Shown piece after piece: positions 1 to 27,733 of a DNA stretch of 27,733 nt; within the stretch, counting starts at the first letter, position 1; the number at the start of each line of letters is the position of its first letter. A program made the position numbers and the translations under genes. The stretch spans positions 1 to 27,733 of the IMG/VR virus record IMGVR_UViG_3300035187_002298; one strand, written 5' to 3'. The stretch is from a virus. Under the pieces are notes generated by a model. The model saw only the letters and a list, made by a program, of their open reading frames with translations, had not been told where the DNA came from and did no database searches.

Positions 1-164
1 ATTTTTTGTATAAGTCTTTTAACGTATTTGATACGTTTTAAATCATCAGAAAACTCATTTTTACCTGAGCATTCTGGATTAAAATAATTTTCTTGACAGA
101 ATTGATTAAAAATTTCTTCTGTTAGTAAAGTATTAAGTTTTGATTTATTTTTATTAGTGGACAC
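1..164 (-). CDS. Partial hypothetical phage protein, 3' end beyond the left edge
   Basis: This frame stays open from about position 188 to the left edge. It reads roughly STNKNKSKLNTLLTEEIF and continues with basic, helical sequence ending near KRIKYVKRLIQK. The start is uncertain. A GTG at 164-162 gives a natural-looking N-terminus and an 11-bp overlap with the upstream gene. An ATG at 188-186 is the only other start after the in-frame stop. The tail resembles a small basic protein I associate with T4-like marine phages (family recollection, not verified). No function can be assigned. It continues the leftward run of genes and would be co-transcribed with the 176-aa gene. Confidence 0.5.
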   Translation of the reverse strand, partial: MSTNKNKSKLNTLLTEEIFNQFCQENYFNPECSGKNEFSDDLKRIKYVKRLIQK

Positions 165-684
165 AACCACAGTCTGAACTTTCAACATTATCAGGAATAA
201 TCACCATTTTTACTTTACGCAAATAATTTGGTTGCTTTACTATATTTACAACCAAGTCTAGACCGTGACCAAGTTTTTCAGTAATTCCGTCTTGAGAAAA
301 ACCAACTTCATCAACGTTTTGGTATGGGGTCATACCGTATACGCCAATGTATGGGCTACCATATTGGTACAATTTAATTCTTGTTTCACCATCTGGTAAT
401 GCATTCTTCATTTCAAAATCAAATCCAAAGTGATTAAGTTTTTGTTTTACAACATTTAAGATTGCATCTGGATCAACATAGTCTTTTTGACCCATTTGAT
501 ACAATAGTGCATTAATTGCATCTAGTGATCTGGGTAACTTAAGGTTGAAAGTACCTTTGTCGGTCAAAGTACTAGGAAGTTTAGGTGCTGATGGGTCACC
601 AATAAACAATCCACCACCCATGGTTTGTTCACCAGAATTTTCGTAGATGGGTCCAGTAATTTTTAAAAGTTCTTTGAATTTCAT
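154..684 (-). CDS. Hypothetical protein (176 aa), possible capsid-targeted virion protein
   Basis: No recognisable domain. The protein is 176 aa, mixed alpha/beta in character, and ends in a Cys-rich CGCVH tail. The N-terminus, MKFKELLKITGPIYE, is a short charged and hydrophobic leader ending in I-Y-E at residues 13-15. This matches the (L/I)-x-E consensus cut by the T4 gp21 prohead protease and is seen in neighbouring proteins too. A late-promoter-like ACTAAATA box lies 9 bp upstream of the ATG and overlaps the stop of the preceding gene. Capsid location is an inference from the N-terminus and the late box. The reading frame itself is secure. Confidence 0.8.
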   Translation of the reverse strand: MKFKELLKITGPIYENSGEQTMGGGLFIGDPSAPKLPSTLTDKGTFNLKLPRSLDAINALLYQMGQKDYVDPDAILNVVKQKLNHFGFDFEMKNALPDGETRIKLYQYGSPYIGVYGMTPYQNVDEVGFSQDGITEKLGHGLDLVVNIVKQPNYLRKVKMVIIPDNVESSDCGCVH

Positions 685-693
685 GATCTATTA

Positions 694-701
694 TATTTAG
701 T
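694..701 (-). promoter_or_regulatory. Late-promoter-like box ACTAAATA upstream of the 176-aa gene
   Basis: Read on the minus strand, ACTAAATA ends 9 nt before the ATG at 684. It differs from the T4 late consensus TATAAATA at two positions. It overlaps the stop codon of the 382-aa gene, so it may be partly fortuitous. If it is used with T4 late spacing, transcription would start about 4 nt before the ATG. Confidence 0.4.
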
Positions 702-1845
702 GATTTTTTTGAATTAAACCATAAAGGTTTGGATTATATTCTTTTGTGTTGATATCTTTGACGATTTTGTCGGCAATGCTTTCGGATACAGCCTTCCACT
801 TTCCACCTTTGCTTTTATAGCATTTAGAGGCCCAAGCGTTTGCGTATGCCGAAGGATAAACATCAAATTTTTTCTTAGCTTGTGCTATGCAAGAAGACCA
901 TTTCTTTGGATTTTTGGCTTTATTTTTCTTTTCTTCATCTAAACACAAAACTTCTTCTTTTAACATGTCACTGACTGGTTTTGCGCTCCAAGTTTTGCAT
1001 GCCCAATAACGAGCTTTCCAACGAGGTCCTGGATTGTCACAGTTGTGTCTAGCTCTAAAGTTTTTACGGCGAGCAGGATTATCTCTTTTAATTTCCATGT
1101 TGGGGTCGCCAAAATTTACTTTGACAACATTCCCTTTATCATTTCTAACATAGACTTTGTATTTTTTGACATCGCCTTTCATGATCTTATTAAGTTTGAT
1201 TTTGGCTTTTTCATTTTCATGAATTTCAATCTTTTCGCCAAACTCATTGAATGATTGTTCTTCAATATTATCAATGAATCCCATTATGGTTTCAGGATTA
1301 AAGTTTTCTTCAATTTCCTGTCCATTCTCATCACTCATGCCTACGACAATTACATTTTCATTTTCTATGATGTAATCTACATCAAATAGCTGACCGCTTT
1401 CATTGATTATTAAATCACAAGGTAGAAGTTCCTTCGCTGATATTGGTGAAAAATTCATGTCAAAAACATTATTTGAATTTTCAACAATAAAAATGTCAAA
1501 ACTTTCTTTTACTTCAGTAACACCAGTTTTAACAAATACAGGTTTTTTACCTTTTCCTTTGACTGATCCTTTTTGTCCACGTCCTGCTTTCTTTTGAGCT
1601 GAACGTTTTCTTCTTACAAAAGAACCAATCTTTTCTTTACCCAATAATTTTGCTTTTTGTTTACTAAGACACGCCGAATACGATTCACCTTCTTCGGCAT
1701 CACCACACTTGCCTATTTTTTGGCCCTTTGTGTTATATCTATCCCAACCAGGACCACCACCAGCACTTTCTTTATTAAACCATTTGCCAAGTCCTGACTT
1801 AGCAAAAACTTTTTCTAAAATAGGCTGAATAATATTATTCTTCAT
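697..1845 (-). CDS. Modular cysteine/lysine-rich phage protein (382 aa), possible virion protein
   Basis: Three short modules are joined in one chain. Residues about 31-90 form a basic Gly/Trp/Cys module (GGPGWDRYNTKGQKIGKC, then RRKRSAQKKAGRG). Residues about 229-286 form a module containing NFGDPNMEIKR and HNCDNPGPRWKARYWACKTW. Residues about 313-350 form a Cys-containing module with YPSAYANAWASKCYKSKGG. An acidic linker of about 100 residues separates the first two. I recall all three modules from T4-like phages but know no biochemical function. The ATG at 1845 is preferred over a TTG at 1851 because it makes an ATGA overlap with the upstream gene and has a GGA-rich site before it. The N-terminus MKNNIIQPILE contains I-L-E, a prohead-protease-like site. 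Confidence 0.85.
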   Translation of the reverse strand: MKNNIIQPILEKVFAKSGLGKWFNKESAGGGPGWDRYNTKGQKIGKCGDAEEGESYSACLSKQKAKLLGKEKIGSFVRRKRSAQKKAGRGQKGSVKGKGKKPVFVKTGVTEVKESFDIFIVENSNNVFDMNFSPISAKELLPCDLIINESGQLFDVDYIIENENVIVVGMSDENGQEIEENFNPETIMGFIDNIEEQSFNEFGEKIEIHENEKAKIKLNKIMKGDVKKYKVYVRNDKGNVVKVNFGDPNMEIKRDNPARRKNFRARHNCDNPGPRWKARYWACKTWSAKPVSDMLKEEVLCLDEEKKNKAKNPKKWSSCIAQAKKKFDVYPSAYANAWASKCYKSKGGKWKAVSESIADKIVKDINTKEYNPNLYGLIQKNH

Positions 1846-4265
1846 TTCCAATCCTTGTCCTGTTTTTCACCTTTTTTGTGTCCATTATCAGATCTATTCT
1901 TTGATTTGTGTCTTAGGCGTAAATTATTTAGCTTGTTTGAACCACCATTTCTCAAAGGATTTTTATGGTCTACATCCATATCAGATCCTTTTTTGACTCG
2001 GCCTTTACGAATCAGTTTTTCTCTCGCGGATGTTCTTTCTGCTCGTTCTTTTTTCTGTTTTGGTTTACCGTGGTAATTGCGGTATTCCATTTTATAATCC
2101 CTCACATACTTTTCATATAAATTTGAATTATATGCATTCAAAACATATAAAAGTAATTTTGGATTATCTTGAGCTCTTTCTAACAAATTAGCGTATACAA
2201 CTTTAATTGTGTCTGCACTTTCATTTAATACATCTGGATTTGTTATTGAGTTGGCTTCGTTATCAGTAATTAAATTAGAAGCTATCAATTTAGATAAAAC
2301 AAAGTTATTCGTAAGAGCTTCAATCAAAATATCATTGGCCAACAACGCTACGTTTTCCTGAAATTCCAAACCTATAAATTCTGTTTTTTCGACAGGAATC
2401 TTTACAACTTTTTTCCCAATCTTTACATAATTGTATTGTACCGTGTTCATATCTTTGGGAGAAAATCCTGGAACCAAACTTACATTGATATCAAAATCCA
2501 TGTTTTGTGATGCTTGGGTTAAAGCCAATTCAACTGGATTTATTGCTGAGCGGGGAACAAAATAATCTTCAATAGAAGTTACCTTTTGCTCTTTTGCTTC
2601 TACTACAGTTGAATAACGGTTCAAAACATCAGAATATTTTTTATCTTTAGATATATTATCTGTACTTATTGATTGTTTTGTTGGTTTTACAGAAATTACA
2701 GATGTTTTACCAACCTCCGCAAAAAAGTCATCACTCATTGGAAAAATACCATTTTGAGTTATTAAATGAGTTGGTGCGGTTTTTGGATCTTTGATCATAT
2801 CTCCGCGATAATACATCTTTAAAATATTTTGAACAAAAGAATCTACAAATTGTGATTTATCTTTAAGATTATTTTTAAATAATCCCGTAGTTTTTTTACC
2901 AATTGCTTCTTTATAATTTTCAAAAGACGCAAACTTATTTAAATTGCCCTTTTCATCAACAACCATTCCAAGGTTTTTTCCAGTAGAATCTACCATTGGA
3001 CTGCTTTTTAGAATTTGTAGCAATTCTGGATTTTTATTTATTTCTTCAAATTTATCTTTAGTCAATAGCATATTTGCATATTGTGAACCAACACCCTGCA
3101 AACTTTTTGAAAATTCTTGAAATTTTTTATCTTTTTGTATATTTGGATCAGATACTGCTTGCGCTATTGAAGCAGCAAGTAGTCCTCTGAATGTTTTAGA
3201 TTTTTGATCAAATTTATCAGTTGTGAGCAAGAACTCACCGCCAGCAGAGATTTTAAATTTATAATCTCCGCATTCCATATCCACACCACCCTCAGAGGCA
3301 ACAGGATTTGATCCTGTTTCTACGTTTGAAACTAAAGTCTGTATGCATTGCTCACCCAATTGGGAAAGAATTTTTTTAGCTTGAGCGAATGCAATTTTGG
3401 TAAAATCAAAAGCTGACGGTGAAAGCGCAGAATAGGATTCTAATTCCTGTTCGGTTGCACCTGCTTTTACTTTTGCCAAGAATACTAATGCATTAATGAC
3501 TTGTTGATTGTATGGGGTTGCCGTCAATGTATTTATTCCAAACATTGTTGACAGCTTTTCAAAGGTTAACGAGTCAAATGCATTATTTGATGTGGGATTT
3601 CTTGTTTGCATGAAGTATTGTTGTCTTACTTCAAAAGGAACTTGAGCCAATTGCTCACCGTTCATTTGTTGCATAAGTTCAAATACTTCTTTTTTGGATA
3701 GCTTGCTTGCTTGTTTTTGTGGTTGTACTTGGGCGGTTTTTAGATCTTGATCTTTTTCTTCAGCCTCTTCATCTTTACCACTAGTTGATTTTTCAGATTT
3801 ATTTTTTTCAAGACTTTTTTTAGATTCTGATTCTTTTTCTTTTCTAGTGTTTGAAGCTTCTTTATCAACAGACTTTTTAATATCACCAAACAAAAGTTTA
3901 GATGCTCCAGTTTGTTCAAACTTTGGATCTTTTGTTACTGTTTTTGCTTCTTCAAATGAAAGGCTGTCAGATCTATTAATTTTTTGGTGTTTTGATTTAC
4001 TAAAAGAATCTTTAAAAATTAATTGAACACTACCAGATGGAGTTTTGACTGTAATAATTTCTTTTAAAAGTTCTTCTTTAGATTTTTGACTTCTAGGGAC
4101 TTGTCGTGCACGTTCTGCACGTTTTCTTGCAGCATCCTTTGCTTTTTGGTCTGCAGCACCAGATACTGCCCTTTCTTTACTCATGGCTTCACCAGTCGTG
4201 CGGAAAGAATCAGCCTTAGTTCGGCTATCTTCAGTTAAATTTAATAAAAGATCCTTGAAGTTCAT
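1842..4265 (-). CDS. 807-aa late protein with C-terminal HNH-like domain, candidate internal head protein
   Basis: The N-terminus MNFKDLLLNLTE resembles the capsid-targeting leaders of T4 internal proteins and ends in L-T-E, a gp21-type cleavage motif. Residues about 20-200 are very charged and probably disordered (runs of Lys, Glu and Ser). The middle is a long globular region I do not recognise. The last 70 residues are basic and carry DVDHKNPL, GGSN, NNLR and KNRS. This is the D-H...N...N pattern of an HNH/beta-beta-alpha-metal nuclease without zinc-binding cysteines. A late box CATAAATA lies 6 bp upstream of the ATG. The role is inferred: a packaged, possibly injected DNA-binding or DNA-cutting protein. 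The HNH-like tail could instead be a structural DNA-binding element. The stop overlaps the next gene as ATGA. Confidence 0.85.
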   Translation of the reverse strand: MNFKDLLLNLTEDSRTKADSFRTTGEAMSKERAVSGAADQKAKDAARKRAERARQVPRSQKSKEELLKEIITVKTPSGSVQLIFKDSFSKSKHQKINRSDSLSFEEAKTVTKDPKFEQTGASKLLFGDIKKSVDKEASNTRKEKESESKKSLEKNKSEKSTSGKDEEAEEKDQDLKTAQVQPQKQASKLSKKEVFELMQQMNGEQLAQVPFEVRQQYFMQTRNPTSNNAFDSLTFEKLSTMFGINTLTATPYNQQVINALVFLAKVKAGATEQELESYSALSPSAFDFTKIAFAQAKKILSQLGEQCIQTLVSNVETGSNPVASEGGVDMECGDYKFKISAGGEFLLTTDKFDQKSKTFRGLLAASIAQAVSDPNIQKDKKFQEFSKSLQGVGSQYANMLLTKDKFEEINKNPELLQILKSSPMVDSTGKNLGMVVDEKGNLNKFASFENYKEAIGKKTTGLFKNNLKDKSQFVDSFVQNILKMYYRGDMIKDPKTAPTHLITQNGIFPMSDDFFAEVGKTSVISVKPTKQSISTDNISKDKKYSDVLNRYSTVVEAKEQKVTSIEDYFVPRSAINPVELALTQASQNMDFDINVSLVPGFSPKDMNTVQYNYVKIGKKVVKIPVEKTEFIGLEFQENVALLANDILIEALTNNFVLSKLIASNLITDNEANSITNPDVLNESADTIKVVYANLLERAQDNPKLLLYVLNAYNSNLYEKYVRDYKMEYRNYHGKPKQKKERAERTSAREKLIRKGRVKKGSDMDVDHKNPLRNGGSNKLNNLRLRHKSKNRSDNGHKKGEKQDKDWK

Positions 4266-4271
4266 TTAAAT

Positions 4272-4279
4272 TATTTATG
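4272..4279 (-). promoter_or_regulatory. Late promoter CATAAATA for the 807-aa gene
   Basis: On the minus strand CATAAATA is followed by 6 nt (ATTTAA) and then the ATG at 4265. It matches T4 late consensus TATAAATA at 7 of 8 positions. With the T4 late spacing (box at -13 to -6) the start would fall one base before the ATG, giving an essentially leaderless mRNA. Confidence 0.65.
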
Positions 4280-4285
4280 ATAATA

Positions 4286-4864
4286 TTAAGGGTCTAGGGG
4301 ATTAAAAAGTTTTAACCCTTTATAACTTTTAATTTTACCTGTTGAAACTTTATAAAGATTTGATTTATTTAAATTATTGATACGAGCATATTCTGCTATG
4401 TTTTCAATATAAAAAACTTCTTTCGTATTCATATTTTGAAAAGTTGCACCATTAAAAATTTTAACCTTTTGTGGTGGTGGAGCCTTTTCTTTAATTCTTG
4501 GTCCAGTATCTTTACCAACTTCTCTTAATTCAGATGCTGTAAAACCTTTATATGTTTTTCTTTTACCATTTAAAAGCTCACATATTTTTACAGAACTTAA
4601 GCCATGTTGTTCACCAAATTTTGCCATATTTTCAAAAAATACTTTTTCACCAGTATCTACTTTTTTCAGCCAGTATCCATTATTGACTCTAGTTGGACTA
4701 ATCCATTTCCAGTATCTTCCATGTTTTTCAAACATACCACCATTGTCTCTGATAAACATTTCTCTAAACAATTTTGATTTAGAGTTATCATTCATCTTTG
4801 TCCAGAGAGGTGAATTTATTCTATTTACTTGTTCTTCAAGAGTTTTTAAGATTTTTATTTCCAT
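4286..4864 (-). CDS. NUMOD-like DNA-binding protein with two repeats, no nuclease domain
   Basis: The protein (192 aa) has two similar C-terminal modules, residues about 65-110 and 141-187. Each has a short beta segment naming a cofactor-like phrase (VDTGEKVFF / MNTKEVFYI), a helix-turn-helix-like stretch (FGEQHGLSSVKICELLNGK / YARINNLNKSNLYKVSTGK), and a closing YKGF or YKGL. This is the pattern of NUMOD/IENR1 modules found beside GIY-YIG and HNH homing endonucleases. No GIY-YIG or HNH motif is visible, so it looks like a stand-alone DNA-binding protein or a decayed homing endonuclease. The N-terminal 60 residues include a WKWISP segment. It overlaps the nuclease gene upstream by 29 bp and is probably co-expressed with it. 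Confidence 0.8.
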   Translation of the reverse strand: MEIKILKTLEEQVNRINSPLWTKMNDNSKSKLFREMFIRDNGGMFEKHGRYWKWISPTRVNNGYWLKKVDTGEKVFFENMAKFGEQHGLSSVKICELLNGKRKTYKGFTASELREVGKDTGPRIKEKAPPPQKVKIFNGATFQNMNTKEVFYIENIAEYARINNLNKSNLYKVSTGKIKSYKGLKLFNPLDP

Positions 4865-5504
4865 AAGTTACAATTGCCTCTTTTAATTTTTTAACATATT
4901 TTACTGGTTTGTCTTGAAAGACTTGTCTTAAACCATCTTCACATGCAACCATTATTGCAAAGTTATCTATAACAATTCCTGTTCTTTCTTGATACATTAA
5001 GGCATATGCAGTTGCTTGTGTAAAATAGTTTTCAATGTCTTGTTTTCTTTTTTCTTTAGTACTGGCTTTAAAGTCAATAATTGATAACTTGCCGTCGTAT
5101 TCAGCAATACAATCTGTTCTTCCAGCAAGACCCAAGATTTTAGACCATAATGGAGTTTCTAATGCTGTTACATTATCGATTTTATCTAATTCAGGTTTTA
5201 ATAAAAGAAACAAAGCCTTTACATTTGAATTTTCTGAATCCAAATCTAAAGGCTCATTCTTAATATATTTTTCTATTAAACTATGAAATTCTGTTCCTCG
5301 GCCAGTAACTCTTTTGCTTTCATCTGGGTTTTTTCTACGCCATTCAGCAAAAAATTGTTGTTTTTGAAAACCAACAACAGTTGTTACACTTGGAAATTCC
5401 CCTTCTGGGGTAGAATAAAAACGTTTTCCATCTTTTTGTACTTCTTTTAATAATACAGGAGGAATGTTATTTGATAAATGTATAAATGATTTTTGAATAA
5501 ACAC
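4836..5504 (-). CDS. PD-(D/E)XK exonuclease, RecB/Cas4/MGME1-like
   Basis: Core motifs of the RecB-type nuclease family appear in order: GRGTEFHSLIEKY with H74, AGRTDCIAEY with D131, SIIDFKAS with D144 and K146 (D-x-K signature), and a C-terminal Q163-x3-Y167 motif (QATAY). At 222 aa it is the size of the compact MGME1/Cas4-like exonucleases of phages. These act on single-stranded DNA ends during replication and recombination. The start codon is GTG at 5504-5502. An extended -10 element (TGA-TATAAT) lies 8 bp upstream, so early expression is likely. It overlaps the NUMOD-like gene by 29 bp. The family is clear; substrate and polarity are not. Confidence 0.9.
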   Translation of the reverse strand: MFIQKSFIHLSNNIPPVLLKEVQKDGKRFYSTPEGEFPSVTTVVGFQKQQFFAEWRRKNPDESKRVTGRGTEFHSLIEKYIKNEPLDLDSENSNVKALFLLLKPELDKIDNVTALETPLWSKILGLAGRTDCIAEYDGKLSIIDFKASTKEKRKQDIENYFTQATAYALMYQERTGIVIDNFAIMVACEDGLRQVFQDKPVKYVKKLKEAIVTYGNKNLKNS

Positions 5505-5512
5505 AGTTTTAT

Positions 5513-5540
5513 ATTATATCATCTAATTCTGGAAGTTCCA
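5513..5540 (-). promoter_or_regulatory. Early promoter for the nuclease gene: extended -10 TGA-TATAAT
   Basis: On the minus strand TG (5521-5520), A, and TATAAT (5518-5513) form a perfect extended -10. The TGA is also the stop codon of the 454-aa gene. A poor -35 (TGGAAC, 5540-5535) sits at the 16-bp spacing seen in the other early promoters of this window. The inferred start is about 2 nt before the GTG. Confidence 0.55.
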
Positions 5541-6883
5541 GAATATTTTCCTAAAATTCTAGCTAGTTGTAACCCAATATCTTTGCCAGTCAAATCTCCA
5601 GCCAATCCAGCTCCTGGGAATTTAGGAATTTCATTTTCTAATGATGTTCCACTTTTTGGACTTGAGGAAGAGGGGGGAGGAGGTGGTGGTGGAGATGATG
5701 GTGCTGGTGATGGTTGAGGTACAGGTAGAGGTAGAGGTGGTGCAACTGGTGGAGTTACAGGTGGAGTTACAGGTGGAGTTACAGGTGGAGTTACAGGTGG
5801 TGCAACTGGTGGAGTTACAGGTGGTGCAACTGGTGGAGTTACAGGTGGAGTTACAGGTGGTGCAACTGGTGGTGCAACTGGTGGTGCAACTGGTGGTGCA
5901 ACTGGTGGTGCAACTGGTGGAGTTACAGGTGGTGCAACTGGTGGTGCAACTGGTGGAGTTACAGGTGGTGCAACTGGTGGTGCCACTGGTGGTCTAAATG
6001 GTAATTTTGGTGGATTTACAGGTGGTGCAACTGGTGGAGTTACAGGTGGTGTAACTGGTGGAGTTGCAGGTGGTTCCAAATCTGGTAACTTTGGAGGTGT
6101 ACGCGGAACTGGTGGTGGTTGAAATGGAAGTGGTGCCGGAGGTTCTGGCTCCGGTGGACGAATAGGAATAGGATCACCAGGATCTACGTTTGGTTTTGGA
6201 CCCGGAACATCTGGTTCTTTTGGAAATGGAAGTGGTGCGGGAGGTTCTACATCTGGCTGCGGTGGTCTTGGTCCAGGTTGTGGTGTTTTGGGTGCAGGAA
6301 CTGGCACAGCAGCTCCTTCGGTTCCCGTTGCTCTCAATGCAGGGGACTCTTCTCTACTAATTTTACCAACAACAGATTCTGTACCATCTAATTCTTTTGT
6401 AGCACGAGCAGCATCATCAACTTTAGTAATTCCAATTTTCTCTAATCTTGCTAAGGCACCTTCAACTCGCTTAGCATCTGCAACAGTACCTACAAAGGGT
6501 ATGGATGCTAGTAATGCTAATTTGGCTCCATCAGCATCTCCTTGTGCAGCATATAAAGCTGCATCCAATAAAGATGCCGCATCACCATATCCGGGAACAG
6601 TGCTAGCCAAAGCTGCACCAGAATGGAATGTTTCTGGGTCTGTAAATAAATCTTTAAAATAATTTTTTGCAAATTCTGTTGGATTTGCTGCAATACCTTC
6701 GCCAGCCTCTTTGGCCATGTCTATAACTTCAGCACCACCTTCACCAACTTGTGATGCATAATCCTTTACTGCATCCCATGCTTTTTCCCACCATTTTTTA
6801 TCTTCAAATAATAAATCAAATTCATTTTGCATGAAATATCTGTATTCAAGCAAACTATAAAGAATGGGATTCTTTTGTTTCAT
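5519..6883 (-). CDS. 454-aa protein with Gly/Ala-rich module and long proline-rich repeat, candidate internal virion protein
   Basis: Visible regions are as follows. An N-terminal leader contains L-L-E (11-13) and L-F-E (25-27). An amphipathic helical region spans about 28-90. A Gly/Ala-rich module at about 96-136 has the phrases VPGYGDAASLLDAAL, AAQGDADGA and IPFVGTVAD. A proline-rich stretch from about 193 to 414 is built largely of four-residue APPV and TPPV repeats. A short conserved-looking tail follows (PKFPGAGLAGDLTG). The Gly/Ala module recurs in the 287-aa protein at 9540-10403 and resembles hydrophobic segments of toxin-delivery proteins (resemblance only). The Pro repeat should form an extended polyproline-II rod. 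It is translationally coupled to the 104-aa gene by an ATGA overlap. No enzymatic domain is visible. Confidence 0.85.
   Translation of the reverse strand: MKQKNPILYSLLEYRYFMQNEFDLLFEDKKWWEKAWDAVKDYASQVGEGGAEVIDMAKEAGEGIAANPTEFAKNYFKDLFTDPETFHSGAALASTVPGYGDAASLLDAALYAAQGDADGAKLALLASIPFVGTVADAKRVEGALARLEKIGITKVDDAARATKELDGTESVVGKISREESPALRATGTEGAAVPVPAPKTPQPGPRPPQPDVEPPAPLPFPKEPDVPGPKPNVDPGDPIPIRPPEPEPPAPLPFQPPPVPRTPPKLPDLEPPATPPVTPPVTPPVAPPVNPPKLPFRPPVAPPVAPPVTPPVAPPVAPPVTPPVAPPVAPPVAPPVAPPVAPPVTPPVTPPVAPPVTPPVAPPVTPPVTPPVTPPVTPPVAPPLPLPVPQPSPAPSSPPPPPPPSSSSPKSGTSLENEIPKFPGAGLAGDLTGKDIGLQLARILGKYSGTSRIR
5736..6072. repeat. Tandem 12-bp repeat encoding the APPV/TPPV polyproline array
   Basis: Two interchangeable 12-bp units, GGTGGTGCAACT and GGTGGAGTTACA on the plus strand, are repeated about 28 times with a few variants. 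Read on the minus strand they encode alternating APPV and TPPV steps. Units are almost identical at DNA level, so copy number is likely to vary by slippage or recombination. Confidence 0.9.
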
Positions 6884-7194
6884 TTTTTGTTTAGATTGAA
6901 CAAGTTACTAGTGATATTATTAGTATATGCTTTGCATGATGGTTTTTCAGCTTGCATTTTTTGATCATGTGAATTCAAAACATTTGAAACTGCATGTTTT
7001 GTGTTCTGTGAACTGTTCACTATGCCATTTCTTGCTTCATGAATATTTGGGCGATTTGCATTTGCACCAAATGCCATTACATCTTTTACCGTATTAATAA
7101 GGTTTGAAGGTTTTGAATTTACCTTTGGTTCTTGTTTTTTTCCCAAGAAATCCTTGACTTGCCAAAAAAGTTGTTTATTATTGTTGTTATCCAT
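6880..7194 (-). CDS. Hypothetical small Asn-rich late protein (104 aa)
   Basis: No recognisable domain. The sequence is polar, rich in Asn, Ser and Lys, with few hydrophobic runs, and is likely to be largely disordered. Its TGA overlaps the ATG of the 454-aa gene (ATGA), so the two are translationally coupled and probably work together. A variant late box, TCTAAATA, lies 10 bp upstream of its ATG. The shared late promoter suggests a small virion or assembly protein, but that is inference. Confidence 0.75.
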   Translation of the reverse strand: MDNNNNKQLFWQVKDFLGKKQEPKVNSKPSNLINTVKDVMAFGANANRPNIHEARNGIVNSSQNTKHAVSNVLNSHDQKMQAEKPSCKAYTNNITSNLFNLNKK

Positions 7195-7204
7195 GGCTGT
7201 AAAA

Positions 7205-7212
7205 TATTTAGA
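7205..7212 (-). promoter_or_regulatory. Late-promoter-like box TCTAAATA driving the leftward 104-aa/454-aa pair
   Basis: On the minus strand TCTAAATA (2 mismatches to TATAAATA) ends 10 nt before the ATG at 7194. It lies back to back with the rightward CATAAATA at 7217-7224 in the 40-bp gap between divergent genes. The predicted leader is about 5 nt. Confidence 0.5.
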
Positions 7213-7216
7213 TTTA

Positions 7217-7224
7217 CATAAATA
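7217..7224 (+). promoter_or_regulatory. Late promoter CATAAATA driving the rightward HNH/FmdB pair
   Basis: CATAAATA is followed by 10 nt (CTTAAGAAGT) and the ATG at 7235. It matches the T4 late consensus at 7 of 8 positions. The predicted start is about 5 nt before the ATG. Its position supports the ATG at 7235 as the true start, since any upstream start would lie on the wrong side of the promoter. Confidence 0.6.
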
Positions 7225-7234
7225 CTTAAGAAGT

Positions 7235-7732
7235 ATGAAGAAACAGGTACTCCTGTTGAATCAAGACAATACGCCCCTGAATATCATTACGATTTCAAAA
7301 GCTTTTAAATTGCTTACAAAAGATAAGGTGTGGGCTGATGACTCGACGGGGGAATACTACGAAGTTATCTCTGTCTCTAAAATTATTAAGATTCCCAAAA
7401 TTTTAATTTTAAAGTATTACGTAAAACTTCCGTATAAAAAAGTTCCGGCTTCCAGAAGAAATGTATTTCATAGAGACCAATATGTTTGCCAATACTGTGG
7501 TTTAGATCTTTGCGATAAAACTGCAACCATTGACCATATTGTCCCCAGATGCAAGGGTGGTGGATCAACATGGACAAATATGATAACTGCATGTAAAAAA
7601 TGTAATTTGGCAAAGGGCAACAGGACACCCAAAGAGGCCAAGATGCCAATAAAAAATAAAGCAAAAGAACCTTCATATGGATTTCTTTTTGATCACATGC
7701 TAATTACTTTTAAGAAAGATAAAAATGCCTAA
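7235..7732 (+). CDS. HNH endonuclease with zinc-binding cysteines
   Basis: The protein is 165 aa from the ATG at 7235. Longer upstream reading would run back through the promoter and the divergent gene. The N-terminus VLLLNQDNTPLNI is typical of a broad bacterial and phage HNH family. The HNH core is RDQYVCQYCG (C85, C88), TIDHIVPRCKGGG (D100, H101), W-x-N (N115), ACKKCN (C120, C123) and KGNRTPKEA. It should bind Zn through four cysteines and cut DNA with a single metal. In phages such proteins are either free-standing homing nucleases or packaging-associated nickases. Location among cargo genes favours the first, without proof. It overlaps the next gene by 8 bp. Confidence 0.9.
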   Translation: MKKQVLLLNQDNTPLNIITISKAFKLLTKDKVWADDSTGEYYEVISVSKIIKIPKILILKYYVKLPYKKVPASRRNVFHRDQYVCQYCGLDLCDKTATIDHIVPRCKGGGSTWTNMITACKKCNLAKGNRTPKEAKMPIKNKAKEPSYGFLFDHMLITFKKDKNA

Positions 7733-8024
7733 TTATTCATTTAAATGCGAAAGTTGTGATCATTCTTTTGAAACATTTCTAAAAATAGCCGAAAGAGATA
7801 ATCCAATAAAAGAACCATGTCCAAGCTGCAAGAAAAAAAAGATTACCAAAAATTGGAGCGATCAGTCCAATTCTATTGCAATTGATACTACATTGACTCC
7901 AACAAAAGTTTGTGGGGGTGCTTGGAATGAAGTAATGGACCGAGTTAAAAAAGCTACTCCTATGCATAAACGAGATCAAGTAGAACAAAGTAGAAGTTTT
8001 AATGCTGGACGTTTTGTAAGATAA
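7725..8024 (+). CDS. FmdB-type zinc-ribbon protein
   Basis: MPNYSFKCESCDHSFE is the classic start of the FmdB/CxxC zinc-ribbon family. C8 and C11 pair with C32 and C35 (PCPSC) in a single Zn site. The C-terminal half (GAWNEVMDRVKKATPMHKRD...SFNAGRFVR) is helical and basic. FmdB-like ribbons are usually called putative regulators, and the phage versions have no defined role. It is co-directional with, and overlaps, the HNH gene. A strong terminator follows 27 bp downstream, so the pair forms a two-gene unit. Confidence 0.85.
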   Translation: MPNYSFKCESCDHSFETFLKIAERDNPIKEPCPSCKKKKITKNWSDQSNSIAIDTTLTPTKVCGGAWNEVMDRVKKATPMHKRDQVEQSRSFNAGRFVR

Positions 8025-8050
8025 AAATTTTATAATTTTTAAATAAAGTT

Positions 8051-8084
8051 TGAACTCCTCTTTTGGGGAGTTCATTTTTTTTTT
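8051..8084 (+). terminator. Intrinsic terminator after the HNH/FmdB pair
   Basis: A 10-bp stem (TGAACTCCTC with GGGGAGTTCA, one T-G wobble) closes a TTTT loop and is followed by ten T residues. This is a textbook rho-independent terminator. A late promoter starts 3 bp beyond the T run. Confidence 0.92.
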
Positions 8085-8086
8085 AA

Positions 8087-8094
8087 TATAAATA
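8087..8094 (+). promoter_or_regulatory. Perfect late promoter TATAAATA for the 155-aa gene
   Basis: This is an exact match to the T4 late box, with only 5 nt (ATTTC) between it and the ATG at 8100. With T4 late spacing, transcription would begin on the A of the start codon itself. Confidence 0.75.
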
Positions 8095-8099
8095 ATTTC

Positions 8100-8567
8100 A
8101 TGGATTATTTGACAAACTACTATAAAAATCTGTGCGAACAGCTTCAAAACAAAATAAATTTCCTTAAGCAATCTTTAAATGAAAGATTAGAACCTACTAG
8201 ACTTGAAAGACCTGAAGAAGCTGGTGATTCTGATGCTTATTTGAATATGGGAGACAACCCACGAACACCTCCAGTTAGAAGCAGATCACCTAAAGTTAAA
8301 GCACCAAAAAAACCAACAAAAGGTGAACACCCATACGAGAATGAATCGGATGCTGACTTTGCCAAAAGAATGGAAAAATGGTGGAAAGCTCAGAAAGCAT
8401 ACGAAAAATATATAGCAGAATGCCCATCAGGATGCGATAATACGTGGGTTTATCCAAATCCAGAACATCCTCGCGGAATAAAAGATGCAAAATCAGGCGA
8501 TATCTTTATTGATGGGAATGGTCAAATTTATAGACGAAATAATAGTGGTGATTGGGTTAAACAATAA
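8100..8567 (+). CDS. Hypothetical late protein (155 aa)
   Basis: No recognised domain. The N-terminal 35 residues are helical (MDYLTNYYKNLCEQLQNKIN). They contain L-C-E and L-N-E, which could be prohead-protease sites, though less clear-cut than in the leftward proteins. The middle is basic and Pro/Lys-rich (SRSPKVKAPKKPTK). The C-terminal half has a compact phrase GDIFIDGNGQIYRRNNSGDWVK, like a small beta-rich repeat. It is insulated from upstream genes by a terminator and has its own perfect late promoter, so a virion or late function is likely. The mRNA is predicted to be leaderless. Confidence 0.8.
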   Translation: MDYLTNYYKNLCEQLQNKINFLKQSLNERLEPTRLERPEEAGDSDAYLNMGDNPRTPPVRSRSPKVKAPKKPTKGEHPYENESDADFAKRMEKWWKAQKAYEKYIAECPSGCDNTWVYPNPEHPRGIKDAKSGDIFIDGNGQIYRRNNSGDWVKQ

Positions 8568-8568
8568 T

Positions 8569-8871
8569 ATGAAATATACTGTTCAAAAAATTGTAATGGA
8601 AAATTCAAATGTGTATAATTTTCTTTATGAAAATGAACTTCTTGGACATTTGATTGACACAGAAGATTCTAGGGTTTTAGTCCAAACTTCTGATATTTCA
8701 ATAATTCCTATTGTTGAATCTTTTAATTTTTCTGGTAATTGTTGGATTGTAGAAAACGAAGAATATAAATTAATTACTCTGAACCCAAGTCCAGAATTAG
8801 AACCACTATATGAATTTAAAGTGGTTAATTTTTCTGACAATCTTTTAATTGAATCAGAGATTTCAGAATAA
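8569..8871 (+). CDS. Hypothetical acidic protein (100 aa)
   Basis: The ATG at 8569 lies 1 nt after the stop of the 155-aa gene, so translational re-initiation is likely. A longer in-frame reading would overlap that gene extensively and is not preferred. The protein is acidic and beta-rich (VLVQTSDISIIPIVESF, CWIVENEEYKLITL) with no recognisable motif. Its 3' end overlaps the RuvC-like gene on the opposite strand by 47 bp. Nothing in the sequence assigns a function. Confidence 0.7.
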   Translation: MKYTVQKIVMENSNVYNFLYENELLGHLIDTEDSRVLVQTSDISIIPIVESFNFSGNCWIVENEEYKLITLNPSPELEPLYEFKVVNFSDNLLIESEISE

Positions 8872-9385
8872 AATAACTGTCAACAATATCGGTAACAGGA
8901 TTTGTTAATTTTTCCTGTCCAAATTTATGCATTAAATTTATACCAGTTTCAGCAGTAAATGCTTCAAACATTGCTTGTTTATCTGCATTTCCTTTTCCTG
9001 TTGCAATTTTCTTGGCTTTAGATGGTTCTATGATTGTGAGAGGTATAGCGGCTTTATAGAGCTTGTGCTTTAGGATACCCATATTCTCCGCCAAGTTGAA
9101 TACTCGGCCTTTGGAGCCAAATGAATAGCCCTCTATGGCAACCTCAGATGAACCTATGCAAAGATTCATAGCCCAATCAGATATCGTATCAAACCTGTCA
9201 ACGTCTTGAATATATTCTTGAAAACTTTCACCAGTAATATTTGGTAAAATTTTATCTGCAAATTTTTTAGTGTTTGTTAGATAATAAAAAAAACAATTTT
9301 CAAATTTAAATTCTCTACGTTCATCATAAAGACAAATGCAGGGGCAGGTTATAGAGTAGTCAATACCGATTAACATATGGAACAT
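8825..9385 (-). CDS. RuvC-like Holliday junction resolvase
   Basis: An RNase H-fold signature of RuvC-type enzymes is visible. LIGIDYS supplies D9, VAIEGYSFG supplies E85 followed by a helical NLAENMGILKHKL, PSKAKKIATGKGNADK is the Lys-rich DNA-contact segment, and DIVDSYFIL supplies D166 and D169. At 186 aa it is close to the usual RuvC size. Resolution of branched phage DNA before packaging is the expected role. T4 itself uses gp49, an unrelated enzyme, so this is a functional substitute. The ATG at 9385 is followed by another at 9376; either could be used. Upstream lies a structured leader or separate small RNA. Confidence 0.88.
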   Translation of the reverse strand: MFHMLIGIDYSITCPCICLYDERREFKFENCFFYYLTNTKKFADKILPNITGESFQEYIQDVDRFDTISDWAMNLCIGSSEVAIEGYSFGSKGRVFNLAENMGILKHKLYKAAIPLTIIEPSKAKKIATGKGNADKQAMFEAFTAETGINLMHKFGQEKLTNPVTDIVDSYFILKSLIQLKDCQKN

Positions 9386-9400
9386 ATATATCTATACCTT

Positions 9401-9487
9401 GGTCAGAAGTGGTGGTTCCTTAGCAGTCTGATGAAATATACTTCGACCATTCCAAAAGGACTGCGTGGAATACCCACCACCTCTGCC
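9401..9487 (-). ncRNA. Candidate structured RNA (~87 nt) with nested pseudoknot, or structured leader of the resolvase gene
   Basis: On the minus strand a 12-bp outer helix pairs 9485-9474 with 9415-9404 (CAGAGGTGGTGG with CCACCACTTCTG, one G-U). Inside, 9471-9466 (ATTCCA) pairs with 9454-9449 (TGGAAT). The loop bases 9464-9459 (GCAGTC) pair with 9428-9423 (GACTGC), making an H-type pseudoknot with a 1-nt first loop and a 20-nt last loop. On the plus strand the G-U becomes an A-C mismatch, which favours the minus-strand RNA. A late box CATAAATA at 9500-9493 predicts transcription from G9487, just two bases before the outer helix. It matches no RNA family I can recall. It may be an independent sRNA or a regulatory leader. 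Confidence 0.55.
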
Positions 9488-9492
9488 TAAAA

Positions 9493-9500
9493 TATTTATG
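9493..9500 (-). promoter_or_regulatory. Late promoter CATAAATA upstream of the structured RNA
   Basis: The box matches TATAAATA at 7 of 8 positions on the minus strand. Unlike the other late boxes here, no start codon follows within 20 nt. Instead the predicted start (G9487) lies at the base of a long helix. It follows directly on a terminator-like hairpin. Confidence 0.6.
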
Positions 9501-9501
9501 T

Positions 9502-9532
9502 AAAAATTCCACTTTTATGGGGTGAAATTTTT
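9502..9532 (-). terminator. Terminator-like hairpin after the 287-aa gene
   Basis: On the minus strand AAAAATTTCAC pairs with GTGGAATTTTT (11 bp, one T-G wobble) around a 9-nt loop. The distal Ts are part of the stem, so it is AT-rich and modest in strength. It lies 8 bp after the stop of the 287-aa gene and could work on either strand. Confidence 0.5.
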
Positions 9533-9539
9533 TATTTTA

Positions 9540-10403
9540 TTATTGAATACCCTGACCAAGACTTCTAAGATTTTGTCTTGCCATAGTACTTTTTTGTTTT
9601 TTCTTTTCTTCTTCTGGTGTATCTCTATCAGCAAGATATGTTTGAATTCCCATAGAAGCAGCTGTACCAACACCCGGAATATAATCTGCTAGTTCAGATG
9701 CTGCCTCCAATCCAGCTCCCACATAATCTCCTGCTTGGGCTCTTTGTGTCATGGCTGCTACAGAAGCTGCGGTTCCGATGACTGGTAGAGCTTTTAGAAC
9801 AGCTTTTCCAACGCCTTTGCCTATACTTAGACGTGCCTGCCATCTAGATGCATCCGATTGTGGTGGGTTTGTTATTATATTTGGATCACCTTTTAGATTT
9901 TTTTGTTGTATTGATGATGTACTTGGATTTATTTCACCGGGCGCAGGATATGTCGTAGACAAATCTTGATCCAATACAGGTTTTGTATAATCTATTACAG
10001 GTTTTTCATTTGGAGTTTTACCGAATATTACATCAACAGGTTCTCGGGATGTATATAATTGTCTGTTAAAAGTATCTGGAGGAGCCGGATCCTTTCTTAG
10101 TTTAACAAGACTATCATTATATTTCGGGTCATCTATATCCAATGGACTATAGTAATAACTTGATGCCCGTGTAGCCATTTCCCTTTCTTCTGGATTCATA
10201 AATTTAGTTCGTATATATTCTTCCATGTTTCCCCCAAAAGAGGTACTTAAAATATGTGGATCGATGTCATTTTTATGTTTTTGATATAATTCTTTATAAA
10301 TTTTATCAACCTCATCTTTATAATTTTTAGACCATTGGCCTATGTTAAAGGAACCTGTTTTAGCATCGTTTTCTAGAATTAAATATTGTTTAAATCTGAG
10401 CAT
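9540..10403 (-). CDS. 287-aa late protein with capsid-targeting-like leader and Gly/Ala-rich module
   Basis: The N-terminus MLRFKQYLILE follows the pattern of T4 internal-protein leaders (compare T4 IPIII, MKTYQEFIAE) and ends in I-L-E. Residues 12-190 are polar with several Tyr and Pro and no recognised fold. Residues about 207-248 hold a Gly/Ala-rich module (LPVIGTAASVAAMTQ, AQAGDYVGAGLEAAS, IPGVGTAAS) matching the module in the 454-aa protein. The C-terminus is charged (DTPEEEKKKQK). A perfect TATAAATA lies 5 bp upstream. The combination suggests a packaged, possibly ejected protein with a membrane-active segment. This is inference; no homologue is recognised. Confidence 0.82.
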   Translation of the reverse strand: MLRFKQYLILENDAKTGSFNIGQWSKNYKDEVDKIYKELYQKHKNDIDPHILSTSFGGNMEEYIRTKFMNPEEREMATRASSYYYSPLDIDDPKYNDSLVKLRKDPAPPDTFNRQLYTSREPVDVIFGKTPNEKPVIDYTKPVLDQDLSTTYPAPGEINPSTSSIQQKNLKGDPNIITNPPQSDASRWQARLSIGKGVGKAVLKALPVIGTAASVAAMTQRAQAGDYVGAGLEAASELADYIPGVGTAASMGIQTYLADRDTPEEEKKKQKSTMARQNLRSLGQGIQ

Positions 10404-10408
10404 ACCAA

Positions 10409-10416
10409 TATTTATA
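10409..10416 (-). promoter_or_regulatory. Perfect late promoter TATAAATA for the 287-aa gene
   Basis: This is an exact T4 late box on the minus strand, 5 nt (TTGGT) before the ATG at 10403. The predicted start coincides with the A of the ATG. It abuts the hairpin at 10417-10442 with no gap. Confidence 0.75.
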
Positions 10417-10442
10417 AACCCCCAGGATTGCTCCTAGGGGTT
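10417..10442 (-). terminator. Hairpin after tRNA-Asn, likely terminator of the replication unit
   Basis: On the minus strand AACCCCTAGGA pairs with TCCTGGGGGTT (11 bp, one T-G wobble) around GCAA, a GNRA tetraloop. It starts 8 bp after the tRNA 3' base. Only a short, interrupted T tract follows, so termination may be partial. It may also act as an RNA processing or stability element. Confidence 0.6.
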
Positions 10443-10450
10443 ATTTTATG

Positions 10451-10523
10451 CTCCTCCGACTGGATTTGAACCAGTGACCCGAGAGTTAACAGCTCTCTGC
10501 TCTACCAGCTGAGCTACAGAGGA
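10451..10523 (-). tRNA. tRNA-Asn (anticodon GUU)
   Basis: A full cloverleaf of 73 nt is present. The acceptor pairs TCCTCTG with CGGAGGA, the D stem GCTC with GAGC, and the anticodon stem GAGAG with CTCTC around CTGTTAA (anticodon GTT). The variable loop is GGGTC. The T stem pairs ACTGG with CCAGT around TTCAAAT, and the discriminator is G. CCA is not encoded (CA then T follows), so host or phage enzymes must add it. It lies 7 bp downstream of the RNR stop and is probably processed from that transcript. It may support translation of AT-rich, Asn-rich phage genes. Confidence 0.96.
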
Positions 10524-10530
10524 AAGTGAA

Positions 10531-12420
10531 TCAGACTATCTGACATCCGCCTGCACTACATGCATATTCCTTTGCGGATTCAGTATTGTCTTCTGCCTCG
10601 TATTTAGACAAGTCCTTAAAGTTAACTTTAACCTTGGGATGTGCCGCATAGGTTGCAGAATCAATCTGTTCAAAAGGTGCCTGAGCATAGGTGTGACTAT
10701 CACCACCGGGAAGGAATGAGATGCCTGTTGCAACATCAAAGTTTTCCCATAGCCAGTTGCCGACTTCAAGGAATTCAGAATCCTTGTAGTTGACGGTAAT
10801 TGATGGCTTATGATGGCAGAAGTGCTCTTGATAAGTTTTCCACAGATCAAGATGATCCAGTGCGCGAAGTTCCTCAGTGGTCATGGTTCCCTTCGGAGCC
10901 TTCATAGCAAACGTGAAGACGGCAGTAGAAGTTGGGTTGATGACATCATCCTCACACGGGACTCCTTGATCCTTCATCAAATTGTACAGAGGATCTTTCT
11001 TGTCCAGACGAATTCTGCGGTAATAATAATCCGCATAACGAGGATGCAGACCTGATGCAGAATCTACCAAACACGATGTAGTGCCTTCAGGCTTCACGCA
11101 AGTAACTGACTTGCTAGGATTGATTCCCAACTTTTCTGCCCACTTGAGATTGGTCGCAGTCGCATGATCACGAAGAGTCTCAAGAAGACGAATAAGCTTT
11201 GGCTTGCCTTCCAAACCACTGGTAAGCTTGTTGTCAAAAATACCTGTCATGGATACGCCAAGTAGTCTTTCCTCTTCACAGTTCTTCTTCCACTCTGGAC
11301 GAAGATAAGGGAAATTGGTAAAGGTAGATTGAACTGTACCAATTATTGTAGCGATCTCAATCTTCTTCTTTAGTGTTGCAGCAGTATCGTCTTGACGAAC
11401 TACGACTGTAGAAAGATTGCAGAATTCAAATGGCTTGAGAATGATCTCTGAACACGGATTGGTACCATACTCGCAGTCTGGATCACGGCCAGACTTTGCA
11501 GCCTGTTCCTGTAGTGCCTTACGGTTGATCATTCCACGCTCACCGCTGTGGCTGTTGTATAGTGAGGTCCACTCTTCAAGGAACTGACCCATTGGAGGAC
11601 GACCACGATACACAGCAGAGTTGTTGGCGTATGAACGGAAGCCAGCCTGTTCCCACCATGCACCGCTTTTACATAGTGCCATCTCACGATCAGCAAGATC
11701 GCTCAAAGAGATCATGGCAGAACGACGAACGCCACCAACAATAACTGCATTGGCAATAGCACAGCAAACATCGTGACATTCAAGAGCAGTCAGTCTGCGT
11801 CCTTGTGCGTTGTAGAAAATCTTTACGACAAACTTGAATAGATTGTCTAGAGGAGCAGGCCCACTAGCACGACCACCAAAAGTCTTAAGTCTTGCTCCAG
11901 CAGGACGAATCTTGCTTAGATCCCATTTAACGTGACGACCCGCATAGAGGTGATCCATGATGAATTTGATTGCGTTACCCCAACCTTCCTTGGAGTCCTC
12001 AACAACATAAGTTATATTGAAAGACTTTTCAATCTTGTTAGCAACTTGTGGAAGCTTGTCGGTGTATTGGTGTTCAACTGAATATCCAACACCAGTGCCA
12101 TTCATGAGAACGACAAAAAGTTCTGCAAACGAATCAAGACTGTCGATTGGCAAGTATGAGCAGTTATATAAGCAAGTGTTATCATGGTCCAATGCAGGAC
12201 CAGCAGTCATAAGACTACGCATAGAAGGAAGAACTTCTAGATTGAGAATTGCGTCCTTGACATCCGGGCGTTCAGCAAGTTGCGGAACTTTACCCGTAAA
12301 GTATTTCCACCAACGGTCTACACATTCATCCCAAGTCTCACGACGATTTTGGTCGTTGAGCCAGCGAGAGTAGCGAGAGATGAAAATAAACGATTGAAAT
12401 GGTGATAAAATTTCGGCCAT
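10531..12420 (-). CDS. nrdJ: Class II (adenosylcobalamin-dependent) ribonucleotide reductase
   Basis: The 629-aa chain has the ten-stranded barrel features of monomeric class II reductases. NTCLYNCSY carries a redox cysteine. GTNPCSEI holds the thiyl-radical cysteine and catalytic Glu, and FEFCNLSTVV holds the second redox cysteine. VKPEGTTSCLVDSASGLHPRYA is the phosphate-binding region, and the C-terminal ACSAGGC is the swinging Cys pair that re-reduces the active site. There is no NrdB radical subunit nearby, as expected for a cobalamin enzyme. It is shorter than the Lactobacillus RTPR (about 740 aa). It makes deoxynucleotides for replication and needs B12 from the host. It has a clear AGGA site before the ATG and a visibly higher GC than the cargo genes. 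Confidence 0.93.
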   Translation of the reverse strand: MAEILSPFQSFIFISRYSRWLNDQNRRETWDECVDRWWKYFTGKVPQLAERPDVKDAILNLEVLPSMRSLMTAGPALDHDNTCLYNCSYLPIDSLDSFAELFVVLMNGTGVGYSVEHQYTDKLPQVANKIEKSFNITYVVEDSKEGWGNAIKFIMDHLYAGRHVKWDLSKIRPAGARLKTFGGRASGPAPLDNLFKFVVKIFYNAQGRRLTALECHDVCCAIANAVIVGGVRRSAMISLSDLADREMALCKSGAWWEQAGFRSYANNSAVYRGRPPMGQFLEEWTSLYNSHSGERGMINRKALQEQAAKSGRDPDCEYGTNPCSEIILKPFEFCNLSTVVVRQDDTAATLKKKIEIATIIGTVQSTFTNFPYLRPEWKKNCEEERLLGVSMTGIFDNKLTSGLEGKPKLIRLLETLRDHATATNLKWAEKLGINPSKSVTCVKPEGTTSCLVDSASGLHPRYADYYYRRIRLDKKDPLYNLMKDQGVPCEDDVINPTSTAVFTFAMKAPKGTMTTEELRALDHLDLWKTYQEHFCHHKPSITVNYKDSEFLEVGNWLWENFDVATGISFLPGGDSHTYAQAPFEQIDSATYAAHPKVKVNFKDLSKYEAEDNTESAKEYACSAGGCQIV

Positions 12421-12443
12421 AATTAAATTCCTAAGTGGGTGTC

Positions 12444-13190
12444 TTATTTAGTTGTTAGAGTTTGCCACGAAACCGGGAAAAGAGGAGCAATTAATTTGTC
12501 AATTGCTTTTGCATATTCCTGAATTTCCCATTGGGCATGTGCATCGATTCTCAAGTTATAAACGCGGGCAAATGCATAGAGAGAACCAGTCCACACAAAT
12601 TCCGTATAAGTTCCTTGTGGCAAAATTGAACGCGCCTGTTCAGGGGCAACACCATCAGCCAAAAGTTTATTGTAAAGATCCAAACATTCCTTTGCAACGC
12701 CATCATACTCCTGACGAAGTTTGATGCATGTATCCATATCTTCAATTGGACCACTGCTGCCTTGCTTTGCTCCATCAGTAGGAGAACTTCTCCACAGTGG
12801 AGTATAAATCTCGGGCTCATAGGTAACATACCTACGGCTGACCTCGTTCATCACAAGACCAATCTGATGCTTGCCAAGTTGTGCACGAACAAAGATTGGG
12901 CACTTGATGCGCAAACTAATCTGTGCATGACAGAATGGAGTGAAGTGATTGTGCTTTGCAAGATAACGAATAAGCTTTGCGTCTCTCTCAGACAGTTCTT
13001 TTTTATTGAAGCCTGTCCAATTAGGATCGCTCTGCCAAGAACTTTCTTTATTGAAAGAAACTCTTGCAGCATTAACAACACTCAGATCAGAGCCCATGTA
13101 GTCCACTAGATCAACGTGTCCGTGATCTAGGACAAAGTACTTAGTCTGCTCCATTTTTATGTTCTGAATCTCGGTCATCTTCATCCTCAT
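12444..13190 (-). CDS. thyX: FAD-dependent thymidylate synthase (ThyX)
   Basis: The fold is recognisable from LVDYMGSDLSVVNAARVSF at the N-terminus, HFTPFCHAQISLRIKCPIFVRAQ, NEVSRRYV, and the C-terminal SLYAFARVYNLRIDAHAQWEIQEYA, which binds nucleotide and flavin. It methylates dUMP using methylene-tetrahydrofolate and NADPH. The signature R-H-R-x7-S is replaced by K-H-Q-x8-S (KHQIGLVMNEVS), a divergent form I believe also occurs in other phages. The start is uncertain. The ATG at 13190 overlaps the preceding gene by 50 bp. ATGs at 13178 (with GAGG six bases upstream) or 13154 give shorter overlaps. Together with RNR and dUTPase it feeds dTTP synthesis. Confidence 0.92.
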   Translation of the reverse strand: MRMKMTEIQNIKMEQTKYFVLDHGHVDLVDYMGSDLSVVNAARVSFNKESSWQSDPNWTGFNKKELSERDAKLIRYLAKHNHFTPFCHAQISLRIKCPIFVRAQLGKHQIGLVMNEVSRRYVTYEPEIYTPLWRSSPTDGAKQGSSGPIEDMDTCIKLRQEYDGVAKECLDLYNKLLADGVAPEQARSILPQGTYTEFVWTGSLYAFARVYNLRIDAHAQWEIQEYAKAIDKLIAPLFPVSWQTLTTK

Positions 13191-13368
13191 CTACAAGTTC
13201 AACTCTCACACCATCAATTTTTGTAAAGTCCGCAGCGTATTCTCGTGCTCTTGACCACAAACCTGGGTCCATTTCTTTTACATATTCACCGAATCGCTGC
13301 ACAAAAGTAAGATAGGCTTCACTAGCCTTTAAGATATCTTCTTCTGTCATGTCTTCGTTGTCATCCAT
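13141..13368 (-). CDS. Small acidic hypothetical protein (75 aa)
   Basis: A strongly acidic protein with both ends rich in Asp and Glu (MDDNEDMTEEDI; VELVDEDEDDRD) and a short helical middle (AYLTFVQRFGEYVKEMDPGLWSRAREYAADF). No known domain is recognised. An AGAAGG ribosome site precedes the ATG. It sits between primase and ThyX in the replication operon. A DNA-mimic or partner-binding role is conceivable from the charge alone, but nothing else supports it. Confidence 0.75.
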   Translation of the reverse strand: MDDNEDMTEEDILKASEAYLTFVQRFGEYVKEMDPGLWSRAREYAADFTKIDGVRVELVDEDEDDRDSEHKNGAD

Positions 13369-13369
13369 T

Positions 13370-14353
13370 TTAAACCTTCTTCCAGTAAGTATACTTCATT
13401 TTGGCTTTAAGTCCAGAATAAACATTATTGATAATCAACTTCATGGTCAAATTGGTTCCATAAACCTTTACCATGTCATTGACATCTTTTTTTTCTATTT
13501 CATCAGGCCAGATTACTACATTTCGTCCGGCGTCAATATATCTACCAATCAGGTTGACAATTTCTAGATTTCTAGGTTCATTGTCAAACACAAACACAAT
13601 CTTTGACTTTGCAATCTTTGCAGGCATTGTATCAAGCCAGCCAGCACCTTGCATTGCCACTCCATTTGGAATGAACATGGAGTCAATCGGACCCTCAGTA
13701 ACATATACAGTTTCCCGAGGGTCTACTTTATCTAGGTTGTACCAAAGCCGTTCTTCGCCGTCTTTCTTGAGGGTAATGTAGCGTATTGAATCCCTCTTTT
13801 CTTCAAAGGATCTCCCCTGTACGCCAAGTAGTGTCCCATCCTCGTCATAGAACGGTATGACGAGTCTGTCTTCCTTGGTCCCTTCACGGTCAAAATCCGC
13901 CATGACCCGACTGAAATCAGAGCAGTAATAAAAATTGCAATACTTTTCTTCAGGAATTTCTCTAGATTTAACATATTTTACTGCCTTATGAGTTGGGTCG
14001 AGCAAGTCAAGCCGTGTTCCGATATTCGTGAACATAGGTTGACGGACAACTGTCTTTTTTCTCTCAATTGGTTCGGGATTTTTTTCCTTGAAGTTTTCAA
14101 ATGCATACTCTTTGCAGAGAGATGGGCTGACACTTTCAAGAACAGAATATAAATTACAAGAAAAACCGCAATTGTGACATTTGTAAACATAACTTCCTTT
14201 GTGCTCAAAAAAATAGCCCCTTGTCTTGGCTTTATTCTTTTTTGAGTCGCCACACTTAAAACATCTGCATGTGGCCATTGAATCTTTTTTCCACTTAAAC
14301 TTATCAAGTGATCCCGAAACAAGATTCACATATTTCTTGTCAATATACAGCAT
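13370..14353 (-). CDS. DNA primase, T4 gp61-like
   Basis: The N-terminal zinc-binding domain is visible as CRCFKCGD (C31, C34) and CHNCGFSC (C59, C62). A TOPRIM core follows: VYVTEGPIDS with catalytic E220, VFVFDNEPRN with D257 and E259, and KKDVND with D290 and D293. At 327 aa it is close to T4 gp61 (342 aa) and lacks a helicase domain. It makes RNA primers with the helicase encoded immediately upstream. The genes overlap by one base (TAATG), so translation is coupled and the two products are expected to form the primosome. Confidence 0.92.
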   Translation of the reverse strand: MLYIDKKYVNLVSGSLDKFKWKKDSMATCRCFKCGDSKKNKAKTRGYFFEHKGSYVYKCHNCGFSCNLYSVLESVSPSLCKEYAFENFKEKNPEPIERKKTVVRQPMFTNIGTRLDLLDPTHKAVKYVKSREIPEEKYCNFYYCSDFSRVMADFDREGTKEDRLVIPFYDEDGTLLGVQGRSFEEKRDSIRYITLKKDGEERLWYNLDKVDPRETVYVTEGPIDSMFIPNGVAMQGAGWLDTMPAKIAKSKIVFVFDNEPRNLEIVNLIGRYIDAGRNVVIWPDEIEKKDVNDMVKVYGTNLTMKLIINNVYSGLKAKMKYTYWKKV

Positions 14354-15768
14354 TATTTAGCGCCTTCGAAGGTCCAATTTACTGCTTTATTCTTTTTCTT
14401 GCCAAACTGAGGGTCAAAAGCTTTTCCATCAAATCCAGAACCAAGAACCTCTTCATCTGTATTATTTGCATTGATTAGATTGCTATTGGAATTATCAACA
14501 TCATAAAACTTCATCTTAGATTTATTGACACCAACCAAAAACTTTTTATTCTTAGTTGTATCGTTACCACGATTCTTTAGTTGCTTGATCATCAATTGAC
14601 CAGCCGCAGCAAGTTCTTCATTTTCAATTAGAGCAACAAAGAAATCCGCTGTTTGTGGCAATCCAAAACTTTCTGATGTATCTGTCATCTCCATGTCGCT
14701 GCTCTTTGCACCTTCACGGTTAACTTGGGTTGCAGTCCAAAGAGGAATATTAAATTGCTTTGCCATACCACGCAACTCTTCTGCAATTCCTTTAACATAA
14801 GTGTAACTATTCATACCATTGCCAAGCTTGAAACGAGCGCAAGAACAAATATTGAGATAGTCAACAAAAATTACATCAGGGGTGAACTTCTTTTTAATTT
14901 TAAGTTCTTCTATTAGATTTTTAAAGTGAGTTACATTTGCAGCAGCAGTTGGATATTCTTTAATAATCAAACGACCACGGCAAGTTTTCTTGAGGTTTTC
15001 AATCTTGCTTTCATATTTTGACAACGGCATTTGCTCCAGAATATGCATATCCGTATCCAACAGATTGGCGTCAATTCTTTTTGCAATTTCCTCTTCAGCC
15101 ATTTCAAGAGTGATGTAAAGCACATTCAAGTTTTGCGACAAACACGCGGCAGCGTGATGACACAAAAATGCACTCTTACCAACACCAGATGCTGCCATTA
15201 CAACGTTCAGCGTCTTCTTACGTACACCACCTCTGGTAATGACATTAAACATTTCCAGATCGAACGGAGTCCTTTCTTCGACGCGGTGATAATATTCATA
15301 ACGCTCATCCACATCTTCAAGGAAGTCATGCCCAACTCTTGTATCAAAGGATACTGAAAGGGCTTTAGACATAATCTCAGGAATTGCATTTTGGGTTTGC
15401 TCCTTATCTTTACCTTCAATGATACCAATAGAGGCCATGATACCATTGTAGATGGCCTTTTCTTTGCAAAACTTTTCTGTGTTCTCCACAAGCCAGTTAG
15501 TGTCTGACTTTTCACCTTCCTTGTACATTTCATCTGCAATAGACGAACACTTTTTGAATTCCATTTCTCCAAGGCCCTTCTCATCTCCTAAAGAGATAAG
15601 AATAGCATCCTTGGTTGGAATGTTGTTGTACTTCAGAATGAACTTACTTACGATATTGAAGACCGTTTTCTCGGCCTTGTCGTGAAAGTATTCATCTTGA
15701 AGGAAGGGGACAACCTTGCGAGCATAGTCCTCATTGAGGACCAAGTTCTTTAAAATAACTGTTTCCAT
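14353..15768 (-). CDS. Replicative DNA helicase, DnaB/T4 gp41-like
   Basis: The RecA-like core has Walker A AASGVGKS (about 192-199) and Walker B VIFVDYLN (D303). TLEMAEEEIAKRIDAN is the H1a-type motif with its glutamate, and WTATQVNREG is the H3/sensor segment with the arginine-rich continuation. The N-terminal 150 residues are helical, as in DnaB-family hexamers. At 471 aa it matches gp41 (475 aa). A promoter-like element with TGGACA, 16 bp, TGA-TAGACT lies 6 bp upstream of the ATG, overlapping the end of the previous gene. This helicase may therefore begin its own early transcription unit, running to the tRNA. Confidence 0.94.
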   Translation of the reverse strand: METVILKNLVLNEDYARKVVPFLQDEYFHDKAEKTVFNIVSKFILKYNNIPTKDAILISLGDEKGLGEMEFKKCSSIADEMYKEGEKSDTNWLVENTEKFCKEKAIYNGIMASIGIIEGKDKEQTQNAIPEIMSKALSVSFDTRVGHDFLEDVDERYEYYHRVEERTPFDLEMFNVITRGGVRKKTLNVVMAASGVGKSAFLCHHAAACLSQNLNVLYITLEMAEEEIAKRIDANLLDTDMHILEQMPLSKYESKIENLKKTCRGRLIIKEYPTAAANVTHFKNLIEELKIKKKFTPDVIFVDYLNICSCARFKLGNGMNSYTYVKGIAEELRGMAKQFNIPLWTATQVNREGAKSSDMEMTDTSESFGLPQTADFFVALIENEELAAAGQLMIKQLKNRGNDTTKNKKFLVGVNKSKMKFYDVDNSNSNLINANNTDEEVLGSGFDGKAFDPQFGKKKNKAVNWTFEGAK

Positions 15769-15774
15769 ATTTTT

Positions 15775-15802
15775 AGTCTATCACTGATTTAGGGTTTGTC
15801 CA
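15775..15802 (-). promoter_or_regulatory. Early promoter for helicase-primase-ThyX-RNR-tRNA unit
   Basis: On the minus strand the -35 TGGACA (15802-15797) is followed by a 16-bp spacer ending in TGA and the -10 TAGACT (15780-15775), then AAAAAT and the ATG. Spacing and the TGA extension match the dUTPase and DUF1599-like promoters. The -10 itself is only 4 of 6, so activity is probable rather than certain. Confidence 0.5.
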
Positions 15803-16112
15803 GAGGATCTTCATGAACATCTGCTTCAAGATCTATGGGTTCGGCTTCTACTTGATTCTCTACAATATTAACAAATATTTCACCAGCAACATCTGTAAAA
15901 TCTTTATCTTGCTGATTAAAATTTTCGGGTGCTGTAATCATTTCAATATCCATCATTACGTTCAGATCACCTGTATCCAATTCATTGAATGAAATTTTAC
16001 CATAACGATAAACAATTCCTTCAAATTTTCCTTCAATGATTAAAATTGGGCAGGTCTGCGAAACATCTGTAGTTGCTTCTGGTAAAAATTTATACTTCGG
16101 AGCCTTTGCCAT
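15789..16112 (-). CDS. Conserved-type small protein between uvsX and helicase (107 aa)
   Basis: The N-terminal half is beta-rich (YKFLPEATTDVSQTCPILII, YRYGKISFNE); the C-terminal third is acidic (NQVEAEPIDLEADVHEDPLD). I recall similar small proteins beside uvsX and the helicase gene in T4-like marine phages, but no function is known. The ATG lies inside the end of uvsX (23-bp overlap) with an AAGGA site upstream, so translation is coupled to UvsX. An accessory role in recombination or helicase loading is an inference from position only. Confidence 0.75.
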   Translation of the reverse strand: MAKAPKYKFLPEATTDVSQTCPILIIEGKFEGIVYRYGKISFNELDTGDLNVMMDIEMITAPENFNQQDKDFTDVAGEIFVNIVENQVEAEPIDLEADVHEDPLDKP

Positions 16113-17118
16113 ACTTAAATTCCTTTTGAATCTGTGCGTCCAACTTATCTAGGATATCTTTCGTGAAATACTTTTCTGGTTCATCATCGATATTCTTCTC
16201 AAACACCTTGCTGCCATCTGGAAGTTCTACACGTGTCGATACCTTCTTGAAGATACCATACTTAATTGCAAACTCAGTCAAGCCATAATAACGGCTAAGA
16301 CCTGAAGTATAGTTCAAGCGAGTCTCTACGTGCATGTTCTCCTTGACAAATCGATTCTTGTAATTGGTGCACTTGATAAAGTTTCCAACTACGCCTTCGT
16401 CTGTCTTGTCCTTGCTCTTGGAAAGCATGATGATGTTACTGGCTGCATACTTCAGACCAACACCACCACTTAGATCCTTGGTAGGAACATAAGAACCAAT
16501 TACTTGGTAAGTATGATTAGTAAGAAGAAGAGGAATCTTGGCCTTACCAAGCTTGATTGTCAGAACACGGAAAGCACCTTTCGTGACCTGAGCCTTGGTC
16601 ATGTCACGAACATCCTTGCCTTCAGCAGTGTCGCTCATTTCCTTCTTTGTCGATAACATTCCCAGAGAATCAAGAACCATAAAGATTGGCTTGCGTTCCT
16701 CTTCAGGTGTCTCATTAATTTCATTGACGATCTGGAGAGCCTGAGTCCTGAACTCTTCGATTGTTGCAACAGGAACAACCGCAATTCTCTTGGTGTCAAT
16801 CCCTCTGGATTCAAACATGTCCGAAGTGACTGCTTGCTCCGTGTCAAAGTACATGACAAGCCCGTCTTTGTGGTCTTTAAGGAACTGCGTAGCCATTCCA
16901 ATTGCATAAAAAGTCTTTCCGGTTGCGGGATCTCCAGCAAGACAAGAAATCTTGTTATTTGGAAGCCCACCATATATAGAGCCAGACAGCAAGGCATTCA
17001 ATACATAAGAGCCCGTGTCGATGAACCCAGTTACGTCTGCACCGTCGATGCCATCAGCAACAATTGATGCATCGGGGTTATTAATTTTACTTAGTAGATT
17101 TTGTAGATACTTTGACAT
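16090..17118 (-). CDS. uvsX: UvsX, RecA-like strand-exchange recombinase
   Basis: The protein is 342 aa from the ATG at 17118, chosen because AAGGA lies five bases upstream. A longer reading to 17157 has no such site. Walker A is GDPATGKT (about 62-69) after LPNNKISCLA, and Walker B is IFMVLDSLG. NHTYQVIGSYVPTKDLSGG corresponds to the DNA-binding loop region of RecA/UvsX. Length and spacing fit T4 UvsX (391 aa), somewhat shortened at the C-terminus. It drives homologous recombination and recombination-dependent replication. It lies in the same leftward unit as the polymerase. Confidence 0.93.
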   Translation of the reverse strand: MSKYLQNLLSKINNPDASIVADGIDGADVTGFIDTGSYVLNALLSGSIYGGLPNNKISCLAGDPATGKTFYAIGMATQFLKDHKDGLVMYFDTEQAVTSDMFESRGIDTKRIAVVPVATIEEFRTQALQIVNEINETPEEERKPIFMVLDSLGMLSTKKEMSDTAEGKDVRDMTKAQVTKGAFRVLTIKLGKAKIPLLLTNHTYQVIGSYVPTKDLSGGVGLKYAASNIIMLSKSKDKTDEGVVGNFIKCTNYKNRFVKENMHVETRLNYTSGLSRYYGLTEFAIKYGIFKKVSTRVELPDGSKVFEKNIDDEPEKYFTKDILDKLDAQIQKEFKYGKGSEV

Positions 17119-17455
17119 TCTTTTCCTTTTCTTTCTGTACGTATGCTTGATCAGCATAGTAATCGGATATCATCAACTGATCATTCATGTTATGAAAGGT
17201 CTGCATGATTTCTTTTTGAACAAGAGACAGTCTATCATAAATTTTAGATACTCTGTCAGTCAATTGATCATTGACCTTAAATGATTCTACACCATATTGC
17301 TCACAAATCAACCTATGTTCACTCAATAAAAGATATACAGGCATTCCAGTGATGCGACTCTTGAAATCCGCTTCGGATTCCGTGAGAACATCATATAGAC
17401 GACGATATCTGAGTAACTTAGGCATCTTATTCTTTTTAGAATTTGGACTTGCCAC
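17087..17455 (-). CDS. Hypothetical helical protein upstream of uvsX (122 aa)
   Basis: The protein is helical throughout, with a basic start (PKLLRYRRLYDVL) and a Lys-rich tail (VQKEKEKNVKVSTKSTK). The listed start is a GTG at 17455 with AAAGG upstream. An ATG at 17425 (MPKLLRYR) is equally possible and removes the overlap with the preceding gene. It overlaps uvsX by 32 bp. Its position and helical character invite comparison with the UvsY mediator (137 aa), but I see no convincing sequence match and do not assign that name. Confidence 0.7.
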   Translation of the reverse strand: MASPNSKKNKMPKLLRYRRLYDVLTESEADFKSRITGMPVYLLLSEHRLICEQYGVESFKVNDQLTDRVSKIYDRLSLVQKEIMQTFHNMNDQLMISDYYADQAYVQKEKEKNVKVSTKSTK

Positions 17456-17717
17456 GCTTGGCCTTTCTTGTATTAATAATAACAGCAGCGTAGTCTTCTT
17501 TGTCTATGCTCTGATCAATTGTTAGTGATTCAATGATTAAGTCATCATCAACGTCAAGTAGTCTATCCCCAACCATATAGCATGGGCCACCTTCAAAATC
17601 AAATAGCCCATCACCGTGGCGAGTATACCGAGTACTACCTTCGACCTTATAAGATCCGTTTTCAAGAAGTGTGAGAATTCGCTCATCACCGTATCTAGAT
17701 TTAAATTTCTTTATCAT
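17436..17717 (-). CDS. Hypothetical protein (93 aa)
   Basis: A small beta-rich protein with a basic N-terminus (MIKKFKSRYGDERIL), a Gly-rich middle (RHGDGLFDFEGGPCYMVGDR), and a basic tail (NTRKAKRGKSKF). No known domain. It lies inside the polymerase-to-UvsX operon with 20 bp overlap with the next gene, if that gene starts at its GTG. Expression with the replication proteins is the only hint of role. Confidence 0.7.
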   Translation of the reverse strand: MIKKFKSRYGDERILTLLENGSYKVEGSTRYTRHGDGLFDFEGGPCYMVGDRLLDVDDDLIIESLTIDQSIDKEDYAAVIINTRKAKRGKSKF

Positions 17718-17720
17718 TTC

Positions 17721-18011
17721 TTAACTTTCCATTTCAATCATAGACTTTAGATCAGTCTTGAGATCTTCGATTTCTTCTTTCAAATTTTTAACTTCTTCTT
17801 GCAACTGTTTGATTAATGCATCTTTTAGTTTGAAGACTTCAAAATCTACATGAGTATGATTTGGATACTTCCTCTGATAAGTATCCTTAGAATACTGCTT
17901 CATAGGTCTTTTAGCATCATCAATAATCTTATCGATGTCAATATCTTCCAACATTTTTAATTTAGAATTTGTTTTAAAATTAATCTGACCCATATTTGTA
18001 TTATACCTCAC
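17721..18011 (-). CDS. Small coiled-coil protein (96 aa)
   Basis: The C-terminal 40 residues form a clear heptad pattern (LKDALIKQLQEEVKNLKEE continuing to IEDLKTDLKSMIE), predicting a parallel coiled coil. The middle is basic (RPMKQYSKDTYQRKYPNH). The listed start is a GTG overlapping the polymerase stop (GTGA). An ATG at 17993 (MGQINFKTNSK) with GAGG 11 bases upstream is a good alternative. No family is recognised; oligomerisation is the only property the sequence supports. Confidence 0.7.
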   Translation of the reverse strand: MRYNTNMGQINFKTNSKLKMLEDIDIDKIIDDAKRPMKQYSKDTYQRKYPNHTHVDFEVFKLKDALIKQLQEEVKNLKEEIEDLKTDLKSMIEMES

Positions 18012-20515
18012 TCAAAGAAGGATTCAAGTGTAACTTGCTCATTTATCGACCACTTGATGGCCTGCAAAATATTATCTAGAGGCTCACCAAATGTTTTATC
18101 AAACTGTTTCTTACGATCAATATATTTTTCAAGATTGAATTCGGAAGGAGGCTTGCCGATAAATCCCATAACAGAATCTTTGCCATGCATACCATAGGGA
18201 TTGGGAACACGAACAAAAACAAACTTTATCTTATCGTTTTCTTTGATAGGTGGAAGTTCTTTATCTAATTTTAATTTCTTGGTATATGCGTTGTGTAACA
18301 ATGCAGCTTTGGTAGCAATTGGAGTACCTAATTTATAGATGTTAGACGAATCAGTATATTTACTAATACCCTTGACACCCCGAGGAGCAGCAATATCTTC
18401 TATAGGCATTTTCATAAATTCATCAGAGAATACATTCACAAACTTGCTCAACTCCTCGGGGGTCTTGGTCAGGATGATCAATATAGATTCTTTTAATTTA
18501 TCACGAACAATCCCAGGAGTACTGCTCTTTACAGATTCCATGCCCAAGATTTTTAACTGCGGTTCGCTATATCTAATTCCTTCATTGTCTTGAACAAGAA
18601 GTGCATATTTTTTCTTAGCAACAAATAATCCTACAGAAGCAATTGCTTCACGTTTGAATGAGATCTTGTTATTATCGCAACCAAGCATCCACGTCAAATC
18701 TTTCATGACCTTATTCAATTCCTTCTGAATATTGTTTTCACAAATATCATTCACAAAGGAAGTAATGTCGGCAATAGGAGTTTTGCTAGAAACTTTGGTA
18801 ATCACATCATCTAGATTAAGATATACGGAATCCGTGTCAACAGCAATAACATAATCCTTTGGCTCAGAATTCTTCATGACCTTGTTGATGTAGTCATTCA
18901 TGGAATTCTCAGCAGTACGAATAATAACCTGACCAGTAACGGTAACTGCCGTAGCCAGTTCAGGAGATGAATATGTAAATGCAGGATTGCCGAGGCAACC
19001 ATAAAGGCTGTTAGCCAAAATCTTTTTTACGGTTTGACGAATATCTAGAGCAGAGATACGTGGAAGAAGATCGGCGTTCTTGGTTTCCTCATATTCCTTT
19101 TTCAGTTCCATCATCTTGTTCTTGGCTTCCTTACGCTGATTGAAAGTGGTCTCAATCAGGATTGGAATAAAGCCCTTGACTTTACGGGTGAAGAAAGAAC
19201 CATTGCAAGCAACACATGCATCCTGGCTTTCAGCATCTTCAATAATACCTGGAATCTCTTTACGCTTGCTGCGAAGGAAATCATCAGCATTGAGTGATGA
19301 ATCTTTGTGAATGCAAGTTTCAGGAGAAATGTTCCATGACATGATAATGGATGGATACAGGCTGGTTGCGTCAAAACTTACAATATTCTTGTAGAGTCCC
19401 GGTGTAACTTCCTTGACATATGCACCAACAAACTGCTCATCCTTGGCATACTTGGTTTTTAGAGGTGGAACAATGTATTGCTTTGCAAGATAGTCACAGC
19501 AAATGGTCTCCCAGATCCGAGTGGCAAAAAAGACCGTATCAAATGTGATCTTTGCCTCATAGGCAATGGAGATCGCCAAATCAATCAATCGGAGCTTATT
19601 GTCAAGCTGTTCAACCAGCACGACATCTTGGACGTTATACTCCGCAAACTTTTGAAAATCTTTCGTATAGAACTCCCGCAAAGATCCATACTCGCTGTAA
19701 TCCAGTTTTTGAGCATTTAGTTCCGCCTTTGCAATAAAGTTAAGAGCGTAACTTTCTCGGGGAACAAGTCTGAACTTCTTGTAAAGATCCATGTAGTCTA
19801 GGATCGTGTAGCCGGGAAACTCAAAGAGTTTATAGTCCTTACCACCGATATTAGTCTCACGCATCTTCATCAAACCAAACGGCATCCAACTCTGAATCTC
19901 TTTTTCCTCAAAGAAAAGCTTTGCCCTACCTATTATATAGGGCATATCAAAGAGTTTTATATTCCATCCGGTAAGAATATCTATATCTTCTTTGGCAAGA
20001 ATATCGAAGATCTTCTTGATTAGTTCCTTCTCTGATGTAACCATAACAACCTTGCAGTCTGGCAAGGTGAGTGGCTTCATAGTAAGAACATAGTTGACAC
20101 CACAGATTCGAATCGTCACAAGATTGATTCGTTCATTGGGGTTGTCTAGGTCTGGGAATCCCCCCTCGGTCTCACACTCCAAGTCTAGGTAGGCTACTTT
20201 GATCTTAGAAAGATCGTATTCCACCTCAGTCGGATAAATCTCCATGAGATATTGAGTAACGAAATCAGTGTTCCCATAGATAGGACAATTATCAATATCT
20301 CTGTATTGATCCAAAAATTGACGACAGTCATACAATGTATCAAACTTCATGCGTTTGACATTTACATTGTTTATAGTTTTATATTTGGAAGGACTATCAG
20401 ATTTAAGATACAAAGAAGGCTTATAAGCAATGGTGTCCGTAAATCGAACACCATTGTCATAACCACGAACAAGAACTTTGTTCCCTTTTAAAACGCAAGC
20501 AGTGTAAAATTTCAT
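18008..20515 (-). CDS. Family B DNA polymerase, T4 gp43-like
   Basis: The protein is 835 aa, slightly shorter than T4 gp43 (898). The 3'-5' exonuclease motifs are intact: Exo I YLDLECETEG (D111, E113), Exo II NIKLFDMPYI (D190), Exo III YNVQD (Y293, D297). Polymerase motif A is FDATSLYPSI (D382), motif B KKILANSLYG (498-506), and motif C VDTDSVYL (D560, D562). The enzyme should therefore be a proofreading replicative polymerase. Its ATG overlaps the upstream stop by one base (TAATG) and its TGA overlaps the next start. No clamp or clamp-loader genes lie next to it, unlike the T4 order. Confidence 0.96.
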   Translation of the reverse strand: MKFYTACVLKGNKVLVRGYDNGVRFTDTIAYKPSLYLKSDSPSKYKTINNVNVKRMKFDTLYDCRQFLDQYRDIDNCPIYGNTDFVTQYLMEIYPTEVEYDLSKIKVAYLDLECETEGGFPDLDNPNERINLVTIRICGVNYVLTMKPLTLPDCKVVMVTSEKELIKKIFDILAKEDIDILTGWNIKLFDMPYIIGRAKLFFEEKEIQSWMPFGLMKMRETNIGGKDYKLFEFPGYTILDYMDLYKKFRLVPRESYALNFIAKAELNAQKLDYSEYGSLREFYTKDFQKFAEYNVQDVVLVEQLDNKLRLIDLAISIAYEAKITFDTVFFATRIWETICCDYLAKQYIVPPLKTKYAKDEQFVGAYVKEVTPGLYKNIVSFDATSLYPSIIMSWNISPETCIHKDSSLNADDFLRSKRKEIPGIIEDAESQDACVACNGSFFTRKVKGFIPILIETTFNQRKEAKNKMMELKKEYEETKNADLLPRISALDIRQTVKKILANSLYGCLGNPAFTYSSPELATAVTVTGQVIIRTAENSMNDYINKVMKNSEPKDYVIAVDTDSVYLNLDDVITKVSSKTPIADITSFVNDICENNIQKELNKVMKDLTWMLGCDNNKISFKREAIASVGLFVAKKKYALLVQDNEGIRYSEPQLKILGMESVKSSTPGIVRDKLKESILIILTKTPEELSKFVNVFSDEFMKMPIEDIAAPRGVKGISKYTDSSNIYKLGTPIATKAALLHNAYTKKLKLDKELPPIKENDKIKFVFVRVPNPYGMHGKDSVMGFIGKPPSEFNLEKYIDRKKQFDKTFGEPLDNILQAIKWSINEQVTLESFFE

Positions 20516-20838
20516 TAGTCTTTCTTAGTTTCTTTATCCTTAAGCAGTCCGGCAAGGATAACGCTATAATTGATCAAGTCAACAATTGCATCATAGACGC
20601 TTTCATTTTGCAGGGAAAGCTCACCCTTATTTAAATACGTAGAAATACGAGACATCTTATCGGTCATACGAATAAGAACACCCAATTCTGCCGTAGCAAA
20701 TCCTAAATATTCCGCTCTTCGAAAATTCATGAAAGGATCCACGCCAGATGCGTAGTCATTGTTCTTTTTACGCATGAGTTCAATGGCTTCCTTGCAAATT
20801 TCTTCGTGTAATTTAAATAATTGTTCTCTTGTCATCAT
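20515..20838 (-). CDS. DUF1599-like (nucleotide-modification-associated) protein
   Basis: The sequence ICKEAIELMRKKNNDYASG, PFMNFRRAEYLGF, GVLIRMTDKMSRI and SVYDAIVDLINYSVILAGLL follows the DUF1599/Nmad1 pattern. This is an all-helical family related in style to MazG-type nucleotide pyrophosphatases and common in phages. The conserved acidic residues fit metal-dependent nucleotide binding. It is the first gene of the polymerase unit, with a sigma70-like promoter 8 bp upstream and an ATGATG start. It probably acts on the dNTP pool; the exact substrate is unknown. Confidence 0.8.
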   Translation of the reverse strand: MMTREQLFKLHEEICKEAIELMRKKNNDYASGVDPFMNFRRAEYLGFATAELGVLIRMTDKMSRISTYLNKGELSLQNESVYDAIVDLINYSVILAGLLKDKETKKD

Positions 20839-20846
20839 AGAATGTC

Positions 20847-20874
20847 ATTCTATCACATATTAACACCCTGTCAA
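20847..20874 (-). promoter_or_regulatory. Early promoter TTGACA-16-TAGAAT for the polymerase unit
   Basis: On the minus strand the -35 is a perfect TTGACA (20874-20869), the spacer is 16 bp and ends in TGA (extended -10), and the -10 is TAGAAT (20852-20847). The ATG follows 8 nt later, so the predicted mRNA leader is 1-2 nt. The -35 ends 1 bp from the divergent late box. Confidence 0.8.
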
Positions 20875-20875
20875 A

Positions 20876-20883
20876 TATAAATA
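20876..20883 (+). promoter_or_regulatory. Perfect late promoter TATAAATA for the rightward lysis-type cassette
   Basis: This is an exact T4 late box. It is followed by TTAAGACATGGAG, where GGAG is a ribosome site for the ATG at 20904. The predicted start is A20889. The 18 bases from 20877 to 20894 are identical to the sequence at the tail-fibre promoter (27089-27072, minus strand). Confidence 0.8.
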
Positions 20884-20903
20884 TTAAGACATGGAGTTTA
20901 TCA

Positions 20904-21497
20904 ATGGATTTTTCTAAAATATTTGAACTTTCAGCGTATGGGGTAGCCGGATTGGCTGGACTCGGATACGGAATTAAAAAATTTTGGAATAAAGATAAAA
21001 CAAATTACAGTTTTAATACAATCCATACAGAAATCCACGAACTACTTACAGAACTTCGTCTTGAAGGCCGTAGCATGAGATCCACCGTTTTGCAACTGCA
21101 TAATGGAGAATATTTCATGGATGGCATCTCTATGTTAAAGTTTTCAATAACTCACGAATCTTCCCATAAAGGATATGTTTCACAAGTAGGAAAACTCAAA
21201 GGAACTCAATGTTCTTTATTTGTTCCTTTATTGAATAAAGTTACACAAAATAGTGCAGTTATTCATTCTATTGAGTCTTTGCCAACAGATAGTCATGCAA
21301 GACATTTCTTTGATGATGAAAACATTTCTCATTTTTCTTGCTTACCTTTAAAAAGCAAGGGAACAAATGTTGGATTTGTATTGATGCAGTGGCACAAAGA
21401 TTTTGAACCAATACTAATTCAAGAAAAGAATTTTATGGATATTTTTGAATCTATTCGTAATTCGATTGAACTACAACTTTCACATCAAAAGAATTGA
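20904..21497 (+). CDS. Membrane-anchored GAF-like protein (197 aa)
   Basis: Residues about 10-27 (SAYGVAGLAGLGYGIKKF) form a weakly hydrophobic Gly/Ala-rich segment followed by Lys, suggesting an N-terminal anchor. The rest reads like a GAF-type sensor fold: a long helix (HTEIHELLTELRLEGRSM), then LQLHNGEYFMDGISMLKF, a beta-rich core (CSLFVPLLN, SAVIHSI) and the closing CLPLKSKGTNVGFVLMQW. GAF domains bind small ligands. It is the first gene of a late rightward unit with GGAG seven bases before its ATG. It might monitor cell state for the downstream holin-like gene, but that is inference. The anchor also resembles SAR segments of endolysins, yet no muralytic motif is visible. Confidence 0.75.
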   Translation: MDFSKIFELSAYGVAGLAGLGYGIKKFWNKDKTNYSFNTIHTEIHELLTELRLEGRSMRSTVLQLHNGEYFMDGISMLKFSITHESSHKGYVSQVGKLKGTQCSLFVPLLNKVTQNSAVIHSIESLPTDSHARHFFDDENISHFSCLPLKSKGTNVGFVLMQWHKDFEPILIQEKNFMDIFESIRNSIELQLSHQKN

Positions 21498-21503
21498 GGT
21501 AAT

Positions 21504-21938
21504 ATGCCAACAGAATTAATATCTTTGCTAGGTGGAGGAGTGACGGGATTTTTGTTTCGTTATTGGGCACAAAGAGCCCAAGATCAAAAAGACATGTTTA
21601 AGATCGCAATTGAGGCCAATAAACAAACCACAGACAATCAAGACAAGGCTGCTCAAAGAGTTCCAATTGATCTTGGAAAGGGAGTAAGACAACTGATTGT
21701 ATTGGCCTGTCTATTTGCCGTAGTTGCGGCTCCATTTGTCTTACCATTTTTTGGAATTTCAACCTTTGCCGAGTTTACTCAAAAACAACCTGAAAGTTTC
21801 TTTGGATTGGTTCCAGAAACAACACGCAAATACTTTGTAGAAATTCCTGGATACTTGTTTGCTGAAGAAAATCGCCAAGTTCTTTTGGCTGTGGTTGGAT
21901 TCTACTTTGGCACAGCCGCAGGAGGAAATAAATCATGA
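21504..21938 (+). CDS. Holin-like membrane protein (144 aa)
   Basis: Three hydrophobic stretches can be seen: an N-terminal amphipathic one (5-22, LISLLGGGVTGFLFRYWA), a long strong one (63-86, LIVLACLFAVVAAPFVLPFF), and a short C-terminal one ending VLLAVVGFYFGTAAGG (126-141). A charged helix rich in Gln, Lys and Asp separates the first two. The layout and the C-terminal FYFG phrase resemble the 3-TM phage holins. Position between a late promoter and a lipoprotein gene fits a lysis cassette. The start is 6 nt after the previous stop, and its TGA overlaps the next ATG (ATGA). Identification as holin is probable, not certain. Confidence 0.65.
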   Translation: MPTELISLLGGGVTGFLFRYWAQRAQDQKDMFKIAIEANKQTTDNQDKAAQRVPIDLGKGVRQLIVLACLFAVVAAPFVLPFFGISTFAEFTQKQPESFFGLVPETTRKYFVEIPGYLFAEENRQVLLAVVGFYFGTAAGGNKS

Positions 21939-22201
21939 AATATTTGATTCCAATGGTTCTATTTCTAGTATCGTGCACATCTCCTCAGATTATTTCTCCG
22001 TTAGACAAACAGGGAAACCAAATTCACAGCGTTCTCAAAGAACCATTCTTTGGATCTCCCAACCAAGCCTCCGAATGGAGTTTTTGGTATGTGGTTATCT
22101 TGGCTGTTGTGATATGGTTTGCTTGGAAAGAATTTAAATCAATTAAATTTCCAAAGAAATCATCTGACACCAGTACTACCGAACCCACCGATTCTGTCTG
22201 A
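21935..22201 (+). CDS. Small lipoprotein with C-terminal membrane segment, possible u-spanin
   Basis: MKYLIPMVLFLVSC is a lipoprotein signal with lipobox L-V-S-C at 11-14, so C14 would be acylated. About 35 periplasmic residues follow. A strong hydrophobic segment (WYVVILAVVIWFAW, 51-64) is next, then a basic cytoplasmic tail (KEFKSIKFPKK). An outer-membrane lipid anchor plus an inner-membrane segment is the topology of unimolecular spanins such as T1 gp11, which fuse the two membranes at lysis. The ectodomain is short for that job, so it may be a different kind of late lipoprotein. It is coupled to the holin-like gene and overlaps the dUTPase gene convergently by 42 bp. Confidence 0.75.
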   Translation: MKYLIPMVLFLVSCTSPQIISPLDKQGNQIHSVLKEPFFGSPNQASEWSFWYVVILAVVIWFAWKEFKSIKFPKKSSDTSTTEPTDSV

Positions 22202-22681
22202 CTTTAGAGTCGGACGAAATTGAATTTCAGCAAGTAAAGGCTGCTCATAAGCAACTAGTTCTGCCTGTGCTACACGGTCCTTATTATAAATTTTGATGGA
22301 ATCCTTGCTATTGGTATTCATCATAATAAGTTTTGTCTCATAGGTGTAATCCTCGTCAACCACGCCTTCGCAATTTGTCAGCGTAAGACCGTATTTAAGG
22401 GCCATCCCTGACCGGGGGTGTAGACGGAGGGAATATCCATCGGGCAGCTTAAAAGTCAAGCCTGTGCGAATTAGAGCCCTTTCTCCGGGCATCAGGCAGA
22501 CATAGGAGTCTTCCTTCTCAGAGTCATATATTGGGGAGACATCCATGCATTCCTTGCCAGAGTAAACTTTGACCTTTTCATTCTTTGGAATGTATGCGGC
22601 AAGGTCAAAGCATGCTGCCATCTTGGTTTGAAAATTTGGATCTGGGATGTAAGGATTATCTTTAAAATATTCTAAAAGCAT
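22160..22681 (-). CDS. dut: dUTPase (trimeric type)
   Basis: All five dUTPase motifs are present in order: I AACFDLAAY (23-30), II PRSGMALKYG (89-98), III GVVDEDYTYETKL (106-118), IV KDRVAQAEL (134-142), V GGFGSTG (165-171). It hydrolyses dUTP to dUMP, keeping uracil out of phage DNA and supplying the ThyX substrate. Motif I has ACFDL instead of the usual AGxDL. The segment between motifs I and II is extended by an acidic loop (SPIYDSEKEDSYVC). It has its own strong sigma70-like promoter and appears to be a single-gene early unit. Confidence 0.95.
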   Translation of the reverse strand: MLLEYFKDNPYIPDPNFQTKMAACFDLAAYIPKNEKVKVYSGKECMDVSPIYDSEKEDSYVCLMPGERALIRTGLTFKLPDGYSLRLHPRSGMALKYGLTLTNCEGVVDEDYTYETKLIMMNTNSKDSIKIYNKDRVAQAELVAYEQPLLAEIQFRPTLKSDRIGGFGSTGVR

Positions 22682-22687
22682 ATAAGT

Positions 22688-22715
22688 ATTATATCATATA
22701 ATATTCATATGTCAA
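22688..22715 (-). promoter_or_regulatory. Consensus early promoter TTGACA-16-TATAAT for dUTPase
   Basis: On the minus strand both hexamers are perfect, the spacer is 16 bp, and TGA precedes the -10 (extended -10). TATAAT is followed by ACTTAT and then the ATG at 22681. The predicted transcription start falls on or next to the A of the start codon, and no ribosome-binding site can fit. Confidence 0.88.
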
Positions 22716-22730
22716 TTAAAAATATAGATT

Positions 22731-23033
22731 TTAAACGTCTGTCGATCCAACAAACTCACCATTCGGAATGGATTTTGTAAAGGTATATGCAGATTTTACC
22801 TGATTCATTCCCTCAGCATCAATGACATCTGGTGCAAACCACACATCAAAATCAAACACATTGATGGTTCTTTCATCAAGAGGAATCTTATTGTCTATTC
22901 TTGCTTGTTCAGAAACATATCCATCCAAAATAACTGTACCTGTCTTGGCGGTATGATTCAGATTCAGAGTACGAATCTTCCAATATTGCGAATAGGTTCC
23001 TGTAGGATGTTGAATAATTTGTTGTAGTGCCAT
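22731..23033 (-). CDS. Hypothetical tail-module protein (100 aa)
   Basis: The protein begins MALQQIIQHPTGTYSQYWKI and is beta-rich, with VILDGYVSEQARIDNKIPLDERT in the middle and a helical end. I associate this type of protein with the tail-fibre region of T4-like phages of aquatic bacteria, without known function. The ATG at 23033 overlaps the upstream stop by one base (TAATG); a much longer in-frame reading upstream is a shadow of the neighbouring gene. It is likely to be a virion or fibre-associated protein expressed with the two genes before it. Confidence 0.8.
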   Translation of the reverse strand: MALQQIIQHPTGTYSQYWKIRTLNLNHTAKTGTVILDGYVSEQARIDNKIPLDERTINVFDFDVWFAPDVIDAEGMNQVKSAYTFTKSIPNGEFVGSTDV

Positions 23034-23356
23034 TAGGTTGACTCCAATACCGATACGATGATGTCCAATCCTGCGGTTGTGCCCTGTGTAGCCCTCAAAC
23101 TGTCTCCGGTTGTGAGAGGAATGGGAGTGTCCAATGCCTGATAGGTGGACTGAATGGGAACAGCAGCACCACGGACAATAAAATATCCCGTTGCGCCCTT
23201 GAAGAGTTGCACGGACACGGAGTTTGCTACAGTTGTATTGCTGTTGGCAATGTGAATGCCGTTCACGATTGCGGTTCCTGTGATTCCCGCATAGATCGTA
23301 GTGGCTGCTGTTGAGCCTGTGATGGATGTGGCGTAGTTTGTGTAGATGTCTGGCAT
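23033..23356 (-). CDS. Beta-rich tail-module protein (107 aa)
   Basis: A Thr, Ala and Gly-rich sequence of short beta strands (SITGSTAATTIYAGITGTAIVN, shortened here as TAATTIYAGITGTAIV; VSVQLFKGATGYFIV; LDIIVSVLES). This fits a small beta-sandwich such as a fibre cap or decoration protein. No family is recognised. A late box CATAAATA lies 18 bp upstream of the ATG with an AGAAGAAA stretch between, so this gene has a more conventional leader than the other late genes. Its stop is coupled to the next start (TAATG). Confidence 0.8.
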   Translation of the reverse strand: MPDIYTNYATSITGSTAATTIYAGITGTAIVNGIHIANSNTTVANSVSVQLFKGATGYFIVRGAAVPIQSTYQALDTPIPLTTGDSLRATQGTTAGLDIIVSVLEST

Positions 23357-23374
23357 ACGATGTTTCTTCTATGG

Positions 23375-23382
23375 TATTTATG
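23375..23382 (-). promoter_or_regulatory. Late promoter CATAAATA for the 107-aa/100-aa tail pair
   Basis: The box (7 of 8 match) starts 1 bp after the stop codon of the LamG-like gene. It lies 18 bp before the ATG, leaving room for the AGAAGAAA purine stretch as a weak ribosome site. Confidence 0.55.
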
Positions 23383-23383
23383 C

Positions 23384-24253
23384 TTATGGTGCTGCGTTTT
23401 TGTACGGGTGATCTGATGGAAGATTTGCGGATAGTCCCCATTTCCATGCAAGATAGCCTTCAATGAGTTGTCTGTTGGTGTCTGTGACTGCGGAATACAA
23501 AACAATTATTTCTTTCACACTAATTGCAGAGTAATAATTTCCAACCAATGCTCCCCGAAGAGAACCAACGCTGAAACCGTTAATCGATGCGACTAAACTG
23601 CCGCTTGTAGAATGTACTGTTGGGGTGACACCATCACGGGATAAACGAACATTGCTTGATGCGCCAAGTGCGGTGTTCCATGCAGAGAAAATGTGATAAC
23701 CACCACCAATATCCCAACTGTGTGTTGAAGTCCCAACATCTGCTCCCCAACCTGCAAACCCTACCGTTGTTTGATTAGCACCTCTATAAAATGTTCTGAT
23801 TCTCCCTGTCGCTCCTGTTTCACCGATTCCCATAACAACATCTTCGGTTCCACCACCACTATTCATTTTCATTACAGTAATTATAGTTACTGAAACCAAA
23901 TCGGCTGCTCCCACAGAAGCGTTGCTAAGAATATCATTAGTTCCATCAAATACAATTTCTGAATTTACACTACTGTATGTGGGTTGGTTTGCTGTTGTAA
24001 CCTGTGATATATTTCTAGCATTTCCACTCTTGTCGTTCCATTGAGATACGGTGCTACCATTAAGAGTTATAGTAGATGCATCGGCTGCATCAAACCAAAG
24101 GTCTGTCGTAATTTGTGATGGTGTCCAAGGATTGCTATTAAACTGCCCCAAATCCCTCTCAATGTAGTGCTTCAGAGCAGGAATGGTTCCTGCTTTGGTG
24201 CGGCGTTGATCTGTGTTGCCACAGTATCCTGAATTGAGTCGCCATCTTCTCAT
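23384..24253 (-). CDS. Tail protein with LamG/concanavalin A-like domain (289 aa)
   Basis: The N-terminal 40 residues ([19 protein letters not shown], then [16 protein letters not shown]) form a short virion-attachment motif I recall from T4-like tail proteins. Residues about 50-289 form a lectin-like beta-sandwich: [40 protein letters not shown], and the closing YLAWKWGL and LPSDHPY. Such domains usually bind polysaccharide, so a receptor-binding role is likely. The ATG at 24253 makes an ATGA overlap with the fibre gene upstream and is preferred to one at 24265. Confidence 0.85.
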
Positions 24254-27075
24254 GATAAGAACCACCCTCTTTTGAAGTCCGTGATGTATTGAACAGCACC
24301 TGTTAAACCATTTAAAGTAGAAACATATTGTGTTATTCCACTACCGCTTGGAGTAGTCCAACTCAAAATTCCTGAACCGTTTGTAGTCAGGACTTGGTTT
24401 GAAGATCCATCAGCCGAAGGCAAAGTCCAAAGAGTATTAGCACCAAGAGCCGTTGCTCCTCTGAATGCAACATAGTTTGATGCATCTGCATCATAAAATA
24501 CCAGATATCCACTATTTTTTACATTCAGGGCTCCTAAAGCGTTAATATCGGTAGCGAAGAATTCAATCTTACTTGCGGCATCGTCTATTGTAATTAATGT
24601 TCCGTTTTGCGAACCATTAGTATCACCAATATAAATTGCCTGATTTGTTCCATCATAGTACGGAGAGACAATGTATAGTGGTAATTCACCGTCATACCCT
24701 CCCAAAGTATTTGCATAGATTGCAGTAGTTGCGTATAAAGTTGCAGCCTCTACATATCCCGTGGTTGAAAACAATGCACCTGTTGATGCATTGTATACCC
24801 ATCTTGGGACGGATGTGTCTACGAATATTCCTGTGTTTCCAGGACCACTGGCAAGTGCAAAATAGTAAGATGCTGATGCCGCTTCTGCAATTTGAACTCT
24901 AGAAGCACTTCCGGCAGTCAAACCGTTTGCGTTTCCAACTAGATTGGTTGCTGCACCAGAGAACCCAACAGTAGAGGATACAAGACCTGTGAAGTTTGCA
25001 GTTGTTCCCTGCAAAGTTCCTGAAAGAGTAACACCACCAGCAGCACTAATACCTGCATTAAAGGTATTGAGTGCGGTGAAGGTTTGATTACCAGAAAGAC
25101 CTGCTAAAGTTGTAGTATAATTAGGAAGAGTAACTGTAGTATTAGTAAATGTCTGATTAAACTGTAATGTTTGAGGAGAATTAATTGAATCACTAACTAC
25201 AATACCCGTACCAGGAGTAAGAATAAAGGCGGTATTACTACCAATTATTTCAAGAAATGCACCTGGTGCATCTATGGTTTGAGCAGAACTAAAATTATTA
25301 TCTACATTTGTTCTTGCAACATTCGCAACGGCACCAGTACCACCATTAATACTCAACACTCCAGTATTACTGAAGGTCATAGTCTGACCAGATACACTCA
25401 GACCAATTCCATTGCCATTGGTGATTCCAACAGTACCAGTAAGACCACGAATAGATGCTACACCTGTGACTGCACCTGTGATTCCGTTGAAACTGTTAAC
25501 AATATTTGGTGCAGAGATGTTGCCGCTAAAGGTTGCTCCAGAAGCACTAATTCCCGCAGTAAATCTTGTGAGTGCGGTGAAAGTTCCTCCTGCTGAACTA
25601 ATACCTGAATTGAATCTTGTGAGTGCGCTGAAGGTTCCTCCTGCTGCACTGATTCCTGAAGTAAAGTTTGTTAAAGTACTAAAAGTATTTGTACCTGTGA
25701 AGGTTTGAGTTCCTGCAAGTCCTGCAAGAGTTGTGGTATAATTCGGAAATGTTATTGTTGAATTTGCATCAGCAGATTGCCACAACTGTGAAAATGTACT
25801 AGAATCATAATAATGAAGTATTGAAGTAGGCTGTAAAGACGTAGAATTTGCAGTTATTGTACTTACTGTAGTTTGTGATGCACTAAAATTATTATCTACA
25901 TTTGTACGAGCAACATTTGTAATAGCCCCAGTGCTACCGTCAATACTCAGTACCCCAGTATTCGAAACAGTCAGAGTGTTTCCAGAAACTGATAGACCTA
26001 TTCCAGAGCCATTAGTTAAGCCTACTGGTCCAGTGAGGCCACGAATTGAAATTACATAATCGCCTACAGGTCCTGTTGCTCCAGTGGCTCCAGTGTTTCC
26101 CTGAGGACCAGTTGGACCAGTAGCACCTGTAGCACCAGTGTTTCCTTGTGGACCAGTTGGACCAGTAGCACCTGTAGCACCAGTGTTTCCTTGTGGACCA
26201 GTTGGACCTGCGGGACCCGTGGGACCAAGCTGAGTATACATAACCTGATTTGCTGAAAGAATTACAGAAGGAATTGCCGGTCTAGTTGGGTTTGTTCCTG
26301 CTGGATCTGCGATAAATTCTAAACGAGTATCAGATGTTCTCCACATCAATTCAACATAATCATTCGCATTAAGATTCAACATATAGTTCCACGCAGCAAC
26401 TGTTTTGGCTGCGGCTGCGCCGCCGGAAACAGTTACGATAGTGTTGCTATCTGGAATATCTGATCCATTCTTGCGGAACCATATATCAATAGTGTCTGTA
26501 CCGGATCCAGAAACTCTGTCCGCCTGTGCTGAAAACTCAATATTATATACACCGGAATTACTGAATGTAATTCTTGAATTGGAAACAATACTTACACCAT
26601 TAGAATTTGGATCTGTATTATTGTAAGTAATTGCATAAGCAAGTGTTGTACCTGCTGCTGCTTGGTCTTGAGTTGACCAGAAACTACCCCAGTATCCTAA
26701 AGCTCCACCTGCTCCAGTGGCACCATTTGCGCCTGTGGCACCAGTAGCACCAGTGGCACCAGTGGCACCAGTAGCACCAGTGGCACCAGTGGCACCAGTA
26801 GCACCAGTGGCACCAGTGGCACCAGTGGCACCACCACCTCCACCACCTCCACCAGTATAGGCAATTGTTAGAGTATTACCTGTTGGGGTTACAGATATAG
26901 AAGATCCTGCAGCAATATTAATGGACCCACAAAGACCATTTAATTTTGAAACATATTGCGTTAATCCACCTGCAGGACTATAAACATCCCATGCAGTGCC
27001 ATTCCATTGCCATGAACGACCACCAAATGTGTAAATTTCATTAAGTGCTGGTGATGTAGGAAAATCTAGTGCCAT
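24250..27075 (-). CDS. Large tail fibre protein with collagen-like repeats (941 aa)
   Basis: The N-terminus [20 protein letters not shown], then [13 protein letters not shown], is a common virion-attachment start. It is followed by [12 protein letters not shown], a Gly run and a collagen-like G-A-T array (about residues 81-115). A beta-sandwich with TNF/C1q character follows ([14 protein letters not shown] ... [14 protein letters not shown]). A second collagen array of G-P-T/G-P-Q/G-A-T triplets comes next, then long beta-rich repeats including two copies of a 60-residue unit (SIRGLTG...[12 protein letters not shown]). The protein should be a long trimeric fibre. The C-terminus (DFKRGWFLS) is coupled to the LamG-like gene. 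It has a late promoter with a 2-nt predicted leader. Confidence 0.9.
26045..26235. repeat. Collagen-like repeat II, with exact 45-bp direct repeats
   Basis: Bases 26105-26149 and 26150-26194 are identical 45-mers, flanked by partial copies. Read on the minus strand they encode 15-residue blocks of Gly-x-y triplets ([15 protein letters not shown]). Exact identity points to recent duplication and possible length variation. Confidence 0.9.
26711..26832. repeat. Collagen-like repeat I, 9-bp GAT array
   Basis: The unit ACCAGTGGC/ACCAGTAGC (plus strand) is repeated about 13 times and encodes Gly-Ala-Thr triplets on the minus strand. A run of GGT codons follows (eight Gly). Near-identical units suggest replication slippage. 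Confidence 0.9.
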
Positions 27076-27082
27076 GTCTTAA

Positions 27083-27090
27083 TATTTATG
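27083..27090 (-). promoter_or_regulatory. Late promoter CATAAATA for the tail fibre gene
   Basis: The box is followed by TTAAGAC and the ATG at 27075, predicting a 2-nt leader. No ribosome-binding site is present in the short space. The box and the following ten bases are the same as at 20876 except for the first base. Confidence 0.7.
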
Positions 27091-27103
27091 TTATAATGCA
27101 TAC

Positions 27104-27733
27104 TTACCAGAACTTTAAGGTTCTCCACATTTCCTGACCAGTATGACGCATGACGTACAGATATGTTAAACCATCAACAGTTTTTACAATTTCAAATTTA
27201 TTGCTGAGGGTTGCTGTGCTATGAGCATATGGAATAGATGTTGCTGTTTCTACTTGGAACTTAGAAAGGTCTAGTTGATAAATACGGTTTGTAGCGTCTT
27301 TGGTAAAGTAATAAGAATTAACTCCGTCATATGCATACATGGAACCCGTAGTCAAAGTAGTTGTAATTGGTGTAATGAATGGCGTGAGTTCCCAAGTTGA
27401 TGTCGGGATGTCAAATATATCAAAAATATTTGAACCACCGCCACGGGGAGAAATCAACCATCTTCCTTTCTTTTCTACATCGGAAACACCATACAGCCAT
27501 TTTATATCAATACCTGTGCTTCTTGCTGGAATTTCATAAATTGCATAGAATGTATCTGTGGCATTGGAAGTTAATGCAGGTATTGTAATTACTGTTGCAG
27601 TATTTGACGTTACTGAAACTTCTACGGTTGCTGTACCAGCAGAAGAAGAAGCGGTTCCAGCAATATAACGAATTCTTTTTCCTGCCAGATAGTTTGTTGG
27701 GAAATTTTTATTTGCATCAGTAACAGTTGTTGT
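27104..27733 (-). CDS. Partial virion/tail protein, 5' end beyond the right edge
   Basis: The frame is open from the right edge to the stop at 27104 (at least 209 codons). It includes KWLYGVSDVEKKGRWLISPR, GGGSNIFDIFDI, YAYDGVNSYYFTKD and TYLYVMRHTGQEMWRTLKFW. The Y-D-G and T-K-D phrases look like propeller or kelch-like blades. I recall this C-terminal pattern from tail proteins of T4-like marine phages, where it has no firm function. There is no credible start within the window; the true start lies upstream of 27733. It is followed by the late promoter of the fibre gene. Confidence 0.85.
   Translation of the reverse strand, partial: TTTVTDANKNFPTNYLAGKRIRYIAGTASSSAGTATVEVSVTSNTATVITIPALTSNATDTFYAIYEIPARSTGIDIKWLYGVSDVEKKGRWLISPRGGGSNIFDIFDIPTSTWELTPFITPITTTLTTGSMYAYDGVNSYYFTKDATNRIYQLDLSKFQVETATSIPYAHSTATLSNKFEIVKTVDGLTYLYVMRHTGQEMWRTLKFW

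Follow-up and report, generated by a model that had tools for sequence, protein, structure and literature searches.

The proteins known to be injected from the T4 head modify RNA polymerase or block restriction enzymes. The leaders that target T4 proteins to the capsid, and the rules by which they are cleaved, are set out in PMC9026906, where Alt is described as also being cut at its C terminus by gp21. Nucleases have been loaded into T4 heads by engineering: staphylococcal nuclease and EcoRI, when fused to CTS or IPIII, were taken into the head and delivered by the phage (PMC9026906 and PMC3012670). Polyvalent proteins, which include P1 DdrB with its ParB-type DNase domain, are large head proteins with a nuclease-type domain that undergo processing either inside the head or beforehand (Iyer et al. 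2017, PMC5512222). Mass spectrometry has found cytidylyltransferases in virions of S-SM1 (PMC3037559) and S-CREM2 (PMC10665884).

The nuclease domain considered here is that of the phrog_4590 proteins (for example ICP2 gp12, HTVC025P gp27, and Klyazma orf020), which consist of the same 75- to 90-aa module with the same residues and are encoded in late structural neighborhoods. Those proteins have their own, free-standing late gene of about 70–125 aa, whereas here the module is the last tenth of a leader-bearing protein of 807 aa, a natural and conserved fusion. The large protein thus ends in a small HNH domain, and its apparent destination is the interior of the phage head. A search of the open PMC literature found no description of this fusion.

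Organization of the locus

The window, meaning the whole stretch of DNA analyzed, is a 27,733-nucleotide fragment without head genes. Its source phage is a T4-like freshwater phage. The features discussed below are as follows.

154–684, minus strand: 176-aa protein with the same leader type (MKFKxLL...xE); [LI]xE in 53 of 54 distinct N-termini
700–1851, minus strand: downstream gene, about 382 aa, leader ...ILEKV; probable ATG at 1845
1842–4265, minus strand: 807-aa protein (leader, body of unassigned fold, and C-terminal HNH module), ATG start
1845–2111, minus strand: HNH module, residues 719–807 (phrog_4590), assigned by profile, model, and conservation
1896–1970, minus strand: HNH catalytic-type residues D766 and H767 (1965–1970), N781 (1923–1925), and N790 (1896–1898)
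2112–2120, minus strand: L-Y-E, residues 716–718, with invariant E718; predicted site of the prohead protease at the junction of body and HNH module
2112–4229, minus strand: body, residues 13–718, in part similar to the fold predicted for cyanophage S-RIM50 R290704_184 (phrog_22045)
4230–4265, minus strand: capsid-targeting-like leader MNFKDLLLNLTE, residues 1–12, predicted cut after E12
4272–4279, minus strand: T4-late-promoter-like element CATAAATA, just upstream of the ATG
4286–4864, minus strand: upstream gene, 192 aa, with I-HmuI/NUMOD-like DNA-binding repeats; same neighbor in related contigs
4836–5504, minus strand: PD-(D/E)XK nuclease-superfamily protein, 222 aa, conserved neighbor (PF12705, E = 6.8e-8)

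The initial annotation had described an 807-aa protein with a capsid-targeted-looking start and HNH-like motifs in its last 70 residues. The reading frame is real: the plus strand at 1842–4265 is full of stops, and the frame lies on the minus strand. The motifs also lie where they had been placed, D-H corresponding to D766 H767, NNLR to N781, and KNRS to N790. Three features described below had escaped that annotation: the module belongs to a phage family already known as free-standing proteins, it recurs on other large head-type proteins, and its boundary carries a protease-like site.

Leader and late-promoter-like element

Among 56 distinct orthologue N-termini, 55 have [LI]xE within residues 6–22, and the start MNFKxLL is conserved. 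The [LI]xE motif alone is not specific, because it is also present in all 57 N-termini of the neighboring PD-(D/E)XK protein, inside a conserved LKE segment; LxE occurs in 13% of the internal 30-residue windows of the fusion family itself. Given the score of that neighbor, a simple LxE count was rejected as proof of head targeting. The longer leader, of the type MNFKxLL...LxE, is common to the fusion and the neighboring 176-aa protein, for which no homology to the fusion and no INPHARED match was detected. A stricter leader pattern, composed after the sequences had been seen so that some matches may be accidental, is found at six of 171 and three of 165 gene starts vs. 0 of 535 and one of 501 internal Met positions. 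In related contigs, gp21 has the same LTE at its own start. A T4-type prohead protease (S77) and gp23 are encoded in two of the 15 fusion-bearing contigs, which are the two longest (126 and 137 kb). A further conserved basic stretch lies near the N terminus, at residues 42–58.

All 46 distinct upstream regions have TAAATA 6–7 nt ahead of the ATG, compared with 1.9% of all ATGs. Late-promoter-like words are not above chance over the whole window (TATAAATA, three found vs. 2.0 expected; TAAATA, 31 found vs. 29.5 expected), and the information lies solely in where they stand with respect to starts. The suggestion of a capsid-targeted start thus finds support in the leader, the gene context, the T4-type protease and capsid genes of the long relatives, and the late-promoter-like element, and from the sequences the 807-aa protein is a supported candidate for targeting to the head.

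In its short leader ending in (L/I)xE, the T4-type protease in its relatives' genomes, and its late expression signal, the protein resembles T4 IPI–III and Alt. It differs from them in that no homology was detected, no ADP-ribosyltransferase domain was matched in Pfam or PHROGs at E ≤ 1, and the enzymatic part is a predicted nuclease domain.

Body of the protein

The body has no Pfam or PHROG match worth naming, and tblastn against INPHARED gives nothing at E ≤ 1; an Alt-like or other known enzyme in this region was rejected on these grounds. Searches with the full model returned nothing credible from Foldseek against the PDB and only low Z scores from VIA-align (4.0 at best). The likeness to S-RIM50 R290704_184 comes only from Foldseek against BFVD (E = 2.2e-6, probability 1.00); sequence support for it is weak (hmmsearch 4.6 bits in a one-sequence database; hhalign probability 1.2%). 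Polyvalent proteins combine several unlike activities in one injected polypeptide; here we find an HNH domain, and a body matched to no known activity. The protein further differs from them in having an HNH rather than a ParB domain and in that processing would be by a T4-type protease.

HNH module

The phrog_4590 profile matches residues 719–804 with E = 2.1e-19 when the whole protein is searched and with E = 2.4e-21 for the domain alone (profile positions 7–91 of 100). The Pfam HNH family (PF01844) falls just under its cut-off on the 807-aa protein (E = 5.4e-4, 20.5 bits vs. 21.4). HNH_3 matches 10 of 36 family members at E ≤ 0.1, the best at 3.1e-10, and its cut-off is passed by seven of nine large fused relatives. 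With tblastn, the domain alone reaches 41 INPHARED records (best E = 3e-16). The predicted model of the module has a beta-beta-alpha core formed by strands 47–51 and 66–70 and helix 71–76, with pLDDT 80–83 across the core, and its Foldseek matches in the PDB are mostly HNH-type nucleases, all weak (E ≥ 1). The fold that had been proposed from motifs is therefore supported by the profile, the predicted model with its beta-beta-alpha arrangement, and the invariant residues. The module is very basic.

D766, H767, N781, and N790 are identical in all 76 orthologues with a complete 3′ end. In 82 aligned relatives without the body, the H and both N residues are present in every case, and the first position is D in 74 and H in eight; because some of these relatives were collected by patterns with D-x-[DH]-H, it is N781 and N790 that provide an independent test. 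The module's dN/dS is 0.014–0.11 in the nine of 12 pairs where it was computable and is lower than the body's in each. Judged by these ratios, the module is under strong purifying selection and tracks the divergence of the body. Of the 77 body proteins whose 3′ end is complete, 76 carry it and the remaining one is a frame-broken fragment; queries consisting solely of body sequence reached 69 of the 75 full-length sequences. On the sequences compared, the HNH domain is a constant part of this protein family.

Boundary between body and module

A gp21-like [LIV]xE motif is found in the octamer preceding the module in 75 of 83 body fusions, against a background of 8.3%, and in 14 of 24 other fusions, against 10.4% (six of 274 proteins, in which the start motif was not found, are left out of the count). 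The free-standing genes with an extension have it in two of 49. This control is imperfect, since many of the extensions were read from a start codon farther upstream and are probably not translated; the background octamers make a fairer comparison. Eight of the 83 body fusions lack [LIV]xE at the boundary and 20 lack the strict [LI]xE, and no boundary motif is present in the five largest fusions (L371, L373, L374, L381, and L390). A predicted helix ends at E718, and this residue is not unique as a site, because three further hydrophobic-x-E positions inside the body are conserved (E556, E649, and E682). The enrichment over background suggests a new proposal, namely that the prohead protease may free a nuclease of roughly 89 aa within the head.

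Proposed role

We think it somewhat more likely than not that the 807-aa protein is expressed late, resides inside the head of a T4-type phage, and bears a nuclease, and that it is targeted by its leader, cut, and ejected with the DNA. The N-terminal leader would bring the 807-aa precursor into the prohead core, where the T4-type prohead protease (gp21) would remove the leader after LxE and probably also cut after E718, giving a basic HNH nuclease of about 89 aa that would closely resemble the phrog_4590 proteins that podoviruses encode as separate genes. This nuclease, alone or together with the body, would stay in the head beside the packaged DNA and enter the cell with it. Its delivery into the cell at infection, as envisaged in the initial annotation, is plausible, and as infection begins it might then nick or cut the DNA of the host chromosome, a plasmid, or a rival phage. 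We infer presence in the virion, cleavage, ejection, nuclease activity, and target, as well as sparing of the phage's own DNA. If this is correct, a conserved and widespread natural protein would do what was previously achieved by engineering, packaging a nuclease beside the phage's own genome, and phrog_4590, listed in its library as of unknown function, would gain a proposed role. The engineered T4 fusions are likewise addressed to the head but were built in the laboratory.

More tentatively, the module and the protease site preceding it may constitute a general cassette of T4-type phages, carried by internal proteins of several kinds that have a leader (the present body family, the cytidylyltransferase proteins, and others). 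Maturation of the head would then release the nuclease, which would leave before the genome or together with it and act against host, plasmid, or rival DNA. We regard this broader reading as possible rather than probable. In its logic such a cassette would be akin to polymorphic toxin systems with their releasable C-terminal toxins, except that the loading would be into a phage head.

Relatives of the module and alternative explanations

In HTVC025P and Gjalp the free-standing module directly follows the scaffolding gene; in HTVC204P it follows a putative internal virion protein; and in Klyazma, CVT22, and T5S1-k141_18163 it comes after genes for internal virion proteins and lysis. The literature searched yielded no virion proteomics for a phage with the free-standing gene, the available part of the Klyazma paper (PMC9960094) included. 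The module is also fused to other large proteins, several with cytidylyltransferase domains (L269, L393, and others), so that some metagenomic members of the cyanophage virion cytidylyltransferase families (phrog_3041/395) carry the same HNH module; the body of the 807-aa protein differs from theirs. One relative, L381, combines HNH and phage lysozyme in a single protein.

HNH proteins of late genes, of the HK97 gp74 type, are regarded as acting in packaging or with terminase. The position of the six free-standing relatives in late structural modules would fit such a role in assembly rather than after injection, in which the module trims or resolves DNA in the prohead core at packaging or aids terminase. 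Here, however, the module is part of a protein that has a leader and lies far from terminase, and relatives are fused to cytidylyltransferase proteins of the kind found in virions; we consider an assembly role unlikely.

The basic character of the module and the conserved basic residues 42–58 would also suit a module that serves as a DNA-binding or structural tail, packing DNA or anchoring the protein, and whose cleavage activity is incidental or has been lost; T4 internal proteins contact packaged DNA via lysines (PMC3012670). The invariance of all four catalytic-type residues in the orthologues, and of H, N, and N in the relatives outside the body family, argues against this explanation, which we judge quite improbable.

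We give equally little weight to the idea of a cytoplasmic late protein whose N terminus contains LxE by accident. LxE is indeed common, both in internal windows and in the PD-(D/E)XK neighbor, but the leader M(N/K)FKxLL...xE is common to two unrelated neighboring proteins, the late-type element is present in all upstream regions compared, and elsewhere the module is fused to cytidylyltransferase-type proteins.

A selfish homing endonuclease fused to the 3′ end of a host gene and spreading by cutting module-less alleles might be read from the HNH and NUMOD-type genes nearby and from the tree, which needs about nine changes between fused and free states (only two of them forced by starred branches), but it is very improbable: no complete module-less body orthologue and no present/absent polymorphism was seen among those examined, the module has diverged in step with the body and is under strong purifying selection, and no intron or intein signs were seen.

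Neighboring genes

If an internal head nuclease is the correct reading of the 807-aa protein, two questions follow: how the packaged genome is spared, and which DNA the nuclease meets first. Among the DNA-modification genes sought in five contigs, we found no safety mechanism for a nuclease enclosed with packaged DNA. QueC and MethyltransfD12, which could protect the packaged genome, are present in none of the five; N6_N4_Mtase matches occur in three, two of them above the cut-off, with stops in the frames, and neither of the contigs most closely related to the window (G001 and G002) has one. No nuclease core was detected in the 192-aa upstream gene. On the other side, the probable ATG of the downstream gene overlaps the stop of the fusion as ATGA, and segments of its roughly 382-aa product match cyanophage and pelagiphage proteins.

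The HNH module and its body

The 807-aa fusion protein consists of a leader (residues 1-12), a body (13-718), and a C-terminal module (719-807) in which the initial annotation had recognized an HNH domain.

1842-4265, minus strand: 807-aa fusion protein, ORF with ATG start

That assignment is borne out. A whole-protein search matches phrog_4590 at residues 719-804 (E = 2.1e-19), and D766, H767, N781, and N790 are identical in all 76 orthologues with a complete 3′ end. Among 36 aligned module members, phrog_4590 is matched by 36, Pfam HNH by 18, and HNH_3 by 10 (E ≤ 0.1). The domain model, built from 32 sequences, has strands at 47-51 and 66-70 and a helix at 71-76 (mean pLDDT 73.4; core 80-83), and the same two strands are recovered in the full-length model. 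The structural comparison that the annotation proposed agrees: Foldseek matches to the domain model are mostly HNH-type nucleases (Gme HNH nickase, TasH, Cascade-HNH and Cas9 HNH domains, EcoKMcrA), every one of them weak (E of at least 1), with Gme nickase best on re-alignment (Z = 4.8, rmsd 6.4 over 68 residues). Conservation within the protein is also highest in the module (majority identity 0.83-0.88 per 25-residue block vs. 0.45-0.83 elsewhere; 40 sequences), and purifying selection is stronger on it than on the body in nine of nine computable pairs (12 tried).

Sequence comparison did not assign the body. In structure searches, its model (mean pLDDT 71.8) matches folds predicted for proteins of S-RIM50 (E = 2.2e-6) and S-IOM18 (E = 1.4e-5). 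We identified the former from its length (276 aa) as R290704_184, which adjoins DUF6267 and cytidylyltransferase genes; since it lacks the HNH module, the body fold appears from these models to exist without the nuclease.

Within the 807-aa protein family, the fusion is constant. Among 79 distinct body-containing ORFs (176 loci), 76 have the module at the extreme end, two run off the contig, and one, L045, is the N-terminal piece of a frame-broken gene; because one search kept the best 80 of 124 relatives, this count is a sample. Body-only queries reached 69 of 75 full-length fusion sequences. In a larger set of 400 loci, six body ORFs are without the module: two off contig ends and the pieces of L045 and L354. 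At these two loci, fusion orthologues are split over two or more frames, by sequencing error or real decay.

Proposed head targeting and late expression

The window, an IMG/VR virus record, is a 27.7-kb fragment. Its T4-type replication genes encode DNA polymerase B, RecA/UvsX, and a class II ribonucleotide reductase; the polymerase is nearest to those of T4-like cyanophages (∼41% identity). Of 15 fusion-bearing contigs searched, only the two >100 kb carry the T4 prohead protease gp21 (PF03420) and the major capsid protein gp23 (PF07068). The surroundings of the fusion gene include the following.

154-684, minus strand: 176-aa protein, leader-like N-terminus
700-1851, minus strand: 382-aa composite protein, leader-like N-terminus, matches in separate segments to proteins of cyanophages, pelagiphages, and the HVA1 family; probable ATG shares nucleotides with the stop codon of the fusion
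4286-4864, minus strand: 192-aa protein, I-HmuI/NUMOD-like DNA-binding repeats, no nuclease core
5519-6883, minus strand: 454-aa protein, long PPV(A/T)PPV-type repeat tract, leader-like start; place taken by other long proteins in two long related contigs
7154-7732, plus strand (opposite to the fusion): second, ordinary HNH_5 endonuclease

The start of the fusion, MNFKxLL...(L/I)xE, is conserved, with [LI]xE within residues 6-22 in 55 of 56 distinct N-termini. The 176-aa neighbor, in which no homology to the fusion was detected, starts likewise (MKFKxLL...xE, 53/54), and the 382-aa neighbor has ...(L/I)xEKV in 47/47. Controls score 16/64 (NUMOD-like neighbor), 0/14 (HNH_5 protein), and 0/6 (RuvC-like); a PD-(D/E)XK neighbor, at 57/57, counts against the motif's specificity. 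In T4, according to a passage in PMC9026906, the first ten residues of IPIII are enough for targeting and are the place where gp21 cuts, and Alt is cleaved at each of its termini. The gp21 of related contigs begins MKLITELTED, with the same LTE as the fusion leader.

A TAAATA element lies 6-7 nt upstream of the fusion ATG in all 46 distinct upstream regions (vs. 1.9% of all ATGs), reading CATAAATA in the window itself. In the two long contigs, it ends 3-14 nt before 23/171 and 27/165 gene starts, compared with 5/612 and 6/585 internal Met codons. The T4 late promoter is given as TATAAAT in a section of PMC3037559. The window has three exact TATAAATA sites, all 5-20 nt before a gene start, in a total number not above chance.

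8087-8094, plus strand: exact TATAAATA site
10409-10416, minus strand: exact TATAAATA site
20876-20883, plus strand: exact TATAAATA site

A predicted cleavage motif at the module boundary

All 75 full-length sequences have E718 immediately before the module, and the position two before it is L/I/V in 60 and M/F/Q in 15. We also counted independently of the alignment, in the octamer before the module's R-[ND]-Y start (six proteins without this start dropped). [LIV]xE occurs in 75/83 body fusions (63/83 with strict [LI]) and 14/24 other fusions, and in free-standing proteins in 2/49 with a nominal extension and 2/112 without; the background is 8.3% or 10.4% of octamers from the same proteins. 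By distinct octamers, the counts are 46/52, 11/19, 2/46, and 2/46, respectively. Sites of textbook form are FIAE (L260/L366), FISE (L370), and RLSE (L330), and the body holds three other conserved hydrophobic-x-E positions. The motif is absent from the five largest fusions and from L369, L380, L393, L402, and L410, and the record of L393 (G028) has a T4 protease; the rule is therefore not universal. The natural reading of these sequences is that the module is predicted to be freed by head maturation.

The initial annotation's internal head protein, possibly injected, is partly supported: leader, TAAATA element, and gp21/gp23 in the long contigs favor head targeting, though the PD-(D/E)XK neighbor shares the leader motif, and the boundary motif extends the proposal. 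The 807-aa precursor would be synthesized late, taken by its leader into the prohead core, and cleaved by a gp21-type protease; the basic ∼89-aa nuclease would stay with the packaged DNA, be ejected along with the genome, and nick or cut DNA as infection begins. HNH enzymes work with Mg, Mn, or similar metals. T4 carrying staphylococcal nuclease kept its DNA until calcium was added, as a passage in PMC9026906 describes. The packaged genome might possibly be spared because tight DNA packing or the body inhibits the nuclease, because the nuclease acts on something other than double-stranded phage DNA, or because the phage DNA is modified; no DNA-modification genes of three families tested were found in G001 or G002, the contigs closest to the window. 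What is new is a nuclease as the predicted payload of a candidate T4-type internal head protein; the module's phage family is already known, though uncharacterized.

The module in other proteins

The 400 loci hold 274 distinct module-bearing proteins. In 166 the module stands free, 83 are body fusions, and a further 24 have 80 or more other residues upstream of it; one has 80 or more downstream. In the records inspected, free-standing module genes lie in late structural stretches. They adjoin the scaffolding gene in HTVC025P and Gjalp; follow a putative internal virion protein in HTVC204P, internal virion and lysis genes on the structural strand in Klyazma, CVT22, and T5S1-k141_18163, and a terminase-like gene in P-RSP2; and lie close to annotated genes for a tail sheath, a holin, and a tail fiber in CW02 and beside a match to a PHROG tail family in ICP2. 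Neighbors in 172P1, QDWS535, and RHph_TM27A are mostly unannotated.

One similarity cluster comprises 17 of the 24 other fusions, several with cytidylyltransferase domains. Cytidylyltransferases are virion proteins in the T4-like cyanophages S-SM1 (PMC3037559) and S-CREM2 (PMC10665884); for the latter, the authors allow for possible co-purification. A second cluster comprises five proteins of ∼1,575-1,595 aa with missing 5′ ends (L371, L373, L374, L381, L390), the module lying near the C-terminus; L381 has in addition a phage lysozyme domain, as is expected of an ejected protein. Other architectures occur at L366/L260, L364, L369, and L370; in the first three, Pfam recognizes nothing else in the partner parts, or at most a weak sub-cut-off match. 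The module tree (160 rows, 84 columns) needs about nine fused/free changes, only two of them forced by well-supported branches.

Both long contigs have the 192-aa NUMOD-like gene immediately upstream of the fusion gene, and its product could serve the HNH fusion as a DNA-binding partner. L296 (JAFMJI010000026.1), an 8-kb contig with a full fusion gene, is binned with a Chitinophagaceae MAG, which may point to the host or reflect an error in binning. Elsewhere in the window, the first part of the ORF at 22731-23447 (minus strand) looks out-of-frame and overlaps a neighboring tail-type ORF, a possible frame break.

Follow-up and report, generated by a model that had tools for sequence, protein, structure and literature searches.

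In the uncultured T4-like phages considered here, one locus carries either a predicted small structured RNA with a late promoter of its own, or a trypsin-like protease gene whose coding sequence contains the same conserved structure. What is new here is the RNA family itself and the alternation of a free-standing gene with a protease-embedded element. We regard the case as evenly balanced that the element represents a new family of phage structured RNA that is expressed late and acts in trans, as judged from sequence comparison. Slightly below that, and more tentatively, we place the fuller proposal that the RNA is the selected unit of the locus: a late structured RNA in one copy, carried as its own gene or dual-coded in a secreted protease, and swapped as equivalent alleles.

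The window, by which we mean the whole stretch of DNA analyzed, comprises 27,733 nt of the IMG/VR record IMGVR_UViG_3300035187_002298, with the element on the minus strand at approximately 9401-9500. A similarity search with the resolvase encoded downstream of the element returned 77 related IMG/VR loci, in about half of which the element lies upstream of the resolvase gene; further loci were obtained from motif scans. The DNA polymerase is approximately 41% identical to cyanophage gp43, and by such sequence comparison the source phages are a separate T4-like clade, known here from metagenome contigs alone. The order of the locus is ThyX, class II RNR, tRNA-Asn, optional genes, the RNA and the next gene. 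Elsewhere in the window (5519-6883, minus strand) a 454-aa protein with a long PPVAPPVTPPV repeat run is encoded. The landmarks and the predicted RNA are as follows.

10450-10523, minus strand: tRNA-Asn, the customary landmark upstream of the locus
9401-9487, minus strand: predicted small structured RNA, stand-alone form, with predicted 5' end at G9487 and the helix region extending to approximately 9401-9404
8825-9385, minus strand: RuvC-like Holliday junction resolvase (phrog_159), the downstream neighbor here and in most, not all, relatives

Consensus fold of the element

The 87-nt minus-strand sequence of the window folds with a free energy of -39.6 kcal/mol (z = -5.5), and none of 200 shuffled sequences folded equally well. 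We prepared two alignments, A2 with 27 distinct elements and A3 with 46 distinct sequences in which the RNA class and the protease class were aligned jointly and fitted to the fold model. The consensus of the 46 distinct relatives is a single nested, irregular hairpin with conserved internal loops. From its base, the 12-bp helix P1 is followed by a short bulge, P2 and a small internal loop (AC/UNA); beyond these lie P3, a second internal loop (CCUUUU/AUCG) and P4, which is capped by a terminal loop with the consensus UC[G/U]AAG(UA). The bases common to both classes are those of the UCGAAGUA loop, parts of CCUUUUGG and CAUC, and AGGA. In the window, the segments are located as listed.

9474-9485, minus strand: P1 5' strand, paired in 99% of cells, with 9 of its pairs doubly changed in A3
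9404-9415, minus strand: P1 3' strand, pairs with 9474-9485
9467-9470, minus strand: P2 5' strand UUCC, 97.8% paired, nearly invariant
9416-9419, minus strand: P2 3' strand GGAA, pairs with 9467-9470
9459-9464, minus strand: P3 5' strand GCAGUC, the strand first described as forming a pseudoknot, here nested, with double changes at 4 of 5 counted pairs
9423-9428, minus strand: P3 3' strand GACUGC, pairs with 9459-9464
9450-9454, minus strand: P4 5' strand UGGAA, of the conserved hairpin P4
9432-9436, minus strand: P4 3' strand UUUCA, pairs with 9450-9454
9439-9446, minus strand: conserved terminal loop, which reads UCGAAGUA or, in some relatives, UCUAAGUA, and is common to the protease-embedded form

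The support from the alignments is consistent. In A2, 97.2% of cells were paired, with 60 double-sided changes compared to 19 in shuffles, and the controls in which the pairing was slid dropped to 28-58% paired. In A3, the paired fraction of the pair cells was likewise 97.2%, with 157 cells changed on both sides compared to 42.3 in shuffles. The double changes fell at 16 pairs, and the covariation score was 0.405 versus 0.188 in shuffles, with every slid control far below. None of 500 shuffles of A3 matched either the paired fraction or the covariation score, although in A2 and A3 alike the aligned sequences share kinship, such that the shuffle counts are not readable as probabilities. The compensatory base changes favor one fold, as they do in a structured non-coding RNA family.

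A preliminary description of this DNA had proposed a pseudoknot locked inside a 12-bp helix. Its outer stem (9485-9474 with 9415-9404) is present, with 12 pairs inclusive of one G-U. The helix between 9464-9459 and 9428-9423, which was to make the pseudoknot, is also present, and is the nested P3; its sixth pair is broken in 20 of the 27 elements. The inner hairpin of that proposal (9471-9466 with 9454-9449) can be drawn in the window, but among the relatives only 82% of its cells are paired and its second pair forms in 7 of 27. Its place is taken by P4 (9454-9450 with 9436-9432) and the loop at 9446-9439. A pairing of 9470-9467 with 9419-9416, which had been bracketed as an alternative, turned out to be the conserved P2. 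Because P2 and P4 are conserved instead of the inner hairpin, the third helix is nested and a pseudoknot is unsupported. We rejected the pseudoknot fold, as its inner hairpin is poorly kept and is excluded by the conserved P2 and P4; covariation across relatives, the check suggested at the outset, bore out the nested P1-P4 arrangement and lent the pseudoknot no backing.

A late box just ahead of P1

The T4 late promoter is an 8-bp TATAAATA-like box that lies about one helical turn upstream of the start (PMC2988020). The signals that flank the element in the window are given below.

9502-9530, minus strand: terminator-like hairpin with a T-run that immediately precedes the late box; it is imperfect here and strong in most relatives
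9493-9500, minus strand: T4-type late promoter box CATAAATA, 5 nt ahead of the first G of the RNA, G9487
9389-9396, minus strand: second late box TATAGATA (TATAAATA in most relatives), located after the RNA and before the next gene

The box CATAAATA at 9500-9493 had been recognized in the preliminary description, and we find it five nt before G9487. In 44 of the 48 contexts that allowed the measurement, 5 nt separate the late box from the first G of P1, and in the remaining 4 the gap is 6 nt. The geometry of the T4 box, together with this constant spacing, predicts that the RNA starts on the first base of P1; in box type and spacing the sequence is that of a T4-type late transcription unit. 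It had further been said that every other late box in the window is followed closely by a gene start, which is essentially right: in a census of late-like boxes, the credible ones lay 0-24 nt from an ORF start, and that of the element lay 107 nt from the next one. In 35 of 50 contexts, the free energy of the hairpin upstream of the box lies below -7 kcal/mol, and 45 of 50 have the second late box, 5 nt past P1.

No terminator was found 3' of the RNA in the contexts examined, and a discrete small RNA would thus require processing. In the window and in a few relatives the second late box is degenerate (TATAGATA in the window), so in the window the RNA may also be the leader of the resolvase mRNA. 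Separately, two contigs (L262, 3633-3737, and L263, 6133-6237) harbor a truncated second copy, consisting of the late box and the 5' half of the element up to P4, which runs straight into the next gene's terminator and late box. This partial copy looks like a product of local recombination.

These features also bear on the main rival to a trans-acting RNA, namely a cis-acting 5' element of the late mRNA. P1 at the 5' end would block 5'-end-dependent decay or tune translation of the next gene, and the element would work within the protease message as well. The location of P1 at the predicted +1 in the 44 of 48 contexts, the lack of a terminator between RNA and next gene, and the degenerate second box of the window and few relatives are all in keeping with it. 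On the other hand, the next gene has a late box of its own in the 45 of 50 contexts, the genes downstream are unrelated, the structure of the protease form sits approximately 100 nt into the message, and a plain stabilizer would need neither the conserved internal loops nor the conserved 8-nt loop. We consider the cis-acting element unlikely, while allowing it a real share of the probability.

The element within a protease gene

Several resolvase relatives that lack the RNA gene still matched our model R1, and the matches lay inside the coding sequence of a protease. The protease gene occupies the site of the RNA gene, between tRNA-Asn and resolvase, and encodes a 265-aa trypsin-like protein (PF00089, 2e-15) with a signal-peptide-like N-terminus. 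Every protease relative that was sampled has the element in its coding sequence, with R1 scores of 30-46 bits (E of about 1e-5 to 1e-10). The matches include loci found by protein similarity only, which the motif search had missed. Folding of the protease form gave z values between -5.9 and -8.1, and its P1 comprises 11-15 bp. The sequence of P1 differs widely between the RNA and protease classes in A3, with the pairing kept. The structure of the protease form is about 100 nt inside the message and not at its 5' end. The possibility that these matches are chance hits of the motif was rejected, since non-motif loci (L041, L049 and the L183 group) score equally; the independent 11-15-bp P1 helix in the protease loci also counters it.

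Where a protease residue is invariant, its codon is invariant as well in 17 of 24 cases within the element, compared to 30 of 107 elsewhere (p = 2.4e-4). That synonymous codons are frozen inside the element points to selection on the nucleic acid, and this indicates, at the level of the sequence comparison, that the protease element is under such selection besides the selection on the protein. A search of INPHARED for the phage protease returned no relative. In L142 (3092-3889) and its relatives L175-L196, the phage-encoded trypsin-like protease has a late box of its own and a signal sequence that resembles those of lipoproteins.

Exchange of the two forms at the locus

In a quick tree of RNR, 39 RNA-class and 22 protease-class rows are intermixed, with about nine state changes, at least three of which are forced by well-supported branches. 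The tree shows the states exchanged repeatedly, and either form may be the ancestral one. One pair of contigs, the first of the protease class and the second of the RNA class, shows 97.4% identity through RNR, diverges at the cassette, and regains 76% identity in the resolvase. The stretch from tRNA-Asn to resolvase is a site of cassette exchange (window 9401-10523; L157, L118, L237 and L239).

The protease was sought in 12 RNA-class records (33-136 kb) and is encoded in none of them. The two forms occur together in no checked record, and no searched record has two full-length elements, there being one full copy per record. Two related lineages have neither form at the locus, and the RNA is thus not indispensable. 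In L275, L279, L274 and L280, tRNA-Asn and the element are both missing, and RNR leads directly into the resolvase gene, which has a separate late box. In L266, L269 and L270, tRNA-Asn is followed by an adenylosuccinate-synthetase-like gene, named from the sequence, without the element.

A different account of the two forms starts from the protease: the fold would have arisen in the protease message as a device that times translation or decay, and the stand-alone RNA would be a relic or decoy after loss of the protease. The occurrence of the element in every sampled protease relative, its frozen codons, and the alternation of both forms at one site agree with this account. However, RNA-class genomes without the protease keep the structure by many compensatory changes and keep a precisely placed promoter, and a relic would decay. 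We find a regulator of the protease gene improbable.

Strand and coding potential

On the minus strand, 61 cells of the alignment are G-U, compared to 12 that are A-C. Neither a DNA cruciform nor selection on the other strand would yield such a bias. We also looked for a conserved protein frame in 34 distinct stand-alone elements; none was open in all of them, the best being open in 16 of 34, and a hidden small protein was rejected on this ground. These observations argue for an element that acts as RNA read from the minus strand and is not translated, to the extent that sequence can tell.

The excess of G-U over A-C disfavors the inverted repeat in DNA that had been entertained in the preliminary description. 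An inverted repeat, a replication origin or a recombination hot spot, with the helices as a cruciform, would fit a single copy per genome at a site of cassette exchange. Set against the 61 to 12 count on the predicted RNA strand, the conservation of the loops, and a promoter placed exactly at the start of the helix, a DNA-level feature appears very unlikely.

The genes that follow

Most often, the RuvC-like resolvase comes next. In other contigs the place is taken by a gene for an NFAxFIPKT-type protein or for a 744-aa protein, and the resolvase is further on. Resolvase relatives without the element are common, and there the late box is directly upstream of the resolvase gene. Because the next genes differ and resolvases occur without the element, the RNA is untied from the resolvase; the constant association expected of a cis-regulatory leader was not found. 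In T4, hairpins control some early versus late translation. This precedent, and the fact that the resolvase is the commonest next gene, would favor the earlier suggestion of a resolvase leader or riboswitch, which we nonetheless find scarcely credible, as many resolvase relatives lack the element, the element precedes other, unrelated genes and sits inside the protease gene, and the resolvase gene is preceded by a late box of its own. By its sequence context, the element is its own transcription unit and not a resolvase riboswitch.

Comparison with databases and genomes

Rfam returned no family at the gathering threshold for the elements of the window, L121 or L237, and below the threshold gave implausible chance matches only. 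The manA and wcaG motifs, HEARO, self-cleaving ribozymes and riboswitches were rejected for want of an Rfam match. The plus strand has the hammerhead core CTGATGA without a matching stem II, GAAA partner or Rfam match, and this candidate was discarded. So was a guide RNA of the OMEGA/HEARO type, as there is no variable guide and the linkage to RuvC and HNH genes breaks. BLAST of the RNA and the protease against INPHARED gave one short chance match and nothing more. Among 84,980 bacterial and archaeal genomes the motif matched at 11 places and the full-length model at none, and a host copy or host mimic was rejected on this basis. The whole records of more distant T4-like contigs (resolvase 42-53% identical) had no element. 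By these comparisons, the element is without a match to any described family in sequence or structure.

Discussion

The reading as a phage small RNA with its own late promoter, first among the options of the preliminary description, is well supported at the level of sequence, with the exception of the pseudoknot. It rests on the constant spacing from box to helix, the compensatory changes, the polarity of the G-U pairs, the lack of a conserved frame, the second box and the variable neighbors. In the mechanism that we propose, gp55-type late transcription would make the RNA, starting on the first base of P1, and host RNases would trim it just 3' of P1 in an AU-rich stretch. Acting in trans, the RNA would most likely use its shape to bind or occupy a protein or a ribonucleoprotein, and not pair as an antisense RNA; the conserved internal loops and the UCGAAGUA loop would be the contact sites. 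Indirect pointers to action in trans are the promoter of its own, neighbors that vary on either side, and the alternative gene in which the element can reside. In the protease allele, the RNA would be carried in, or released from, the protease mRNA, and either allele would keep the function of the RNA. A shaped, protein-binding RNA is favored because the conserved bases sit in internal loops along an irregular helix and in the terminal loop. It is favored over an antisense RNA because the loop complement, UACUUCGA, occurs in the window only in the element itself; pairing of the loop with a phage message was rejected for that reason.

Late-made structured RNAs of lytic T4-type phages are, to our knowledge, rarely described. 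The T4 tRNA cluster encodes the small stable RNAs C and D, which resemble the present element as small RNAs of a T4-type phage located beside tRNA genes. Their synthesis and processing belong to the early tRNA transcript, whereas the element is preceded by a late box and is separated from the upstream tRNA-Asn by a terminator. RNAs C and D are set apart here by description, their sequences having been compared only via Rfam and INPHARED, with no match. The OMEGA/HEARO RNAs beside IscB (RuvC plus HNH) are similar in that a structured RNA lies near a RuvC-like gene, with an HNH gene nearby. The element differs from them in that it lacks a variable guide, is not linked to a nuclease gene and does not match HEARO in Rfam; the 186-aa resolvase, for its part, is a protein by itself.

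The manA and wcaG motifs are structured RNAs of T4-like cyanophages (Weinberg et al. 2010, PMC2864571), and are alike in being conserved structured RNAs of T4-like phages known mostly from metagenomes (PMC2864571). They are candidate leaders of metabolic genes, in contrast to the element, which has its own late promoter and a form within a gene. The small RNAs that bacteria derive from coding sequences or UTRs are a further parallel, as functional structured RNAs that overlap a protein gene and have stand-alone relatives; phage small RNAs are reviewed in PMC12197685. What differs in the present case is that a single phage locus has a coding and a stand-alone allele of a predicted RNA.

That the RNA gene and the protease alternate at a single site suggests a benefit from the RNA as such late in infection. 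The two states are a natural experiment that separates the function of the RNA from that of any neighboring gene, and the use of the RNA to the phage becomes a directly testable question. A secreted or periplasmic late phage protease would itself deserve study. If our proposal is true, the locus would be a concrete instance in which a protein gene gave rise to an RNA gene or took one in; the RNA gene would lie hidden in a protein gene, or have escaped from one.
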